Assembly: GCF_024505085.1 (NCBI RefSeq)
Contig: NZ_JANIBC010000002.1
Span: 301,016-365,015, forward strand
Reading direction: 5' to 3'
Source of the DNA: Parvularcula maris
GTDB taxonomy: Bacteria; Pseudomonadota; Alphaproteobacteria; Caulobacterales; Parvularculaceae
Length of the DNA stretch: 64,000 bases
The notes beneath the pieces were generated by a model, which was given only the letters and a program-made list of their open reading frames with translations, was not told where the DNA came from and searched no databases. This document shows positions 1 through 64,000 of this stretch, piece by piece. The position numbers and the translations under genes were made by a program. Position 1 is the stretch's first letter; each line of letters begins with the position of its first letter.

Positions 1-335
1 TGCCTCACGCGCCAAGGGCGCTCCGGCGGGGCGGCGAACGATCGCCGGGCACCCGGTCGGGTGCCTTCCCGCGGCGCCGTCAGTTCGCTGGGAACATGCT
101 TCGCCGCCGCGCTTTCCTTCCCCTTCAGGGGGCTTCGTAGCTGGTTTGCCGTAGGCAAAACTTTCGATCCAGTGGATCGAAAGTAGGCGCAGAAGGCTAC
201 GGTAGTGGCTGCCAGAAGGGCGGAGGGGGCGTCGAGGCAGCAGCCCAACCTCTCCCCCTAGAAATGCGAGCGAAGCGAAAGCGAAGTCGAGCCGGCTCTC
301 AAGTAGGCCCGCGGGTAGCGGGCCGGTAGGGCCAC
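1..335. other. Hairpin-dense non-coding DNA at window start
   Basis: I find no convincing gene here. Frame 1 is open to about 186 but its translation is low-complexity and is interrupted by palindromes. Visible hairpins are GGCGA/TCGCC (33-37/42-46), GGCACCCG/CGGGTGCC (48-55/58-65), CCCC/GGGG (120-123/128-131), TTTGCC/GGCAAA (145-150/154-159), an 11-bp perfect stem ACTTTCGATCC/GGATCGAAAGT (160-170/174-184), and GGCCCGC/GCGGGCC near 307-323. CGTAGC (about 136-141) could pair with GCTACG (about 196-201) and enclose two of them. It resembles the intergenic palindromic repeats found elsewhere in the window. A structured RNA is possible, but I recognise no RNase P, tmRNA or SRP signature. Confidence 0.45.
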
Positions 336-339
336 TAGA

Positions 340-1350
340 TTAATGCTTCCGGTCGCCTCTTCCCAGGAAGTACCCCACCGCCCCGGCAGCCACGGCGCCG
401 ATCCCGACGGCGGCGAACCTCGCCACGTCCCCGTCCACGATCAGCGCCTTATCCTTCGCCTTGTGGTCGTAGGAGCCATGAGCGCCGAACATGCCCTCGC
501 CGGGCTCGTAGGCGTAGCCATCGGTTTTGTTGTCGATGGTCCTGGGCTGCTTCGACGTCTGATCGTCGGCGCCGGAGCTGGCGAGCTGGCGGTCGAGGAG
601 CTGCGGCATGCCTTGCCCGCCCAGGAACACGGCGAGCGCGGGCAGCCCCACGAAGAGCTCCCGCGGCCCCTCCTTCGCGGCTCTGACTACGGCCTTGGCG
701 ACGGTCTCGGGCTGGAAGATGGGCTCGGTGGGCTGGGGCTTGTTGGGCAGCGAGGTGTCGGCCCAGTCGAACTGGGGCGTGTTGATGCCCGAGGGGTGGA
801 CCATGGACACGGTAACCGAGGAGCCCTCGGCGATCAGCTCGGTGCGCAGCGCTTCGGAAGCTGCCTTTGCCGCATGCTTGGCGGCGCAGTAGGCGGACTG
901 GAGCGGGATGGCCCTATAGGCGAGGCCGGAGCCCACATTGACGATGGCGCCCCTGTCCCTTGGCCGCATATATTTTAGGGCGGCCATCATGCCGTGCACC
1001 TGTCCCAGATAGGTCACCTCCATGACCCGTCTGATGTCGCTCGGCTCCATCTCCCAGAAGCGCTTGATCACCGTGGTCATGGCGTTGTTGACCCAGACGG
1101 CGATCGGCCCCTGGGCCTCGTCGATCTCTCTGGCTGTCGCCATCACCGCGTCGGCATCGGCCACGTCGCAGGGGTAGGACCGCGCGTCCACGCCGTAGGC
1201 GGACAGCTCTTCGGCAGCTTTTTCGAGCCGCTCTTCCCCACGCGCGAGCAAAGCGAGGTCGTATCCGTTCTGTGCGAACAATTCCGCGCAGGCGCGACCG
1301 ATCCCGGCGCTGCCCCCCGTGATGACAACGCAACCTTTCCCGATCGTCAT
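340..1350 (-). CDS. SDR-family oxidoreductase with C-terminal membrane tail
   Basis: Short-chain dehydrogenase/reductase of 336 residues. The NAD(P)-binding motif TGGSAGIG sits at residues 11-18, NNA at 88-90, and the catalytic Tyr154 and Lys158 lie in YCAAK, with the preceding Ser at about 141. The Rossmann core ends near residue 250. It is followed by a polar linker (about 255-305) and a short Gly/Ala-rich hydrophobic segment (about 312-330) before a basic end, so the enzyme is probably held at the membrane by its C-terminus. An AAAGGAAG ribosome-binding site about 8 bases upstream supports the ATG at 1350. It stands alone and its substrate is unknown. The family call is firm; the tail anchor is an inference from hydrophobicity. 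Confidence 0.88.
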   Translation of the reverse strand: MTIGKGCVVITGGSAGIGRACAELFAQNGYDLALLARGEERLEKAAEELSAYGVDARSYPCDVADADAVMATAREIDEAQGPIAVWVNNAMTTVIKRFWEMEPSDIRRVMEVTYLGQVHGMMAALKYMRPRDRGAIVNVGSGLAYRAIPLQSAYCAAKHAAKAASEALRTELIAEGSSVTVSMVHPSGINTPQFDWADTSLPNKPQPTEPIFQPETVAKAVVRAAKEGPRELFVGLPALAVFLGGQGMPQLLDRQLASSGADDQTSKQPRTIDNKTDGYAYEPGEGMFGAHGSYDHKAKDKALIVDGDVARFAAVGIGAVAAGAVGYFLGRGDRKH

Positions 1351-1576
1351 AGTATAGCTTCCTTTGTAAATCCTTGGATAAGAAGGCGATCAGCCTACAG
1401 CGGTTCCAGCCGTCATGCGGCTTTGCAGCGGTTCCTCTCGCAGGCGTGAGGTTTTCGTTCGGTTCCCGGACGAACGAGCCTCTCGCGCGTCCGTGAAGTT
1501 CTGTACCCGACCCTCCCCCCGTGTCGCCGTGTTAACGAAGCGTGTGTCATGCACGGAAAATAGAACGAGGGAACTC

Positions 1577-2227
1577 ATGAAGAAACTTCTCGCGATTGGT
1601 CTTTCGGCTGCCCTGATGGCTGGTGTCTCGCACGCTGCCACGATTACCGGCGGTCAGACCACGATCACGCTTACCGCGGTGGAAGAGCTCGGACTGGAAA
1701 CCGAGGCCGTCGGCGAAGCCCAGGACTTTTCCGAAGCGTTCGACCAGCCGGTCTTCACCATCCTGATTACCGGTGACGAGCTGACCTTCGGCGCCAGCGA
1801 AGACGAGCTGAACGGCACGATCACCCACGGTCTCAACGACGGCATCGCGCTGAGCAGCGGCGCCACCACGGTGACGCTGACGAACTTCGTGCTGGACTTC
1901 GACAACAACCTGATCACGGCGAATGTCACTGCCGGCGCCATGAGCTTCGACGACGCTGCCGTGTTCGAGTTCGAGCTGCCTGACGATCTGCCCCCCGGCG
2001 AAGGCCCGCTGGAAGTGGCTGACGACCTTAGCGGTGTCACCTTCACCCTGACCGATACGGCGCTGACGCTGCTTTCGACCGCCTTCGGGACCCTGCCGAT
2101 CGACGGCGACTTCCCGATCGGCAACTTCGAGACCAACCCGGAAGCCGTTCCGGTCCCGGCCGCCGCGCTTCTCTTCGCGCCGCTGGCAGCAGGCTTCATC
2201 GCCCGCCGCCGCCGCAAGGCTGCCTAA
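1577..2227 (+). CDS. Secreted protein with VPLPA-CTERM-like sorting tail
   Basis: A 216-residue exported protein of unknown function. The ATG at 1577 follows a GAGGGA ribosome-binding site and begins a clear signal peptide (MKKLLAIGLSAALMAGVSHA). The body is acidic, rich in Thr, Asp and Glu, and looks like an extracellular beta-rich protein. The C-terminus has the three parts of a PEP-CTERM/VPLPA-CTERM signal: the motif VPVPA, a hydrophobic helix, and a basic end (ARRRRKAA). Proteins with such tails are normally processed by an exosortase-type enzyme and often belong to surface or exopolysaccharide matrices. No exosortase gene is present in this window. An open frame extends upstream to 1415 but lacks a signal-like start, so I reject it. 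Confidence 0.8.
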   Translation: MKKLLAIGLSAALMAGVSHAATITGGQTTITLTAVEELGLETEAVGEAQDFSEAFDQPVFTILITGDELTFGASEDELNGTITHGLNDGIALSSGATTVTLTNFVLDFDNNLITANVTAGAMSFDDAAVFEFELPDDLPPGEGPLEVADDLSGVTFTLTDTALTLLSTAFGTLPIDGDFPIGNFETNPEAVPVPAAALLFAPLAAGFIARRRRKAA

Positions 2228-2252
2228 GCCTTTCCGACTGAAGCTGAGACGG

Positions 2253-2282
2253 AAAAGGGGAGCCCTTCGGCTCCCCTTTTTC
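2253..2282. terminator. Bidirectional rho-independent terminator
   Basis: A 12-bp perfect stem, AAAAGGGGAGCC (2253-2264) and GGCTCCCCTTTT (2269-2280), has a CTTC loop and a T-run on each strand. It lies between the convergent CTERM-protein and ETF-QO genes and can end both transcripts. Confidence 0.9.
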
Positions 2283-2304
2283 TTTGTGCGAATAATAGGC
2301 TCTC

Positions 2305-3999
2305 TTACATATTCGGGTAGTTCGGACCCCCGCCGCCCTCGGGCGTGTGCCAGACGATATTCTGGGCCGGGTCCTTGATGTCGCAGGTCTTGCAGTGGAC
2401 ACAGTTCTGGGCGTTGATCTGGAAGACCTGTTTGCCGCCGTCCTCCACATACTCGTAGACCCCCGCCGGGCAGTAGCGCTGGGACGGCCCTGCATATTCC
2501 GGCAGCTCTACCGTGTAGGGCACCTGATCGTCCTTGAGCCGAAGGTGCGCAGGCTGATCTTCCTCATGGTTGGTGAAGCTGTAGCTGACGGAGGTCAGCC
2601 GGTCGAAGGTCAGGACCCCGTCGGGCTTGGGATAGTCGATGGGTTTGTGCTGGGACGCAGGCTCGGTGCTCTGAGCATCGGTCTTGCCGTGGCCCAGCGT
2701 GCCGAAGAAGGAGACACCGCCGAGCCCCATCCCTTTGCCGAGGATGTTCATCCAGAGGTCCATACCCGTCAGGCTGATGGCGCCGAGGATCGTTCCGTAT
2801 TTGGACCAAAGCGGTTTGGCGTTGCGCACTGTGTGCAGCTCGTCGCGCACCCAGGAGGTGTCGTAGCGCTCCTGATAGCCGATGAGCTCGTCGCCCTGGC
2901 GGCCCTCATGCACCGCCTCGAAGGCCGCTTCGGCGGCCATCATGCCGGTCTTCATGGCGTTGTGGTTGCCCTTGATCCGCGGCACGTTGACGAAGCCCGC
3001 CGAGCAGCCGATCAGCGCCCCGCCTGGGAAAGTCAGCTTGGGAACGGACTGGAAGCCGCCCTCCGAGATCGCCCGCGCGCCGTAGGCCACGCGCTCGCCG
3101 CCCTCCAGGAATTTCGAGATCTCCGGATGGGTCTTGAAGCGCTGGAACTCCTGATACGGAGCGAGATAGGGGTTCTTGTAGTTGAGGTGCACGACGTAGC
3201 CGATGGAGACGTAGTTGTCGCCGAAATGGTACATCCAAGAGCCGCCGCCCGTATCGTTCTTCAGCGGCCAACCGAAGGTGTGCTGAACGAAGCCCTTCTT
3301 GAAGTGCTCGTCCTTGACCTTCCAGAGCTCCTTGAGGCCGATGCCGTATTTCTGGGGCTCCTTGCCGTCGTCGAGGCCGAACTCCTTGATGAGCTGCTTC
3401 GAGCAGGAGCCGCGCACCCCTTCCGCAAACAGAACATATTTGCCCAGAAGCTCCATGCCGGGCTCGTAGGAGCCCTTCTTCTCGCCGTCACGGCCGATGC
3501 CGACCTCGCCGACGATCACGCCGGCCACGGAGTTGTCCTCACGGCGCACCGTGCGCGACGCGGCCATCATGGGGTAGACCTCGACGCCCATCCCTTCGGC
3601 CTTCTCGCCTAGCCAGCGGCAGACATTGGCCATCGAGACGGCATAGCAGCCATGGTTCTTCAGCATGGAGGGCAGCGCGAAGTTCGGCAGCGGCATCGAG
3701 CCTGACGGGCCGAGATAGAGGAACCGCTCGGACGTCACCGGGCTGTCGATCGGGCAGTCCGCGTCGCTCTCCCAGTCAGGCAGCAGCTCGTTCAGTGCGC
3801 GTGGGTCGAGCACCGCGCCGGAGAGGATATGCGCGCCGACCTCGGAGCCCTTCTCCACCACCACGACGGAGATCTCCTTGCCAGTCTCTTCCTCGAGCTG
3901 CTTCAGACGGATCGCCGCAGAGAGCCCCGCCGGGCCTGCGCCCACGATGACCACGTCGAACTCCATGCTCTCGCGTTCTACGGGGGTGTCGTCGTACAT
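2305..3999 (-). CDS. Electron transfer flavoprotein-ubiquinone oxidoreductase
   Basis: ETF-QO, 564 residues, an inner-membrane-associated enzyme. It passes electrons from acyl-CoA and other dehydrogenases, via ETF, through FAD and a 4Fe-4S cluster to ubiquinone. The FAD-binding GAGPAG lies at residues 20-25, just after the family's conserved ERESMEFDVVIVGAG segment. The C-terminal ferredoxin domain supplies Cys510, Cys533, Cys536 and Cys539 (CVHCKTC). I chose the ATG at 3999, which has AGGTGG about 9 bases upstream. An in-frame ATG at 4065 would add 22 basic residues and has no ribosome-binding site. The gene is monocistronic, and the ETF subunits are not in the window. Confidence 0.96.
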   Translation of the reverse strand: MYDDTPVERESMEFDVVIVGAGPAGLSAAIRLKQLEEETGKEISVVVVEKGSEVGAHILSGAVLDPRALNELLPDWESDADCPIDSPVTSERFLYLGPSGSMPLPNFALPSMLKNHGCYAVSMANVCRWLGEKAEGMGVEVYPMMAASRTVRREDNSVAGVIVGEVGIGRDGEKKGSYEPGMELLGKYVLFAEGVRGSCSKQLIKEFGLDDGKEPQKYGIGLKELWKVKDEHFKKGFVQHTFGWPLKNDTGGGSWMYHFGDNYVSIGYVVHLNYKNPYLAPYQEFQRFKTHPEISKFLEGGERVAYGARAISEGGFQSVPKLTFPGGALIGCSAGFVNVPRIKGNHNAMKTGMMAAEAAFEAVHEGRQGDELIGYQERYDTSWVRDELHTVRNAKPLWSKYGTILGAISLTGMDLWMNILGKGMGLGGVSFFGTLGHGKTDAQSTEPASQHKPIDYPKPDGVLTFDRLTSVSYSFTNHEEDQPAHLRLKDDQVPYTVELPEYAGPSQRYCPAGVYEYVEDGGKQVFQINAQNCVHCKTCDIKDPAQNIVWHTPEGGGGPNYPNM

Positions 4000-4186
4000 G
4001 CTGTGCCACCTGTTCGTGCTTCGTTTGCTGCGCTGCATATGCCGCAGAAGCTTGAAAAAAGCCATGCGGCTATTTTTGGCTCATGAATTTCGTGCCTTCC
4101 TCCCCCTGCGAAGTGGAGGAAAGAACCCTGATACCTCACGGGAACAACAGTTGTCCTTCACCCCTGGCCCGTGCAGAATCCCCCCC

Positions 4187-5011
4187 ATGGCAGCAGGCAG
4201 GTCAGACGAGGCGGAAGCGATCCTACGCTTCTACGAGGAGGCGGGGGTAACCACCGCCGAAGCCGAGACCTCCGGCGGCCTTTGGACGATGAAAGACGAG
4301 GAGCCTGCGTCTAAGAAAGCGCCGAGCCGCACCGCCGCTCCCTCTCCACCAATCGCGAGCAAAGCTGCCCCCGCCAGCGCCGCCGACGGCCTCGCCGATG
4401 CCGAACAGGCCGCCGGTTCCGCGCAAACCCTCGAGGAGCTCTGCCAAGCCATCGCTGCCTTCGAGGGCTGTTCCCTCAAACACGGCGCCCGCGGCCCGGT
4501 CATCTACGACGGTATCCTGGGCGCCGACGTGCTAGTACTAGGCGAGGCACCAGGCGCCGAGGAAGACCGCATCGGCAAGCCCTATGTGGGCCGCTCGGGC
4601 CAGCTTCTCGACCGGATGCTGGCCGCTATCGACCTCTCCCGCGCGCCGAAGGAGGGTCAGGGGGCGGTCTGCCTCTCCAACGCCGTCTACTGGCGCCCGC
4701 CGTCGAACCGGAACCCCAGCAAGGCCGAGGTCGCCACCTGCCTACCCTTCATGAAGCGCTTCATCGAGCTTTCCCGTCCGAAACTCGTTCTCCTCACAGG
4801 CAATGTCCCCAACCAGGCGCTCTTCCCGGACGCCCCCGGTATCACCCGCGACCGGGGCAAGGTGAAGGTCCACGAAACCTCAGACGGTCAGAAGATTACC
4901 GCCCTGCCCCTCTTCCACCCCGCCTTCCTGCTGCGCCAGCCGATCCAAAAGCGCTGGGCCTGGCGCGATCTTCTGACGGCGAAAGCAACGCTTAACGAAA
5001 CCCTGTCCTAA
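4187..5011 (+). CDS. Uracil-DNA glycosylase, family 4/5-like
   Basis: A 274-residue DNA repair glycosylase that removes uracil from DNA. After a variable Ala/Pro/Ser-rich N-terminus (about 1-80), the core carries GEAPGAEEDRIGKPYVGRSG (119-138, the family-4 active-site motif), the RPPSNRNP loop (170-177) and FHPAFLLR (243-250). Classical family-4 enzymes hold a 4Fe-4S cluster with four cysteines. Here the position equivalent to the first (residue 92) is Phe and the 'KCRPP' position reads YWRPP, leaving only Cys95 and Cys185. From memory this is common in alphaproteobacterial members, so loss of the cluster is likely. It is followed after 31 bases by the lytic transglycosylase, probably in one operon. 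Confidence 0.9.
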   Translation: MAAGRSDEAEAILRFYEEAGVTTAEAETSGGLWTMKDEEPASKKAPSRTAAPSPPIASKAAPASAADGLADAEQAAGSAQTLEELCQAIAAFEGCSLKHGARGPVIYDGILGADVLVLGEAPGAEEDRIGKPYVGRSGQLLDRMLAAIDLSRAPKEGQGAVCLSNAVYWRPPSNRNPSKAEVATCLPFMKRFIELSRPKLVLLTGNVPNQALFPDAPGITRDRGKVKVHETSDGQKITALPLFHPAFLLRQPIQKRWAWRDLLTAKATLNETLS

Positions 5012-5042
5012 CTCCGCCCCATTCCCCTTCCAGGAGAGCTAA

Positions 5043-6761
5043 GTGATCAAACGCGTTCTTCTTGCCTGTTCCGCCCTTCTCGGCAGCGCCTTCGCGGCCG
5101 AGGCCGACGTGCTGTCCGATGCCGACGAGAAGCGCTACCGCGACGTCTTCATGCTCCAGGACGCAGGCCGCATGAGCGATGCCGACAAGATCATCGAGAA
5201 GATCGAGGATCCCATCCTGCTCGGCTATGTCCTCGAGCAGCGCTACATGCACCCGACGGCCTACCGAAGCTCCTACTCGGAACTCTCGCGCTGGCTCTCA
5301 TCCTACGCGGACCACCCCGATGCGCGGCGCATCTACAGCCTCGCCATGAAGCGCAGACCCAGCGGCGCCAGGCCCCAGCGGCCCGTCTCCAGGCGCTGGC
5401 GCACCAGCTCCACCACGATCCTGACACCGGATCTTCAGGCCGACTATGACAGCCTGAGGGGCGGCAGGAAGGAAGCCGTGCGCCGCATCGAGGGGCGCAT
5501 CCGCTACCTCCTCGGCAAGGACCGGCCCACCCAGGCGCTCGCCTATCTCAACGATCCGCGCCAATTCAACCAGCTCACCTCGCGCCAGACCGACCGCATC
5601 CGCGGCTGGATCGCCGAGAGCTACTATGTCCACGGCAAGCTGTCCGACGCGCAGCGACTGGCCGAGCAAGCGGCCAACCGCTCAGGCACCTCCGCCGTCA
5701 TGGCCCAGTGGACGGCGGGTCTCGTCGCCTGGCGCCGCGGCGATATGGAAAAGGCCTTCCGCTACCACTCGGCCATGGCCGACGAGCCGCATCAAACCTC
5801 GAGCCTTCGGGCAGGCGCCGCCTTCTGGGCCGCCCGCGCAGCCCTCGCCACGGGGCGGTCCGACGAAGCGCTCCTCTATCTCGACGTCGCCGCGAGCTAC
5901 CCCCTCACCTTCTACGGACAGCTCGCCCTCGGCCAGCTCGGCCAGGGTTCGGGCGTCGACTGGTCACCCATCGAGCTGACGGAGGGCGATCTCGACCAGC
6001 TCCTCGACAAGAACCCGCGCATCACCCGCGCCATCGCCCTGTCGGAGGTGGGTCGTCATACCGACGCCGCCATGGAGCTGCGCTACGCCCATGGCGAGCT
6101 GAAACCCGAGGACGACCGCGCGCTTCTGGCCCTCGCGGGGCAGCTCAACACACCCTCTGCCCAGGTCCACCTCTCCGAGGCGACGGCCATCCGTGAGGAC
6201 ACCTCCCGCGCCCTCTGGGCCTCGCTCTATCCGGTGCCGGAAGGCTTCGAGCCGAATGGCGGCTTCGAGATCGACAAGGCGGTGCTGTTCGGCCTCATCC
6301 GGCAGGAGTCGAAGTTCTCGAACCGCGCCCGCTCCCGCGTGGGTGCTGCGGGCCTGATGCAGCTCATGCCAAGGACCGCGAGCTACATCACCGGCGACCG
6401 CCGCCTGATGCAGCGCGGCTCCAAGGCCTCCGAGCGCCTCTACGATCCGGGCTACAACATGCAGCTCGGCCAGTCCTACGTGCAGATGCTGCTGACCGAG
6501 TACAATAAGGGCGCAGGCGACATGTTCGAGATGGCGCTGAGCTACAATTGGGGGCCAGGCAATTTCCGCCGCTACAAGGCCCGCGCGGGGATCGACGACC
6601 AGCTTCTCCTGCTCGAGAGCGTGCCCAACAAGGAAGCACGTCAGTTCGTGGACGTGGTGATGACCAATATCTGGGTCTATCGCGACCGCCTCGGCGAGCC
6701 TGCCCCCGACCGGGATGCGGCTTCCGCAGGGCAGAGGCCGATCTATCAGAGCGTACGGTAG
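5043..6761 (+). CDS. Soluble lytic murein transglycosylase (Slt-like)
   Basis: A 572-residue periplasmic enzyme that cleaves peptidoglycan glycan strands to 1,6-anhydro-muropeptides. The GTG at 5043 has an AGGAGAG ribosome-binding site and starts a signal peptide (MIKRVLLACSALLGSAFA). Residues of about 30-400 are an alpha-helical superhelix like the U/L domains of Slt70. The SLT catalytic domain follows, with Glu422 in RQESKFS, then GAAGLMQLMP and a later LSYNWGPGN motif. The glycosylase-transglycosylase pairing is familiar in alphaproteobacteria; the anhydro-sugar products link loosely to the amgK-murU recycling genes downstream in the window. Confidence 0.94.
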   Translation: MIKRVLLACSALLGSAFAAEADVLSDADEKRYRDVFMLQDAGRMSDADKIIEKIEDPILLGYVLEQRYMHPTAYRSSYSELSRWLSSYADHPDARRIYSLAMKRRPSGARPQRPVSRRWRTSSTTILTPDLQADYDSLRGGRKEAVRRIEGRIRYLLGKDRPTQALAYLNDPRQFNQLTSRQTDRIRGWIAESYYVHGKLSDAQRLAEQAANRSGTSAVMAQWTAGLVAWRRGDMEKAFRYHSAMADEPHQTSSLRAGAAFWAARAALATGRSDEALLYLDVAASYPLTFYGQLALGQLGQGSGVDWSPIELTEGDLDQLLDKNPRITRAIALSEVGRHTDAAMELRYAHGELKPEDDRALLALAGQLNTPSAQVHLSEATAIREDTSRALWASLYPVPEGFEPNGGFEIDKAVLFGLIRQESKFSNRARSRVGAAGLMQLMPRTASYITGDRRLMQRGSKASERLYDPGYNMQLGQSYVQMLLTEYNKGAGDMFEMALSYNWGPGNFRRYKARAGIDDQLLLLESVPNKEARQFVDVVMTNIWVYRDRLGEPAPDRDAASAGQRPIYQSVR

Positions 6762-6770
6762 CTTCCATCA

Positions 6771-6897
6771 GTCATCCCGGAAAGCACGCAGTGCTTATCC
6801 GGGATCCACGGCCTGCGGTTTCTATAGAGACAACGGACGGGACATTTTGAACAGCTAGGTCCATGGGTCCCGGATAGCCTCCGGCTTCCGGGATGAC
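6771..6897. repeat. 127-bp palindromic intergenic element, copy 1
   Basis: Bounded by perfect 12-bp inverted ends GTCATCCCGGAA (6771-6782) and TTCCGGGATGAC (6886-6897). Each end also folds locally (CCCGGA...TCCGGG). A second element of exactly 127 bp lies at 29777-29903 in the opposite orientation, sharing the ends and the inner GGATCCACGG and TCCATGGGTCC blocks while the centre differs. It has no coding capacity, and looks like a non-autonomous MITE or REP doublet. Confidence 0.85.
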
Positions 6898-6975
6898 GAA
6901 CTCAGCTCGCTCTCAACACACCCTACAGCTTTCGCTGGCACACTCTCCCAGCACCCCGCTAAGAGCCAGGACGCG

Positions 6976-7410
6976 ATGAAGAGCTTCTCCCTCTCCTCCG
7001 AGTTCCCCTTCCCTGCGGATGTGGTGTTCGAGGACGTCCTCAAATACTGGCGCCTGGCCGAGCTGGAGACGGGCCGCGAGGGCTTCACCCACTTCCCCGA
7101 CCGCATGGTGCGCGAGGGTGACCTCATCGTCCTCCCCTACCGGATGATGGGGGTGAAGATCTTCGACTACCGTATCGAGGTCACCCGCGTGGACCTGCGC
7201 GAACGCATCCTGACGAGCGAGGAGACCGGCGGCCCCATCCGCTCCTGGCGCCACCGCATCGACGTGCGCCCCATGGAGGGCGACACCTGCTGCTATACCG
7301 ACCGCGTCACCATCGACGCAGGCCCCCTCACCCCCTGGATCGCCGAAAGCGCCCGAACGATGTACGAGCGGCGCCAGACCCTGAGGGCCGAGACCCTGGC
7401 CGAGGCGTAG
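6976..7410 (+). CDS. SRPBCC-family protein
   Basis: A 144-residue START/Bet v1-like protein. The order of elements (an N-terminal 'SLSSEFPFPADVVFEDV' strand-helix, central strands, a conserved W near SWRHRI and a long C-terminal helix with ESARTMYERRQ) is that of the SRPBCC 'ligand-binding domain' proteins. These bind hydrophobic ligands in a helix-grip cavity. No ligand can be inferred. There is no signal peptide, so it is cytoplasmic. It lies between the 127-bp repeat and a small membrane protein and appears to be a single gene. Confidence 0.8.
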   Translation: MKSFSLSSEFPFPADVVFEDVLKYWRLAELETGREGFTHFPDRMVREGDLIVLPYRMMGVKIFDYRIEVTRVDLRERILTSEETGGPIRSWRHRIDVRPMEGDTCCYTDRVTIDAGPLTPWIAESARTMYERRQTLRAETLAEA

Positions 7411-7554
7411 CCGCCTGGCCAAGCCGACCGGGTTCTTAGGAAGCGCGGTTGGCTTTGGCGCCCGTTCTACGGATCACCCTCCCGTCCGAAGGCCCTTCCC
7501 TTAACTTCTCGTTGAGGTTAGGGTGTCCGAAGGGCCAAAGGGGTGGTTGACGGC

Positions 7555-7962
7555 ATGACGCGTATCGAGACGATCTTCGGCGGTTTCCTGGCCGTGGCCG
7601 TATTGTCGGTCTTCGCCTTCGTGTTCTTCGGATCGACGACGGACGGGACAGCCTCCTCGTCGACTTCCAGCACGGCGAGCCGCGGCGCTTTCGTTCGCAC
7701 CAGCGTGGCGACCCTTCTCGATGAGGACCGGGCGGAGGAGTACGAGATCCCCGCCACCGCCTGCGGCTGCTACAATATGGGCTACGACCTCATCCGCTCC
7801 AACGTGAAGGCCGGTACCGAACTTTTCGAGGGTCAGGTCCAGGCCTGCTACGACCGGGTGGGGCCGATGGGTGCCGAAGCGCTGTCCGACGGCGCCATGG
7901 CCGCCTCCGCCGTGCCGCGCGAGCGCAAGAGCTGTCGCGCCGGCGACTATATCGCGCGCTAG
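7555..7962 (+). CDS. Small membrane-anchored hypothetical protein
   Basis: About 135 residues, not recognised. One N-terminal membrane helix (IFGGFLAVAVLSVFAFVFFG) is followed by a Ser/Thr-rich linker and an extracytoplasmic domain with four cysteines (CGC, CY, SC), which may form disulfides. I prefer the ATG at 7555 (AGGGG upstream); a GTG at 7543 would add four residues. The stop overlaps the convergent gpsA stop by 4 bases. Confidence 0.65.
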   Translation: MTRIETIFGGFLAVAVLSVFAFVFFGSTTDGTASSSTSSTASRGAFVRTSVATLLDEDRAEEYEIPATACGCYNMGYDLIRSNVKAGTELFEGQVQACYDRVGPMGAEALSDGAMAASAVPRERKSCRAGDYIAR

Positions 7963-8963
7963 CTCTTTCCAGCCCCTTCGGCCCTTAGGGGCCGGTTCAT
8001 CAGCTTGGCGATGGTTTCGTCGACCCCGTCGCGCCCCTCGACAATAGCAGCAACCCCTTCGCAAATCGGCATCTCCACCCCCGCCGCCCTAGCCTTCTCG
8101 GTGAGCGGCCTCGCGGTGGCCGCCCCCTCCGCCACGCTGCGCTGGCTTCGAAGATAAGCGGCAGGTTCCGCCCCCTGGCCGAGCGCCAGCCCGAGTGAGA
8201 AGTTGCGCGACTGGGGCGAGTTGGCGGTGAGCACGAGGTCGCCAAGCCCCGAAAGGCCGGACAAGGTCTCCTGCTTTGCCCCCATCGCAAGCCCGAAACG
8301 CTGGAGCTCGGCGAAGCCGCGGGCGATCAGCGCCGCCTTGGCACTCTCGCCGAAGCCCTTGCCGATGGCGATGCCGCAGGCGATGGCGAGGACGTTCTTC
8401 ACCGCGCCGCCTATCTCGGCGCCAAACGGGTCGTCCGAGGCGTAGAGCCGGAAGTTCGCCGCGGAGACGAGGGACAGCCAGCGCTCTCGCTCGGCCTGGC
8501 TCTCGCAGGCGAGGGTCACCGCGGTGGGCAGGCCCCGCGCCACATCGGCGGCGAAGCTGGGGCCGGAGAGGACCGCGCCCCTCGCTTCGGGCCAGGCCTC
8601 GGCCAGCACCTCGTGCATCGGCATAAGCGTGCTGCGCTCCAGGCCCTTCGAGCAGAGGGCGACGGGCAGCGCTGCCTCGGATGAGGCCTGCCGCAGCTCT
8701 TCCATCCAGTGGCGCGCATGCTGGGCGGGCACGACGAAGAGGCAGGCGTCGCTGCCCGCGACATCGACCAGATCGCTGCTAGGCGTGAGGAGGTCCGGCA
8801 GGGGCACGCCCGGCAGATAGGCCTCGTTCTCCCCCGCCTCGGCCACGGCTTCCGCCTTGTCCGGCGAGCGCATCCAGAGGCGGACCTCATGCCCCTCCCT
8901 GGCGAGCAGCACTCCCAGAGCCGTACCCCAGGAGCCGGCACCGGCTACGAAAACCCGGCTCAT
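7959..8963 (-). CDS. gpsA: Glycerol-3-phosphate dehydrogenase [NAD(P)+]
   Basis: GpsA, 334 residues, reduces dihydroxyacetone phosphate to sn-glycerol 3-phosphate, the backbone for phospholipids. The dinucleotide-binding GAGSWG is at residues 8-13. The family motifs SGPSFA and GGAVKNVLAIACG (catalytic Lys) and a C-terminal PICEGVAAIVEG segment are present, and the length is normal. It is the second gene of a two-gene run: its ATG overlaps the tsaD stop by 4 bases (ATGA), so translation is probably coupled. Confidence 0.97.
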   Translation of the reverse strand: MSRVFVAGAGSWGTALGVLLAREGHEVRLWMRSPDKAEAVAEAGENEAYLPGVPLPDLLTPSSDLVDVAGSDACLFVVPAQHARHWMEELRQASSEAALPVALCSKGLERSTLMPMHEVLAEAWPEARGAVLSGPSFAADVARGLPTAVTLACESQAERERWLSLVSAANFRLYASDDPFGAEIGGAVKNVLAIACGIAIGKGFGESAKAALIARGFAELQRFGLAMGAKQETLSGLSGLGDLVLTANSPQSRNFSLGLALGQGAEPAAYLRSQRSVAEGAATARPLTEKARAAGVEMPICEGVAAIVEGRDGVDETIAKLMNRPLRAEGAGKS

Positions 8964-10039
8964 ACCTTGGCTCCCCTCTTGCCCCGACCGATGACCGGTG
9001 CCGCCTCACCATCGAGGGGCCAGCGCGGGCGGGGCGCCAGGGCCAGTGCGTCCTCCTGGGAAGGGGCGAGCCCGGCGGCATGGAGCTGATAGCCCGCCAG
9101 GGCGATCATCGCCGCGTTGTCGGTGCAGTAGCGTAGGGCGGGCGCCTTGAACGAGGCGCCCGAGCGCTCCGCCAGCGCTTCGAGCTCGCTCCGCAGCACG
9201 CTGTTGGAAGCGACGCCCCCCGCCGCCACCAGCGCCTTGGCGCCGCTTTGGGCGAGGGCGCGTTCGGTCTGGCGGATGAGATGGGCGATAGCGGCCTTCT
9301 GGAAGGAGGCGGCGAGGTCGGCCTTGGTGCTCTCGTTCAACGGTGCGGCCTCCTGCGCGGCCTGACGAACGGCGGTCTTCATGCCGGAGAAGCTGAAGTC
9401 GTAGCCCTCCCGTCCGAGAAGGGGCCTCGGCATGGCGAACCGCTCGGCGTCGCCATCGCGAGCCAGCCGCTCGATGGCGGGGCCGCCCGGTGCCGGCAGG
9501 CCCATCAGCTTGGCCGTCTTGTCGAAGGCCTCGCCGGCCGCGTCGTCGATGGTGGTGCCGAGGCGCCTTGCCTGCCCCGGCCCCTCAATGATCAAGAGCT
9601 GGGTGTGCCCGCCGCTGACAAGGAGGAGGAGGTAGGGCAGCTCCGCCCCGCCCTCGAGACCGACGGAAAGGGCGTGGCCCTCCAGATGGTTCACCGGCAC
9701 GAGCGGGACGCCGCTAGCGATGCTGAGCCCCTTGGCGAAGGTGAAGCCCGCCATCACCCCGCCGATCAGGCCCGGTCCGGCGGTCGCCGCGATTAGGGAG
9801 AGGTCGGGGACGCTCACCTCGGCTTCGGCGAGCGCCTCCTCGGCCACGATGTCGATGAGGTCGGCATGGGCTCTCGCGGCGATCTCAGGGACGACGCCGC
9901 CAAAAGGAGCGTGAGCTGCATCCTGCCCCCTAACGATCGAAGACAGAACCTCGACGTCCTCACCGATGCACAGCACTGCCGCGGCGGTGTCGTCGCAGCT
10001 CGACTCGAGGCCCAGGACCAGTTGCGGTTGCTCACTCAT
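8960..10039 (-). CDS. tsaD: tRNA N6-adenosine threonylcarbamoyltransferase
   Basis: TsaD, 359 residues, transfers the threonylcarbamoyl group to A37 of ANN-decoding tRNAs, working with TsaB and TsaE. Motifs: SSCDDTA (13-19), the metal-binding HLEGH (His118 and His122), SGGHTQL (142-148) and DDAAGEAFDK (165-174). tsaE is encoded at 24250-24711 in this window; tsaB is not seen. Its start lies only 24 bp from the hemC start on the other strand, so the two promoters must overlap each other or the coding regions. Confidence 0.97.
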   Translation of the reverse strand: MSEQPQLVLGLESSCDDTAAAVLCIGEDVEVLSSIVRGQDAAHAPFGGVVPEIAARAHADLIDIVAEEALAEAEVSVPDLSLIAATAGPGLIGGVMAGFTFAKGLSIASGVPLVPVNHLEGHALSVGLEGGAELPYLLLLVSGGHTQLLIIEGPGQARRLGTTIDDAAGEAFDKTAKLMGLPAPGGPAIERLARDGDAERFAMPRPLLGREGYDFSFSGMKTAVRQAAQEAAPLNESTKADLAASFQKAAIAHLIRQTERALAQSGAKALVAAGGVASNSVLRSELEALAERSGASFKAPALRYCTDNAAMIALAGYQLHAAGLAPSQEDALALAPRPRWPLDGEAAPVIGRGKRGAKV

Positions 10040-10063
10040 CCGGCGGGGGATAGCAGCGCGGTG

Positions 10064-11035
10064 ATGATCCAGAAACCCGTCACCATCGCCTCACGCCGCT
10101 CGCCCCTCGCCGTCGCCCAGGCCGAAGCCGTACGCGCCATGCTGGGCAAGGCTGCGGAGCTGAGGGAGGCGGCGTGGGAGGAGAGCTTCCCCATCAAGAC
10201 CTTCGTGACCATCGGCGACCGCAACATGGCGGGCTCCCTGGCGGAGGTCGGCGGCAAGGGCCTCTTCGTGAAGGAGATCGAGATGGCGCTCCTGACGAGG
10301 GAGGCCGACATCGCCGTCCACTCCATGAAGGACATGCCCGCCGAGATGCCGAAGGGCCTGGTCCAGGCGTGTGTACCGGAGCGGGAGGACCCACGCGACG
10401 CCTTCGTCTCACTGACCGGCGCGAATATCGAAGAGCTTCCTGAAGGGGCACGGGTCGGCACGAGTTCGATCCGTAGGGCCTCTCAGCTTCTCGCCCGCCG
10501 CCCCGACCTGAAGGTCGTCCCTTTCAGGGGGAACGTGGCGACGAGGCTGAGCAAGCTGGAACGGGGCGAGGCGCTGGGCACCTTTCTGGCCGAGGCAGGC
10601 CTGAAGCGGTTGGGCCGGAACGAGGTCAAGCGCTGCCCCATCGAGACGGATGTGATGCTGCCTGCACTGGGTCAGGGAGCCTTGTGCATCCAAACCAGGG
10701 AGGATGACGAGACCTCCCGCGAGCTTTGCCGAGGCTTCAACGACGACGCGGCGGAGATCGCCACAACCGCGGAGCGGGCCTTCGTCGGCAGGCTCGACGG
10801 ATCCTGCCGAACGCCGATGGCAGGGCTCGCCGAGCTTGACGGCGACAGGCTTCGGTTCAGGGCCGAGATCCTGCATCCCGATGGACACCTCCGCTGCGAC
10901 ACCGAGAGGGACGCGAGTCTTGGCGGTAAGGACCATGACGAGCGCCTCCTCACCGCCTTCGCCCTAGGGGCCGAGGCGGCGGAGGACATTCTCGGCCGCG
11001 CCGAGCCGGACCTTCTTCATGCCATCGGGCAGTAG
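10064..11035 (+). CDS. hemC: Hydroxymethylbilane synthase
   Basis: HemC, 323 residues, polymerises four porphobilinogen units to hydroxymethylbilane in heme synthesis. The protein starts at MIQKPVTIASRRSPLAVAQA (ATG 10064). The upstream open frame is only the antisense of tsaD. Family motifs include GDRNMAGSLAEVGGKGLFVKE, HSMKDMP and the dipyrromethane cofactor cysteine Cys248 in GSCRTPM. It is the first gene of a heme run and overlaps hemD by 17 bases. Confidence 0.96.
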   Translation: MIQKPVTIASRRSPLAVAQAEAVRAMLGKAAELREAAWEESFPIKTFVTIGDRNMAGSLAEVGGKGLFVKEIEMALLTREADIAVHSMKDMPAEMPKGLVQACVPEREDPRDAFVSLTGANIEELPEGARVGTSSIRRASQLLARRPDLKVVPFRGNVATRLSKLERGEALGTFLAEAGLKRLGRNEVKRCPIETDVMLPALGQGALCIQTREDDETSRELCRGFNDDAAEIATTAERAFVGRLDGSCRTPMAGLAELDGDRLRFRAEILHPDGHLRCDTERDASLGGKDHDERLLTAFALGAEAAEDILGRAEPDLLHAIGQ

Positions 11036-11729
11036 CTTCCACGCCTTGCTGGTGGTGAGGCCCGAGCCTGAGGCTACGGCCTTCGCGAGGCTTCTGGAGG
11101 GACGAGTGAGCACGCAGGTTCTGCCCTGCCCGGTCACCCGGATCGTCTTGCTTCCCGCCAAATTACCAATAGAGAACTTCGATACCGTCCTTCTCACCTC
11201 GCCGCGTGCGGTGCCTGCTGCGGTAGCAGCCGGTCTGCCGGTACTGGCGGTGGGAGAGAAGACCGCAAAGGCTGCTGCGGCGGCAGGGCTGACCATTATT
11301 GCCGCCGGTGCCGGGAGGGTGACTCAAGATCTGCCCTCCCTCCTGCCCCGAACCGCGTCGGTGCTGCATCTGGCCGGGGAGGATATCGCCGTGGACCCGG
11401 CGCCCTTCTTTGCGGCGCGCGGACATGCCTACCGCCGGGAGACCGTCTACAGGGCGGAGCCCCTGCCCTCCCTCCCCCAGGACGCCGAAGAATGCCTCCG
11501 CCGACCAGGCGAGCTGGCGGCGATCTTCCTCTCCGCGCGCAACGCCGCCCTCTTCGCCGGACTGGCAAGGCCTCTTCTCGAAGGGGAGGAGCTGCGCCTC
11601 ACGGCCTTCTGTATGAGCGAGCGCATCGCTGCAGCCGCCGCCCATACTGGCCTTTTCGGTAATGTGTTGAACGCCGATGCCAGAGGCCCCTCGGCCTTCG
11701 TTGACTTCATCACGCCGCGCTGCACATAA
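11019..11729 (+). CDS. hemD: Uroporphyrinogen-III synthase
   Basis: HemD, 236 residues, inverts ring D and closes hydroxymethylbilane to uroporphyrinogen III. The sequence is poorly conserved in this family. The call rests on the start pattern (LLVVRPEPEATAFARLL), the LLTSPRAV segment, a mid-protein GEKTAKAA segment, and above all its place directly after hemC with a 17-base overlap. Confidence 0.9.
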   Translation: MPSGSSFHALLVVRPEPEATAFARLLEGRVSTQVLPCPVTRIVLLPAKLPIENFDTVLLTSPRAVPAAVAAGLPVLAVGEKTAKAAAAAGLTIIAAGAGRVTQDLPSLLPRTASVLHLAGEDIAVDPAPFFAARGHAYRRETVYRAEPLPSLPQDAEECLRRPGELAAIFLSARNAALFAGLARPLLEGEELRLTAFCMSERIAAAAAHTGLFGNVLNADARGPSAFVDFITPRCT

Positions 11730-11793
11730 CGCCTAGAGATGGCGGAACGCTTGGGGTTCTGCCCGTTGAGCACAGTGACACAAGGGGGCTTTC

Positions 11794-13953
11794 GTGGCCG
11801 ACGACGACAAGAAGAACGACGAGACCGAGACCCCCGCCGCCGAGGACGAGACGCCCGCTGAAGCCTCCGCTTCCGCCGACCACGACGACGCCGTCGAGGC
11901 GGAGATCGTCGAGGAGCAGGACGAGGAGCCGGTCGTCAAAACCTTCGAGCCAGAAGGCCGTGCCGGCGAGCCGGTGAACGACAATCGCCACGAAGCCGAC
12001 AACCCGGAGAAGAGCGGCTCCGTCATGCCCTTCATCGTCGTCGGCGGTCTCGCCGCCGTGGTGGTCGCCGCCGTCATCTTCTTCGCCGACGCCGCCGATA
12101 CCGGACCGAGCGTTGAGGAGGATGGGACGGTGCTGGCCAGCGAAGGCGGCGATGCCGTCCTCTTCCCCGGCAACGAGCTCGCCGGCAGCGAAGGCAATGG
12201 CGGCCCTGCCCTCCCCCGCCAACCCGCAACGCCCCGCACTTCCTCCAGCGAGTCAGCCGCACCGGCCCGGCCTCGGCAGGAAGCGCCCAGGGCGACCGAG
12301 GCGGAACCTACGCCCGCCGAGCCGCAGCCGGAGCAGCCGGTCGTCGCCGAGGCCCAACCTGCGGAGGAGAACGAGCAGCCCGACCAGCAGCCGTCCGGCG
12401 AAAACACGGCGCCTTCCGAAGAGGCGCAGGCGCTCATTGCATCCTTGAACCAGGCCGCGAGTGAAGGTTCGCAACGCTCCGCTGCGCAGGAGCAGGGCGA
12501 AGAGGAACAGAACAACCAGGCTCAGACTGCGGATGCTGCCCAGGCAGAAGAGACCGCCGACGACAGCCAGGCTGCCGAAGCCCTGATCGCCTCCTTGCGC
12601 CGCCGTTCGGCCGAGAGGGAGGTCGAGCGCCAGGCCGAGGCTGAAGCTGCCGCCGAGACCGAACGCCAGGAACAGCTCGCCGCTGCCGAGGCGGAGCGGG
12701 CCGCACGCCGGGAAGCGCGAGAGCAGGCCGCCGCTCTGCGTCAGGAAGCCGAAGCGCGCCGCGCCGCGCAGGAGGAAGAGCGCCGTGCCGAGCTCGAACG
12801 CCAGCGCCAGGAACAGGAAGCGGCCCGCCTTGCCGCCGCTCAGGCCCAGGAGGATGAAGGCGCCACCGAAGAAGAGGCCGAGGCTGCCAAGGACAATGCG
12901 GAGGCTTCCCGCCAACGGGTCGCAGGCCTTCGCCGCCTGGCCGAGCAGCGCGCCGCCCAGCGCCGGGCCGCCGAGCGCGGCGAGGAAGCGCCCGCTCAGG
13001 AGGAAGCCACTCAGACCGAAGCCCAGACAGCGCCCGCTCCGGTGGCCGTCATCCCCGAGGAGCGGATCGAGGACCTCCGCCGCGAGCTGGCCCGCGACGT
13101 GAGCCAGGAGGTCGAAGGCGTGCGCTCCAGCGTGCTGGCCGAGACCGAGGAGGTCATCGACACCCGCCTCGCCGAGACCCGCGAGCAGATCCAGCAGACC
13201 GAGCGCGCCGTCACCGAAACCCAGCGCGCGGTGCAGGAGACCGAGCAGGGCCTGAACGAGATCGGCGAGCGCGTCTCCGAGACGACCCGCGTGGTCTCCC
13301 AGACCCAGGCTCAGGTGCAGGAGACCAATGAGCGCCTCGCCCAGCTGCAGCAGAGCCTCACCGAGCAGCAGAGCAGCAGCCAGGAACGCCTCGCCGCGCT
13401 CGACACCCGCATCAGCGAGCTGGCGGTGCGGGACATCGACGTGACCCGCCGCCGCGACCTCCTGATCGCGCTGACCCAGCTCGCCGAGAACGTCGATGAG
13501 GGCCGCCCCTTCCGCCGTCAGCTCAACGCCGTCGAATCGATCACCGGCGGCACGGACGACCTCGCCGCCCTGCGCGTCTTCGCCGACCAAGGCATCCCCA
13601 CCACCGATGCGCTGCGGGCTGGCTTCGACGATGCCGCCCGCGCGGCGCTCGCGGGGACCAAGCGTGACGAGGCCGACGGCGTCTTCGGCAAGTTCGCCGC
13701 CAACGTCTCCAGCCTCTTCACCGTCCGCCCCGTAGGTGATGTCGAAGGCGACACCACCGGCGCCATCATCGCCCGCGCCGAGGCTCGTCTGGACGAGGGC
13801 GACGTCGATGCCGCCACCACCGAGCTGCGCAGCCTGGAAGGCCAGGCCGAGGAGGCATTTGCGGGGTGGCTCGCCGCCGCCGAGGCTCGCGCCGTGGCCC
13901 AGCGTGGCTTGGCTCAGCTCGAAAAACAGGTGACGGGACCGTCGAACGAGTAG
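11794..13953 (+). CDS. Mitofilin-like inner-membrane coiled-coil protein
   Basis: A 719-residue protein starting at GTG 11794 (AGGGGG upstream). It has an acidic cytoplasmic N-terminus (1-75), one membrane helix (about residues 76-98, PFIVVGGLAAVVVAAVIFF), a Pro/Glu/Ala-rich stretch, then a long Ala/Glu/Gln/Arg-rich coiled coil (about 260-545) and a folded C-terminal region (about 550-719). In alphaproteobacteria the gene between hemD and hemY encodes a homologue of mitochondrial Mic60/mitofilin, linked to inner-membrane architecture. The composition and position fit that family. The link to heme synthesis is positional and its exact role here is unproven. Confidence 0.85.
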   Translation: MADDDKKNDETETPAAEDETPAEASASADHDDAVEAEIVEEQDEEPVVKTFEPEGRAGEPVNDNRHEADNPEKSGSVMPFIVVGGLAAVVVAAVIFFADAADTGPSVEEDGTVLASEGGDAVLFPGNELAGSEGNGGPALPRQPATPRTSSSESAAPARPRQEAPRATEAEPTPAEPQPEQPVVAEAQPAEENEQPDQQPSGENTAPSEEAQALIASLNQAASEGSQRSAAQEQGEEEQNNQAQTADAAQAEETADDSQAAEALIASLRRRSAEREVERQAEAEAAAETERQEQLAAAEAERAARREAREQAAALRQEAEARRAAQEEERRAELERQRQEQEAARLAAAQAQEDEGATEEEAEAAKDNAEASRQRVAGLRRLAEQRAAQRRAAERGEEAPAQEEATQTEAQTAPAPVAVIPEERIEDLRRELARDVSQEVEGVRSSVLAETEEVIDTRLAETREQIQQTERAVTETQRAVQETEQGLNEIGERVSETTRVVSQTQAQVQETNERLAQLQQSLTEQQSSSQERLAALDTRISELAVRDIDVTRRRDLLIALTQLAENVDEGRPFRRQLNAVESITGGTDDLAALRVFADQGIPTTDALRAGFDDAARAALAGTKRDEADGVFGKFAANVSSLFTVRPVGDVEGDTTGAIIARAEARLDEGDVDAATTELRSLEGQAEEAFAGWLAAAEARAVAQRGLAQLEKQVTGPSNE

Positions 13954-13997
13954 ACGAGGACCGAGCGGACGTGTTGGCGATCCAGAAGGAGTAAACG

Positions 13998-15560
13998 ATG
14001 ATCAAGGTCTTCCTCTGGATCGTCTTCGCCCTCATTGCGGTCTGGGGCGCGAGCGAGCTGGCCGGGCTCGACGGCTTCACCGTGCTGGAGCTCGAAGGCA
14101 CCCGCGTGGACGTGCCGACCGGGCTCCTCCTAGGCCTTATCGCCGGATCGCTGGTCTTCTTCTTCTTCAGCGGCACGACAGCCGCATGGCTGGCCGGGCT
14201 GCCCTCCCGCATCAAGCGGCGCGGCCGGGACCGGCGCCGCGACCGGGGCATGATCGCCCTTGCGCGCGGTCTCGAAGCTGTAGCCGCAGGTGACGCCGCC
14301 GACGCCCAGCGCCATGCCCGCTCCGCTACCAAGGCGCTGAACGAGCCGGCCCTCACCCGGCTTCTGACGGCCCAGGCCGCGCAGCTCGCAGGCGACAACG
14401 AGACCGCGCAGCTTAGCTACACCGCCATGCTGGAGGCGCCCGAGACGGAGTTTCTCGGCCTACGCGGCCTCTATATGCAGGCGATCGAGCGCGGCGACCG
14501 CGAGGAGGCCCTGGCCCATGCCGAGCGGGCCTTCGAGCTACGACCCGGCACCGCCTGGGCCTTCGAGAGCGTTCTCAAGCTGAACCTCGAACGCGGCGCT
14601 TGGGGCGATGCCCTCGAAGCGCTGCGCCTCGCCAAGCAGAACTCGATCGCCGAAGGTCTCGAATACCGGCGCATGGAAGCGGCGCTTCTGACGGCGCAGG
14701 CCTACGCCGCCAACGACGCAGGCGACGCCGACACCGCCCGCAAGGATGCGGAGGCGGCGCTCAAGAAGGCCCCCGCCCTCACCCCCGCCGCAGCCCTCGC
14801 CGCCGAGAACGAGCTCGCCGCCGGGCACCGGGCCAAGGCCGCGAAGATCCTCGACAATGCCTGGGAGACAGAGCCGCATCCGGGCCTCGCCGCCGTGCTG
14901 CGCCGCATCTTCTCGCACGAGCGGACCGAGCGGCTCCAAGGCCGCCTGGCCAAGCTCGCCGAGCGCAACCCCGACCACCCCGAAAGCGTACTGCTCCTGG
15001 CCCGGGTGCAGCTCGATGGGGGCGATGCTGCAGCCGCCCAGGATACCCTGGCGCCGCTCCTTGCCGGGCGTCCGAACCGCCGGGTCCTGACCCTGATGGC
15101 CGAGATCGCCGAGAAGCGCTACGGCGACGCTGCCGCGAAGCCCTGGTTCGACCGCGCCGCAAGGGCGCCCGCCGAGGCGATCACAGGCCTCGACGGCTCC
15201 TTCCACTACACCAGCGAGGGCTGGCGGCGGCTCATCCGCGAGTTCTCCGAGCACGCCCGCCTCGCTCCGCCGCCGCTAGAGGTGGAGACCCCCGAGCTGC
15301 CCGCCGATGAGGTGAAAGCGCTGCTCGCGCCGCCCGCGCCGACCCTGGAGGAGATGGCGGAGGACGAAGAGACGGCCCTCCCGGCTCCGGAGGATGCCGA
15401 CCTCATCGAAACCGAGGCCTCGCCCGAGACTACCGAAGGGACCGAAGAGGGCAGCGGCGAAGCCGAAGTGACGGTACTCACCCCGCCACCGGCCGACTTC
15501 GTCCTTCCTGACGGCGAAAAGGACGAGACTACCGAAAAGAAAAGCGCGGCCTCCGCTTAG
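13998..15560 (+). CDS. hemY: HemY-like membrane TPR protein
   Basis: A 520-residue protein with two N-terminal membrane helices (about 1-22 and 37-60) separated by a short loop, as in the HemY N-terminal domain. TPR-like helical repeats follow (about 85-400) and then an acidic Glu/Thr/Pro-rich tail (about 420-520) with no evident fold. It ends the hemC-hemD-mitofilin-hemY run, 44 bp after the mitofilin gene, with AAGGAG before the start. HemY of this type is not the Bacillus protoporphyrinogen oxidase of the same name; its role in late heme synthesis is inferred from synteny. Confidence 0.88.
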   Translation: MIKVFLWIVFALIAVWGASELAGLDGFTVLELEGTRVDVPTGLLLGLIAGSLVFFFFSGTTAAWLAGLPSRIKRRGRDRRRDRGMIALARGLEAVAAGDAADAQRHARSATKALNEPALTRLLTAQAAQLAGDNETAQLSYTAMLEAPETEFLGLRGLYMQAIERGDREEALAHAERAFELRPGTAWAFESVLKLNLERGAWGDALEALRLAKQNSIAEGLEYRRMEAALLTAQAYAANDAGDADTARKDAEAALKKAPALTPAAALAAENELAAGHRAKAAKILDNAWETEPHPGLAAVLRRIFSHERTERLQGRLAKLAERNPDHPESVLLLARVQLDGGDAAAAQDTLAPLLAGRPNRRVLTLMAEIAEKRYGDAAAKPWFDRAARAPAEAITGLDGSFHYTSEGWRRLIREFSEHARLAPPPLEVETPELPADEVKALLAPPAPTLEEMAEDEETALPAPEDADLIETEASPETTEGTEEGSGEAEVTVLTPPPADFVLPDGEKDETTEKKSAASA

Positions 15561-15598
15561 GAAGACCGCGCTCTTCAGAACTCAGGCGTGAGCTCTGG

Positions 15599-15925
15599 TT
15601 AGAGGCCTGCGGTCTCCTTGACCCAGGCATCGAGCTGCGACTTTGGCGCCGCGCCCACCTTGGTGCCGATGATCTCGCCGTCCTTGAACAGCATCAGGGT
15701 CGGCACGCCCCGCACGCCGTACTGGCCGGGGGTGTTGGGGTTGTTGTCGATATCGACCTTAGCCACGGTCAGCTTGCCCGCATGCTCGCCCGCGATCTCT
15801 TCGAGGGCGGGGGCGATCTGCTTACACGGGCCGCACCAGGTCGCCCAGAAGTCAACAAGGACGGGGCCTTCGGCGCTCAGGACGTCGTCCTGGAAGCTTT
15901 GGTCGGTGACGGTTTTCGTACTCAT
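15599..15925 (-). CDS. trxA: Thioredoxin
   Basis: A 108-residue thioredoxin that reduces cytosolic protein disulfides. The active site is WCGPC (Cys31, Cys34), with the conserved FWATW before it, the cis-Pro in RGVPTLMLF, and normal family length. The ATG at 15925 follows AAAGGAA. A longer open frame upstream is not credible. It lies 74 bp after addA in the same direction, the usual alphaproteobacterial order, and probably also has its own promoter. Confidence 0.97.
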
Positions 15926-15999
15926 GGCGAATTCCTTTCGTCGGCGAACATAAGACGCCGCTGGAGCGCCGCAAGGCATGAGCGATTCTGGAGGAAGAG

Positions 16000-18900
16000 T
16001 CAGCGCTCCTCATGAAGTTCGAAAACCGTTGGGCCTGCGGTGTAGACCAAGAGCGGCTGGACCGCACGGCTTGGAAAGAGCCGCCGCAGAAGCTGAGCGT
16101 AGAGCTCGGTCTGCTGGCGGTGAGCACGGGGGATGTCGGCGCTGCTCTCCGGCACCCAGCGCGTGGTCTTGAACTCGGCGAGGATGACCTTTTGATCGGT
16201 TACCAAAAGCCGGTCGATCTCGCCGCTGATCGTCTGCCCTCCGATCTCGCCCTGGATCGACACCTCGCCCTGGGCACCCGGCCCGAAGAGCTGCGTCAGT
16301 TCCGTCCGCTTCAGGACGGTCAGGGTGGCCGCGAGAACCTCTTTCTGTTCCTCATCGTCCAGCCCCCTGCCCTCGCGGCGCAGGATCTCTGCGGCGACCT
16401 CCACCCAGTCCTCCGTATCGTGGGAAGGAAGGACCTCCAGGAGGCGGTGGATCAGGATGCCGCGCAGACGCGGATCGCCGGAGGCGGGCGTCCGAGCGAT
16501 CCGTCCCCTCACATCCTCTTCCCTGTCGCCTAAGAGAGAGGGATAGACGACGGTCGGCGCCGCTTCCTTCTCGGCGCGCCTTTCCAACCAGGGTGGCGGC
16601 GCAGCGTAACGGGCCTCGGCCTTCGAGTCCTCGATAGCCGCGACTTCAGCCTCAACGCAGTAGCGCTTCTTCGTACGGCCGTCATCCAAGGGAATGGTCT
16701 GCACCGGGTGGTCCTTAGCCATCTCGCCTAGCGCGTCGCCCACCATGGCGTGCCAAGACGAGGGGCCGCTCCCCTTCGGCTCCTTTCCTCCGCACACGAC
16801 CAGGTGCTCTGCGGAGCGGGTCATCGCCACGTAGAGAAGGCGGTGATACTCTTCGATACGGCGCTCGTCGCTTTCCGCACAAAGATCGCTAATGGCCGAA
16901 GGACGGTCTCCGGCAGAGGAGGGCACCAGCACTGGCAGAACGGCTCCGCCCTCTCCCGTCATCGTCACCCAGGGGTTGGTCTTAAAAACGTCCGAGCTTC
17001 GTTTGAGATAGTCCGCATCACCGATATAGACGAGAGGCGCCTCCAGACCCTTCGCTCCGTGAACGGTCATGACCCGGACGCCGCCCGTCTCGTCACCGGC
17101 CACTTCGCGCTTGATCTCGCGCTGCAGCTTCTCCGCATGCCGCAGGAAGCCGTGGATGCTGCGCGGCTCCTGCTCCTCGAAGGCGAGCGCCTCTTCGAGA
17201 AAGGCGTCGGCCGCCTCTCGGTAGCCGTCGCCAAGACGCCGTCTGAACCTGGTCCTGCCGGTAAGGCCGTCCGGCGCGCCGTCGAGCGCCGCGGAAAGAA
17301 GGCCGTAAGGACCCGTGCGGCTGCCTGCGTCGAGGAGAGACTGAAGCTCGGGGGCGGCAATGTCCGCCAGGCTGCCGAGCCTTCCTCCCCTTCCCTGCTG
17401 CTCGCGCACCGCCTTCCAGAGGCGCGAGGCGCCGCGCTCACGGTGAAGGGCTAAAAGGTCCTCATCCGTCCACCCCCACATGGGTGATTTGAGAAGCACG
17501 GCGAGGCTGAAGCAGTCGTCCCTGTTCGCCGCGAAACGAAGCAGGCAGATGAGGTCCTTGACCGCGACGTCCTCGTTGATGGCGATCCGGTCCGTACCGG
17601 CACAAGGCACCCCTGCCTCGGCCAGCGTACGGATCGTCTCGCGGAAGCGCGGGCCACGGCGTTGAAACAGGACCATGACGTCCGAGGGCTGAAGCCGGGC
17701 GCCCTCGCGGCAGGCCAGCGGCGGAGGGCCGTCCAGCTTGGCCTTGATGTCCGCGGCGATGGCCTCGGCGACGCGCCGGTCCTCGCTGGTCGCGGACGGC
17801 GCGTCGACGCCTCTGTTCCAGACGGGCGGCTTCTCCTTGTCGATCTTGGGGAAGTGGTCCCACAGCTCGACCGAGCCGGGAAACGCAGGCTTGGATGAGA
17901 CATGATCCGCATACCCGCCAGCCACTGCCCTGAACCGCTCGTTGCGGAACACCGCATCCACCGTGCTGAGGACCGGCTGGGAGGTGCGGAAAGAGAGGTA
18001 GAGCTCACGCGCGGCCAAGTGGTCGGCCATGACGGCCCGGTAGGCCTCGCGGTTCTCGTTGAAGAGCGCCGCCTCCGCCCCGTTGAAGGCGTAGATGGAC
18101 TGCTTGGGATCACCCACCACGAACAAGGTCCGTGCACGCTCCCGCCCGGTGCTCTCTGGCTCGGCGGAGACGATCTCCTCCACCAGCCTTCGGAAAAGCT
18201 CCCACTGCACGGGCGAGGTGTCCTGGGCCTCGTCGAGGAGGACATGCTCGATACCGGCATCGAGCTTGTACTGGATCCAAGGGAACTGCGTGTCGGTAAG
18301 AAGCTCCAACGTGCGCTCGACGAGATCATCGTAGTCTAGGGCGTTACGCTCGGCTTTCTTAACCTGGTAGGCCGTCAGTACGCCAATCGCCAGACGGTCC
18401 ATGTGCTCGTTCTCGCGGTAGCAGTCGAGGGCCTTGAGGCGATCCTGCCCATCTTCGATATGGGCGCAGTAGGCATCCCAGCGGCTTTCCCAGTTGGCGA
18501 TCTTCGTGCTTGCCTTGGTGAGACCCTGCTTCTGCCTCGTTCCGGTTTTGGTATGCAGGGCGGAGAAACGAAGATGATCCGGGTGAGGATCGCTTTCCAC
18601 TATATCAGCCAGCGCTTGAGCCAGTTTGCCTGCCGTGGCGTTGAGCTCGGGGAACACCTGAAGGATCTCCCGCGTCAGGCTGTCGCTCTTCAGTCGGGTC
18701 AGGCACTCCTCAGCGATCGCCATCTCGCAGTCGTCCTTACACCCCGTCGCCTGGCGAAGCACCGTACCGAGATCGGTGCTGCCGATGCTCAGCGAGCGGA
18801 GCCCCCTGGTCTTTGCAGCGTAGGAAAGAAGGGCGCGCTCCAAGGTCAGCCCGCTAAAGTTTCCAGGCTCCTCCGCCTCGCCCTGAAACCTCTTGGTTGC

Positions 18901-19440
18901 CGAGCGGAAGCTGTCATGGAGCGGATGGTTCCCATCGGCGGCGTCCAGAGCGAAGTCGCGGACCACTTCGGTCAGCAGCGCCTGGGCCTCGTCCTCTTCG
19001 AGCGGCACGAAACCCACCGCCAGCCCCGCCTCTGCCGGAAACCGGCCAAGAATCGAGGCGCAGAGGCTGTGGATGGTCTGGATCTTCAGACCGCCGGGGC
19101 TCTCCAGCGCCTTGGCGAAGAGACGTCGCGCGCCAGCGAGTTCGGAAGTAGGCGGCGTCTCACCCGTCACCTCTTCGATCGCTTTGGCAAGCTCGCCATC
19201 GTCCTTGAGCGCCCACTCGCTCAGCATACCAAGCAGCCGCTCGGCCATCTCGGCAGCGGCGGCCTTGGTGTAGGTGATGCAGACGATGCTGGCCGGCGGC
19301 GAGCCCGCCAGAAGCTGTCTGATCACACGCCGCACGAGCACGTAGGTCTTGCCCGTACCGGCATTGGCCGAGACCCAGGCCGAGGTAGCCGGGTTGCCGA
19401 CCTCGCGCTGGATACGGATGGTGGCTTCGAGCTCACTCAT
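16000..19440 (-). CDS. addA: Double-strand break repair helicase-nuclease AddA
   Basis: AddA, 1146 residues, the UvrD-like motor and nuclease subunit of AddAB, which resects double-strand breaks for RecA loading. Motifs: Walker A ANAGTGKT (Lys31), [22 protein letters not shown] (motif II), [27 protein letters not shown], and [12 protein letters not shown]. The C-terminal RecB-like nuclease domain has ILIHRLLE and LAEFKTTR. Its start overlaps the addB end by 8 bases, so the subunits are probably translated together. Confidence 0.97.
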
Positions 19441-22400
19441 CGCCCTGGTCCTTGATCCACTCGCCGCGCCTCGCCAGCCAGTCGAACGGTGTATCCGTGT
19501 CGTCCCTGTAGGGATGAAGCTGGGATGGGAAGGAGGTCGTTCCCGTATAGACCGTCCCTAGCCAGTCACGGAACTTCTCTTCAAACTGATAAAGCTCTTC
19601 GCGCAACTTGTCCCCCTCCTGCCAACTATCGTCACGCCCCTTGCCGGATACAAGGCCGTCCGCGTTGCTGCCTGTAAGCTTGACAAAGGAGACCTGGCGG
19701 ACCGGGGTCCGGCCTAGGCCTTCGAACGCCCCGTCCTGCAGCATCAGTGCGGTGAGGTAGAGCTGCGGCGAGTACTGCTTCTGCTCCTTCAGGCTGGCGG
19801 AGCCGCCTTTCTTGTAGTCGATCACGTGCAGTGATCCGTCCTCGAACCGGTCGATGCGGTCGGCGCGCGCGGTGATCTCGATGCTACCGCCGCCGTGTTC
19901 GAAGGTCCAGACCCCCTGCTCCTCGATGGCCGCCGGGGACGAGCGCTCTCTCGCTTCGGTTTCGAAGGCCTCGAAGTTGGTCAGCGCCTGGTCGAGAAAC
20001 TTCGCGTTGAGCTGCTGCTGCACCGCAGGCATGTCGTAGCGCTGCATGATATCGGGGAGCAGTTCACGGAGCTTCTCGATGATGTCGTGCGTGGGTGTAC
20101 CGCCTTCAGCGGCGACGAAGTCCTCCAGGAGGGCGTGGAGCATGGAGCCGCGCTCCGCATGGGAGAACGGCTCGGCGTAGCTTGGCAGCGGACGCAGAGC
20201 CAGGATACGGCTGACGAAGATCTCATACGGGTCGCGCAGCCAGGTGCTGATCGCGCTGACCGAGAGGCGTTTGGGGAGAAGGTCCGCTTCCGCTCGGGGG
20301 GCGGGCCGGGGCACCGGTTGGGCCTCTCCGTGAGAGCCGTAGCGATGACGTGCCAGCGCGGAGAGACGGGGAGCTGCGTCGTGCCGCCCCTCCTTGTCGA
20401 TCTGTCCAAGGAAGCTCTCCAGACGGACCATCAGCCGCGAGGCCCTGGCAGGGGACCGCCCCTGCCTCGCCGACCGGGTCAGCAGAACCTCGGGCTGTGC
20501 GGCAAAGTCCAGAAAATCGTGGGCCACCCGGCCTATATCGAGCTCGGGTTCGGGCAGACCCAGATGCTTCCTCATGCCGCGCGAGAGGAAGGGGTCCACC
20601 GGCGCCTCTACCGGCCAGACGCCCTCCTGAAGACCTCCGACCACGACCAGATCAGCCGTCTGAAGACGCGCTTCGAGGAGGCCGTAGATGGCGAGACGCG
20701 GGTGCTGGCCGCCGGGGGGGCGGATGCTGACCCCGTCGAGAAGCGCGTCGAACACTTCCGGGTAGTCCTGAAGCGTCGTTCTCCCAAGATCGACGCCGCC
20801 TTCGAGGAGGTCCGCGAGATGGGCCTCCAGCGCCTCCCCGTCCTCGAAGCGGAAAAGCCTCTCCTCGCCTTCTTCTTCCGAAGTTGCAGCAAGCTCTGTG
20901 GCGGCAGCTAGGTGAAGCCTCAGAAGATCGGCGACGGAAGACGGCGCCGGGCCGGGGATCTCCATGATGTTGCGGAGCCGACCCAGCAATATCCGTACTC
21001 GGTCCGTTCGCTCGGCGTGACGGTCCGAACGCCCGGAGAAGGGACGCCAATCGTCACCCAGCGAACGCTCGAGCCCGTCCCACCCTTCGCGCGGCTCGCG
21101 GCCCCTGAGGAAGAGGTCGAAAGCTTGCACCATGGGACGCCGCTCCTCGGACGACAGTCCCGCACCGAAGAGCTGGTGCCCTACGAGCCCCGCCAGCGAG
21201 ACGGCGTCGGAGGGACGGACCATGACCTTGGCGACGAGGCGAAGAAAGGTGGCGCGGTAGGAACCCCGAAGCGGGGTACCGCCGCTATCGTCGATCTCGA
21301 TGCCCCATCCGCCGAGCCGGGACGCGACCCGCCGCGCCAGAAGGCGGTCTGCGGTGACGAGGTAGGCGCTCTTTCCCTCCTCCTCCAGCACCTCGCGCAG
21401 GGCCAGCGCGATGAAGTCGGCCTCTTCCTCCGTCGTCGCCGCTTTGGCGTAGGACAGTCCGTGAAGGGCGTCTTCGGAAAGGTGCTCCTCCTTGAACCGC
21501 TGGAAGCTCTCCGCCCAGTTCGCCGTGGCTTCGGCGGGGGTGAGCGCCAGGGAGAGGAGTGCGGTACGCCCGCGATGACGCGCATCACTTCCCTGGTCGG
21601 GGGTGAGGTCCACGACGTCCCCGCGGGAGATACCGCCGAAAGCCTCGTCGAGCAGGCATTTGAAGACGTGCTGGGGATGGGGCGCCTCGATGGCGTCCCA
21701 CGCCTCCGAAGCCAAGCCGAAGTCCAACCCCGGTAGGATGACGGCGCCGTTGGGCAACCTTGAGATACAGGACAGGAAGTCCACGGAAGACGGGGTGGTT
21801 CCCAAGAACCCGGCGGCGAGGACCAGCTCGTCCGTCTGCGTCTCGGCCAGACGGGCACAGAGGTCCCGAAGCAGTGTGGCCCGGCGAGCACGCCCGTCGA
21901 GATAGCCCTCCTCCCCAAGCCAACGGGGATAGTCTTCAGTCACCACACGGAGGGTCTTGACCAACCGTTTCCAGTGAGCCGCCCCCTCTTCGATGTCCGG
22001 CGACTGCTCGAGCTTCGCGATGGCATCCTTGGTGACGCCGTGCTCGGACAGAAGGTCCGACGTCTTCGACAGCTCCGCCGCTGCCCGGAGGGCGCCTGCC
22101 CAACTGATCGGCCTCTCCTCTTTCGCGCAAACCTTCTGGTAGATGGCCGCCAGCTTCAACCGCTTGGCCGTCGAGGAGGGGGCGGGCGGAACGATGCCGG
22201 AAGCGAAGCGCGCGGGCGGCATGTCCTCCTCGTCGAGGTCGGCCGTAGCGGTGATCTTAGGTAGCAGCATCACCCCCTGAGGTGCCGCCGAGGCGAAAGC
22301 CTGCTTCAGCGAGCGGACGGCCCGGCGTGAGGGCACGAAGATCCGTACCCGCGGCAGGTCTTCGATCCGGCTCCGGAAGTCGGAGAGGAGCGCTGCCACC

Positions 22401-22477
22401 AGATCCGCGAAGAAGGGCCGACCAGGGGCCATCCCGTAGACGGTCGGCTCGCTGCGTGCTGCCTTCGAGAAGATCAC
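19433..22477 (-). CDS. addB: Double-strand break repair protein AddB
   Basis: AddB, about 1014 residues, partner of AddA. Recognised by the N-terminal GRPFFADLVAAL and VFVPSRR-like segment (here RIFVPSRRAVRSLKQAF), the inactive helicase-like middle, and a C-terminal nuclease domain with GSMLHALLEDF and HVIDYKKGG. I chose the GTG at 22477, which has GAGGG just upstream and lies 8 bp after the murU stop. An ATG at 22546 would overlap murU by 62 bases and adds unconserved residues. Confidence 0.94.
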   Translation of the reverse strand: MIFSKAARSEPTVYGMAPGRPFFADLVAALLSDFRSRIEDLPRVRIFVPSRRAVRSLKQAFASAAPQGVMLLPKITATADLDEEDMPPARFASGIVPPAPSSTAKRLKLAAIYQKVCAKEERPISWAGALRAAAELSKTSDLLSEHGVTKDAIAKLEQSPDIEEGAAHWKRLVKTLRVVTEDYPRWLGEEGYLDGRARRATLLRDLCARLAETQTDELVLAAGFLGTTPSSVDFLSCISRLPNGAVILPGLDFGLASEAWDAIEAPHPQHVFKCLLDEAFGGISRGDVVDLTPDQGSDARHRGRTALLSLALTPAEATANWAESFQRFKEEHLSEDALHGLSYAKAATTEEEADFIALALREVLEEEGKSAYLVTADRLLARRVASRLGGWGIEIDDSGGTPLRGSYRATFLRLVAKVMVRPSDAVSLAGLVGHQLFGAGLSSEERRPMVQAFDLFLRGREPREGWDGLERSLGDDWRPFSGRSDRHAERTDRVRILLGRLRNIMEIPGPAPSSVADLLRLHLAAATELAATSEEEGEERLFRFEDGEALEAHLADLLEGGVDLGRTTLQDYPEVFDALLDGVSIRPPGGQHPRLAIYGLLEARLQTADLVVVGGLQEGVWPVEAPVDPFLSRGMRKHLGLPEPELDIGRVAHDFLDFAAQPEVLLTRSARQGRSPARASRLMVRLESFLGQIDKEGRHDAAPRLSALARHRYGSHGEAQPVPRPAPRAEADLLPKRLSVSAISTWLRDPYEIFVSRILALRPLPSYAEPFSHAERGSMLHALLEDFVAAEGGTPTHDIIEKLRELLPDIMQRYDMPAVQQQLNAKFLDQALTNFEAFETEARERSSPAAIEEQGVWTFEHGGGSIEITARADRIDRFEDGSLHVIDYKKGGSASLKEQKQYSPQLYLTALMLQDGAFEGLGRTPVRQVSFVKLTGSNADGLVSGKGRDDSWQEGDKLREELYQFEEKFRDWLGTVYTGTTSFPSQLHPYRDDTDTPFDWLARRGEWIKDQGDE

Positions 22478-22484
22478 CGAACCC

Positions 22485-23183
22485 TCAACCTTGCCGCTCG
22501 CCCAGCCTTTCCTCGGCTGCGGCGTGGCCTTCGGGATCGCCCACATGCATCCACTCGCCGGTGTGGACGATCCCCCTCATCCGTCCAGATGCCTCGGCTT
22601 TTGACCAGAACGCCCGCGTACTGACCGGCTCGATGGGGGAGCCTTCGAAGAGGCTGCGGCGGAGGATCTGAAGCCCTGTGAACACTAGAGGCTGTTCTTC
22701 CCGCATAGGGACGACTTTGCCCGATCCATCGAGCGAGAAGTCGCCCTTGCCAGGGTAACCCGATGTCCGGTCCTTCGGCACCAAAAGGAGGAGCACGTCA
22801 GTCTTCTCGTTCCAGGCCTTCGCTAGAGCATCGGCGGGGTTGCCGCCGAGGAGGATGGCATCGGTATTGGTGCTGAAGAAGGCCTCTCCCAGGTGCGGTA
22901 GCGCCTTGAGAATGCCGCCGCCGGTTTCGAGGAGCTGCTCGCGCTCGTCGGAGACGACTACTTCGACCTCTGAGACCGCGCCGAGATGCGCCTCGAGCTG
23001 GTCCGCACGGTGATGAACGTTGACCACGGCGCGATTCACGCCCCCCGCCGCCAACGTCTCGAAGGCGTAGTCGATCAGCGGCTTGCCAGCCACCTTGATC
23101 AGAGGCTTCGGGGTCTCGGGATCGAGCGATCTGATCCGTGTACCAAGCCCCGCCGCCAGCACCATGGCCGTGTCGATTCTCAT
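22485..23183 (-). CDS. murU: N-acetylmuramate-1-phosphate uridylyltransferase-type enzyme
   Basis: A nucleotidyltransferase of 232 residues. The N-terminal motif LAAGLGTRIRSL, then PKPLIKVAGKPLI, and the later TNTDAILLGG and GYPGKGDF segments are those of sugar-1-phosphate nucleotidyltransferases. Because it follows an AmgK-type kinase with a 4-base ATGA overlap, it is best read as MurU. That enzyme makes UDP-MurNAc from MurNAc-1-phosphate, so peptidoglycan sugars are recycled past the fosfomycin-sensitive step. The long open frame upstream is the antisense of amgK and is not coding. Confidence 0.9.
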   Translation of the reverse strand: MRIDTAMVLAAGLGTRIRSLDPETPKPLIKVAGKPLIDYAFETLAAGGVNRAVVNVHHRADQLEAHLGAVSEVEVVVSDEREQLLETGGGILKALPHLGEAFFSTNTDAILLGGNPADALAKAWNEKTDVLLLLVPKDRTSGYPGKGDFSLDGSGKVVPMREEQPLVFTGLQILRRSLFEGSPIEPVSTRAFWSKAEASGRMRGIVHTGEWMHVGDPEGHAAAEERLGERQG

Positions 23184-24253
23184 GGCTGGAGAAGCTCCGG
23201 GGCCACGCGCTCTAGGACTTCGCGGACGGGGCGAAGGGGCTCGCGCGCCAGGTCCTGGGCGAAGTGGTGTCGCACCCGGCTCATCATCGCAGCGTAGCGT
23301 TTCTTGCCAACCTCGTGGATCAGACGGGCGAAGAGGCCGAGGATCTTCGCGTTGCGCTGCGCGCCCAGTACCGCGTAGTCCGTCTCGAAGCCTCGCGCAT
23401 CCTCCGCACCCGACACGCCGCGCTCGTAGACAAGCTCCGCCGCCCGCTCGCCGACATCGCGTCTGGCGTCCTCGATCAGCGAGACCCAGTCGTAGGCAGC
23501 CTGGCCGACCATCATGTCCTGAAAGTCGAGAACTCCGACCCCCTCTTCCGTCAGCAGGAGGTTCTCGGCATGGAAGTCGCGGTGAACGAAGTGGCGGGGA
23601 GTAGAGAGCTGGCCGAGGACCTCGCGCCAAGCGGCCAGAAGCTCCGCTGTGTCCTGCTCGCAAAGGACCCGTCCGAGTTCTTTCGGAAGGTACCACCGGT
23701 CCAGAAGGCCCGCTTCGGTCTCGTAGGCGAGCCGGTCATAGGCCTGTACCGGCCAGGTACCAGTGAAATCCGCCGCCGGTTTGCTGCGTAGCACGTCCAG
23801 GACATCGGCGGCTGCAAGGTAGAGCTTCTCCTCCGCCTGCTGATCAGCAGCGGCCTCGGTGAGAAGCCTGCCTTCGAGCTCGGAGACGATGGCGAAGCCG
23901 CGCTCGAGATCGCAGGCCAGAACGCTCGGCACCTGAATGCCTCGTTCGCCGAGAATGGTCGCCGTCTCGCGATAGGCGACGAGGGAGTTGGCCGAACCCC
24001 TCACGCAGGCGCCGTAGCCGAGCCGCAAGCGCTGGCGCTCGTCAGCCTCCGGAGGACAGGGGGGCTCCTTCGCCGCGTCCGCCGCGTCCATGAGCAGCGC
24101 AGGCGACGGTCCGCCTTCGAGCCGGTAGTACTGCCTGGTCGAGGCGTCTGCGGTGAGGGGTGTGGGGACGGCGGCCGCGAAGGGTGTCGAGCCGAGGAAG
24201 TCGGCGCGCTCGCGGCTGCGCTTGTCCGTCTGCAACGCTGCCTCCGCCATCAC
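23180..24253 (-). CDS. amgK: Anomeric N-acetylmuramate/N-acetylglucosamine kinase-type protein
   Basis: A 357-residue aminoglycoside-phosphotransferase-fold kinase. The catalytic loop HRDFHAENLL and the metal-binding VLDFQDMM are clear. With MurU it forms the AmgK-MurU recycling route, phosphorylating MurNAc (and GlcNAc) at the anomeric carbon. The order tsaE-amgK-murU-addB-addA is a known alphaproteobacterial arrangement. Its start overlaps the tsaE stop by 4 bases. Function is inferred from fold plus neighbour. Confidence 0.88.
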   Translation of the reverse strand: MMAEAALQTDKRSRERADFLGSTPFAAAVPTPLTADASTRQYYRLEGGPSPALLMDAADAAKEPPCPPEADERQRLRLGYGACVRGSANSLVAYRETATILGERGIQVPSVLACDLERGFAIVSELEGRLLTEAAADQQAEEKLYLAAADVLDVLRSKPAADFTGTWPVQAYDRLAYETEAGLLDRWYLPKELGRVLCEQDTAELLAAWREVLGQLSTPRHFVHRDFHAENLLLTEEGVGVLDFQDMMVGQAAYDWVSLIEDARRDVGERAAELVYERGVSGAEDARGFETDYAVLGAQRNAKILGLFARLIHEVGKKRYAAMMSRVRHHFAQDLAREPLRPVREVLERVAPELLQP

Positions 24254-24711
24254 GCCGGCTCCTCAAACATAGGGGAGAGGCGGGCGGCCCAGTCGCCGTC
24301 CTTCCAGCCAAAGCGAACCATCCGTATGCCCTCCTTCTCTTCCTCGATCGTCAGATCGAGCGCGTCTCCGGGGAAGATCGCTTCCGCCCGCTCCGGCCAC
24401 TCGACCAAGGTGATCCCTGCCTCGATGAGGTCTTCCAACCCGAGCTCGAAAGCCTGCTCAAAAGCTTCGAGCCGGTAAAGGTCAACGTGGTGAACGGGAA
24501 TGTCCATTTCGTAAAGTTCGACCAGGGCGTAGGTGGGTGAGCCCACGTCGATCCTCGCGCCCGCCAGCGCTTGAATGATGCTGCGGGCCAGGGTGGTCTT
24601 TCCGGCACCGAGGTCGCCGCGAAGCAGAAGGCAGTCCCCTCGGCGAAGGATAGGAGCGAGGGAGCGGCCGAGCGCTCCCATCGCGTCCTCGCTCCCGACC
24701 CGCCTTTCCAT
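24250..24711 (-). CDS. tsaE: tRNA threonylcarbamoylation ATPase TsaE
   Basis: TsaE, 153 residues, the small ATPase that resets the TsaB-TsaD complex during t6A37 formation. Walker A is GDLGAGKTT (Lys38), followed by [20 protein letters not shown] and the LVEWPERAE motif. The ATG at 24711 is chosen; the open frame continues to a TTG at 24744 but without support. It heads a tightly overlapped run (tsaE-amgK-murU-addB-addA) transcribed away from the ferredoxin gene. Confidence 0.95.
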
Positions 24712-24832
24712 GTCTGCCCCGCCTCCGAACGTGCCGCGACCCAAGGATGCAGCCGCAAACCGTTTTCCCGCGCCGGGTTGGAAGTCGGCGCCGCCTCATC
24801 TAGATGCCCCCGATAACGAAAGGGAAGTGCCC

Positions 24833-25153
24833 GTGGTCAAGATCACCTTCATCGAACATAGCGGCGCCGAGCACGAGGTGGACGCGAAGGAGGGGCTGAC
24901 CCTCATGGAGGTCGCGGTGAAGGCCGGGGTGCCGGGCATCGACGCCGATTGCGGCGGCGCCTGCGCCTGCGCCACCTGTCACGTCTATGTCGATGAGGGC
25001 TTCACCTCGAAGACCGGCGAGCCCTCCCCCATGGAGGAGTCGATGCTCGACTTCGCCTCGGAGCGCCAGGACAACTCCCGCCTCTCCTGCCAGATCGGGG
25101 TGAAGAGCGACCTTGAGGGCATGCGGGTGAAGATACCGGAGTTCCAAGGCTGA
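24833..25153 (+). CDS. 2Fe-2S ferredoxin, adrenodoxin type
   Basis: A 106-residue ferredoxin. The cluster ligands are Cys40, Cys46, Cys49 (CGGACACATC, C-x5-C-x2-C) and Cys86 (RLSCQIG), the pattern of adrenodoxin/FdxB-type proteins that feed electrons to P450s or iron-sulfur assembly. An extra Cys44 lies within the loop. The GTG start at 24833 has AGGGAAG about 7 bases upstream. The stop codon overlaps the proposed CTG start of mmcB. Confidence 0.95.
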
Positions 25154-25602
25154 GCGCCGCCGCTCCCCTCCCCGAAGAGGGTCTGCCGCCGGACGGCAGG
25201 CCCGAGGTCACCCTCGCCGTCACCCGCGGCGCCACTCGGCTGGTGCTCGATCTCGGCTATGCGCCGATGCTGGAGCTCTCCCTTCCCAACGGACGCCGGG
25301 CGGACATCGCCGGGGTCTCCAGGAAGGGCGAGATCGTCATGGTCGAGGTCAAGTCTTGCAAAGCAGACTTTGAAGTCGACAACAAATGGCCAGAGTACAA
25401 AGACTACTGCGATCTCTTTTACTTCGCGGTTCCTGAGGACTTTCCTGTCGAGTACTTACCGGAGGAGGAAGGACTGATCATCGCCGACGGCTTCGGCGGT
25501 GCGGTGGTGCGCCCTGCCCTGAAGGATCCCTTGGCCGGAGCCAGGCGCAAACAGACCCTGATCCGCATCGCTCGCAAGGCAGCATTCCGCGCGCTCAGCT
25601 AA
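25150..25602 (+). CDS. mmcB: MmcB-family DNA repair protein, non-canonical start
   Basis: An MmcB/DUF1052-type putative nuclease; in Caulobacter MmcB acts in damage tolerance with the ImuB/DnaE2 mutasome. The PD-(D/E)XK-like core is visible: [24 protein letters not shown], then [16 protein letters not shown] and [15 protein letters not shown]. The first standard start codon is the GTG at 25243 (119 residues), but that cuts away the helix [19 protein letters not shown], which family members have. The frame is open back to a stop at 25114-25116 with no ATG, GTG or TTG. The only plausible upstream start is CTG at 25150, overlapping the ferredoxin stop (CTGA), giving 150 residues. If CTG is not used, the gene is 25243-25602. 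Confidence 0.8.
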
Positions 25603-25657
25603 GCTATTCTAAAGTCTTACCGCCGGGAAACCTAGGAAAAGCCCCCTGAAACGAAAT

Positions 25658-25689
25658 GCGGCGGCACCATGGGGGATTGGTGCCGCCGC
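25658..25689. terminator. Strong hairpin after mmcB
   Basis: A perfect 11-bp stem GCGGCGGCACC (25658-25668) / GGTGCCGCCGC (25679-25689) with a 10-base loop, 55 bp after the mmcB stop. There is no T-run, so it is either a weak intrinsic terminator or an mRNA 3' stabiliser. The rest of 25603-25823 shows nothing I recognise. Confidence 0.5.
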
Positions 25690-25823
25690 GGATTCCAAAG
25701 GCCGATCGCACTCCGCCTTCGAACAGGCAGCGACGTATTGGGTGGGGGGATCGCGCTGCCTGGAACTATTGCTAGCCTAGTATTCGCCCCCCTGCAACCA
25801 TCTTTCTTCTAACTGTTCTTTAG

Positions 25824-26513
25824 TCACGGGGTCAGCTCTTGCTGCAGCGCAGCATGGGACGGCAGAACCTTCGCAGCGCCCACGGCGAGCAGCCGATCGC
25901 CGTGACCGCCGAAACAGTGCCCGCCCCCCGTGAAACCGAAGGCCTGCATGCCCGCGGCGAGTGCGGCCTCGACCCCGTAGACGCTGTCCTCGATGACCAA
26001 ACAGCTCGCCGGATCCGTCCCGAGCCTGTCGGCGGCGTAGAGGAAAATGTCGGGGGCGGGTTTGCCCTGCGACACAATGTCCGCGGAGTAGACATGCTCG
26101 CCGAAGAGCGGCTTGAGCCCGAAGCGCTCCACCTTGCTGTCGAGGAACGCCTGCTTCGACGAGGAGGCCACGGCAACGCGGCAGTCGGCGGCTATCGCGG
26201 CCCTTACCGACTGGGCGGCTCCGGGTACCGCCTGCATGGTGTGCTTGGCCGCCCGGCGAGCCGCGATCATGCCTTCGAACAGCGCCTCGCTCTCTTCCTC
26301 ATCGGGCGCACGCCCCAGGACATCGGCGTAGTCCTGGACCAGTTCTTCGCGGAAGCGGTCGTCGCGCTTGCCGGTGTAGCGGCGGATGATCTCCTCCGCT
26401 GAAAAGGAAAAGCCCCGGTCCCTGAGGAACCGGGCGCTTTCTTCGAGGCCGACGACCTCGCTATCCACGAGGACGCCGTCGCAGTCGAACAGGACGGCGT
26501 CCCAGGAAGCCAC
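25824..26513 (-). CDS. HAD-family hydrolase, beta-phosphoglucomutase-like
   Basis: A 229-residue haloacid-dehalogenase superfamily enzyme. Motif I is FDCDGVLVDS (Asp10 nucleophile, Asp12), motif II lies in VAVASSSKQ, motif III is the Lys in GKPAPDIF, and motif IV is VIEDSVYGV. The alpha-helical cap between residues 17 and 85 is that of phosphoglucomutase/phosphoglycolate-phosphatase-like subfamily I members. The substrate is probably a small sugar phosphate but is not determinable. It lies 4 bp after hppA in the same direction and is likely co-transcribed. Confidence 0.88.
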   Translation of the reverse strand: MASWDAVLFDCDGVLVDSEVVGLEESARFLRDRGFSFSAEEIIRRYTGKRDDRFREELVQDYADVLGRAPDEEESEALFEGMIAARRAAKHTMQAVPGAAQSVRAAIAADCRVAVASSSKQAFLDSKVERFGLKPLFGEHVYSADIVSQGKPAPDIFLYAADRLGTDPASCLVIEDSVYGVEAALAAGMQAFGFTGGGHCFGGHGDRLLAVGAAKVLPSHAALQQELTP

Positions 26514-26517
26514 GAAC

Positions 26518-28692
26518 TTAAGCGCCGAGGCTGGCGAGATAGGCGAGGAGCAGGAGGGCCACGATGTTGGTGATCTTGATCATCGGGTTCACCGCCGGGC
26601 CCGCCGTGTCCTTGTAGGGGTCACCCACCGTGTCGCCGGTGACGGCTGCCTTGTGGGCTTCGGAGCCTTTGCCGCCGTGGTGGCCGTCCTCGATATACTT
26701 CTTTGCGTTGTCCCATGCGCCGCCGCCGGCGGTCATGGAGAGGGCGAGGAAGAGACCGGTGATGATGACGCCCATCAGCATGGCGCCGACCGCTGCGAGC
26801 GCCTGGCCTGTGCCTGCCACCGCGCCGACGCAGAAGTAGAGCACGATGGGGCCGAGGATCGGCAGGAGCGAGGGGACAATCATCTCCTTGATGGCGGCAC
26901 CCGTGAGAAGGTTCACGGCGCGACCGTAGTCCGGCTTCTCCGTCCGGTCCATGATGCCCGGCTTCTCCTTGAACTGGCGGCGCACCTCCTCGACGATGGC
27001 CGAAGCCGCCCGGCCCACCGCCTGCATGGCGAGGGAGCCGAAAAGGAAGGGCAGAAGCCCGCCGAAGAAGAGACCCACGATGACGTAAGGGTTGATCAGC
27101 GAGTAGTCCGGCACGATCCCCTCGAAGAAGGGGTAGGTCTCCGGGTTCGCCGCAAAGTAGCGAAGGTCCTCCGCATAGGCCGCGAACAGCACCAGCGCGC
27201 CGAGACCCGCCGAGCCGATGGCGTAACCCTTAGTGACGGCCTTGGTGGTGTTGCCGACCGCATCCAGCGCGTCGGTGGTGTCACGCACCGAGCCTTCGAG
27301 CTCACTCATCTCGGCGATGCCGCCCGCATTGTCAGTGACGGGGCCGAAGGCGTCGAGGGCCACGATCATACCTGCCAGCGCCAGCATGGTCGTCACCGCG
27401 ATGGCGATGCCGTAGAGACCGGCCAAGCTGAACGCTGTGATGATGCCGATGATGATGATGATCGCCGGGATGGCGGTCGCCTCCATTGAGACGGCGAGGC
27501 CCTGGATCACATTGGTGCCGTGGCCGGACTCCGATGCCTTGGCGACGGACTTGACGGGCCTGAACCCGGTGCCGGTGTAGTACTCGGTCACCCAGACGAT
27601 GGCGCCGGTGACGGCGAGGCCGATGATGCCGCACCAGAAGAGGCTCATGCCCGTGAAGGTCTTGAGCCCTTCACCGCCCACACCGGGCATGAAGAACTCC
27701 TCGCCGAAGGGCACGACCAGCGCCGTGACGATGAGAAGAGCGATGATCGAGAGACCGCCGGTGACAATCAGGCCCTTGTAGAGCGCGCCCATCACATTGG
27801 TGGACCCCTTGCCGAGCTTGACGAAGTAGGTGCCCGCGATCGAGGTCAGGATGCACGAGCCCCCAATGGCCAGCGGGTAGAGCATGAAGCGCTGCACCGC
27901 CGAGAGCGAGCCCTCCTCCGCCGGAAGACCGACGAAGATGATCGAGGCCAGCACCATGGTGGCGGCGATGGTCACGACATAGGTCTCGAAGAGGTCGGCG
28001 GCCATGCCCGCGCAGTCGCCGACATTGTCGCCTACGTTGTCCGCGATGGTGGCGGCGTTCCTGGGGTCGTCCTCGGGGATGCCAGCTTCAACCTTGCCAA
28101 CGAGGTCGCCGCCCACGTCAGCGCCCTTGGTGAAGATACCGCCGCCGAGACGGGCGAAGACGGAGATGAGCGAGGCGCCCAAGCTGAGCGAGATCAGGCC
28201 GTTGACGACCCGGCGGCTCTCCTCCTCGAAACCCAAGGGGCCGGTGAGGAGCGCGAAATAGACCGCGAGGCCCAGAAGGGCGAGGCCAGCGACCAGCATG
28301 CCGGTCACGGCGCCCGCCTTGAAGGCGATGTCGAGGCCCTGTTGGAGGCCGTGACGCGAGGCCTCCGTGGTGCGCACATTGGCCCTCACCGAGATGAGCA
28401 TGCCGATGAAGCCAGCGGCGCCTGAGAGCACCGCGCCGAGGACGAAGCCCACCGCGGGCACGAAATCGCCGCGGAAGAAGATGAGGAGCAGCACCGTGGC
28501 GATGACGCCGACAATGGCGATGGTGGTGTACTGGCGGGTCAGATAGGCCGAAGCGCCTTCCTGGATGGCGCCAGCGATCTCCTGCATGCGCTCGTTACCG
28601 GCGGGCGCGGCCAGCACCTGCCTTGTGGTGTAGATGCCGTAGGCCACGGCAGCCAGCCCCGCCAGGATGACGAGAAACAGTGAAAAGCCCAT
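26518..28692 (-). CDS. hppA: K+-insensitive H+-translocating pyrophosphatase
   Basis: A 724-residue polytopic inner-membrane enzyme with about 16 helices. It couples pyrophosphate hydrolysis to proton pumping. The pyrophosphate site is seen as [11 protein letters not shown] and [19 protein letters not shown], plus later [20 protein letters not shown]. Lys484 in GNTTKA is diagnostic: K+-dependent enzymes have Ala there (GNTTAA), so this is predicted to be the K+-insensitive, proton-pumping type. The 234 bp upstream (28693-28926) is shared with the divergent pirin gene. Confidence 0.96.
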
Positions 28693-28926
28693 GGATGCTC
28701 CCCTGAACAGTTGAACCCCGCATGCGCCGTTGCGCCGCGGTTTTGACGTGTGGGCTTGGCAGCGCTCGCGCGCAAAATCAACGCAAGGGAGCCATGTGCT
28801 GCGCCGCAGGAGTGAAGAAATAGCAGTTCGCGCGAAGGGGCGGTCTCGTCACGAGAGCTTTGCGTTGCCGACCCTTGGACAGCTCTCCATGCGAAGCCAG
28901 ATGAGGGGCAGAGAAGGAGCCCTGCC

Positions 28927-29772
28927 ATGACCGAGGAACGCCGCATCATCTTCATCAGCCCCGGCCTGCCCACCTCCGACGGGGCGGGGGTCAAGCTGAC
29001 CCGGATGCTGGGCACCAACCGGCTGCCCGATCTCGACCCTTTCCTGATGCTCGACCATTTCGGCTCGGAGGAGGCGGCAGACTATATCGCAGGCTTTCCC
29101 GACCACCCTCACCGCGGCTTCGAGACCGTGACGGTGATGAAGGAGGGCCGCATGCGCCACCGCGACAGCCGCGGCCATGAGGGCGTGGTCGGCCCCGGCG
29201 GCATCCAGTGGATGACCACGGGGCGCGGTCTCATCCACTCCGAGATGCCCGAGCAGAAGGAGGGTGCCATGTCCGGCTTCCAGCTCTGGGTGAACCTTCC
29301 GGCGGCGAAGAAGATGATCGAGCCGCGCTGGTTCGATCACCAAGCGGAGAGCGTACCGGTGGAGGCCCGCGAGGGCGCCTCGGTGCGGGTGCTCTCCGGG
29401 CAGACCTCCCGAGGCAGCGAAGGCCCGGCGGTCTCGGCGGCGCAGGAGGAGCTCGGCATCCTTCTTCTGGACGTGCGGCTCGAACCGGGGGCGTCGTTCG
29501 AAGAGCCCCTGCCCCACGGGCACAACGCCTTCGTCGCTGCCTATGAAGGTCAGCTTCAGGGGAAAGAGGGCGAGCTAGCCGCCCCCGCCATCGGGGTGCT
29601 CTCCCGTGGCGATGTCCTTCGCCTGCAAGCGGGAATTGAGGGAGCCAGCTTCCTCCTCGCTGCCGCCGCCCCCATCGGCGAGCCCATCGCCCGCCACGGC
29701 CCCTTCGTGATGAACACCCAAGACGAGCTGCGAACGGCGTTCAGCGACTTTCAAAGCGGACGGCTGGGGTAG
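28927..29772 (+). CDS. Pirin-family protein
   Basis: A 281-residue bicupin. The N-terminal metal-binding cupin shows PHRGFETVTVM, HRDSRGHEGVV and the conserved GGIQWMTTGRGLIHSEMP stretch (split here), and a C-terminal cupin follows (about 180-275). Bacterial pirins are variously quercetin dioxygenases or regulators of metabolic enzymes, so the actual reaction is unknown. It is a single gene followed directly by the second 127-bp palindromic element. Confidence 0.92.
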   Translation: MTEERRIIFISPGLPTSDGAGVKLTRMLGTNRLPDLDPFLMLDHFGSEEAADYIAGFPDHPHRGFETVTVMKEGRMRHRDSRGHEGVVGPGGIQWMTTGRGLIHSEMPEQKEGAMSGFQLWVNLPAAKKMIEPRWFDHQAESVPVEAREGASVRVLSGQTSRGSEGPAVSAAQEELGILLLDVRLEPGASFEEPLPHGHNAFVAAYEGQLQGKEGELAAPAIGVLSRGDVLRLQAGIEGASFLLAAAAPIGEPIARHGPFVMNTQDELRTAFSDFQSGRLG

Positions 29773-29776
29773 CCTC

Positions 29777-29903
29777 GTCATCCCGGAAAGGACGCAGTCC
29801 TTATCCGGGACCCATGGACCGGTGATCGTCATAGGCTCGACCGTTCCGCAGTTTATCACCCTCAGTCCGTGGATCCCGGATAGCCTTCGGCTTCCGGGAT
29901 GAC
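29777..29903. repeat. 127-bp palindromic intergenic element, copy 2 (inverted)
   Basis: It has the same 12-bp inverted ends (GTCATCCCGGAA / TTCCGGGATGAC) and the same 127-bp length as the element at 6771-6897. The inner blocks GACCCATGGACC and CCGTGGATCCC appear in the reverse order, so this copy lies in the opposite orientation. It starts 4 bp after the pirin stop codon. Confidence 0.85.
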
Positions 29904-30026
29904 GGCTGGAAGCCACATTCTCCTGTTGCAATGCAGCCCCCCGCTTCCCCCCAAAGGCGGTGCGGGCTACCAAATCGTAGCCTGCCTCCCCTAGGAGGAC
30001 CGATCAGTTCCGGAGATTGCCCCCGC

Positions 30027-31316
30027 GTGACCACGATAGCCGACCGTTTCCGCCTGCCCTGCGGCGTGTCCCTCAAGAACCGTCTCGCCAAGGCGGCCAT
30101 GACCGAGCAGATCGCGGGGCCGAGCCATCTGCCCAATGAGGGGCATGTGCGCCTCTACAAGCGCTGGGCCGAGGGCGGGCCGGGCCTCATCATCACCGGT
30201 AATGTCCAGGTGGACCGGCGGCACCTGGAGCACCCCGGCAACATCGTCATCGACAAGAAGCTCGGCGACCCGACTATGAAGTGGCTGCGCGCCTTCGCCT
30301 CCGCCGCCCAGGAGAACGGCGCCCGCGCACTGATGCAGATCAGCCATGCGGGCCGGCAAACGCCCAAGCTGATCAACCCGAGCCCCCTCGCCCCCTCCGG
30401 CATCAAGGTGAAGCTGCCCGGCGATCAGTTCGGCGAGCCCCGCTCCATGACCACGGCGCAGATCGACGAGGTGATGGGCCGCTTCGTCCTCGCCGCCCAA
30501 GTGGCCTCCGAGGCGGGCTTCTCGGGCGTGCAGGTCCACGCCGCCCACGGCTACCTTCTGTCGAGCTTCCTCAGCCCCCTGGCGAACAAGCGCTCGGACC
30601 GCTATGGCGGCGCGCTGGAGAACCGGGCGCGGCCCCTCCTCCACATCGTCGAGCGCATCCGCGCCGAGCTGCCCGAGGACTTCATTCTCTCCGTCAAGCT
30701 CAACTCGGCCGATTTCCAGCGCGGCGGTCTGACCACGGAAGACAGTCTGCGCATTGTCGAGTGGTTGGAAGAAGAAGGCATCGACCTTCTGGAGATCTCC
30801 GGCGGCAGCTACGAACAGCCTGCCATGATGAACATGGACGGGATGGAGAAGCGCCATGAGGAGGGCAAAGCCGAGAGCACCAAGGAGCGCGAGGCCTACT
30901 TCCTATCCTTTGCCGAAGCGGTCCGTGAGCGGTCCAACGTGCCGCTCATGGTCACGGGCGGCTTCAGAAGCCGCCGTGCCATGGACGAGGCGCTGGAGGG
31001 CGGCGCCTGCGACGTCATCGGCCTGGCCAGACCTCTCTGTGTGCGTCCTGACTTGCCCAACGACCTTCTCGCCGGTGAGAATGAGGCGGCGAAGGCCTAT
31101 GAGAAGAGCCTCGCTATCGGCCCCGGCGTCCTTTCCCCGCGCTCGCCGATCAAGTTCATCAAGGCACTGAACGGTTTTGCCGTGATGAGCTTCTTCTACG
31201 AGAACATCGCCCGCATGGCGGACGGCCAGAAACCGGTGGAGGAGATGCCTCTCCTGCGTACCTTCATCAAACAGCAGAAGCAGACGGCCAAGATGGCCAG
31301 GGCGCTGAGGTCCTGA
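30027..31316 (+). CDS. Old Yellow Enzyme-family NADH:flavin oxidoreductase
   Basis: A 429-residue FMN-dependent TIM-barrel ene-reductase. Motifs: LKNRLAKAAMTEQ near the start, QISHAGRQ, GVQVHAAHGYLLSSFLSP (catalytic and FMN region), and NKRSDRYGGALENRAR; LMVTGGFRS and VIGLARPL form the phosphate-binding end. I chose the GTG at 30027 (VTTIADRFRLPCG). The frame extends upstream, but only through repeat-adjacent DNA. The stop codon shares a base with the AMP nucleosidase ATG (TGATG), so the two are translationally coupled, although no biochemical link is obvious. Confidence 0.92.
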   Translation: MTTIADRFRLPCGVSLKNRLAKAAMTEQIAGPSHLPNEGHVRLYKRWAEGGPGLIITGNVQVDRRHLEHPGNIVIDKKLGDPTMKWLRAFASAAQENGARALMQISHAGRQTPKLINPSPLAPSGIKVKLPGDQFGEPRSMTTAQIDEVMGRFVLAAQVASEAGFSGVQVHAAHGYLLSSFLSPLANKRSDRYGGALENRARPLLHIVERIRAELPEDFILSVKLNSADFQRGGLTTEDSLRIVEWLEEEGIDLLEISGGSYEQPAMMNMDGMEKRHEEGKAESTKEREAYFLSFAEAVRERSNVPLMVTGGFRSRRAMDEALEGGACDVIGLARPLCVRPDLPNDLLAGENEAAKAYEKSLAIGPGVLSPRSPIKFIKALNGFAVMSFFYENIARMADGQKPVEEMPLLRTFIKQQKQTAKMARALRS

Positions 31317-32782
31317 TGCCCCACGGACTTCCCGACGAGCTGGAGATCGACCGCGCCGAGGTCATGAACGGCGCCGAAGCCGCAGCCGACCGTCTGACCG
31401 CTCTTTACGAGGAGCAGGTCGAGATCATCCGCGAGCGGTTCGACGCCTTCGTCGCTGGCCGCGCCATCGAGCAGGCCAAGGGCTACGGCGTCTACCCCTG
31501 CATCCACGCACGCATCTCGGCCGAGAAGTCGACCCTGACCTCCTCCCTGGCGCTGGGGCAGGTGGCGAGCGAGCACGCGTTTGCCACCGCCGTCACGCAC
31601 CCGCGACTGTTCCGTAGCTATTTCATCCGGCAACTGAGCAAGGTGATCGACACTTACGGGGCGGAGATTACGGTCGGCCTGTCGAACCGTCCTATCCCCC
31701 TGCCCTTCGCCATGGAGGCGGCCACCGCGAACCTGACCGAGGAGCAGCGCGACGCGCTGCAGCGGCACTTCTTCACCCCCGACCTCGTCTCCACCAATGA
31801 CGACATCGTTGACGGCAAGGCGATCCTCGACCGCTCAGGCCCACTGCCCCTCTCCATGTTCACGGCGGAGCGTACGGACTACTCCCTCAACCGCATCCGC
31901 CACTATACCGCGACGGACCCGGAGCATTTTCAGCCCTTCGTCCTTCTGACCAACTACCAGCGCTATGTGGACGAGTTCGTCATCTGGGCAAAGGAAGAAG
32001 TATCTGCAGGGCGTGCGGAGCTTCTGGTGGAGCCGGGCGGCCGGGTGACTGGCGCCGACGGCGAACCCTCCGCCCCGCCCGCGCCCAAGCTGCCGCAGAT
32101 GCCTGCCTACCATCTGGTGCGCAAGGGCCAGCGCGGCGTGACCCTCGTCAATATCGGCGTCGGCCCTTCCAACGCCAAGACGATCACGGATCATCTTGCA
32201 GTGCTACGCCCCCATGTTTGGCTGATGATCGGCCATTGCGGCGGGCTGAGGCGTACCCAGCGGCTAGGCGACTATGTCCTGGCACACGCTTACCTGCGCG
32301 AGGACAGGGTCCTCGACCACGCCTTGCCGCCCTCGATCCCGCTGCCGACCCTGGCCGAGGTGCAGCTCGCGCTGAGCCAGGCGGTCTCGGATGAGACGGG
32401 CCTCTCCGGCGCCGAACTCAAACAGCATCTGCGCACCGGCACGGTGGTGACCACGGACGATCGGAACTGGGAGCTGCGCTTCGAAGAGCTGGCCGTGCTT
32501 CTCAACCAGTCCCGCGCCATCGCCATCGACATGGAGAGCGCCACCGTCGCCGCGGCAGGCTACCGCTACCGCGTGCCCTACGGCACCCTCCTCTGCGTCT
32601 CCGACCGCCCCATCCATGGCGAGATCAAGCTGCCGGGCATGGCCAACGCCTTCTACCAGGCTCGGGTCGGCCAGCACCTCAAGATCGGTCTACGGACCTT
32701 GGAGCTTCTCAGGTCCGAGGCAGACAAGGGGTCGTTGCACTCGCGGAAGCTGAGGAGCTTCGACGAGCCGCTGTTCCGCTGA
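31316..32782 (+). CDS. amn: AMP nucleosidase
   Basis: Amn, 488 residues, hydrolyses AMP to adenine and ribose 5-phosphate and so sets adenylate pools. It has the Amn-specific N-terminal domain (about 1-180; YPCIHARIS, GLSNRPIPLPFAME) and a C-terminal nucleoside-phosphorylase-like domain (about 265-488; NIGVGPSNAKT, GHCGGLRR, AIDMESATVAAAGYRYRVPYGTLLCVSDRP split over about 400-440). Length is typical. It is convergent with the halogenase cluster, 46 bp away. Confidence 0.95.
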   Translation: MPHGLPDELEIDRAEVMNGAEAAADRLTALYEEQVEIIRERFDAFVAGRAIEQAKGYGVYPCIHARISAEKSTLTSSLALGQVASEHAFATAVTHPRLFRSYFIRQLSKVIDTYGAEITVGLSNRPIPLPFAMEAATANLTEEQRDALQRHFFTPDLVSTNDDIVDGKAILDRSGPLPLSMFTAERTDYSLNRIRHYTATDPEHFQPFVLLTNYQRYVDEFVIWAKEEVSAGRAELLVEPGGRVTGADGEPSAPPAPKLPQMPAYHLVRKGQRGVTLVNIGVGPSNAKTITDHLAVLRPHVWLMIGHCGGLRRTQRLGDYVLAHAYLREDRVLDHALPPSIPLPTLAEVQLALSQAVSDETGLSGAELKQHLRTGTVVTTDDRNWELRFEELAVLLNQSRAIAIDMESATVAAAGYRYRVPYGTLLCVSDRPIHGEIKLPGMANAFYQARVGQHLKIGLRTLELLRSEADKGSLHSRKLRSFDEPLFR

Positions 32783-32828
32783 GGCACCTTAAGGGAACGC
32801 TGAGCACACCGGCGGCTATGTTTCAGCG

Positions 32829-34328
32829 CTACCTGGCTTGCGGGCAGTAGCGCTGGAGGTAGTCCTGGTGGGTGGGAAGCTGCGCCACCGTCTTGGTCAC
32901 GTTGTCCCTGATGTGGCGTAAGAACCCGCGCAGCTCCTCCTCCGGCATGGCGTCGGCGATGGGGTGGTAGGTCTCGGGGGTGAGCCCCTGGCCGAGCATC
33001 ACCTGCGTCCAGCTGTTCTCGGCGAAGAGCTGGTCGTTGGCGCGGAAGACCCGACCCGTCTCGCGGAAGAGGTCGAGGCGGTGCTGCAGCGTCTTCGGCA
33101 GCTCAAGCCGCCGCATGTGCCGCCAAAAGGGTGTGTCCTCCCGCTCGGTCAGGACGTAGTGCAGCACGATGAAGTCGCGGATGTGCTCGAGCTCGTAGAA
33201 GGTCTGCTCGTTGAACTCGTCCACGTCCGCCCGGCTCACACCATCATGAGGGAACATCTGCAGCAGGCGGTGGATGGAGCGCTGGATGAGGTGGATCGAG
33301 GTCGACTCCAGCGGCTCGATGAACCCGCTGGAGAGGCCGATGGCGACGCAGTTGCGGTGCCAATGGCTGCGCCTCGTACCTGTCCTGAAGCGGATGACCC
33401 GCAGCTCGGTCATGCGCTCGGTCAGGCCTTCCTCATCCAGCAGGCTCAGGAGCTTTGCCTGCCCTTCATCCTCGGACATGAAGCGGCTGGAGAAGACGAT
33501 GCCGTTGCCGGTGCGGTGCTGCAGCGGGATCTGCCAGCGCCAGCCCGCCTCGTGCGCGACGGCTCTCGTATAGGGAACGGGGTCGCGCACGGACTTCGTC
33601 TGTACCGCGATAGCCCGGTCGCAGGGCAAAAGGTGGGTCCAGTCGTCATAGCCGACACCCAGGGCGCCCTCCATGAGAAGCGCCCGGAAGCCCGTGCAGT
33701 CGATGAAGAGGTCGCCCTCGATGACGGTCCCGTCCTGCATGGTGATCGAGGCGATATCGCCGTCATCGCCAAGGTCGACCGTCCCGATACGGCCTTCTTT
33801 CCTGGTGACGCCGTCCCCCTCCGCCATACGGCGCAGGAACCGTGCGAAGGCCGAGCTGTCGATATGGAAGGCGTAGTTGAGGCCGAGCTTCGGCAGGTGG
33901 GCGAAACGCCCCTCCTCCGCCGCGATCAACTCCAGGCAGTAGTCGCCGAACTCCTCCGCCATGCCGAGCGCCTCGCCGCGCCGCCAGAAATGCTGGAAGC
34001 CCGCCGTCCAGTGGTCCTTGCCGGTGATGCCGAAGGAGTGGATGTAGCGGTGGTCCGGCGTGCGCCAGTTCTCGAACGCGATGCCGAGCTTGAACGTTCC
34101 GCCCACCTCCCGCATGAAACTGGCCTCGTCGATACCCAAGAGGCGGTTGTAGGTGAGAAGCGTCGGGATCGTCGCCTCGCCGACGCCGACCGTACCGATC
34201 TCCTCGCTCTCGATCAGGGTGACATCGGCGACGTTCTTCAAGGTACGCCCGATAGCGGCGGCGGTCATCCAGCCTGCCGTCCCCCCTCCGGCGATCACCA
34301 CGCGCTGGCGTTTGTCCGTTCTCATCAT
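32829..34328 (-). CDS. Flavin-dependent tryptophan-halogenase-like protein A
   Basis: A 499-residue member of the PrnA/tryptophan halogenase family. The FAD site GGGTAGW is at 14-20. Lys80 in TFKLGIAF matches the catalytic lysine of PrnA. The halogenase hallmark W-x-W-x-I-P is intact (WRWQIP, 263-268), and Glu338 in FIEPLEST matches the catalytic glutamate. Such enzymes use FADH2 and O2 to make hypohalous acid for halogenating indoles. No flavin reductase is adjacent. It is last of the halogenase-SapC-cupin-halogenase run and lies 5 bp after the cupin gene. TonB-receptor-linked members are known in Xanthomonas and Caulobacter relatives, but their natural substrates are unclear. Confidence 0.92.
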   Translation of the reverse strand: MMRTDKRQRVVIAGGGTAGWMTAAAIGRTLKNVADVTLIESEEIGTVGVGEATIPTLLTYNRLLGIDEASFMREVGGTFKLGIAFENWRTPDHRYIHSFGITGKDHWTAGFQHFWRRGEALGMAEEFGDYCLELIAAEEGRFAHLPKLGLNYAFHIDSSAFARFLRRMAEGDGVTRKEGRIGTVDLGDDGDIASITMQDGTVIEGDLFIDCTGFRALLMEGALGVGYDDWTHLLPCDRAIAVQTKSVRDPVPYTRAVAHEAGWRWQIPLQHRTGNGIVFSSRFMSEDEGQAKLLSLLDEEGLTERMTELRVIRFRTGTRRSHWHRNCVAIGLSSGFIEPLESTSIHLIQRSIHRLLQMFPHDGVSRADVDEFNEQTFYELEHIRDFIVLHYVLTEREDTPFWRHMRRLELPKTLQHRLDLFRETGRVFRANDQLFAENSWTQVMLGQGLTPETYHPIADAMPEEELRGFLRHIRDNVTKTVAQLPTHQDYLQRYCPQAR

Positions 34329-34333
34329 AAGTC

Positions 34334-35374
34334 TCAGCGGTTCAGCCGGTTGAGCAGGAACGCTCTCGTCCTGCGAGCCAGGTTCTCGTCGATAGGAGAG
34401 AGAATACCCCTTGCATGTTCGGGAATGTGCGCACGCGCCGCCTCCGCATCGCCGAAGACGTAGTGCTCGAAGAGATCACGCCAGATCATGCGCTCGTTCT
34501 CCGGCAGATCGCGTAGGGTCAGCATGGCGTGGTTGAGGACGTCTTGGGGCGTGCCGAGATAGCTCGGCACCGTCCGCCACCAATAGTTCACCAGCATGTT
34601 GAAAGCGCCGAACGCCTCCACATGGTGCCACCACATGGACGGGATGAAGAGCGCGTCGCCCGGCTCGAGGTCTGCCTGCTGAGCATGCTCCAAAGCATCG
34701 GCGAAGCGCGGAAACCGTTCATCGTCAGGGTTCTTCAGGTCCACGAGGCTGATCGGCCTGCCCGCCGGGGTCAGCTCGAACGGCCCAACATAGAGGTTGG
34801 GCGTCTGGTCGGGCGGGAAGAGCGTGAAGCGGCGCTTGCCCGCTGCCACACAGGCGATGTTGAGCGGCAGGTCGTTATGGGCCGCGATCCTCGTCTGTGT
34901 ACCGATCCAGACGGAGATGAGCGGGTCCTCGGCACCGGCGATCGAAAGCTCGTTCTCACCAAGGAAGCCGGGGAGCGCGCGGTTAGCCTCCACCGAGGCA
35001 AGATAGATGAGCGGCGGCTCGTCCTGGGAGCCGAAGTGCAGCACACGGTCTAGTATCTCCCCGAGCGGCGCCTGCCCACGCTGGACGTTCTCACCGTCGA
35101 ACCGGTCGCTATAGAAGATGCGTCCGCCAAGCTCCGGCGGGCCTGCCGCCACAGGAAAGGCCCCCTGCCCTTCGAAGCGCCTGAGATAGAAGCGGATCTC
35201 CTGATCCGACGACCGTGCCGCCTCTACTGCTGGCCAGTGGCTGACGAGGCCTCGCAGGATCACGGGCTCGTTCAGTGCCGTGATCTCTTCAGGCACCGCC
35301 CCGTCATAGGGTCCCTTAACCTCCCGGACGGAAGGTAGGCCGGACGGACCTGCACGAGAGGCGGTGTTCGTCAT
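34334..35374 (-). CDS. Cupin-like (JmjC-type) Fe(II)/2OG hydroxylase-like protein
   Basis: A 346-residue protein of the cupin_8/JmjC-like family. The jelly-roll core contains a His-x-Asn/Asp segment (AAHNDLPLNI), PDQTPNLYVGPF, GDALFIPSMWWHHVE and NYWWR, the usual landmarks of FIH-like protein hydroxylases and 'Pass1-related' proteins. These typically hydroxylate protein side chains, so a protein target is possible. Its ATG overlaps the SapC stop by 4 bases. The metal-binding set is not fully certain from sequence alone. Confidence 0.85.
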   Translation of the reverse strand: MTNTASRAGPSGLPSVREVKGPYDGAVPEEITALNEPVILRGLVSHWPAVEAARSSDQEIRFYLRRFEGQGAFPVAAGPPELGGRIFYSDRFDGENVQRGQAPLGEILDRVLHFGSQDEPPLIYLASVEANRALPGFLGENELSIAGAEDPLISVWIGTQTRIAAHNDLPLNIACVAAGKRRFTLFPPDQTPNLYVGPFELTPAGRPISLVDLKNPDDERFPRFADALEHAQQADLEPGDALFIPSMWWHHVEAFGAFNMLVNYWWRTVPSYLGTPQDVLNHAMLTLRDLPENERMIWRDLFEHYVFGDAEAARAHIPEHARGILSPIDENLARRTRAFLLNRLNR

Positions 35375-36078
35375 GCCGCCCTGTCCTTACGCGCCACCAG
35401 ACTGCCGAGCTGGTTCATAGAAGCGACCATCATGAAGAGAGGCTGCAGATAGCCGCGACCCTGCAGCCTACCAAGCTCCTCAGCAGACAGAGCGGTCAGC
35501 CGCTCTTCAGCGATGGTGCTGTAACCGGCCAGGCGCCCCGTCTCGCCGCTTCGAAGTTCGACATCGAGGGTGAAGGGCTCGATCAGACCCATCTCTTCCA
35601 GCATGTCTGAGAAAGGCGCCACCTGCTGCTCCGCCTCGTGAACGTCGCCGAGAAGGCCGGCGATCTCCGAGAGGAAAGGTGTCTGCCCGCCCTGTTCGAG
35701 GAACACCCTCTCGCCCCCGTCCCTGGTCACCCGCGGATGGTCGAGGTCGATGTGAACCTCCATCTGATCCGTACCCCCCTGGGGAAGGCCGATCAGGAAG
35801 GGCTGCATCCGCATGTAGAGGGGAACGTAGAGCGCATCCCAACCCTCCTCGTCGAGAAACAGGTTCTCGCCCTGCTGAAGACCGAAAAGCGCGAAGGGCC
35901 GGTAGAAGGGCTCCTCCCCGATCCGGCTGAGAACGATGGGGTAGCTCGACTGCACCTGTCTGAACTCGCTTGGGAAAACGGGGCACGCCATGACGGCGTC
36001 GCCGAGCTCCGCGCCCCACCCGCGGTTAACCTCCAGCGCGGCATGGTCGATATTGTTGAGCTGTACACGGTTGGCCAT
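35371..36078 (-). CDS. SapC-family protein
   Basis: A 235-residue protein recognised as SapC family: an early NRGWGAELGDAVM segment, VFPSEFRQVQSSYPIVLSR, a central FALFGLQQGENLFL, and YVPLYMRMQPFLIG. SapC was named from a Campylobacter surface-layer locus. In alphaproteobacteria and xanthomonads the gene recurs beside TonB receptors and tryptophan halogenase homologues, and its activity is unknown. The real start is the ATG at 36078; the open frame further upstream is a shadow of the next gene. It lies 14 bp after halogenase B and overlaps the cupin gene by 4 bases. Confidence 0.86.
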   Translation of the reverse strand: MANRVQLNNIDHAALEVNRGWGAELGDAVMACPVFPSEFRQVQSSYPIVLSRIGEEPFYRPFALFGLQQGENLFLDEEGWDALYVPLYMRMQPFLIGLPQGGTDQMEVHIDLDHPRVTRDGGERVFLEQGGQTPFLSEIAGLLGDVHEAEQQVAPFSDMLEEMGLIEPFTLDVELRSGETGRLAGYSTIAEERLTALSAEELGRLQGRGYLQPLFMMVASMNQLGSLVARKDRAA

Positions 36079-36092
36079 GCTGGTCGGTGTCC

Positions 36093-37670
36093 TCAGTCTG
36101 CGGTCAGTACGTCGAGCAGTTCGCGGTTGCTGGGCAAGCCTGCGAGGCACTGCTCGGTCGTTCGGGCGATGTTGGTCAGCGTGCCGCGAATGGCCTGCGG
36201 GTCGTCCTTGCGGCGGCGTCTTACAGGCGGCGCGGTCTCGAAACCCATGCCGTAGAGCACATAGGCGTAGCTTGCGGCGGGGAAGATCTCCCGCGACTGC
36301 TGAAAATCCTCCCGGCTCGGCGGTTCGAACCGCCACTGCCCCAGAAGCTCGTGCAGACGCTCCGGCCATGTCGATGGATCGCGATGCGCCTGCCAGTAGG
36401 GCTCGCTTCTGCGGCTGAGCACATAGTGCAGCTTGAGGAAGTCGACGATCCGCTCCCATCGGTAGGCGAAGCGGCCGTTGAAACGTGCCGCAGCGAGCGG
36501 CAGCGCGGCTCTGTTCTCCGGCAGCGTGTCGCTGAGCATCGAGGCCATCAGCTCGATCATGACGATGGCGGATGCCTCCAGCGGCTCGACGAAGCCCGCC
36601 GCCATGCCGATAGCCGCCACGTTGCCGGACCACGGCTTCTCTCTGTAGGCGGAGCGGAACTTGATCAGGCGTGCCTCTTCGCCCGATAGGGAGGTGCCGG
36701 GAGAGACCCTCTGCAGATAGTCCGATAGGGCGTGCCGCGCCTCCTCTTCGGAGGAGTGCTGGGACGAGAAGACGTGGCCGATGCCTCGCCGGGTCTGAAG
36801 TGCGATGTCCCAGACCCAGCCCGCTCCGAGCGCCGTGGCCGTCGTCTGGGAAGCCACCGCCTCCCTTTCCTCCTGGAACGGAAGATGAACCGCCAGCGCC
36901 CGGTCGTTGAAGAGGACGTCCGATACATCGGTCACCCCCGCCCCCTCGGTTCTGCCGATCAGGAGCGCACGGCTGCCGCTGCAATCAGCGAAGAAATCGC
37001 CCTCGATCCGCTGGCCGTCCGTGGTCAGTACAGCTTGAACCATACCGCCCTGCGAGGTCACGACATCCTCGATATCCGCCGGTATGTGGCGAACGCCGAG
37101 TACGGAGGTTGCGTGCTGCTTCAGAAGCTCGGCGAAGGCCGGGGCGTCGAGGTGGTAGCCGTAATTGGCGACGGCTGCGTATTCGGGGGTCGAGGCCTGC
37201 TTGGGCGCGCGGTTCGCCTGGCAGAGCGCTGCCTGGTGACTGGCTACCTCGTGGAACGCCACACCAGTTCCCACCGTGCGCCAGAGGCTGAGCACATCCA
37301 CCTCGTCCTCGTTCGGCGGCGCCTCGAAAGGATGGTAGTAGCTGTCGCCCTCTTCCCCACTCACCCAGCTGTCGAAACGAGAGCCCTGCTTGAAGGAAGC
37401 GTTGCACCGCTTCAGGAAAGTCCGCTCACTGATGCCGATACGCCGCAGCGTGTCGCGCAGGCTCGGCCAGGTTCCCTCGCCTACGCCGAGGATGCCGATG
37501 CGGGGGCTCTCCACCACGGTGACCTGCAGGCCGTTCGCCTGCGAAGCGCAGTGGTCGGCGGCCAGGATCGAGGCCGTCAGCCATCCGGCCGTGCCCCCGC
37601 CCACCACGACCACGCGTCTGATCGCGCCCTGGGCTTCCTCCGTGTTCGGTAGCGTGCTTTCCGTGTTCAT
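36093..37670 (-). CDS. Flavin-dependent tryptophan-halogenase-like protein B
   Basis: About 525 residues, same family as the protein at 32829-34328 but clearly divergent. FAD site GGGTAGW, the catalytic-type Lys in ASFKQGSRF and the Glu in GFVEPLEAS are kept, yet the W-x-W-x-I-P signature reads WVWDIA. The Pro is lost, so the halogenation chemistry may be altered. It is the first gene after the TonB receptor, downstream of the hairpin at 37695-37724. The start is uncertain: ATG 37670 (AGGG 10 bases upstream) or an in-frame TTG at 37676. Confidence 0.88.
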   Translation of the reverse strand: MNTESTLPNTEEAQGAIRRVVVVGGGTAGWLTASILAADHCASQANGLQVTVVESPRIGILGVGEGTWPSLRDTLRRIGISERTFLKRCNASFKQGSRFDSWVSGEEGDSYYHPFEAPPNEDEVDVLSLWRTVGTGVAFHEVASHQAALCQANRAPKQASTPEYAAVANYGYHLDAPAFAELLKQHATSVLGVRHIPADIEDVVTSQGGMVQAVLTTDGQRIEGDFFADCSGSRALLIGRTEGAGVTDVSDVLFNDRALAVHLPFQEEREAVASQTTATALGAGWVWDIALQTRRGIGHVFSSQHSSEEEARHALSDYLQRVSPGTSLSGEEARLIKFRSAYREKPWSGNVAAIGMAAGFVEPLEASAIVMIELMASMLSDTLPENRAALPLAAARFNGRFAYRWERIVDFLKLHYVLSRRSEPYWQAHRDPSTWPERLHELLGQWRFEPPSREDFQQSREIFPAASYAYVLYGMGFETAPPVRRRRKDDPQAIRGTLTNIARTTEQCLAGLPSNRELLDVLTAD

Positions 37671-37694
37671 CTCCAAGGTGCCCTAGCACAAACG

Positions 37695-37724
37695 ATCATA
37701 CCCGGCACGGTGGCCGGGTATGAT
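37695..37724. terminator. Strong hairpin between TonB receptor and halogenase genes
   Basis: A perfect 12-bp stem ATCATACCCGGC (37695-37706) / GCCGGGTATGAT (37713-37724) with a 6-base loop, 65 bp after the receptor stop and only 24 bp before the halogenase B start. In the minus-strand transcript it is followed by CGTTTGTG, a weak T-tract. It may act as a partial terminator or 3' stabiliser that lowers expression of the halogenase/SapC/cupin genes relative to the receptor. Confidence 0.65.
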
Positions 37725-37788
37725 GTCTTCTCAAGGTGAAAGATCGCCGCACCGCATGGGAGGAACAGTGCGGTCGAACTTACCCGCC

Positions 37789-40700
37789 TTAGAAGGTATA
37801 GCGAACGCCGACATTGTAACGCGGCCCGTTCTGGGTGGCGAAGTTCACATAGGCGGCACTGTTGCCGACCACCGTCCGGGTCTCGTTGAGGACGTTGATG
37901 CCCTCGACATAGGCGGTCAGCTTGTCCGTGACATCGTAGCTCGCGCTGAAGTCGAGCTGGCCGTAGGCCTCGACGAAGAGCGGGTTGTTGGCTTCGCCGT
38001 TCACCCCGAAGGTCGAGGCCAGGAACTCGTCGCGCCAGTTATAGGCGAGACGGGCCTGGATACCGTCCTTGTCGTAGAAGCCGACGAGGTTGTAGCTGTC
38101 CGACAGACCGGTGAGGGCGAAGACCTGCTCACCCGACCCTGCGCTGGCCGCGCCGGGCTGGTTCGGATCGAAGGTCACGTCGCCGTCCACGATCGTATAG
38201 TTGGCGATAAAGCCGAAGCCGGTCTCGCCGAAGACATGCTGCCAGGCGAACTCCCAGCCGTCCACCGAGCGGGTTTCCTCGTCATTGATCGGACGGTTGA
38301 TCTGGAACTGCAGCAGCGGATCCTCACCGGCCACACCGAAGATGTTGCCTGTGGTGTTCCCGGCAACATCCGTACCCGTCACCTCGAAAGTGTTCGGATC
38401 GGCATTGTCGAAGATCCACTGCCGGATGGCGACCAGGTCTTCATCCGACCCCAAAGCAGCGACCGCTGCGTTCCAGCGCGCACCGCCGACGGGGGTGTAG
38501 ATGTCGAACGGCGTGTCAAAGATCGTCTCGACACCGTTGAAGTTCTCGACCTCTTTCCAGAAGTAGCCCACCGAGATGTAGCTCGCGTCGTTGTAGTAGT
38601 ACTCCGCAGAGAAATCGAGGTTGGTCGAGAGAAACGGCTCGAGAGCGGGGTTGCCCGCGCTGCCGTCGCCCCCGTCAATGCGGAAGAGCTGCGCCACGGT
38701 CTGACCACCCTGAATGTCCGCATAGGACGGACGGGTCATTGTCTTGCTGTAGGACGCACGCAGAACGACATCGTCATGCGGGTTGACCTGGAAGTCGATG
38801 GCCGGGAGCCAGAAGTCGTAGTCGCCTTCGAGCTGCGTGAAGTCGCGGTTCTCGGGATCGTTGACGCCCAAGAGACCGAACTCGTTGGCCGCGACCCACT
38901 GGGTGCCCGTGGGGATCGGAACGAGCGCTTCCGAGGTGACATCCGTCTGCTCGTAGCGCACACCGGCGATGATGCTGGCGGGCATCGAGCCGATCATGAA
39001 CTCGGTGTCGATCTCGATGAAGGCCGAGTAGCTCTCTTCCTCGGTGCGCCGGTCGGTCGCCACGGGAACGTCGTTGATGCAGTTGCCATCGCCGCCACAG
39101 ATCGGACCGAAGGTGCCGATGGACTGGTCCATGATGGAAATGAGGCGCTCGAAGTCCACCACGAAGAACTCGCCGGGAATGCCCTGATAGCCGCCAAACT
39201 GATCGAAGTTCGATGCCAGATTGGTCCGCTCCCAGATATCGTCGGGGTAGTCGTCCGGCGAGCCGACGCCGCCCCAGCTATCACGCTGGTTGTTGGAGAA
39301 GGTCGATTGGAAGTCGTTCTTCGTCGCTGTCAGACCGAAGTCGATGCTGCGGACGATCGACTCGTCGAAGGCGTAGGTCGCGACGATCTGCGCCTGGTCG
39401 ATCTCGGTGCGGATGAAGCTGTCCTGGAAGGTCGAGCCGGTGCCGAGCATGCGCGCGGCGGCGATGTTGCTCGATCCGTCCTGGAAACCGAGGGCCAGGG
39501 TGGGGATCTCGGTGCGGAAGTCGAGGTCCTGACGCCTCAGGCTGAAATCCGCCGTGGACACCACGCCGGACGTGCCGAACGGGCTGTTCGAGCCGGACTC
39601 GGCGCTGGAGCTGTGAATGTCGAAGACGACGCTGAGGTTCTCGGTCGCCTCCCACTCGGCGTTGAAGCCCACGGAGTTCTTCTCGCTGAGCGTGCCGGTG
39701 CGCGCCGTGCCCATGGAGAGGTCGGTGCCCGCATCGCCGAAGTCCTCGTTGTAGAAGAGGATGTCGGAGATCGGGCCGTCGCCCCATGCGCTGGTCGTGT
39801 TGCCGTGGTTGAACCAGACCGAGAGGTCCGAGGTCCGGGTATCGATCTCGTTGCGCGAGTAGAAGTAGTCGAGGGTGGTCGTCAGCGTATCGATCGGGCG
39901 GTACTGAAGCGAGACCTGGCCGTTGATCCGCTCACGCTCGATGCCGACGAGGCTATAGTTCGCGTTCTGGGGAACGGCGTAGACGTCGTTGTCGCCGGGG
40001 CGGTTCTCAGCGCGTCCGTCGCGGGGCAGCGTGCCCCAGTTGTTGTCGGAGCCGAGATAGGCACCGCGCCACCCGCTGGTGGTGCCGAACTGGGCGAAGC
40101 CGCTCTCGCGCTTCTGGTAGGCACCGGTGATCGCCACACCGACTTTGTCTTCGAGGAAGGTGTTCGAGTAGAAGCCGGAGAACTCAGGGGTCACGGCAGG
40201 ATCACCGCCGTCGAGCTCGGTGATCGAATCGTCGATCACCGCCTTGGCGCCGAGTGAGAGCTTCATGCCGGGAGCATCGAGCGGACGCGCGGTGAGGATG
40301 TTCAGTGTCGAGCCAATACCGCCGGTGGGCAGGGCCGCGCGGCCTGTCTTGTAGACCCGGACGCCGGCGATGCCTTCCGAAGCGAGGTCGGCGAAGTCGA
40401 AGCTCCGCGAGGACGGCGCGCCGCCTTCGAGGAAGGCCGTCGGCATCTGACGACCGTTGAGGAGGACGAGGTTGTACTGGGGACCGAAGCCGCGGACGGT
40501 GACGGTGCTGCCCTCGCCGTTACGCCGGTCGATGGAGACGCCGGAGATACGCTGCAGCGACTCGGCGAGGTTGGTGTCCGGAAACTCGCCGATGTCCTCG
40601 GCGGTGATGGCATCGACCACGCCCTGGCCGTCGCGCTTGATGTCCGAGCTAGCAGCCAGCGCCTTGCGGATGCCGCGGACGATGATCACGTCGTCGGCGA

Positions 40701-40836
40701 GCGCCGTATCGGCGGAGTTTCCTTCCTCTGCCTCCACGTCCTGGGCGAAGGCCGGCGCCGTGACCGCCAGCGCCGAAAGGCTCGTGAATAGAGCCAGCGA
40801 AGTCTTCAGACCTCTGATGTTCGTTCCTTGTTTCAC
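37789..40836 (-). CDS. TonB-dependent receptor, carbohydrate-type
   Basis: A 1015-residue outer-membrane receptor. A GTG start at 40836 with GGGAGGG upstream leads a signal peptide ending APAFAQ. The plug domain follows (DVIIVRGIRKALAASSDIKR, DTNLAESLQRISGVSIDRR, TVRGFGPQYNLVLLNGR), then a long beta-barrel ending in the aromatic residue of GVRYTF. Size and plug motifs match the Caulobacter/Xanthomonas-type receptors often tied to oligosaccharide uptake. It lies 27 bp after the GH16 gene in the same direction, so the predicted cargo is a beta-glucan oligosaccharide. It probably depends on TonB-ExbBD encoded elsewhere. Confidence 0.94.
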   Translation of the reverse strand: MKQGTNIRGLKTSLALFTSLSALAVTAPAFAQDVEAEEGNSADTALADDVIIVRGIRKALAASSDIKRDGQGVVDAITAEDIGEFPDTNLAESLQRISGVSIDRRNGEGSTVTVRGFGPQYNLVLLNGRQMPTAFLEGGAPSSRSFDFADLASEGIAGVRVYKTGRAALPTGGIGSTLNILTARPLDAPGMKLSLGAKAVIDDSITELDGGDPAVTPEFSGFYSNTFLEDKVGVAITGAYQKRESGFAQFGTTSGWRGAYLGSDNNWGTLPRDGRAENRPGDNDVYAVPQNANYSLVGIERERINGQVSLQYRPIDTLTTTLDYFYSRNEIDTRTSDLSVWFNHGNTTSAWGDGPISDILFYNEDFGDAGTDLSMGTARTGTLSEKNSVGFNAEWEATENLSVVFDIHSSSAESGSNSPFGTSGVVSTADFSLRRQDLDFRTEIPTLALGFQDGSSNIAAARMLGTGSTFQDSFIRTEIDQAQIVATYAFDESIVRSIDFGLTATKNDFQSTFSNNQRDSWGGVGSPDDYPDDIWERTNLASNFDQFGGYQGIPGEFFVVDFERLISIMDQSIGTFGPICGGDGNCINDVPVATDRRTEEESYSAFIEIDTEFMIGSMPASIIAGVRYEQTDVTSEALVPIPTGTQWVAANEFGLLGVNDPENRDFTQLEGDYDFWLPAIDFQVNPHDDVVLRASYSKTMTRPSYADIQGGQTVAQLFRIDGGDGSAGNPALEPFLSTNLDFSAEYYYNDASYISVGYFWKEVENFNGVETIFDTPFDIYTPVGGARWNAAVAALGSDEDLVAIRQWIFDNADPNTFEVTGTDVAGNTTGNIFGVAGEDPLLQFQINRPINDEETRSVDGWEFAWQHVFGETGFGFIANYTIVDGDVTFDPNQPGAASAGSGEQVFALTGLSDSYNLVGFYDKDGIQARLAYNWRDEFLASTFGVNGEANNPLFVEAYGQLDFSASYDVTDKLTAYVEGINVLNETRTVVGNSAAYVNFATQNGPRYNVGVRYTF

Positions 40837-40863
40837 GTTGCCCTCCCTGGCGGTGTGTTCTCG

Positions 40864-41862
40864 TTAGCGAGCCTGGGTTTCCCACGGCCCTTGGGGTTTC
40901 CCGTTCCACTCGGTATCGGTGAGACAGGCCTTGCCGCTTTCGCGGTCTCCACGGCACTCCTCCACGCGCACCCAGTCGATGAGCAGGCGGGAGGGGAACG
41001 ACTTCCGATCGAAGCCGCCATCGTTGGATTTCTCGGCGAGGTTGCCCCCCACCGCGTAGTTCAGCATCAGGTAGAAGGGCTGGTCGAAGGGCGCGAAGCT
41101 CCGCCCTCGAGCCTCTTCGGATGCGGTATGCCACTCATCGGCGTCGATGCGCATGAAGAGCTCGCCATCGACCAGCCACTGAATGCGATCCTCCGCCCAC
41201 TCGACCGTGTAGACATGCCAGTCGTCAGCAGGCGTTCCTTCAGCCATCTCGTCTGCTTTGAGGAAGAGGTAGGTGTTGTCGGGCGCTCTATCGCCGAAGT
41301 GAAGGGCGCCGGAGGTCCGGGTCTCGATACCCGCCTCGCACTCCTCGCAAGGCGTGCCGAGATTGACCGCCTCCATGATGTCGATCTCGCCCGAAAGCGG
41401 CCACTGACCGTAGACGCTGCTCTCCGGCATCATCCAGAAGGCCGGCCAGGTACCCTGCCCTTCGGGAAGCTTCATGCGTGCGGAGAAACGGCCGTACTTC
41501 CATGAAGCCAGACCCTTCGTGCGGACCTTGCCCGACGTGTAGCGCCTGGTCGTCTCGCCCTCGCCGAGATAGGCGAGCTCGTCCGGGTAGGTCGGACCGG
41601 TGAAGCGCTCGCGCTTGGCGATGAGATGGAGCGCGCCGTCTTCGACGCGGATGTTGCGCTGACGGTCCGTATAGCACTGGCGCTCGTTATTGCCGCCGCC
41701 CCAGCAGGAGATTTCAGGCTGCCACTTGCTGCGGTCCAGCTCCGTGCCGTCAAAATCGTCCTGCCAGACGACTTCCCACTGGGCATCGTCAGAGGCTGCC
41801 CGAGCCTCTTCCACGCCATACAGTATGCTGAACAGCCCGAAGGCTGCTGCCGCAAGCGACAC
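40864..41862 (-). CDS. Secreted GH16 beta-glucanase (laminarinase-like)
   Basis: A glycoside hydrolase family 16 enzyme of about 332 residues. The catalytic motif E-I-D-I-M-E spans residues 159-164 (Glu159 nucleophile, Glu164 acid/base), within WPLSGEIDIME. Flanking landmarks are SGKVRTKGLASWKYGRFSAR, WPAFWMM, WHVYTVEW and the C-terminal IDWVRVEE. This pattern fits endo-1,3(4)-beta-glucanases. I chose the GTG at 41862, 7 bases after GGGAGGA, which gives a hydrophobic leader; a GTG at 41901 would add a charged extension. Paired direct repeats (41952-41986) and a TATAAA box upstream suggest control by the nearby LytTR regulator. Confidence 0.93.
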   Translation of the reverse strand: MSLAAAAFGLFSILYGVEEARAASDDAQWEVVWQDDFDGTELDRSKWQPEISCWGGGNNERQCYTDRQRNIRVEDGALHLIAKRERFTGPTYPDELAYLGEGETTRRYTSGKVRTKGLASWKYGRFSARMKLPEGQGTWPAFWMMPESSVYGQWPLSGEIDIMEAVNLGTPCEECEAGIETRTSGALHFGDRAPDNTYLFLKADEMAEGTPADDWHVYTVEWAEDRIQWLVDGELFMRIDADEWHTASEEARGRSFAPFDQPFYLMLNYAVGGNLAEKSNDGGFDRKSFPSRLLIDWVRVEECRGDRESGKACLTDTEWNGKPQGPWETQAR

Positions 41863-41902
41863 GCCACATTCCTCCCGATCGAGCGGGTTCTGCTCCCGCA
41901 CA

Positions 41903-41910
41903 TTTTTATA
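41903..41910 (-). promoter_or_regulatory. Possible -10 element of the GH16-TonB receptor promoter
   Basis: TATAAAAA on the minus strand, an AT-rich island in GC-rich DNA, lies about 40 bp upstream of the GH16 GTG and about 42 bp downstream of the paired operator. No good -35 hexamer is visible, as expected for an activator-dependent promoter. Confidence 0.4.
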
Positions 41911-41951
41911 CGTTAAGAGGACAACACCGAGCGGCTCATCTCAAGCGCCTT

Positions 41952-41986
41952 GCGGTAGAACGGACTTCTCCTGCGCCGAAGCGGAC
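41952..41986 (-). promoter_or_regulatory. Paired direct repeat upstream of GH16 gene (putative LytTR operator)
   Basis: Two copies, GCGGTAGAACGGAC (41952-41965) and GCGCCGAAGCGGAC (41973-41986), start exactly 21 bp apart, about two DNA turns. The shared core is ARCGGAC (GTCCGYT on the minus strand). The same arrangement occurs upstream of the GH3 gene. LytTR-type regulators bind two direct half-sites with about this period. Confidence 0.6.
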
Positions 41987-42059
41987 CAAACCGGATCATC
42001 TGCCGCAGACTGTGCGAAAGAGTGGCGCTGTTTCGCCGCACCCTTTCGCGCCTGCAGCA

Positions 42060-44297
42060 TCACCGCTCACTGAGGGTGAAGCTCGCGGAGAGCGCCGTGT
42101 CCGAGGACCCGCCGACCATCACGTCGAACGCACCCGGCTCGACCAGGAACTCGCCTCTCGGGTCGTAGAAGCCCAGCTCCTTTTCGGTCAGCTCGAACCG
42201 GATAGTCCGCGACTGACCGGGCCGCAGGGAGACCTTCTCGAAGCCTTTCAGCTCCTTGACCGGCCTGCTGACGCTGGCCACCCGGTCGCGGATATAGAGC
42301 TGCGCGACCTCCTTGGCCTCGTGGTTGCCTGTATTGCGAAGCCGGACGGAGACCTCGAAGCCGTTGCCCTTCTCCCGCACGCGCAGGCGGTCGTATTCGA
42401 AGGAGGAGTAGCTCAGTCCGTGTCCGAACGGATAGAGCGGCGCGTTGCTCTCATCCATGTAGTGGGACCAGAAGACCTCCGTGCGCGGACCGGGGCGGCC
42501 CGTGTTCAAGGCGTTGTAGTAGATGGGGATCTGTCCCACCGAACGGGGGAAGGTCATGGGCAGCTTGCCGCTGGGCGAGACCTTGCCGGTGAGAAGGTTG
42601 GCGAGCGCCGTGCCGCTCTCCTGACCCAGATGCCAGGCTTGGAGGATGGCGGGCACGTTCTCGTCAGCCCAGGTCAGCACCAAGGGCCGCCCGCTCATCA
42701 CCACCAGCACCGTGTTGGGGTTGGCTTCGACCACCTTCTCCAGAAGCTCCTGCTGCAGGCCCGGAAATCCGAGCTCCGCGCGGCTTCGCGCCTCGCCGCT
42801 GTGATAGGCGTCCTCGCCGAGGACCAGCACCACCTTGTCGGCGGCGGCCGCCGCGCGCACCGCCTCCTCCATGCCGGAGCGGTCGGTCATGTTGACCTCG
42901 ATCTCGGTGGCGAAGTTCGTGTCGCTGGTCTCCAGCACGACGCCGGGCTCATGGTCGAAGGCGATACCAGCGGCTTCGAACCCCTCCACCACCGAGACGG
43001 CGCTGTCCTTCTCAGCCTTCGCGCGCCAGTTGCCCAGGGGGCTGTCCTTATCGTCGGCCAGCGGTCCGATCAGGGCGATGCGCTCGCCCTCTTTGAGGGG
43101 TAGCAGCCCGCCCTCGTTCTTGAGAAGCACGGCCGATTCCTCGGCGACCCGCCGCGAGACGTCGCGGTGCTCGGGGTCGCTGAGCACCTCGGCCTCCCGC
43201 GCCTCGTCGATATAACGGAAAGGGTCGTCGAAGAGCCCCAGATCCACCTTCGCCTGCAGCACCCGGCGCACCGCATCGTCCACCAGCCCCTCATCCACGA
43301 TGCCTGTCTCGACCAAGCCTTCGAGATGCTCGAAATAGGCGTAGCTCTCCATGTCCATATCCGATCCGCCGAGGATCGAGAGCCTCGCTGCGTCCTCGAG
43401 ATCGGCTGCGAAACCGTGGTCGATCATCTCGCGGCCTGAGCCCCAGTCGGAGACGACGAAGCCCTCGAACCCCCACCGGTCCTTGAGGATGTCGCGCTGC
43501 AGGAAATCATCCGCCGTCGCCGGAATGCCGTTGAGGGTGTTGAAGGCGTTCATCACCGTGAGCGCCCCCGCCTCCTCGATCCCGGCCTTGAAGGGCGGCA
43601 GCACCGTGTTGAAGAGGGTCACCGTGCCGAGCTCGGCGGCGTTGTAGTCCTTGCCCGCCTCGGCAAACCCGTAGGCCGCGAAGTGCTTGAGGCAGGCCGC
43701 GATCGTGTCGACGGCGGAGAGGTCCTCGCCCTGGAAACCCCTCACCCGCGCCACCGCGATGCGCGAGCCAAGATAGGGGTCCTCGCCCGCGCCCTCCATC
43801 ACCCGGCCCCAGCGCGGATCGCGGCTGATGTCGACCATGGGCGCGAAGGTCCAGTTGAGCCCTTGGGCCGCGGCTTCCTCGGCAGCGACCGCGGCGCTCT
43901 GGCCGATGAGGTCCATATTCCAGCTCGCCGCCTCAGCTAGAGGGATCGGGAACATCGTTTTGTGACCGTGGATCACGTCATAGGCGAAGACCATGGGGAT
44001 CTTCAGCCGCGAGTTCTCCATCGCGTAGGTCTGGATGGTGCGCACATCCTCCGCCCCCACCACGTTGAGCATCGAGCCGACGATGCCCTTCTCGACGGCT
44101 GCGAACTTCCGCTCTTCCATATCACCCGTAGGTGCCGGCCCGGTGGGGTCCCAGAAGCCGTTGAACTGGACGAGCTGACCGACCTTCTCCTCCAGCGTCA
44201 TCCGGTCGAGCAGCGCCTCGACATCGGTGCCCGCTTCCTCCGCAGGCTGAGCGGAACCGATGGCGAGGGCGGCAAAGGAGACGAAGGCGTTCAGCAT
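42060..44297 (-). CDS. GH3 beta-glucosidase
   Basis: A 745-residue family-3 glycoside hydrolase, BglX-like, with a short signal peptide (MLNAFVSFAALAIGSA). The (beta/alpha)8 domain contains RDPRWGRVMEGAGEDPYLG, CLKHFAAYG and the nucleophile Asp284 in FVVSDWGSG. The second domain has LVLGEDAYHSGEARSR and the LPMTFPRSVGQIP segment. A fibronectin-III-like C-terminal domain follows YPFGHGLSYSSF. It would release glucose from beta-glucan oligosaccharides produced by the GH16 enzyme. It is transcribed with the locus, 197 bp upstream of the GH16 start, and has its own putative LytTR operator. Confidence 0.95.
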   Translation of the reverse strand: MLNAFVSFAALAIGSAQPAEEAGTDVEALLDRMTLEEKVGQLVQFNGFWDPTGPAPTGDMEERKFAAVEKGIVGSMLNVVGAEDVRTIQTYAMENSRLKIPMVFAYDVIHGHKTMFPIPLAEAASWNMDLIGQSAAVAAEEAAAQGLNWTFAPMVDISRDPRWGRVMEGAGEDPYLGSRIAVARVRGFQGEDLSAVDTIAACLKHFAAYGFAEAGKDYNAAELGTVTLFNTVLPPFKAGIEEAGALTVMNAFNTLNGIPATADDFLQRDILKDRWGFEGFVVSDWGSGREMIDHGFAADLEDAARLSILGGSDMDMESYAYFEHLEGLVETGIVDEGLVDDAVRRVLQAKVDLGLFDDPFRYIDEAREAEVLSDPEHRDVSRRVAEESAVLLKNEGGLLPLKEGERIALIGPLADDKDSPLGNWRAKAEKDSAVSVVEGFEAAGIAFDHEPGVVLETSDTNFATEIEVNMTDRSGMEEAVRAAAAADKVVLVLGEDAYHSGEARSRAELGFPGLQQELLEKVVEANPNTVLVVMSGRPLVLTWADENVPAILQAWHLGQESGTALANLLTGKVSPSGKLPMTFPRSVGQIPIYYNALNTGRPGPRTEVFWSHYMDESNAPLYPFGHGLSYSSFEYDRLRVREKGNGFEVSVRLRNTGNHEAKEVAQLYIRDRVASVSRPVKELKGFEKVSLRPGQSRTIRFELTEKELGFYDPRGEFLVEPGAFDVMVGGSSDTALSASFTLSER

Positions 44298-44366
44298 GGG
44301 CGTTCCTCATGGGCTTGTTCTGTTTGCCCCACTCTTCGAAAAGAAGACCGGCGCGGCAAGGCCAGC

Positions 44367-44401
44367 GCGGTGAAGCGGACTTTTCCAGCGGTGAAACGGA
44401 C
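44367..44401 (-). promoter_or_regulatory. Paired direct repeat upstream of GH3 gene (putative LytTR operator)
   Basis: GCGGTGAAGCGGAC (44367-44380) and GCGGTGAAACGGAC (44388-44401) differ at one base and start 21 bp apart. They lie 70-104 bp upstream of the GH3 ATG, between it and the LytTR regulator gene. The core ARCGGAC is shared with the pair upstream of the GH16 gene. Confidence 0.65.
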
Positions 44402-44420
44402 AGGACCGATCACCGAGACT

Positions 44421-45179
44421 TCATTTCATCCGGCCTGACAGCGTCTTGACGCCGTCACGGTAGGTCCGGCTGGACTTCACCTCGGCCCCGCTCTCCAGCA
44501 CGATCCGGGCCTCTCCCTTGGTCATCGGGTGGATCTCCCGAACCCACGCTGCCGAGACGATGGCCGAGCGGTGCACGCGGATGAAAAGGTCTGCCGGGAG
44601 CTCGTTCTGAAGCCGGTTCATCGGCCTTCTGACGGCGTACTCACGGTCCTTGGTATGCAGCAGGCAGTAGTCGCCAGCGGCCTCGATCCAGCCGATCTCC
44701 TCGAAGCGCAACACATAGGTCCGCCCGCCATCCCTGACGCTGATGGTGGGAACGTTGGCGGCGCGGTCCTGGCTTTCCGGCGGGTAGACGGCCAGCGCCT
44801 TGCTGGGTCCGCCGATCACCCGGTGGAGGCGCAGCGCCTTCTCCACGGCCCTTCCCACCCGTTCCTGATCGAGGGGTTTGAGGAGGAAGTCGATGGCGTC
44901 CACATCGAACGCCTCGAGCGCGTATTCGGGATGGGCCGTGGCGAAAATCAGCAGCGGCTTGGGCTCGGCGGTCAGCCTGCGGTAGGCCTCGACCCCCGAC
45001 CGGCCCGGCATCTCCACGTCGAAGACCGTTAAATCCACCCCGCCGCGGTCGATGACGGCTGCTGCTTCGTCAATGGACTGGACGGCGGCCACCACCTCGA
45101 TCTCACCGGTGGCGATCAGGAGATCGCGCATCAGTTCAAGCGCCGGAGGCTCGTCGTCGCAGATCACGGTTTTCAGCAT
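44421..45179 (-). CDS. LytTR-family response regulator
   Basis: A 252-residue two-component regulator. The receiver domain (1-120) has the acidic pair Asp8/Asp9, phospho-acceptor Asp54 (LTVFDVEMPG) and Lys in FLLKPLD. A LytTR DNA-binding domain (about 150-250) follows: YVLRFEEIGWIEAAGDYC, RRPMNRLQNELP, FIRVHRSAIVS. The ATG at 45179 is used; the longer frame upstream is a shadow of the kinase gene. It is divergent from the LytS-type kinase (90 bp) and directly upstream of the GH3 gene, so it is the natural candidate to bind the repeats at 44367-44401 and 41952-41986. Confidence 0.94.
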   Translation of the reverse strand: MLKTVICDDEPPALELMRDLLIATGEIEVVAAVQSIDEAAAVIDRGGVDLTVFDVEMPGRSGVEAYRRLTAEPKPLLIFATAHPEYALEAFDVDAIDFLLKPLDQERVGRAVEKALRLHRVIGGPSKALAVYPPESQDRAANVPTISVRDGGRTYVLRFEEIGWIEAAGDYCLLHTKDREYAVRRPMNRLQNELPADLFIRVHRSAIVSAAWVREIHPMTKGEARIVLESGAEVKSSRTYRDGVKTLSGRMK

Positions 45180-45269
45180 CGCTAACGCGGCGTTGTGGAC
45201 CCGACCGCTCATCCTTGTCCAGAGCTTGCCTGTCTTCGCAAAGGGCGCACTTGCCTCTAGACTGCTGCC

Positions 45270-46406
45270 ATGTCGCTGTTTCCGAACCTGCCCCACTCCC
45301 CGGCCCTGCGTTCCCGCGAGGGGCAGTACTGGATCTCTCAAGTCGTGGGATGGGCCGGGCTGGCGCTCCTCAGCTATCTCAGCCTGACGCTGTGGTACAA
45401 TCCGGGCGAGCTGGTACCGGCATTCCACACCATCCTCCAGTCCGTCCTTGGGCTGATGGTCAGCCACGTGCTGCGGCTGGTATCGAGGTGGTCCTGGAGG
45501 AAACCTCTCTCTTTGAGGGTCGGCGTCAATATCCTCGGCGTGGCGATGGCGGCCCTGGTCTGGACCGCGCTGCGCCTCCAGACCTTCACCTGGCTCACCG
45601 GCGAGGTGGTCAATCCGGGCGATTGGGGCGGCTGGTTCTTCGCCTCGATGATGGTCTTCGGCTCCTGGCTCTTCTGCTACCACGCGGTAAAATTCTACCG
45701 CCAGGCGATCGAACAGCGCGAGCGGGCGCAGCAGGAGAAGGTCAAACGGCTCGAAGCCGAGGCGTTGTTCCGTGAGACGAAGATGCGCATGCTGCAGTAC
45801 CAGCTCAACCCGCATTTTCTCTTCAACGCCCTCAACTCGGTCACTGCCAGGGTCCACAGGGGGGACCAGAAAAGCGCCGTGCTGATGCTGAGCCGGATCG
45901 GCGAGTTTTTACGGCTCTCCTTGGAGCAGGACGAAAGACTTCAGCACACGCTGGAAGAGGAAGAGGAGATGGTCTGTCTCTATCTCGAGATCGAGAAGGC
46001 GCGGTTCGGAGACCGCCTCGTCACCCACTTCCGGATCGACGAGAACGCCAGCCGGGCCGTTGTCCCGACCCTGCTTCTCCAGCCCCTGGTGGAGAACGCG
46101 ATCAAGCACGGCGTGAGCCTCTCCCTCAGGACGACGACCATCGAAGTCGTCGCGGAACGGCGCGGAGACCGCCTCCACCTCTGCGTCAGGGATGACGGCT
46201 CGGGCAACCCCTCCGAAGGGCGCGTTCTCGCATCCCGGCGGGAGGGGATAGGGCTCAACAATGTGGAGGAGCGGCTGAGCTCCACCTATAGGGGCGATTT
46301 TACCCTGACCTACGGGCCGAGGACGGACCAGGGTTTCAAGGTGCTGATCGACGTCCCGTTCAGGGAGCTCTCCTTCGAAGAGGCCGGCCTGGAGGCCGCA
46401 GAGTAG
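45270..46406 (+). CDS. LytS-type sensor histidine kinase
   Basis: A 378-residue membrane kinase. About four hydrophobic segments (roughly residues 21-43, 52-72, 83-103, 119-142) make an integral sensor region without a recognised input domain. A short coiled coil (about 145-172) and the His_kinase domain follow, with phospho-acceptor His182 in QLNPHFLFNALNS. The ATP-binding part has LLLQPLVENAIKHG and RDDGSGN, then GIGLNNVEERL. It is divergent from the LytTR regulator and abuts the convergent ABC ATPase gene with no gap. The signal is unknown but probably relates to glucan availability. Confidence 0.93.
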   Translation: MSLFPNLPHSPALRSREGQYWISQVVGWAGLALLSYLSLTLWYNPGELVPAFHTILQSVLGLMVSHVLRLVSRWSWRKPLSLRVGVNILGVAMAALVWTALRLQTFTWLTGEVVNPGDWGGWFFASMMVFGSWLFCYHAVKFYRQAIEQRERAQQEKVKRLEAEALFRETKMRMLQYQLNPHFLFNALNSVTARVHRGDQKSAVLMLSRIGEFLRLSLEQDERLQHTLEEEEEMVCLYLEIEKARFGDRLVTHFRIDENASRAVVPTLLLQPLVENAIKHGVSLSLRTTTIEVVAERRGDRLHLCVRDDGSGNPSEGRVLASRREGIGLNNVEERLSSTYRGDFTLTYGPRTDQGFKVLIDVPFRELSFEEAGLEAAE

Positions 46407-47033
46407 TCAGCTAAGCCGCAAGACCTTCCCGCCTGCCGCCTCCGCGTCCTCTTCATCGTGGGTGACCAAGAGGCAAGGGAGGGAACGCTCACGGACCAGG
46501 CCGAGGGTAAGCTCGCGCACCTCCCCTCTCAGGTCTCGATCGAGCGCGGAGAAGGGTTCGTCGAGAAGAACGGCGCGGGGCTCGGCGATCAGGGTTCGGA
46601 CCAAAGCGACCCTAGCCCGCTCGCCGCCAGACATCTGTTCGGGATATACCCCTGCCAAGTGTTCCGCCCCTACGCTACCCAGCGCTTGGAGCGCCCACGC
46701 CGCCCTCTCGGGCTTCTTGCCGCCGCTGGGCATAGCGAAGAGGAGGTTCCGAAGAGCCGTCATGTGCGGGAACAGCGCGGCGTCCTGGAAGACGATACCC
46801 ACCCGTCGCTTTTCAGGCCGGAGGTCGCCGATAGGTTGACCGTTCAAGATGACCTGACCGCCGGTTTCCACCCCCGGCGCCGCCGTCCCGCTAAGAAAGC
46901 TGAGGAGCGTGGACTTACCCGAACCGCTGCGTCCGAGAACGGTCAGGCACTCACCGCCTTCTACTTCGAAGCTGACATCCCGGTAGAGCTCCCTACCCGG
47001 AAGGCTGGCCCATGCTTCCTTGATCTCAAGCAT
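46407..47033 (-). CDS. ynjD: ABC transporter ATP-binding protein, YnjD-like
   Basis: A 208-residue ABC ATPase. Walker A GRSGSGKST (Lys40), Q-loop in VGIVFQDAALFPH, signature MSGGERARVAL, Walker B VLLDEPFSALD, and the switch His in LLVTHDEEDA are present. The ATG at 47033 overlaps the permease end by 8 bases; an ATG at 47060 is possible. It is the last gene of a binding protein-permease-ATPase operon matching the YnjBCD type, whose substrate is not established. Confidence 0.92.
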   Translation of the reverse strand: MLEIKEAWASLPGRELYRDVSFEVEGGECLTVLGRSGSGKSTLLSFLSGTAAPGVETGGQVILNGQPIGDLRPEKRRVGIVFQDAALFPHMTALRNLLFAMPSGGKKPERAAWALQALGSVGAEHLAGVYPEQMSGGERARVALVRTLIAEPRAVLLDEPFSALDRDLRGEVRELTLGLVRERSLPCLLVTHDEEDAEAAGGKVLRLS

Positions 47034-48705
47034 GGCCCGAGCCCCTTTTCGATGCAGCACGCCGAACGCCTTCGCTCAGTAGCAGGAGCAGGATAGGAAG
47101 GCTTGTCAGCATCAGCGCGAACGCACCTGCCATGCGCCGGTCGCCCGCGGCAAGCGCCACCCCTTCGGTGGTGAGGCTCGCCACCCGCCCCGCTCCGCCC
47201 ACGAGGGTGGGCAGGTAGAGGCCCACCGAGATGATCGCGGTCAGGAACAGGCTGGCGGCGATGGCGGGCGCTAGAAGAGGTAGGCGGATGGTCAGAAAGG
47301 CTCGCCGCCGCGTCGCGCCGAGGCTGCGCGCGGCTCGCTCGAGGTTGGCGGGTATGGCCGCGTCCGCTGCGCGCAGCAGAAGAAACGCATACGGCACTGC
47401 ATAGACCAAGTGCAGCAGCAGCGCTCCCATCAGCCCCCCATCGGCCCGCCACAGCGTCAGCACGGTGCCGAGCCCGAACATCAACACCGGCTCGGGCACG
47501 AGAAGCAGGCTCAGCAGCACAGCGGTCAGAATGCGGCTCAGCAGCGCCCGTCCGCGCACCAGCTCGCCGGCACCGAGCCCGATCAGGGTGGCGATCGGTG
47601 CACTGAGGACCGCCAGAAGACCGCTGGTCGCGAACGGACCGGTCAGAAGCTCGCCCTGTTGTCGCCAGAGGGTCAGCGTGAGGCTTCTCGGAAGAAGGTC
47701 GGGAAAACGCCAGGGACCGGCGAAGGAGGACAGGCACAAACCCAAAAGCCCGAGCACGGCAGCGACGAGAAGCCCCAGACAGGCATAGCGGACGGGCCGG
47801 ATCAGCCGCTCACCGAACCCCGAACGGCGCCCCGTCTGCAGCCTCGTTCTCATGATAGCGCCTCCCGCCCTCAACGCTGCCTCCCAGATCGCAGCAGCCG
47901 CTAACGCGATCAGCACCAGGAGCAGCGATCCCGCCGCCAGGGTGCTGCGGGCGGAGAGGTCGGGGTCGGTGAACCACTCGATCAGCCTGACGGGTAGAGG
48001 TGCTCCCAAGGTAGGGCCGAGGATCAGGCCCTGCTCGCTGGCGCCCACGGCGTAGACCAAGGCGATCAGGGCTGCGATGCCGGTCTGCTTGTGGATGAGC
48101 GGCATCTGCACTGAGAGCCAGCCCCGTAAGGGGCGGTAGCCCAGCGCCGCCGTCTGCGCAGCCAGGCGCTCTGTCGGAAGAGTTCTAATAGCCGTCAGCA
48201 CCATGATGAAGAGGAACGGCAGCTCCTTCGCGGCGAGGCCCAGGGTGAGAGCGATTCCGAAAGGATCGCCAGGCACCGGAAACTGCGGCGGCGCTTCCCA
48301 GCCGAAAAAGGGACTGACAGCTCGCGCCAGAAGGCCTGAAGGCGCCAGGAGGAAGGCGAGCCCGAGGGCGACGGCGGTATGGGGCACCGCGAGGAGGAGC
48401 TTCATGGCCCCCTCCCGCTTGGCGCTATGTTCTGCCGCCAACGCCGCTAGGGCCATGGCCCCGCCATAGGCGATGGCCGTGGCGGCGAGGCCGGTTGTCA
48501 GGGACAGAAGAGCGCTGCGGCCGATGCCGGGGGCGGCAAGAAGAGATCTCAGCCCCTCCCCCGTCCATCTCGAAGCTCCGCCTACGGCCTGTCCTATCGT
48601 CAGCAGCAGGGCGCTCGCCAGGACGGCCGCCGCGAGGCCGGATGTGAGAGCTGCACCTAATAGCCCAGCCCAGTCCTGAACGTCCCGCCGCCGCCTCGGC
48701 ATCAT
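47026..48705 (-). CDS. ynjC: ABC transporter permease, YnjC-like (fused two-domain)
   Basis: A 559-residue inner-membrane protein with about 12 helices and two BPD-type permease domains in one chain, as in ThiP, FbpB and YnjC. EAA-like loops are visible, for example AAQTAALGYRPLRGWLSVQMP and a second in ERAARSLGATRRRAFLTIRLP (each read across domain ends). The ATG at 48705 overlaps the binding-protein stop by 4 bases (ATGA). A GTG/ATG further upstream (48750) would overlap more and is less likely. Confidence 0.9.
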   Translation of the reverse strand: MMPRRRRDVQDWAGLLGAALTSGLAAAVLASALLLTIGQAVGGASRWTGEGLRSLLAAPGIGRSALLSLTTGLAATAIAYGGAMALAALAAEHSAKREGAMKLLLAVPHTAVALGLAFLLAPSGLLARAVSPFFGWEAPPQFPVPGDPFGIALTLGLAAKELPFLFIMVLTAIRTLPTERLAAQTAALGYRPLRGWLSVQMPLIHKQTGIAALIALVYAVGASEQGLILGPTLGAPLPVRLIEWFTDPDLSARSTLAAGSLLLVLIALAAAAIWEAALRAGGAIMRTRLQTGRRSGFGERLIRPVRYACLGLLVAAVLGLLGLCLSSFAGPWRFPDLLPRSLTLTLWRQQGELLTGPFATSGLLAVLSAPIATLIGLGAGELVRGRALLSRILTAVLLSLLLVPEPVLMFGLGTVLTLWRADGGLMGALLLHLVYAVPYAFLLLRAADAAIPANLERAARSLGATRRRAFLTIRLPLLAPAIAASLFLTAIISVGLYLPTLVGGAGRVASLTTEGVALAAGDRRMAGAFALMLTSLPILLLLLSEGVRRAASKRGSGHA

Positions 48706-49877
48706 CGGCGGTAGCGCTCCTGCCAGGCTGCCTCCAAGCGCTCCGTCCACTGAGGGTGGGGTTCGGCGAGCATGATGGCTGGAACAGGCGGCGCTTCCGC
48801 CCCCGTCAGAGCGAGAACCGGGCTGTCACCCCAAACTTCGGGGTCGGCCTTCCTCGCCTGCGCCTCCTCGCTGAGAAGAAAGTTGACGACCGCCAGCGCC
48901 CCTGCCTTATGGGCCGCATTGCTCGGTATGGCGAGGAAGTGGGCGTTGCCGAGAGTGCCGCTTTCGAAGGTGTAGGCCTCGACCGTTTCGGGGAGCTGCC
49001 CCCTCGCCACCGCGCTCGCCGCATCGGTGGGGTTGAAGGCCATGGTGACGAAAACCTCGCCATCGGCCAGGAGCTGGCGCTGGGCAGGTGCCGAGGACGG
49101 AAAATCGCGGCCGCCCCGCCAGAGATGGGGGTGAAGCTCGTCGAGATAGGAGGAGAGCTTCTCCCAGACGACGCCGAAACTCTCCTCCGTAGGCTGCTCA
49201 TTCAGCAGCGGCTTCAACTCGTCATCGCTGAGAACGATCTGTTTCAAAAATGTCGTCCCGGTGAAGTCCGGGGGAGCGGGATAGGTGAACCTCCCCTCAT
49301 TCTCCTCCGCCCACGACAGAAGCTCGTCGGGCGAGGCGGGGGGCTTCGCCGCCACCGCGCGGTCCGCCGCGAAAGTCAGGTAGGAGCGTCCCCACGGCGC
49401 CTCGTAGCCCTCGGTCGGTACCGCGAAGTCGGTGCGGAGGGTCGCATCCCCTTCGAAGTCGATCGCCTCCGCCGAAGGCAGCCGCTCCGCGAAGGGGCCG
49501 TAGAGAAGCCCAGCCTCCTTCAGCGCCGCGAAGTTCTCGCCGTTGATCCACAGAAGATCCACCGTGCCGCCTTCGGTCCGCCCAGCCGCCTCTTCGGAGA
49601 GGATGCGGCTCACGGCTTCCGCGGTATCGTTCAGCTTGACGTGGCGAAGCGTCACACCCTGCCGCTCGGACAGCTCCTCCCCCGCCCAACGCAGATAGGC
49701 GTTGATGCGCGGATCACCGCCCCAGGCGTTGAGATAGACCGTCTGACCCTCCGCCCGCTCCAGCACTTCGTCCCAGGAGGCCTCAACCGAGAGGGGTGCG
49801 GCGGGTTTTTGTGCACCGCCGCAACTTTGCAACACCAAGAGAAGAATCGCAGCCAAGAGCTGTCGCCGAACTATCAC
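48702..49877 (-). CDS. ynjB: ABC transporter substrate-binding lipoprotein, YnjB-like
   Basis: A 391-residue solute-binding protein. The lipobox LQSC gives an acylated Cys19. The body shows VYLNAWGGDPRINAYLRW, typical of YnjB-type binding proteins, then DLLWINGENFAALKEAGLLYGP and TMAFNPTDAA. It heads the ynjBCD operon and is divergent from a TonB receptor across 106 bp. That pairing suggests outer- and inner-membrane steps for one nutrient. The ligand cannot be told from sequence. I see no thiamine, cobalamin or other known riboswitch in the divergent region. Confidence 0.9.
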   Translation of the reverse strand: MIVRRQLLAAILLLVLQSCGGAQKPAAPLSVEASWDEVLERAEGQTVYLNAWGGDPRINAYLRWAGEELSERQGVTLRHVKLNDTAEAVSRILSEEAAGRTEGGTVDLLWINGENFAALKEAGLLYGPFAERLPSAEAIDFEGDATLRTDFAVPTEGYEAPWGRSYLTFAADRAVAAKPPASPDELLSWAEENEGRFTYPAPPDFTGTTFLKQIVLSDDELKPLLNEQPTEESFGVVWEKLSSYLDELHPHLWRGGRDFPSSAPAQRQLLADGEVFVTMAFNPTDAASAVARGQLPETVEAYTFESGTLGNAHFLAIPSNAAHKAGALAVVNFLLSEEAQARKADPEVWGDSPVLALTGAEAPPVPAIMLAEPHPQWTERLEAAWQERYRR

Positions 49878-49983
49878 AATCGCCCCCCTTTATGCCAAAG
49901 CGGCGCCTTCACTCCTGTCCGGTCTGTAACCAGGCTTCAACACCGCGCGAACAGCGCCTCATCACTTTCGCAGGGATTCGACC

Positions 49984-52221
49984 ATGGGTTACCTTCTTTC
50001 CGGCGTTGCAGCAGCCGCGCTTCTTCTCCCCGTTCAGGCCTCGGCGCAGCCGGCAGAGATGGACGACGTCATCACCGTCACCGCGCAGAAGCGCGAGCAG
50101 ACCCTCGCCGAGGTGCCGCTCTCGGTCGATGTCATCTCCGACGATGAGCTCGACAACATCACCGCCAACGGCGCGGACATCCTCTTTCTCGCCAGCCGCA
50201 CCCCCAGCCTCTACGCCGAGGGCTCCTTTGGCCGGGTCTTCCCCCGCTTCTACATTCGCGGCCTCGGCAACTCAGACTTCGACCTCAACGCCAACCAGCC
50301 CGTCTCCGTGGTGCGCGACGAGGTGGTGCTGGAGAACCCGATCCTGAAGGGCCAGCCGATCTTCGACCTCGACCGCATCGAGGTGCTGCGCGGACCGCAG
50401 GGCACGCTCTTCGGCCGCAACACCCCCGCCGGTATCGTCAAGTTCGAGACCGCCAAGCCGACCTTCGAGCCCGAAGGCTATGCCCGCCTCTCTTACGGCA
50501 GCTTCGACACCTATGATGCCGAGGCCGCCGTCAGCGGACCGCTCACCGACAAGCTCGCGGGCAGGCTCTCCTTCCTCGCGCAAGGGCGCAACGACTTCGT
50601 CGACAACACCTTCGAGGACGGCCCCATCGACGGCTTCGAGAACTTCACCAGCTACGCCGCCCGCGCTCAGCTCCTCTACAACCACAGCGACGACATGCGC
50701 TTCCTCCTGAACGTCCACGGCTACGAGCTCGATGGCGGTAGCCGGACCTTCCGCGCCAACGCCATCGCGCCGGGCGGCGGCTTCGCCGACGGTTTCGACC
50801 GCCGCGAGGCGGCCCAGGACGGCATCCAGTTCCTGCGCACCGAGCAGTATGGCGGCAGCTTCCGCAGCGAGTGGGATGTCGGCCCCGGCACGCTGACCTC
50901 GATCACCGCCTATGAGAGCGTCACCGTGGATGCCCGCGGCGACGTGGACGGCGGCTTCGGCGCCGATTTCGCGCCGCCCTCGGGACCTGGCTCGATTCCA
51001 GGACCTGCTGGCGACCCGGACAACATCTCCATCCCTTTCCCCGCTGAGAGCCAGGACAACATCTCGGACCACTACCAGTTCACCTCCGAGACCCGCTACG
51101 CCTTTCCGGCCACGGACAGCATCGACCTCATTCTGGGTACGTTCTTCTTCCGCGAGGAGCTCGAGATCGAGAGCTTCAGCTTCGACACGCTGGCGGGCAA
51201 CGTCATCAACGGCTTCGCTATCCAGGACCAGGAGACCGACGCCTACGCCGCCTTCGGCTCGGCGGAGTGGCGTGCCACGGACCGCGTGACCATCAATGCG
51301 GGCCTGAGGGTCAGCCGCGAGGAGCGCGACTTCGAAGCCAGCCGAATCGTCGGCCCCTTCGGTGCGCCGCCCCTCGGCCCGATCGAAGCTGACCTCGAAG
51401 ACACCCAGGTCACCGGCGACTTCTCTATGCGCTATCAGCTTACGGATGGTCTCTCGGTCTACGGCCGCTACGCCCGCGGCTTCCGCGCGCCCAACGCCCA
51501 AGGCCGGGTGGTCTTCGGCGACTTCGTGACCGTGGCCGATACCGAGACCATCGACAGCGTCGAGCTCGGCACCAAATACGACCTGCCCGAGGGTCTCGGC
51601 TTCGTCAGCGCCACCCTCTTCGGCTTCAACACCAACGACCAGCAGCTCACGGCCGTTGGCGGCGCGGGCAACTTCAACCAGCTCCTCAACGCCGACGGCG
51701 TCGTAGGCTGGGGCGTGGAGATCGACGGCGCCATCGAGCCGGTGGAGAACCTCTCCATCACCTTCGGCTACAGCTTCAACGACACCCGCATCGACGACGA
51801 GCTTCTCGAGGTGGGCATCTGCGGCTCTCCGTGTACGCCGACCGATCCGATCAATCCGCTGACGGGCAACGCGCAGATCGACGGCAACCCGCTGCCCAAC
51901 GCGCCCGAGCACATCGCCAACGCCGCCGCGCGCTACGAGGTGCCGGTCAGCACGGGGATGGTCTACGGCTTCGTCGACTGGGCCTACCGTTCGGAGATCA
52001 ACTTCTTCCTCTATGAGAGCGAAGAGTTCCGCTCCGGCGACAAGTCCGAGGTCGGCGCACGCCTCGGCTATGTGCACGGCGAGGGCGGCTTCGAAGTGTC
52101 CGCCTTCGGACGGAACATCTTCAACGAGCGCGTCTTCGACGGCGCGGTGGACTTCAACAACTTCACCGGCTTCGTCAACGACCCCGCCACCTGGGGCGTC
52201 GAAGCGCTGGTGCGGTTCTAA
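49984..52221 (+). CDS. TonB-dependent receptor
   Basis: A 745-residue outer-membrane receptor of the FecA/BtuB class. A signal peptide (MGYLLSGVAAAALLLPVQASA) precedes a TonB-box-like DDVITVTAQKREQTL and a plug with PRFYIRGLGN, DLDRIEVLRGPQGTLFGRN and an unusual VVRDEVVLENPILKG. The beta-barrel ends with the aromatic residue of VEALVRF. It is smaller than the receptor at 37789-40836 and of a different class. The divergent ynjBCD operon is the likely partner for uptake of the same, unknown, compound. Confidence 0.93.
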   Translation: MGYLLSGVAAAALLLPVQASAQPAEMDDVITVTAQKREQTLAEVPLSVDVISDDELDNITANGADILFLASRTPSLYAEGSFGRVFPRFYIRGLGNSDFDLNANQPVSVVRDEVVLENPILKGQPIFDLDRIEVLRGPQGTLFGRNTPAGIVKFETAKPTFEPEGYARLSYGSFDTYDAEAAVSGPLTDKLAGRLSFLAQGRNDFVDNTFEDGPIDGFENFTSYAARAQLLYNHSDDMRFLLNVHGYELDGGSRTFRANAIAPGGGFADGFDRREAAQDGIQFLRTEQYGGSFRSEWDVGPGTLTSITAYESVTVDARGDVDGGFGADFAPPSGPGSIPGPAGDPDNISIPFPAESQDNISDHYQFTSETRYAFPATDSIDLILGTFFFREELEIESFSFDTLAGNVINGFAIQDQETDAYAAFGSAEWRATDRVTINAGLRVSREERDFEASRIVGPFGAPPLGPIEADLEDTQVTGDFSMRYQLTDGLSVYGRYARGFRAPNAQGRVVFGDFVTVADTETIDSVELGTKYDLPEGLGFVSATLFGFNTNDQQLTAVGGAGNFNQLLNADGVVGWGVEIDGAIEPVENLSITFGYSFNDTRIDDELLEVGICGSPCTPTDPINPLTGNAQIDGNPLPNAPEHIANAAARYEVPVSTGMVYGFVDWAYRSEINFFLYESEEFRSGDKSEVGARLGYVHGEGGFEVSAFGRNIFNERVFDGAVDFNNFTGFVNDPATWGVEALVRF

Positions 52222-52252
52222 AGAAGAGAGGGGCTAAGGCCCGTTATTGCTT

Positions 52253-52400
52253 ACCTCTCCCGCCTCGCGGGAGAGGTCAAAACCTGGCGCAGTCAGGTTT
52301 TGGGTGAGGGCCTCGGCGAAGCCGTTCTGCAAGGCTAGTCATCAAGACTCGCGCTCAGAACCCCCTCACCCTCGGTCCCTCTCCCGTGAACGGGAGAGGG
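52253..52400. repeat. Two-hairpin palindromic repeat pair (REP-like), overlapping lysR end
   Basis: The left unit has hairpin ACCTCTCCCG/CGGGAGAGGT (52253-52262/52268-52277) then CAAAACCTG/CAGGTTTTG (52278-52286/52294-52302) and GGTGAGGG. An inverted partner, CCCTCACC then CCCTCTCCCGT/ACGGGAGAGGG (52377-52387/52390-52400), closes the element. The right hairpin lies inside the 3' end of the LysR gene. Confidence 0.8.
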
Positions 52401-53292
52401 AGGCGGTAGAGGCACGACCAGAAACCCTGCCCAGCACGCTTTCGATATTGCCGATCAGCCGCTCCATCACCGGGTCCGCACGCCCCTCGTCGCGGCGCAC
52501 CACCCACATCTCGAACAGCATACCTTCGACCGGTCCGTAGACCTCCACCAGATGCTCCGCATCGAGACCGATGAAGCGGGGCAGGAGGGCCAGTGCCCGA
52601 TTGTGATGGGTCGCCTCCAGAACCAGGGCCGTCGAATTCATCCGAAAACGGACAGCCTCCCCGCCGATATGCTCGGTCACCCATGTCGCGCTCGGCAGGC
52701 CCGCCATGGTGGCGGCGAGGCTGATCCAGGCTTCGCCGCGCAGCTCGTCGAAGGTTTCGAACCGGCGTTCGCCATAGTGCTCACCGGCACCGAAGACGGA
52801 GAACCGGCCGTAGCCCTCGGCCCTCAGCCTTCTCGCCTTAAGAGGCCCGGATGCTGGTCTCTTGTTGCGCAGGGCCAGATCCGCTTCGCCCTTCGTGAGG
52901 TCCACAAACCTGTTGGTGGGGCGTAGCTCGATCTCCACCCCTTCCAGCCCCTCGCCCAGCACGGAAAGCCGCTTGGAGAGGAAGCCGCCGATCAGCTCGC
53001 CGCAGGTCACCGCGATCCGGCGCCGCCCCGACCGGCCCTCCGTGAGCTGACGCTCGAACCGCTGCACCGCAGCGCGCATGTCCCCGGCGGGGCCAGCCAG
53101 CGACCGCGCCAGCTCCGTAGGTGCCGCGCCTTCGAGACCCCTGACGAAAAGCGAACCGCCAAGCTTTCCCTCTAGCGCCTTGATCCGGCGGCTGATGGTT
53201 GCCTGGGTCGTCCCCTCGGCCCGCGCCGCTTCGGAGAAGCTGCCGTGCCGCAGCACCGCTTCGAGCCATCTGATGTCCTGCCAGTCCGTCAC
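52366..53292 (-). CDS. LysR-family transcriptional regulator
   Basis: A 308-residue LTTR. The winged HTH (about 1-60) reads WLEAVLRHGSFSEAARAEG, TQATISRRIKALEGKL. The effector domain (about 90-290) follows. The GTG at 53292 is the start. It is divergent from an SDR gene across 118 bp, the usual layout for a LysR gene and its target. The last residues (SLSRSRERDRG) are encoded by the hairpin repeat, so the normal C-terminus has probably been replaced or extended by repeat insertion. Confidence 0.92.
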   Translation of the reverse strand: MTDWQDIRWLEAVLRHGSFSEAARAEGTTQATISRRIKALEGKLGGSLFVRGLEGAAPTELARSLAGPAGDMRAAVQRFERQLTEGRSGRRRIAVTCGELIGGFLSKRLSVLGEGLEGVEIELRPTNRFVDLTKGEADLALRNKRPASGPLKARRLRAEGYGRFSVFGAGEHYGERRFETFDELRGEAWISLAATMAGLPSATWVTEHIGGEAVRFRMNSTALVLEATHHNRALALLPRFIGLDAEHLVEVYGPVEGMLFEMWVVRRDEGRADPVMERLIGNIESVLGRVSGRASTASLSRSRERDRG

Positions 53293-53310
53293 GCCGCGCC
53301 CCGGTTAGCC

Positions 53311-53324
53311 ATACATAAGCGTAT
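53311..53324. promoter_or_regulatory. Possible LysR binding half-site
   Basis: An inverted repeat ATAC-N6-GTAT lies in the 118-bp region between the divergent lysR-type and SDR genes, in an AT-richer patch. Its arms are short, and it is not the exact T-N11-A form. Confidence 0.25.
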
Positions 53325-53410
53325 AGCCCCATCCGCTGGCGGGGAATACCGCCCGGCGCAGCCATGGCGCATCTCCTAGTCACCGGCCTCAACCCTCAAG
53401 GAGCCAGACC

Positions 53411-54175
53411 ATGACGAACCTCAACGGAAAGATCGCCCTCATCACCGGCGGCAGCCGCAGCCTCGGCCGCAACGCCGCCCAGCACCTCGCCAATAAGGGC
53501 GCCGACATCATCATCACCTATGTCCGCAACGAAGAAGCTGCCGCGGAGACGGTGCGAGACCTCGAGGCCCGCGGCGTCCGCGCCGCCGCCCTCCAGGTGG
53601 ACCTCGAAGGCAGCGCCAGCATCGCTTCCTTCACGGAGCAGTTCAAACATCAGCTCAATGAATGGAGCGCCGAGCGCTTCGACATCCTCGTCAACAATGC
53701 GGGCATTACCTCCGAGCACCCCTTCGGCCAGATCCCCGAAGCGGAGCTCGACCGCCTCTACGACACCAACTACAAGAGCCTCGTCCTCCTCACCCAGGCG
53801 CTGGAGCCGCTCATCAACGACGACGGGCGGATCATCACCATGGGCACGGGGCTGACCCGCGTCACCTTCGCTCCCATGGTGGTCTATGCCGGGATGAAGG
53901 CGGCGGTGGAGACCTTCACCCGCTACCTCGCCCAGGACCTCGGCAAGAGAGGGATCACGGTGAACGCCGTGGCGCCCGGCGGCATCGACAACGACTTCAA
54001 CGCCGACCGCTTCGAGAAGATGCCGCAGATGAAGGGGATCCTAGCCGAGAACACGGCCCTGGGGCGGATAGGCCGCACCGAGGATATCGGTCCGATCACG
54101 GCCTTTCTCGCCTCGGACGAGGCAGGCTGGATCACGGGCCAGAGGATCGAGGCAAGCGGCGGCTTCAAGCTCTGA
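53411..54175 (+). CDS. SDR-family oxidoreductase
   Basis: A 254-residue classical short-chain dehydrogenase. The nucleotide motif TGGSRSLGRNAA lies at about 12-23, NNAG near residue 97, and the catalytic pair in VYAGMK (Tyr, Lys). The position of the usual catalytic Ser reads as TGLT, so Thr may substitute. The C-terminal ASDEAGWITGQRIEASGGF is typical. The ATG follows AAGGAG. It is probably regulated by the divergent LysR protein; the substrate is unknown. Confidence 0.92.
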   Translation: MTNLNGKIALITGGSRSLGRNAAQHLANKGADIIITYVRNEEAAAETVRDLEARGVRAAALQVDLEGSASIASFTEQFKHQLNEWSAERFDILVNNAGITSEHPFGQIPEAELDRLYDTNYKSLVLLTQALEPLINDDGRIITMGTGLTRVTFAPMVVYAGMKAAVETFTRYLAQDLGKRGITVNAVAPGGIDNDFNADRFEKMPQMKGILAENTALGRIGRTEDIGPITAFLASDEAGWITGQRIEASGGFKL

Positions 54176-54271
54176 CCGCTCGCTGGCCGAACGGGTTTAA
54201 CGAACCGTTCACCAAACTTTCCCTAACCTTCCCCCGGACCGTCTCACTCTTCTTCGATCCGGGGGAAACCC

Positions 54272-54778
54272 ATGCGCTTCTGGCCACGCCGACTTGCCCT
54301 ATCGTTCCTGATGCTGAGCGTCATTACCGCGCTCACCGCCCTCATGCCGGCCCGCGCTGAAAACGAGAGCCGCACGGGCTACTCAGGCTACCCCGTCCCC
54401 CGCTTCGTCGCGCTGAAGAAAGACGAGGTCTACGGACGGGCCGGTCCTGGTCTCGACGTGGTGGTGATCTACAAGAAGCGCGGCCTCCCTGTGAAGGTCA
54501 TCGCCGAGACCTCCGACAATGTCTGGCGCCGGGTCGAGGACCATATGGGCCGCCGCGTCTGGATCAACCGCTCCATGCTCGCCGAGAACCGCCACGCCGT
54601 GGCCATGCAGCCCTCCATCCTCTTCGCAGGACCCACCCAGGCGGCGCTGCCTCGGGCACGGATCGAGCCCGGCGTCATGGCGGCGCTGGAGGAGTGCGAG
54701 GGCGGCTGGTGCCGCATCAAGACCAAGGACTATCGCGGCTGGACCGAAGCCAGCACCCTCTGGGGCGCAGGGCTCTAG
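54272..54778 (+). CDS. Secreted SH3-domain protein
   Basis: A 168-residue exported protein with a signal peptide (residues 1 to about 29, ending MPARA). It has two bacterial SH3-like segments: FVALKKDEVYGRAGPGLDVVVI with a later DHMGRRVWINRSML, and a C-terminal GGWCRIKTKDYRGWTEAS. This is the alphaproteobacterial 'SH3-like' secreted family, thought to bind cell-wall peptides; no enzyme domain is attached. Its stop overlaps the convergent msrA stop by 4 bases. Confidence 0.85.
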   Translation: MRFWPRRLALSFLMLSVITALTALMPARAENESRTGYSGYPVPRFVALKKDEVYGRAGPGLDVVVIYKKRGLPVKVIAETSDNVWRRVEDHMGRRVWINRSMLAENRHAVAMQPSILFAGPTQAALPRARIEPGVMAALEECEGGWCRIKTKDYRGWTEASTLWGAGL

Positions 54779-55263
54779 CTCTCGATATATTCTGTATACT
54801 CACGGCGCAGGAGAGCCAGCTTCGGATCGATATAGGTCCGGCAGAACGGCGCATCGGGCCGCGACCTGCGGTAGTTGAGAAACCGCTTCTCGTTCAGTTG
54901 GAAACCTCGCAGGGGCAGAACCTTGGTCACCGGCTCGAAACCGAGCGAAGATGCGACCCCTCCCAGGACCGCCGTGACCTCTCCTGCCATCTCTTCATTC
55001 GTCACGTAGACGGCACTACGGTACTTCTCACGCATGGAATGATCCGAACCCGACGCATGGGTGCGCAGGTGGATCTCCAGAAGGGCAGCCAGCGGGATGA
55101 TCTCGCGGTCGACCTGCAGCAGCACCCCTTCCGACGGCGCATCGTCCGGTGGGTCGCTCCACAGAAAACCCTGCCGCACGTCAGAGACCCCGCGCAGGGA
55201 CTGGAACACCGCTTCAGTGCACCAATGGCACCCCCCGCCAAGGCCTAGCTCGTTGATCTTCAT
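54775..55263 (-). CDS. msrA: Peptide-methionine (S)-S-oxide reductase
   Basis: A 162-residue MsrA, repairing methionine-S-sulfoxide. The active site reads GGGCHWCTEAVF, with catalytic Cys12. Most family members have GCFWC, so His for Phe is a variation. Later landmarks are VYVTNEE and FCRTYIDPKL, which ends the fold. The protein is on the short side for the family. Confidence 0.9.
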   Translation of the reverse strand: MKINELGLGGGCHWCTEAVFQSLRGVSDVRQGFLWSDPPDDAPSEGVLLQVDREIIPLAALLEIHLRTHASGSDHSMREKYRSAVYVTNEEMAGEVTAVLGGVASSLGFEPVTKVLPLRGFQLNEKRFLNYRRSRPDAPFCRTYIDPKLALLRREYTEYIES

Positions 55264-55311
55264 GCCCTGGAGATGGGAAGGGCCGGGTCCAGGTCAAAGC
55301 CTAGCACCCAT

Positions 55312-55350
55312 CTCTCCCTCCGGGAGAGGTGACCAGAAAACCTAACCCCC
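55312..55350. repeat. Partial REP-like repeat
   Basis: Hairpin CTCTCCC/GGGAGAG (55312-55318/55322-55328) is followed by degenerate sequence. It is one half of the two-hairpin family seen at 52253-52400 and 57024-57153. The remainder of 55264-55419 shows no gene. Confidence 0.6.
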
Positions 55351-55419
55351 ACCCCCTTCGTTCTTGTTTGCGAAACCTCGCGGCCTTAACCCTATCCGCT
55401 TAGCCCGGCGGAGCCCCCC

Positions 55420-56997
55420 TTGCGGTCACTACTGAAGTCCCTCGCCACGGTGTCCGGCCTGACGCTGCTCAGCCGCCTGTTCGGCTTTGTCCGCCAGCTG
55501 ATCCTCGCAGGCGTCCTGGGCGCGTCCGGCAACCCGGTGGCCGATGCCTTCATGGCCGCCTTCCGCCTGCCCAACATGTTCAGGCGCCTCCTCGCCGAGG
55601 GCTCGTTCCAGGCCGCCTTCGTGCCCCTCTTCCAGGGCGCCGAGGCGGACGGCGACCGCGAGGCAGCCAAGGCCTTCGCCGAGGACATCCTCGCCTGGCT
55701 GGTCTTGATCCTGACCACGCTCTCGGCGCTGATCATGATCTTCACCCCGGTGGCGATCTCGATCCTCACCTCGGGCTTCAGGGACGACCCGGAGCGCTTC
55801 GACCTCGCTGTCCTCTACGCGCGGATCATGTTCCCCTACCTTGCCTGCATGTCGGTGGTGGGGCTCTACGGCGGGATGCTGAACGCCATCGGCCGTTTCG
55901 CCGTGGCAGCGGCCGCCCCGCTCCTCCTCAATATCTGCATGATCACCGCCATGCTGGCCACGGCGCGGATGGAGGTGGAGGTGACCGGCCTCTACCTCTC
56001 CGTCGGCATCCTGATCTCCGGCGTCCTCCAGCTCCTCGCCCTGGTCTGGGGAGCCGCCCGCTCCCAGCTCCTCCTGCGCCTGCGCCTTCCCCGCTTCAGC
56101 CGCGCCGCCAAGCGCATGCTGGCGCTCGGCACCCCCGGCTTCATCGCCGCCTCGGCGCTGCAGGTGAACGCCATTGTCGGCACCAATATCGCCAGCCAGC
56201 AGAACGGCGCCGTCTCCTGGCTCGCCTATGCTGACCAGCTCTACCAGCTCCCCCTAGGCATGATCGGCATCGCCCTCGGCGTGGTGCTGATGCCCGCCAT
56301 AGGACGAGCCCTCAAATCGGGCGACGAGCTGAAGGCCCGCAGGACGCTAGAGCAGGGCTTCCTCACCGCCCTCTTCTTCGCCCTGCCCGCGGGCGCGGGG
56401 CTCGTCGTGCTCGGCGAGTTCGTGGCGGAGGCTCTGTTCCAGGACTTGGCAGGGCTCGCCACCAGAAGCCTCGGCGCGGGCCGCTCGGCGTTCAACGACC
56501 GCGACGTGGAGATGGTGGGCGCGGCGCTCTTCATCTTCGGCTTCGGCGTCCCCGCCTTCGTTCTTCAGAAGGTCTTCGCCGCCGCCTTCTTCGCGCGGGA
56601 GGACACAGCCACGCCGATGAAGTTCGCCCTCGTCTCGATCACCCTCAACGCGGTCATCTCCATCGCCTTCTTCCCGGTGATCGCCTTTCTCAGCGTACCG
56701 GCGGGAACCGTGGTGGCGAGCTGGACCGAGGTGGCGCTCCTCTCCACCACCTTGAGGCGGCGCGGCGTGGTCCAGTTCCGCCATCTCTTCGGAAGGCTTC
56801 TGGGGATCGCCGTCTCGACGGCGGCCTTGGTGGCTGCCCTCCTCGCAGCGCTCCGATACAGGGCGGAGGCCGAGGCGGCGCTCTTCGGTCAAAGCTGGCT
56901 CCTCCTCTTCGCCGTGGCGGGGGCGGGGGCGGTGCTCTACCTCGTGCTGGGGTTCCTGCTCCGGGCGATCAGGCTGCGGGATTTCAGGGGGGCTTAG
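55420..56997 (+). CDS. murJ: Lipid II flippase MurJ
   Basis: A 525-residue MurJ/MviN protein with about 14 membrane helices, moving lipid II across the inner membrane for peptidoglycan synthesis. Recognised by SLATVSGLTLLSRLFGFVRQ, NMFRRLLAEGSFQAAFVPLF, and the charged cavity residues of the MATE-like fold. The start is TTG at 55420 with GGAG about 8 bases upstream; the homologous N-terminus begins right here, so no ATG is missed. A weak start codon may limit expression. Confidence 0.95.
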   Translation: MRSLLKSLATVSGLTLLSRLFGFVRQLILAGVLGASGNPVADAFMAAFRLPNMFRRLLAEGSFQAAFVPLFQGAEADGDREAAKAFAEDILAWLVLILTTLSALIMIFTPVAISILTSGFRDDPERFDLAVLYARIMFPYLACMSVVGLYGGMLNAIGRFAVAAAAPLLLNICMITAMLATARMEVEVTGLYLSVGILISGVLQLLALVWGAARSQLLLRLRLPRFSRAAKRMLALGTPGFIAASALQVNAIVGTNIASQQNGAVSWLAYADQLYQLPLGMIGIALGVVLMPAIGRALKSGDELKARRTLEQGFLTALFFALPAGAGLVVLGEFVAEALFQDLAGLATRSLGAGRSAFNDRDVEMVGAALFIFGFGVPAFVLQKVFAAAFFAREDTATPMKFALVSITLNAVISIAFFPVIAFLSVPAGTVVASWTEVALLSTTLRRRGVVQFRHLFGRLLGIAVSTAALVAALLAALRYRAEAEAALFGQSWLLLFAVAGAGAVLYLVLGFLLRAIRLRDFRGA

Positions 56998-57023
56998 GAA
57001 AAGCGGGACGCGGCTCATCTCTC

Positions 57024-57153
57024 ATCTCTCCCTTCGGGAGAGATCGACATCTTCGATGTCGAGTGAGGGCGAGCAGCGGACAAAGCTATTTCCTCGAACG
57101 CCCTCACCCGAAGCCTGCCGCAGCAGGCTTCGACCTCTCCCGGAGGGAGAGGT
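57024..57153. repeat. Complete inverted pair of two-hairpin repeat units
   Basis: Left unit: ATCTCTCCC/GGGAGAGAT (57024-57032/57036-57044), then CGACATC/GATGTCG (57045-57051/57055-57061), then GTGAGGGCG. Right unit, inverted: CGCCCTCAC, CGAAGCCTGC/GCAGGCTTCG (57109-57118/57123-57132), ACCTCTCCC/GGGAGAGGT (57133-57141/57145-57153). The outer hairpins are conserved; the inner hairpins differ in sequence but pair perfectly. Confidence 0.85.
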
Positions 57154-57236
57154 GGGCCAGAGCACCGTAAGCTCCTCCCCTTCCCTATTCAGCAACTTGT
57201 GGCATAGTGCCCCTTGGGCACAGGCACGGCAGGGTT

Positions 57237-58187
57237 ATGGCGCGTTCTTTCGATCAACATGTCCGCTTCAGCGGGTCCTTCGGCACGGTTCTGAAGATGC
57301 TGATGGTGATCGGCTTTGTCGGGCTGATCGTCTTCTACCTTTCGCCGCTGAGCCCGCAGCCGAACAACCTCCTGACCGAGGCCTTCCTCGCCAACCCCTA
57401 TCTCAACGGCTTGATCCTAGGCGTCTTGGGCCTCGGCATCATCTACTTCCTGAACCAGGCCACCGAGGTCGATCCCGCCATCGGCTGGATCAAGCGGGTG
57501 AGGAACTCCGTCGACAGCGCCCACACCGTGGTCCCGCGGGCGCCGAAGATCATCTCCACCGCCGCCTTCGTCCTCCATGAAAGCCAGTGGCCCCAGCGCC
57601 CCCTGACCCCCTCGCAGAAGACCTCGATCCTCGACTCGCTCTCGCTGCGGATCGACGAACGTGCCGATATCGGCCGCTACATCACCAATGTCCTCGTCTT
57701 TCTCGGGCTGCTCGGCACCTTTTGGGGCCTTCTGGGCACAGTCTCCGGTGTGGCCGACGTCATCTCGTCGCTCGCGGCCAGCGGCGGCGAGGGCTCGGCA
57801 TCGGACGCGGTCGCCCAGCTCATCACCAACCTCAAAGGCCCGCTCGACGGCATGAGCACGGCGTTCAGCTCGTCCCTCTTCGGCCTCGGCGGCAGCCTGG
57901 TGCTCGGCATCCTCGCCCTCTTCGCAGGCCAGGCGCAGAACCAGCTCTACACCAGCCTAGAGGACTGGCTCTCGCTGCAGACCAACGACAACGCCAATGG
58001 CGGGCCCGCCCCCGAGGGCGGCTCGGCGCACTACTCCGCCGCCGAGATCGACCACACGCTGCAGCGTCTCGAGGCGGCCATCACCAAGCTGGCCTCGGCC
58101 CAGCACGAGGGCGCGGGCGCCGTGCAGCAGGAGATCCGCCAGCTCGGCCGCACGCTGCTCGAGGGCACGCGCGGGGGCAGGAGCTAG
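57237..58187 (+). CDS. MotA/ExbB-like motor membrane protein
   Basis: A 316-residue inner-membrane protein with four helices at about 19-37, 55-72, 149-172 and 207-231, in the MotA order. The GLLGTFWGLLGTVSG stretch in helix 3 is typical of MotA/TolQ/ExbB channels. A C-terminal cytoplasmic helix (about 265-312) ends the protein. With the next gene, 3 bp away, it should form an ion-driven stator complex. No flagellar gene is nearby. Similar pairs are widespread in alphaproteobacteria under the names 'MotA' and 'peptidoglycan-binding protein', with no assigned job. ATG 57237 is chosen over GTG 57207. Confidence 0.88.
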   Translation: MARSFDQHVRFSGSFGTVLKMLMVIGFVGLIVFYLSPLSPQPNNLLTEAFLANPYLNGLILGVLGLGIIYFLNQATEVDPAIGWIKRVRNSVDSAHTVVPRAPKIISTAAFVLHESQWPQRPLTPSQKTSILDSLSLRIDERADIGRYITNVLVFLGLLGTFWGLLGTVSGVADVISSLAASGGEGSASDAVAQLITNLKGPLDGMSTAFSSSLFGLGGSLVLGILALFAGQAQNQLYTSLEDWLSLQTNDNANGGPAPEGGSAHYSAAEIDHTLQRLEAAITKLASAQHEGAGAVQQEIRQLGRTLLEGTRGGRS

Positions 58188-58190
58188 CCC

Positions 58191-59219
58191 GTGCCCCGCC
58201 GGCGTTCCCGAGGCGGCGAGGCGGCCATCTGGCCGGGCTTCGTCGACGGTCTCTCCTCCCTCATCCTGGTCCTCATGGTGGTGCTGTCGCTCTTCGTGGT
58301 GGCGCAGTTCTACTTAGGCGAGGAGCTGACCCAGAAGGACAGCGAGCTGGCGCGGCTTCAGTCGCGCATCGCCTCTCTCGCCGACCAGCTTGGCCTGTTG
58401 GAACTGGAGAACGCCGAGCTGCGCGGCCAGGTGACGTCCCTCACCGGTCTTTTGGAGGAGAAAGAGGCCGAGATCGCCGCGCTCACCGGGCGCCTCGCCG
58501 AAGCCGAGAGCGCCGTGGCCGCCTCTGCCGAGGAGCTCGAGGCCGAAAAAGCCCTCAGTGAGGACCAGAAGTCCGAGATCGCCACCCTCAACGCCCAGCT
58601 CGCCGCCTTGCGCAAGCAGCTCGCCTCCCTGCAGGAGGCGCTCGAAGCCGCCGAGGCCAAGGACCTCGAGCAGCAGGCCCAGATCGAGAACCTCTCGACC
58701 CGCCTCAACGCCGCCCTCGCCAGAAAAGTCCAGGAGCTGGCCGAGGTGCGCTCGCGCTTCTTCGAGAGCATGCGGGAGGTCCTGCGCGACAACCCCAACA
58801 TCAAGGTCGAGGGCGACCGCTTCATCCTGGGCTCGGACCTTCTCTTCGGCTCTTGCTCCGCGAGCCTTTCGGAGCGCGGCCGCTCGGAGCTGCGCCGGGT
58901 GGCAAATGAGCTCATCAAACTGGAGCGCTCGATCCAGAACCTCGACAACCAGGAAGGCGTGCGCGGCTGGATCATCCGCGTCGACGGCCATGCCGACCAG
59001 CTCCCCCTAGGACCCAACTGCCGGGTGCTCTTCGACAGCAACTGGGAGCTCTCCACCGAGCGGGCGCTCTCGGTCGTGCGCTACCTTGAGAACCAGGGCG
59101 TGCCGGGCAACCGCTTGGTGGCGGCAGGCTTCGGCGACGAGTACCCCCTCTACGGCGGGCGCGACGCAGCCAGCCTAGCTGGCAACCGACGCATCGAGCT
59201 GAAGATCACTCAGCGTTAG
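58191..59219 (+). CDS. MotB-like protein with coiled coil and OmpA domain
   Basis: A 342-residue partner of the MotA-like protein. A basic N-terminus leads to one membrane helix (about 20-41) with Asp19 in WPGFVDGLSS, at the position of the proton-binding Asp of MotB. A long Glu/Leu/Ala coiled coil (about 45-190) separates it from an OmpA-like peptidoglycan-binding domain (about 205-342: RVDGHADQLPL, FDSNWELSTERALSVVRYL, NRRIEL). The coiled coil is longer than in flagellar MotB. It overlaps the convergent unknown gene by 14 bases. Confidence 0.9.
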   Translation: MPRRRSRGGEAAIWPGFVDGLSSLILVLMVVLSLFVVAQFYLGEELTQKDSELARLQSRIASLADQLGLLELENAELRGQVTSLTGLLEEKEAEIAALTGRLAEAESAVAASAEELEAEKALSEDQKSEIATLNAQLAALRKQLASLQEALEAAEAKDLEQQAQIENLSTRLNAALARKVQELAEVRSRFFESMREVLRDNPNIKVEGDRFILGSDLLFGSCSASLSERGRSELRRVANELIKLERSIQNLDNQEGVRGWIIRVDGHADQLPLGPNCRVLFDSNWELSTERALSVVRYLENQGVPGNRLVAAGFGDEYPLYGGRDAASLAGNRRIELKITQR

Positions 59220-59973
59220 CAGAACATGCAGACGGCAGCTTCTCATCCTCGCGCCTAAGAAGCGCTGCCATGCACCAACGCATGTCAGCATGGCGCAAGA
59301 ACTCACTTCTAGTGAACGTTAGCTGATCAATATGATTACTGAGCAGTTCATCGACCCCTTCGATGGCGGCGATGCGCTTCGATAGCCTCAGCTGCTCTTC
59401 CTGTTTTAGGTCCGCGACACAGCCTCGATCAAGATACAGCCATCCAGACGCCCTTTCGTCCTTGCAGGTCCGTCTCACTGCTTGAACATCCTTTGGTGAG
59501 AGCGCGGAACGTAAAGCCTTTCGGTATGGTGCGGTAGCGTCGAAACGAAGGTGGTCACCGTCAGCCGACAGAATTTTCAACGCCTGTTTCCGTGTGTCAC
59601 TATCAAGGGCAGTCAAGGCATCGGCGCCGATCAGGTCACTCAGTACCTCCCAAGTCAGATCGATCCCGGTCGATTCCGAGGCCAGAACGGCACTCGTGAT
59701 GAAGCGCTCGCTGTCCCGGTCCTCTGCCATCCGCGCAACCTGCGCGTACTCGATGACCGCACCGAGATAGTCTGCTGCCGCGTCCAAGCCATCCGCCTCG
59801 TTCTCGAAGATCGGAGCGAGGTCCGACACAAGCCGATGCGCGGTCTTCTTTCGCAGATTTTGTTCGTTGTAGGCGTCGCCAACCAGAACGAGCACGACGC
59901 CGATGGCAAGGAGAGCTGCCTCGACCAGCTTTTCGAGCCAGTTGATGCTTCTCCACTGTGACTCAACACTCAT
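59206..59973 (-). CDS. Hypothetical membrane-anchored protein
   Basis: A 255-residue protein, not recognised. One N-terminal membrane helix (about 13-32, WLEKLVEAALLAIGVVLVLVG) is followed by a mostly helical soluble domain with four cysteines (CKDE, GCV, RWC, SACS). Codon use and base composition are visibly less GC-rich than in the neighbours, and the following intergenic DNA is also AT-richer, which hints at horizontal origin. It is convergent with the motor pair and not part of that operon. Confidence 0.65.
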   Translation of the reverse strand: MSVESQWRSINWLEKLVEAALLAIGVVLVLVGDAYNEQNLRKKTAHRLVSDLAPIFENEADGLDAAADYLGAVIEYAQVARMAEDRDSERFITSAVLASESTGIDLTWEVLSDLIGADALTALDSDTRKQALKILSADGDHLRFDATAPYRKALRSALSPKDVQAVRRTCKDERASGWLYLDRGCVADLKQEEQLRLSKRIAAIEGVDELLSNHIDQLTFTRSEFLRHADMRWCMAALLRREDEKLPSACSANAE

Positions 59974-60000
59974 GCACCCCTCCCATTAAGCTCTAGTCTA

Positions 60001-60018
60001 CGGCGGTATTCACCGCCG
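60001..60018. other. Small hairpin upstream of the hypothetical gene
   Basis: CGGCGGT (60001-60007) / ACCGCCG (60012-60018) with an ATTC loop lies about 30 bp upstream of the minus-strand gene start, in otherwise lower-GC DNA (59974-60245). It could be an operator or a leader hairpin. Confidence 0.3.
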
Positions 60019-60168
60019 GACCACCCTCCGACCATACCCCTGCATCGGCGTGGGACGAAGGCTCCATTCACGCCGTGCAGCTATGGCAAACTAAACATTG
60101 ATACCGCAGATTCCTCTCCGAGAACGCCGACCACAGCTGAATAATCTATTATCCTTCAAACCCTTAAG

Positions 60169-60213
60169 TGGTTTCCCACGATTAACTGCGTTTTCCGGCT
60201 GGTTTTCCCACGA
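60169..60213 (+). promoter_or_regulatory. Direct repeats upstream of cysD (possible operator)
   Basis: TGGTTTCCCACGA (60169-60181) and TGGTTTTCCCACGA (60200-60213) start 31 bp apart, about three DNA turns, and lie 33-77 bp upstream of the cysD start. They could bind a regulator, perhaps the HTH domain fused to CysD itself. Confidence 0.45.
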
Positions 60214-60245
60214 CTCACGGCATAGGTCTTGCTGACGGAGGCCGT

Positions 60246-61367
60246 ATGATGACCGCGGACACACTTCTCAAACGAGCCGAGCGCCTCAGCGAGCGCTCCG
60301 GCCTGTCGATCACCACCATCTCACGCAAGCTCCTCAACGACGGCAAGGGGCTTGAGCGCATCAGGAACGGGGGCGGAATGACCCAGAAGACCCTAGACCA
60401 GGCGACCGAGCGGCTGGACGCCCTCGAAGTCGCCGAGACCCCTCGTGCCAAGGAGCTTCTCAGCCCCGAGGCGATGACCCATCTCGACCGGCTGGAGGCC
60501 GAAGCCATCCACATCATGCGCGAGGTGGTGGCCGAGGTGGAGAACCCGGTCATGCTGTACTCGATCGGCAAGGACAGCGCGGTGATGCTGCATCTGGCGC
60601 TCAAGGCCTTCTACCCGGCCAAGCCCCCCTTCCCCCTCCTGCATGTCGATACGACCTACAAGTTCCGCCAGATGATCGAGTTCCGCGACGCGCTGCCCGA
60701 GCGCCTAGGCGTCGACCTCCGCGTCTGGAAGAACGAGGAGGGCATCGCCAAAGGTGTGAACCCCTTTACCCACGGCTCGGCCGTGCACACGGACATCATG
60801 AAGACCCAGGCCCTCAAGCAGGCCCTCAGCCACTACAAGTTCGACGCGGCTTTTGGGGGCGCGCGGCGCGACGAGGAGAAGTCCCGCGCCAAGGAGCGGA
60901 TCTTCAGCTTCCGGACGGCCGATCACCGCTGGGACCCCAAAAACCAGCGCCCCGAGCTCTGGAACATCTACAACACGCGCACCGCGCCGGGGGAGAGCAC
61001 GCGGGTCTTCCCGATCTCGAACTGGACCGAGCTCGACGTCTGGCAGTACATCGCCCGCGAGAACATTGACATGGTGCCGCTCTACTTCGCAGGCGTCCGC
61101 CCCGTGGTCGAGCGCGACGGTACGCTGATCATGGTCGATGACGACCGCATGCCGCTCCATCCCGGCGAGAAGCCGATGGAGAAGATGGTCCGCTTCCGGA
61201 CGCTCGGCTGCTACCCGCTCACCGGTGCCGTGGAGAGCTCCGCCGACACCCTGCCCAAGATCATCGAAGAGATGCTTCTCTCCAGAAGCTCCGAGCGCCA
61301 GGGCCGGGTCATCGACCACGACCAGTCCGCCTCGATGGAGAAGAAGAAACAAGAGGGATACTTCTAA
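60246..61367 (+). CDS. cysD: Sulfate adenylyltransferase subunit 2 with N-terminal HTH-like domain
   Basis: A 373-residue CysD, the catalytic subunit that makes adenosine 5'-phosphosulfate from sulfate and ATP with CysN. The CysD part starts at about residue 77 ([19 protein letters not shown]), has the PP-loop [11 protein letters not shown], then [15 protein letters not shown], and ends in the family's usual KKKQEGYF. Ahead of it are about 70 extra residues resembling a small helix-turn-helix module ([40 protein letters not shown]). GGAGG lies 4 bases before the first ATG and 7 before the second (60249), so this extension is translated. Met77 has no good ribosome-binding site. It shares a base with the cysNC start. 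Confidence 0.92.
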
Positions 61368-63265
61368 TGGACGGCTCGGTTTTCAACGAAGGCGACGACA
61401 TCCACGAGTACCTCGCCCAGCACGAGAAGAAGGACATGCTGCGCTTCCTGACCTGCGGGTCGGTGGACGACGGCAAGTCGACCCTGATCGGCAGGCTCCT
61501 GCACGACGCTAAGTCTATCTTCGACGACCAGCTCGAGACGCTGGGTTCGGACAGCAAGAAGTTCGGCACCCAAGGCGGCGAGATCGACTTCGCCCTCCTC
61601 GTCGATGGCCTCGCGGCGGAGCGCGAGCAGGGCATCACCATCGATGTCGCCTACCGCTTCTTCTCCACCGACAAGCGCAAGTTCATCGTCGCTGACACCC
61701 CCGGCCACGAGCAGTACACGCGCAACATGGCCACCGGCGCCTCTACGGCGGATCTCGCGATCATCCTGATCGACGCCCGCCACGGCGTCCTGCCCCAGAC
61801 CAAGCGCCACAGCTTCATCTGCTCGCTGCTCGGTATCCGGAACGTCGTCGTAGCCATCAACAAGATGGACATCGTCGATTTCCGCGAGGACAAGTTCCGC
61901 GCGATCGAGGAGGACTACCGGGAGTTCGCCAGGCAGCTCGACTTCGAGACGATCGTCTGCATGCCGCTCTCGGCGCTCAAGGGCGACAACATCCTCACCA
62001 AGTCCGAGAAGACGCCATGGTATGACGGCTCGGCACTTCTTCCCTATCTCGAAACGGTCAAGACCGAGCGCAAGGACGGCCAGCCCTTCCGCATGCCTGT
62101 TCAGTGGGTCAACCGCCCCAATCTCGACTTCCGCGGCTTTGCCGGCACGGTGGTCTCCGGTGAGGTGCGTCCCGGCGACGAGGTGGTGATCCTGCCCTCC
62201 GGCAAGCGCACCAAGGTCGCGCGCATCGTCACCCGTGAGGGGGACCTCGCCTTCGCCGACAAGAACCGCGCGGTCACCCTGACCTTGGAGGACGAGGTCG
62301 ACGCCAGCCGCGGCGACGTGATCGCCGCTGCGGGCAGCCCCGCCGAGCAGGCGGGCCAGCTGCAGGCCAAGATTATCTGGATGGACGAGGAGGAGATGCT
62401 GCCAGGGCGGCAGTACATCCTCAAGTCCAACAACCGGATGATCCCGGCGCAGATCACCGACCTCAAGCACCGCATCGACGTCAACACGCTGGAGCACCTC
62501 TCGGGCAAGACGCTGAAGCTCAACGAGATCGGCGAGTGCAACCTCTCGCTCACCCAGCGCCTGGTCTTCGATCCCTACCAGGACAACAAGGCGATGGGCA
62601 GCTTCATCCTGATCGACCGGCTGACCAACACGACGGTCGGTGTGGGGATGATCGACTACGCGCTTCGCCGTTCGAAGAACGTGCACTGGCAGGCGCTCGA
62701 GGTCGACAAGGAGGCGCGCCGCAAGCTGACCGGCCAGAAGAGCGCCATGCTCTGGTTCACCGGCCTTTCGGGCTCGGGCAAATCGACGGTCGCGAACCTG
62801 GTCGAGAAGCGCCTGCACGACCTCGGCAAGCTGACCTATGTCATGGACGGCGACAATATCCGCCACGGCCTCAACCGGGACCTGGGCTTCACCGATGCCG
62901 ACCGCGTGGAGAACGTCCGCCGCGTGGGCGAAGCGGCCAAGCTGATGGTCGACGCGGGCGTCATCACCCTCGTCTCCTTCATCTCTCCGTTTGCCAACGA
63001 ACGCCGTGCCGTCCGTGAGCGGATGGAGGACGGCGAGTTCATCGAGGTCTATGTCTCGACCCCGTTGGAGGTCGCCGAGCAGCGCGATGTGAAGGGTCTC
63101 TACAAGAAAGCCCGCAAGGGTGAGATCAAGAACTTCACCGGCATCGACAGCCCCTACGAGCCGCCGGTGAGCCCGGAGATCGACATCGACACCTCAGAGG
63201 TTGCCGCCGAAAAGGCCGCCGAGATGATCGTCGAGTATCTCGACAGGAACGGCTATCTGGGTTGA
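61367..63265 (+). CDS. cysN: Bifunctional sulfate adenylyltransferase GTPase / APS kinase
   Basis: A 632-residue CysNC fusion. The CysN part (1 to about 455) is an EF-Tu-like GTPase: CGSVDDGKSTLIGRLLHD, DTPGHEQYTRNMATGAS and NKMD, followed by beta-barrel domains. It drives APS synthesis by CysD. The APS kinase part (about 456-632) has the P-loop GLSGSGKST (Lys472), DGDNIRHGLNRDLGF and FISPFANERR, and phosphorylates APS to PAPS. The ATG overlaps the cysD stop by one base (TAATG), so stoichiometric translation is likely. PAPS can feed reduction or sulfotransfer; no reductase or transporter gene is in the window. Confidence 0.97.
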   Translation: MDGSVFNEGDDIHEYLAQHEKKDMLRFLTCGSVDDGKSTLIGRLLHDAKSIFDDQLETLGSDSKKFGTQGGEIDFALLVDGLAAEREQGITIDVAYRFFSTDKRKFIVADTPGHEQYTRNMATGASTADLAIILIDARHGVLPQTKRHSFICSLLGIRNVVVAINKMDIVDFREDKFRAIEEDYREFARQLDFETIVCMPLSALKGDNILTKSEKTPWYDGSALLPYLETVKTERKDGQPFRMPVQWVNRPNLDFRGFAGTVVSGEVRPGDEVVILPSGKRTKVARIVTREGDLAFADKNRAVTLTLEDEVDASRGDVIAAAGSPAEQAGQLQAKIIWMDEEEMLPGRQYILKSNNRMIPAQITDLKHRIDVNTLEHLSGKTLKLNEIGECNLSLTQRLVFDPYQDNKAMGSFILIDRLTNTTVGVGMIDYALRRSKNVHWQALEVDKEARRKLTGQKSAMLWFTGLSGSGKSTVANLVEKRLHDLGKLTYVMDGDNIRHGLNRDLGFTDADRVENVRRVGEAAKLMVDAGVITLVSFISPFANERRAVRERMEDGEFIEVYVSTPLEVAEQRDVKGLYKKARKGEIKNFTGIDSPYEPPVSPEIDIDTSEVAAEKAAEMIVEYLDRNGYLG

Positions 63266-63285
63266 TCGGGAGAGGGCTCCTAAGC

Positions 63286-63400
63286 CCCTCCCCCTCAGCC
63301 TACCGGCAGCTCCCCCTCGGGGAGGGGGAGCGAAGTAGAGAAGGGCGTATGGACTGCTTCCCTCCCCTACTCGTGGGGGAGGTGCCCGAAGGGGGGAGGG
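63286..63400. repeat. GC-rich palindromic repeat pair (CTCCCC family)
   Basis: It contains the hairpin GCTCCCCCT/AGGGGGAGC (63309-63317/63323-63331) and a second CTCCCC...GGGGGAGG structure at about 63362-63382. It is related in layout, not sequence, to the CTCTCCC repeats at 52.3, 55.3 and 57.1 kb. No gene is in this gap. Confidence 0.65.
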
Positions 63401-63409
63401 GGCCGGCCC

Positions 63410-63799
63410 TTACCCCATAGGGCGCTCCGTATTCTGCGCAGCAGCAATCAGCCAACGCTCATTCTGCTTCTCCAGCAGAAACGACAGACGCCCTCGGCTA
63501 CTCTGCTTCTCTCCGTCTTCACGCAGCACCGCCCCATCGATCCGGTAGGCGCACTCGACGTAGGCGAGTTCTGTAGTCTGCCTATGAGTCCGAAGCTCCG
63601 TGATGGTCAGCTCAGCCTCCTTTAAACCTTTTTGAAAAGCACCGGCATGGGCCCTCTCGATCTCAGCAGGGCTGTTCATCAGCTTGCCGTAGATATTGGT
63701 GAAGTGGGCGTCCGTTGCCATCAGTCTTCGGATCTCTTCCGCCTGCTTGCTGTTCCAGGCCTTCACAAATCCTCGGACAACGTCCTGCGGGTCACTCAC
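63410..63799 (-). CDS. NTF2-like / SnoaL-like fold protein
   Basis: A 129-residue protein with the cone-shaped NTF2 fold pattern: an N-terminal helix pair (VVRGFVKAWNSKQAEEIRRLM), then ATDAHFTNIYG and a four-strand C-terminal sheet (ELAYVECAYRI, SRGRLSFLLEK, WLIAAAQNTE). Members of this SgcJ/DUF4440-like group include small enzymes and ligand binders; none can be chosen here. Its ATG overlaps the stop of the upstream ligase gene by 4 bases. Confidence 0.8.
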   Translation of the reverse strand: MSDPQDVVRGFVKAWNSKQAEEIRRLMATDAHFTNIYGKLMNSPAEIERAHAGAFQKGLKEAELTITELRTHRQTTELAYVECAYRIDGAVLREDGEKQSSRGRLSFLLEKQNERWLIAAAQNTERPMG

Positions 63800-64000
63800 G
63801 GCGCGGCTCCTTGTGCGTCGAGCATGTTCTCCAGCACCTGAAGCTGGTCCGCCTCGGCGGGGGGCTTGTCCCAGCGCAGACGGTTGATGCGAGGAAAGCG
63901 CATGGCCACCCCCGATTTGTGGCGCGGCGAGCGCTGCAGGCCCTCGAACGCCACCTCCAGCACCAACCCCTTCTCCTTGTTCGCTGTCACCGAGCGCACG
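63796..64000 (-). CDS. ATP-dependent DNA ligase, C-terminal fragment (runs off window)
   Basis: The last 67 or so residues of a protein whose start lies beyond 64000. The segment VLEVAFEGLQRSPRHKSGVA and the following MRFPRINRLRWDKPPAEADQL are the characteristic end of bacterial ATP-dependent DNA ligases of the type found beside an Lhr-like helicase and a phosphoesterase. The invariant RFPR and RWDKP patterns form the C-terminal part of the OB-fold domain. Only this piece is visible, so subfamily and activity remain open. Confidence 0.85.
   Translation of the reverse strand, partial: VRSVTANKEKGLVLEVAFEGLQRSPRHKSGVAMRFPRINRLRWDKPPAEADQLQVLENMLDAQGAAP

Follow-up and report, generated by a model that had tools for sequence, protein, structure and literature searches.

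Algal beta-glucan use in bacteria has mostly been described via regulators of the LacI, SusR/HTCS or AraC type, and it is a job seldom tied to LytTR regulators. In a stretch of Parvularcula maris DNA (the window, 64 kb in its full length) genes predicted to serve such use adjoin a gene for a LytTR response regulator, and the question raised by this locus is whether that regulator governs them.

The predicted glucan genes and their paired repeats

The genes considered, with their Pfam or NCBIfam matches, were as follows.

36093-37676, minus strand: tryptophan-halogenase-family flavoprotein adjoining the receptor (PF04820)
37789-40836, minus strand: TonB-dependent receptor (TIGR01782, 623.9 bits, cut-off 310)
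40864-41862, minus strand: GH16 endo-beta-glucanase, laminarinase-like (PF00722)
42060-44297, minus strand: GH3 exo-beta-glucosidase, BglX-like (PF00933, PF01915, PF14310; NCBIfam BglX 740.7 bits, cut-off 666)
44421-45179, minus strand: response regulator with receiver and LytTR domains, proposed binder of both operators (PF00072, PF04397)
45270-46406, plus strand: membrane histidine kinase, divergent, proposed partner of the regulator (PF06580, PF02518; hydrophobic N-terminus)

Pfam domains bore out the GH3, GH16 and LytTR regulator genes (the last at 44421-45179) as called in a preliminary description of this DNA. For GH16, the best match among PDB sequences was the laminarinase 3iln (E 1.6e-43), and the GTG at 41862, which is preceded by the sequence GGAGGA, was chosen as the start. 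The receptor gene follows 27 bp after GH16 and probably shares one transcription unit with it. GH16 and GH3 glucanases together with a TonB-dependent receptor identify a predicted beta-1,3-glucan (laminarin) utilization locus.

Both domains of the regulator scored above their cut-offs (PF00072 69.0 bits, PF04397 78.2 bits), and its residues D54 and K101 were invariant in 10 sequences; the best NCBIfam match, BtsR, stayed below its cut-off (118.6 bits, cut-off 246). The kinase matched PF06580 with 78.6 and PF02518 with 37.7 bits, and its hydrophobic N-terminus was alike across 15 orthologues, with a stretch of approximately SLTLWYNPG in the part of the alignment viewed. A regulator with receiver and LytTR domains next to a PF06580-family kinase makes up a two-component system of the LytTR type. 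The preliminary description had spoken of a LytS/LytTR system, of which the LytTR regulator with its kinase stood, but the name LytS is not supported, because the kinase gave no match to the LytS-type 5TMR domain; its identification as LytS was rejected, the Pfam scan at E up to 0.001 having returned only PF06580 and PF02518.

Two operators were delineated upstream of the glycoside hydrolase genes:

44365-44400, minus strand: Operator 1, before GH3; a pair of direct half-sites whose starts are 21 bp apart (29.8 bits)
41950-41985, minus strand: Operator 2, before GH16; a pair of direct half-sites whose starts are 21 bp apart (23.5 bits)

The four 14-mers from which the preliminary description had started (44367-44380, 44388-44401, 41952-41965 and 41973-41986) were all found in place, and its claim of two pairs, 21 bp start to start and sharing ARCGGAC, held beyond chance: the pattern ARCGGAC-N14-ARCGGAC had two exact matches in the 64-kb window (41959-41986 and 44374-44401), against a mean of 0.01 over 100 dinucleotide shuffles of the window, none of which reached two. 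When two mismatches were allowed, pairs numbered 6 with 2.95 expected, and since 8 of 100 shuffles reached 6, it is the exact pairs alone that are unusual for the window. Scored with a matrix trained without the window locus, the two sites reached the 29.8 and 23.5 bits given above, versus 6.8 bits for the next-best place in the window.

A genome-wide scan had been proposed along with the pairs. The genome (3,186,764 bases, 48 contigs) contained exactly two zero-mismatch pairs, and both belong to this locus; a control with the reversed pattern gave two as well, with no excess for pairs with one mismatch either (7 versus 9 for the control). The genome count by itself thus shows no signal; the signal comes from the position of the two exact pairs, each upstream of one of two neighbouring genes and only 2.4 kb from the other pair, and from their conservation.

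Conservation and shape of the operators

The regulator search covered 61 genomes (the own genome and 60 relatives) and yielded, besides the window's own regulator, nine near-full-length matches at 50-57% identity, the others among the matches listed being at most 43% identical. The 20-kb stretches around all nine orthologous regulators were compared. The kinase gene was divergent from the regulator gene, and GH3 followed the regulator, in 9/9 loci; GH16 and a TonB receptor came next in six of the nine (L040, L041, L042, L043, L045 and L047), a receptor without GH16 stood behind GH3 in two (L044 and L046), and neither was found behind GH3 in L048. A tryptophan-halogenase gene followed the receptor in all eight receptor-bearing orthologous loci.

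Each of the ten loci, window included, carried one direct pair with a 21-bp period upstream of GH3 and one after GH3; where GH16 was missing but the receptor present (L044, L046), Operator 2 preceded the receptor. ARCGGAC is only part of the site, which on the coding (minus) strand has a half-site of approximately TCCnnTTCRCCGCA. Most conserved across species were TCC in the first copy and CGC in both: the first copy began with TCC in 20/20 sites and contained CG in 20/20 and CGC in 19/20, and the second copy contained CGC in 20/20.

These 20 sites had been picked with the consensus and a fixed period of 21 bp and were therefore retested without those aids. With leave-one-locus-out matrices (nine training loci each), both sites ranked as the top two in 10/10 left-out loci, at 22.9-39.1 bits with the next-best place at 10.1 bits or less. 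For further loci, the regulator alignment was used to scan named bacterial genomes, and of 185 loci encoding a relative the best 80 were examined. Fourteen of these 80 (L070-L083) were of the orthologous class, seven repeating loci of the first set, as judged from the length of the contig and the match, and seven new: L071 (Henriciella mobilis), L072 (Parvularcula sp. BBD 1991-13), L075 (Marinicaulis sp.), L079 and L080 (Hyphomonadaceae MAGs), L081 (Hyphomonas sp.) and L082 (Henriciella pelagia). Outside training, both sites were again the top two in 6/6 full new loci (22.7-34.6 bits, with no other place above 7.9). The counts of the first and the new loci are not fully independent because of close relatives among the orthologues (L044/L046; L079/L081). 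The contig of L075 ends inside GH3, and its one testable site, the GH3 site, ranked top with 36.1 bits. A matrix of the single half-site, with no spacing assumed, placed the two best half-sites 21 bp apart in 11/13 held-out regions, the exceptions being L071-GH3 (20) and L082-GH16 (86, but with the first and third best 21 apart). Operators of the LytTR type consist of repeats of about 9-11 bp with a spacer of 11-13 bp, and the 21-bp period in 20/20 sites and 11/13 held-out regions agrees with this. Conservation at related loci, which the preliminary description had named as a check on its proposal, was thereby confirmed, every orthologous locus tested having its pairs at the same two places.

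These data bear on the reading that the repeats are due to chance, or are DNA kept by common descent only. Related genomes do share DNA by descent, and the exact count in the genome equals its control, but the sites persist while the surrounding intergenic letters and lengths vary between loci, held-out loci of other genera carry sites at the same two positions, and the motif is also found at some distal GH16 genes (below). Chance or descent alone is scarcely credible as an explanation and is largely contradicted by the held-out tests.

The motif with and without the regulator

Fifteen of the 61 genomes, ten bearing the regulator and five without an orthologous regulator, were scanned with a sequence model of the 20 sites, with 150 candidates scored per genome at first pass. 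In the ten regulator-bearing genomes at least 21 matches at E up to 1e-4 were obtained, consisting of the 20 training sites, which match by construction, and one new site before a distal GH16 gene of G004. The best E values in genomes without an orthologous regulator were 0.0055 (G002), 0.162 (G005), 0.053 (G008), 0.060 (G022) and 0.122 (G028); a match before the distal GH16 of G033, at E 0.008, was no better than the best of G002. At the loci of weaker model matches, L180, L182, L184 and L185, the best scores were 10.6, 10.6, 7.1 and 21.2 bits, respectively.

A GH16 search of the 61 genomes returned 23 matches at E up to 1e-20. Seven of them belong to the main locus; of the rest, six are distal copies in genomes that bear the regulator, and ten come from genomes lacking an orthologous regulator. 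Both groups outside the main locus were examined in full (16/16), one genome of the group without regulator, G024, being only 66% complete. Distal copies of at least 50% identity in regulator-bearing genomes, a limit chosen after the list had been seen, had a same-strand site in 3/3 cases, 280-317 bp upstream of the matched region, at 34.6 (G004), 17.4 (G001) and 16.6 bits (G009); 0.06% of 5280 background windows of 500 nt reached 16.6 bits. Among the remoter distal copies, that of G033 (38% identity) had a site of 5.5 bits with a spacing of 22 bp by eye, a third copy in G004 (41%) had one of 21.8 bits on the opposite strand, and upstream of the copy in G015 (37%) no site was found. GH16 genes in genomes without an orthologous regulator had a site within 500 bp upstream (350 bases for L187) in 0/10 cases, with best scores of -5.8 to -21.6 on the same strand and -4.1 to -24.6 on the opposite strand. 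Genomes without an orthologous regulator did contain matches of 21.2 bits (G002, L185) and 17.7 bits (G022, L068:3173, about 6.7 kb from GH16), and for this reason the two lower-scoring distal sites, in G001 (17.4) and G009 (16.6), are less than certain.

Among the best 80, the remaining 66 LytTR loci (L084-L149) are more distant; their median best score was 3.3 bits, with five above 12 and three above 18. In the latter three, L118, L142 and L123, whose LytTR proteins are 32-35% identical, a site of the 21-bp period (29.8, 31.3 and 19.8 bits, respectively) lay right behind the LytTR gene and directly before a TonB receptor gene, which in L142 and L123 is followed by GH3. A second class of LytTR loci (L049-L059, n = 11) showed pairs upstream of the own kinase gene in L050 (19.7 bits), L053 (18.6 bits) and L057 (7.3 bits); in the other eight no site upstream of the kinase gene was among the best three places each. 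A 15.9-bit match was also noted in L054, far from the kinase gene, at 1142.

If another regulator bound the repeats, the LytTR gene alongside would be a coincidence of synteny. Sequence alone cannot name a binding protein, a LacI-family gene stands at the GH16 locus of G028, and matches of 17-21 bits are scattered in two genomes without an orthologous regulator. Such a binder is nevertheless very improbable: the direct repeats have LytTR geometry and resemble the AlgR core, the five genomes without an orthologous regulator gave best E values of 0.0055 or worse, none of the ten GH16 genes in genomes of that kind had a site, and the distant LytTR genes of L118, L142 and L123 also adjoin one.

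Proposed mechanism and related systems

At most sites a TTG stands at a fixed distance after the repeats, and it was taken as a candidate -35 element:

44357-44359, minus strand: TTG, proposed -35 of the GH3 promoter
41942-41944, minus strand: TTG, proposed -35 of the GH16 promoter

Counted from the base before the second CGC, TTG began at +11 or +12 in 30/33 sites (the 20 and 13 held-out ones), 21 at +11 and 9 at +12, and was absent there in L040-GH3, L072-GH3 and L075-GH3. In 2000 single-base shuffles of the downstream stretch, TTG fell within +8 to +15 at a mean of 3.6 sites and at most 11. The search for a -10 element at 15-19 bp past the TTG hexamer gave no convincing candidate (mean best match 2.87 of 6 letters versus 2.53 in shuffled sequence).

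The LytTR regulator very probably binds both operators and, with its kinase, would activate the neighbouring genes for predicted beta-1,3-glucan use. Kinase (45270-46406) and regulator (44421-45179) would form a two-component system dedicated to the locus. Once phosphorylated, the regulator probably sits as a tandem dimer on the two direct half-sites, on one face of the DNA, 21 bp corresponding to two helix turns; placed directly upstream of the TTG, the bound dimer would recruit RNA polymerase. Two promoters would be served in this manner, one for GH3 and one for the unit of GH16 and receptor, and in some species distal GH16 genes as well. The sites, their period, place and conservation and their co-occurrence with the regulator belong to the sequence itself; from them we infer binding by the regulator, dependence on phosphorylation, activation instead of repression, and beta-glucan as the substrate, with laminarin as a putative inducer.

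Repression, with the locus kept off by the bound regulator until a signal arrives, would have a precedent in CoxC, a LytTR protein of Afipia carboxidovorans that represses via direct repeats overlapping the -35 (PMC11347149), but is unlikely at this locus: in 30/33 sites a constant interval separates the end of the repeats from the TTG that follows, and the same paper sets CoxC apart from the majority of LytTR-type regulators, described there as activators that bind upstream of the -35 (PMC11347149). Activation by the LytTR regulator also accords with the operator geometry reported elsewhere, namely imperfect direct repeats of 8-13 bp about 12 bp apart (PMC4064291) and, in operons of LytTR Regulatory Systems (LRS), direct repeats of 9 bp whose spacing is mostly 12 bp and whose distance upstream of the -35 is mostly 10 bp (PMC6193735). 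The half-site geometry invoked in the preliminary description thus fits published operators both in the 21-bp period and in its place just before the TTG.

Several known systems resemble the present one in part. AlgZ/AlgR of Pseudomonas aeruginosa likewise combines a kinase with a LytTR-family response regulator, and an identical copy of the AlgR core CCGTTCGTC (PMC4064291) is contained in two half-sites of L040, one for each operator, with variants elsewhere. AlgR sites need not come in pairs 12 bp apart, and some are remote from the start site (PMC4064291), whereas those described here are paired at 21 bp before TTG; AlgR targets alginate, pili and others, unlike the predicted beta-glucan use at this locus. 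YpdA/YpdB and BtsS/BtsR (YehU/YehT) of E. coli are also pairs of kinase and LytTR regulator, and YpdB recognizes GGCATTTCAT as a direct repeat (PMC4847170), the period of which, counted on the published oligonucleotide, is 21 bp as in the present operators. The regulator described here differs from these in scoring below the BtsR cut-off and in its other targets, and its kinase in having no 5TMR match.

The regulators of LRS have no receiver domain and are paired with a membrane inhibitor; membership in this group was rejected for the present regulator, which has a receiver domain and a kinase as its neighbour. What LRS (HdrRM, BrsRM) have in common with it are paired direct repeats (PMC6193735).

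Regulator class and operator geometry are already known; a role as conserved, dedicated regulator of a beta-glucan locus was not found described in the literature searched. Literature searches for LytTR with laminarin, or a LytTR activator with beta-glucan, returned no open-licence paper, subscription papers lying mostly outside the coverage; among the papers listed, nothing on this system was found under Parvularcula and laminarin, tryptophan halogenase and LacI, LytTR with TonB and glycoside hydrolase, or LytTR in Alphaproteobacteria. One paper lists a LytTR response regulator in an arabinoxylan locus of Roseburia (PMC5320581). The defined operator offers a genome-searchable motif by which beta-glucan genes induced together may be predicted, and it raises the question of which signal is sensed by the conserved membrane kinase.

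With the window, nine plus seven orthologues, and the sites before TonB receptor genes in L118, L142 and L123, we lean slightly towards a broader reading, in which LytTR two-component systems may be a recurrent, undescribed class of regulators dedicated to glycan loci, found in Parvularculaceae and Hyphomonadaceae as well as other Caulobacterales-like bacteria, in the role that the LacI family has elsewhere. TonB-receptor glycan loci under a LacI regulator, as in G028, resemble the window in that genes for a receptor, GH3, GH16 and a tryptophan halogenase are clustered. The GH16 of G028 is 61-62% identical and has a LacI-family gene next to it, in contrast to the two-component LytTR regulator of the window; for GH3 and receptor the likeness between G028 and the window is only distant (27% and 37%, respectively).

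Kinase genes and pairs upstream of them

In the kinase encoded divergently from the LytTR regulator (45270-46406, forward strand), a stretch resembling SLTLWYNPG is located between the first hydrophobic segments and was kept across 15 orthologues, which makes it a candidate signal-sensing element. Similar 21-bp pairs were located in two loci of a second class of kinase-LytTR pairs: at 14928 in L050 (19.7 bits) and at 4613 in L053 (18.6 bits). Since each pair is positioned upstream of the locus's own kinase gene, self-regulation of these second-class kinase-LytTR pairs is suggested.

Variants of the GH16 locus

The orthologous locus L048 contains the second operator (9358-9393, 32.1 bits), and neither GH16 nor receptor was detected downstream of its GH3; the operator is perhaps a relic, or serves another gene. 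At 9750-12109 of L060, whose genome lacks the orthologous LytTR regulator, a LacI-family gene adjoins a GH16 that shares 61-62% identity with that of the window, so that a regulator exchange at the GH16 locus, LacI-family gene versus LytTR regulator, is possible.

Sites in further genomes

Sites with the 21-bp period were found immediately upstream of TonB receptor genes in L142 and L118 (10785-10820 in both) and in L123 (1441-1476), each with a distant LytTR gene (32-35% identical). GH3 follows the receptor in L142 and L123; the L118 sequence stops within the receptor. In a gammaproteobacterial MAG (L085, 1772-11029), a LytTR gene of 37% identity has GH3 (three matches) and GH16 (one match) as neighbours, and a site at 6881 scores 15.1 bits. 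A match of 21.2 bits (L185, 7424) was obtained in G002, a genome with the same genus label as the window and without the orthologous regulator.
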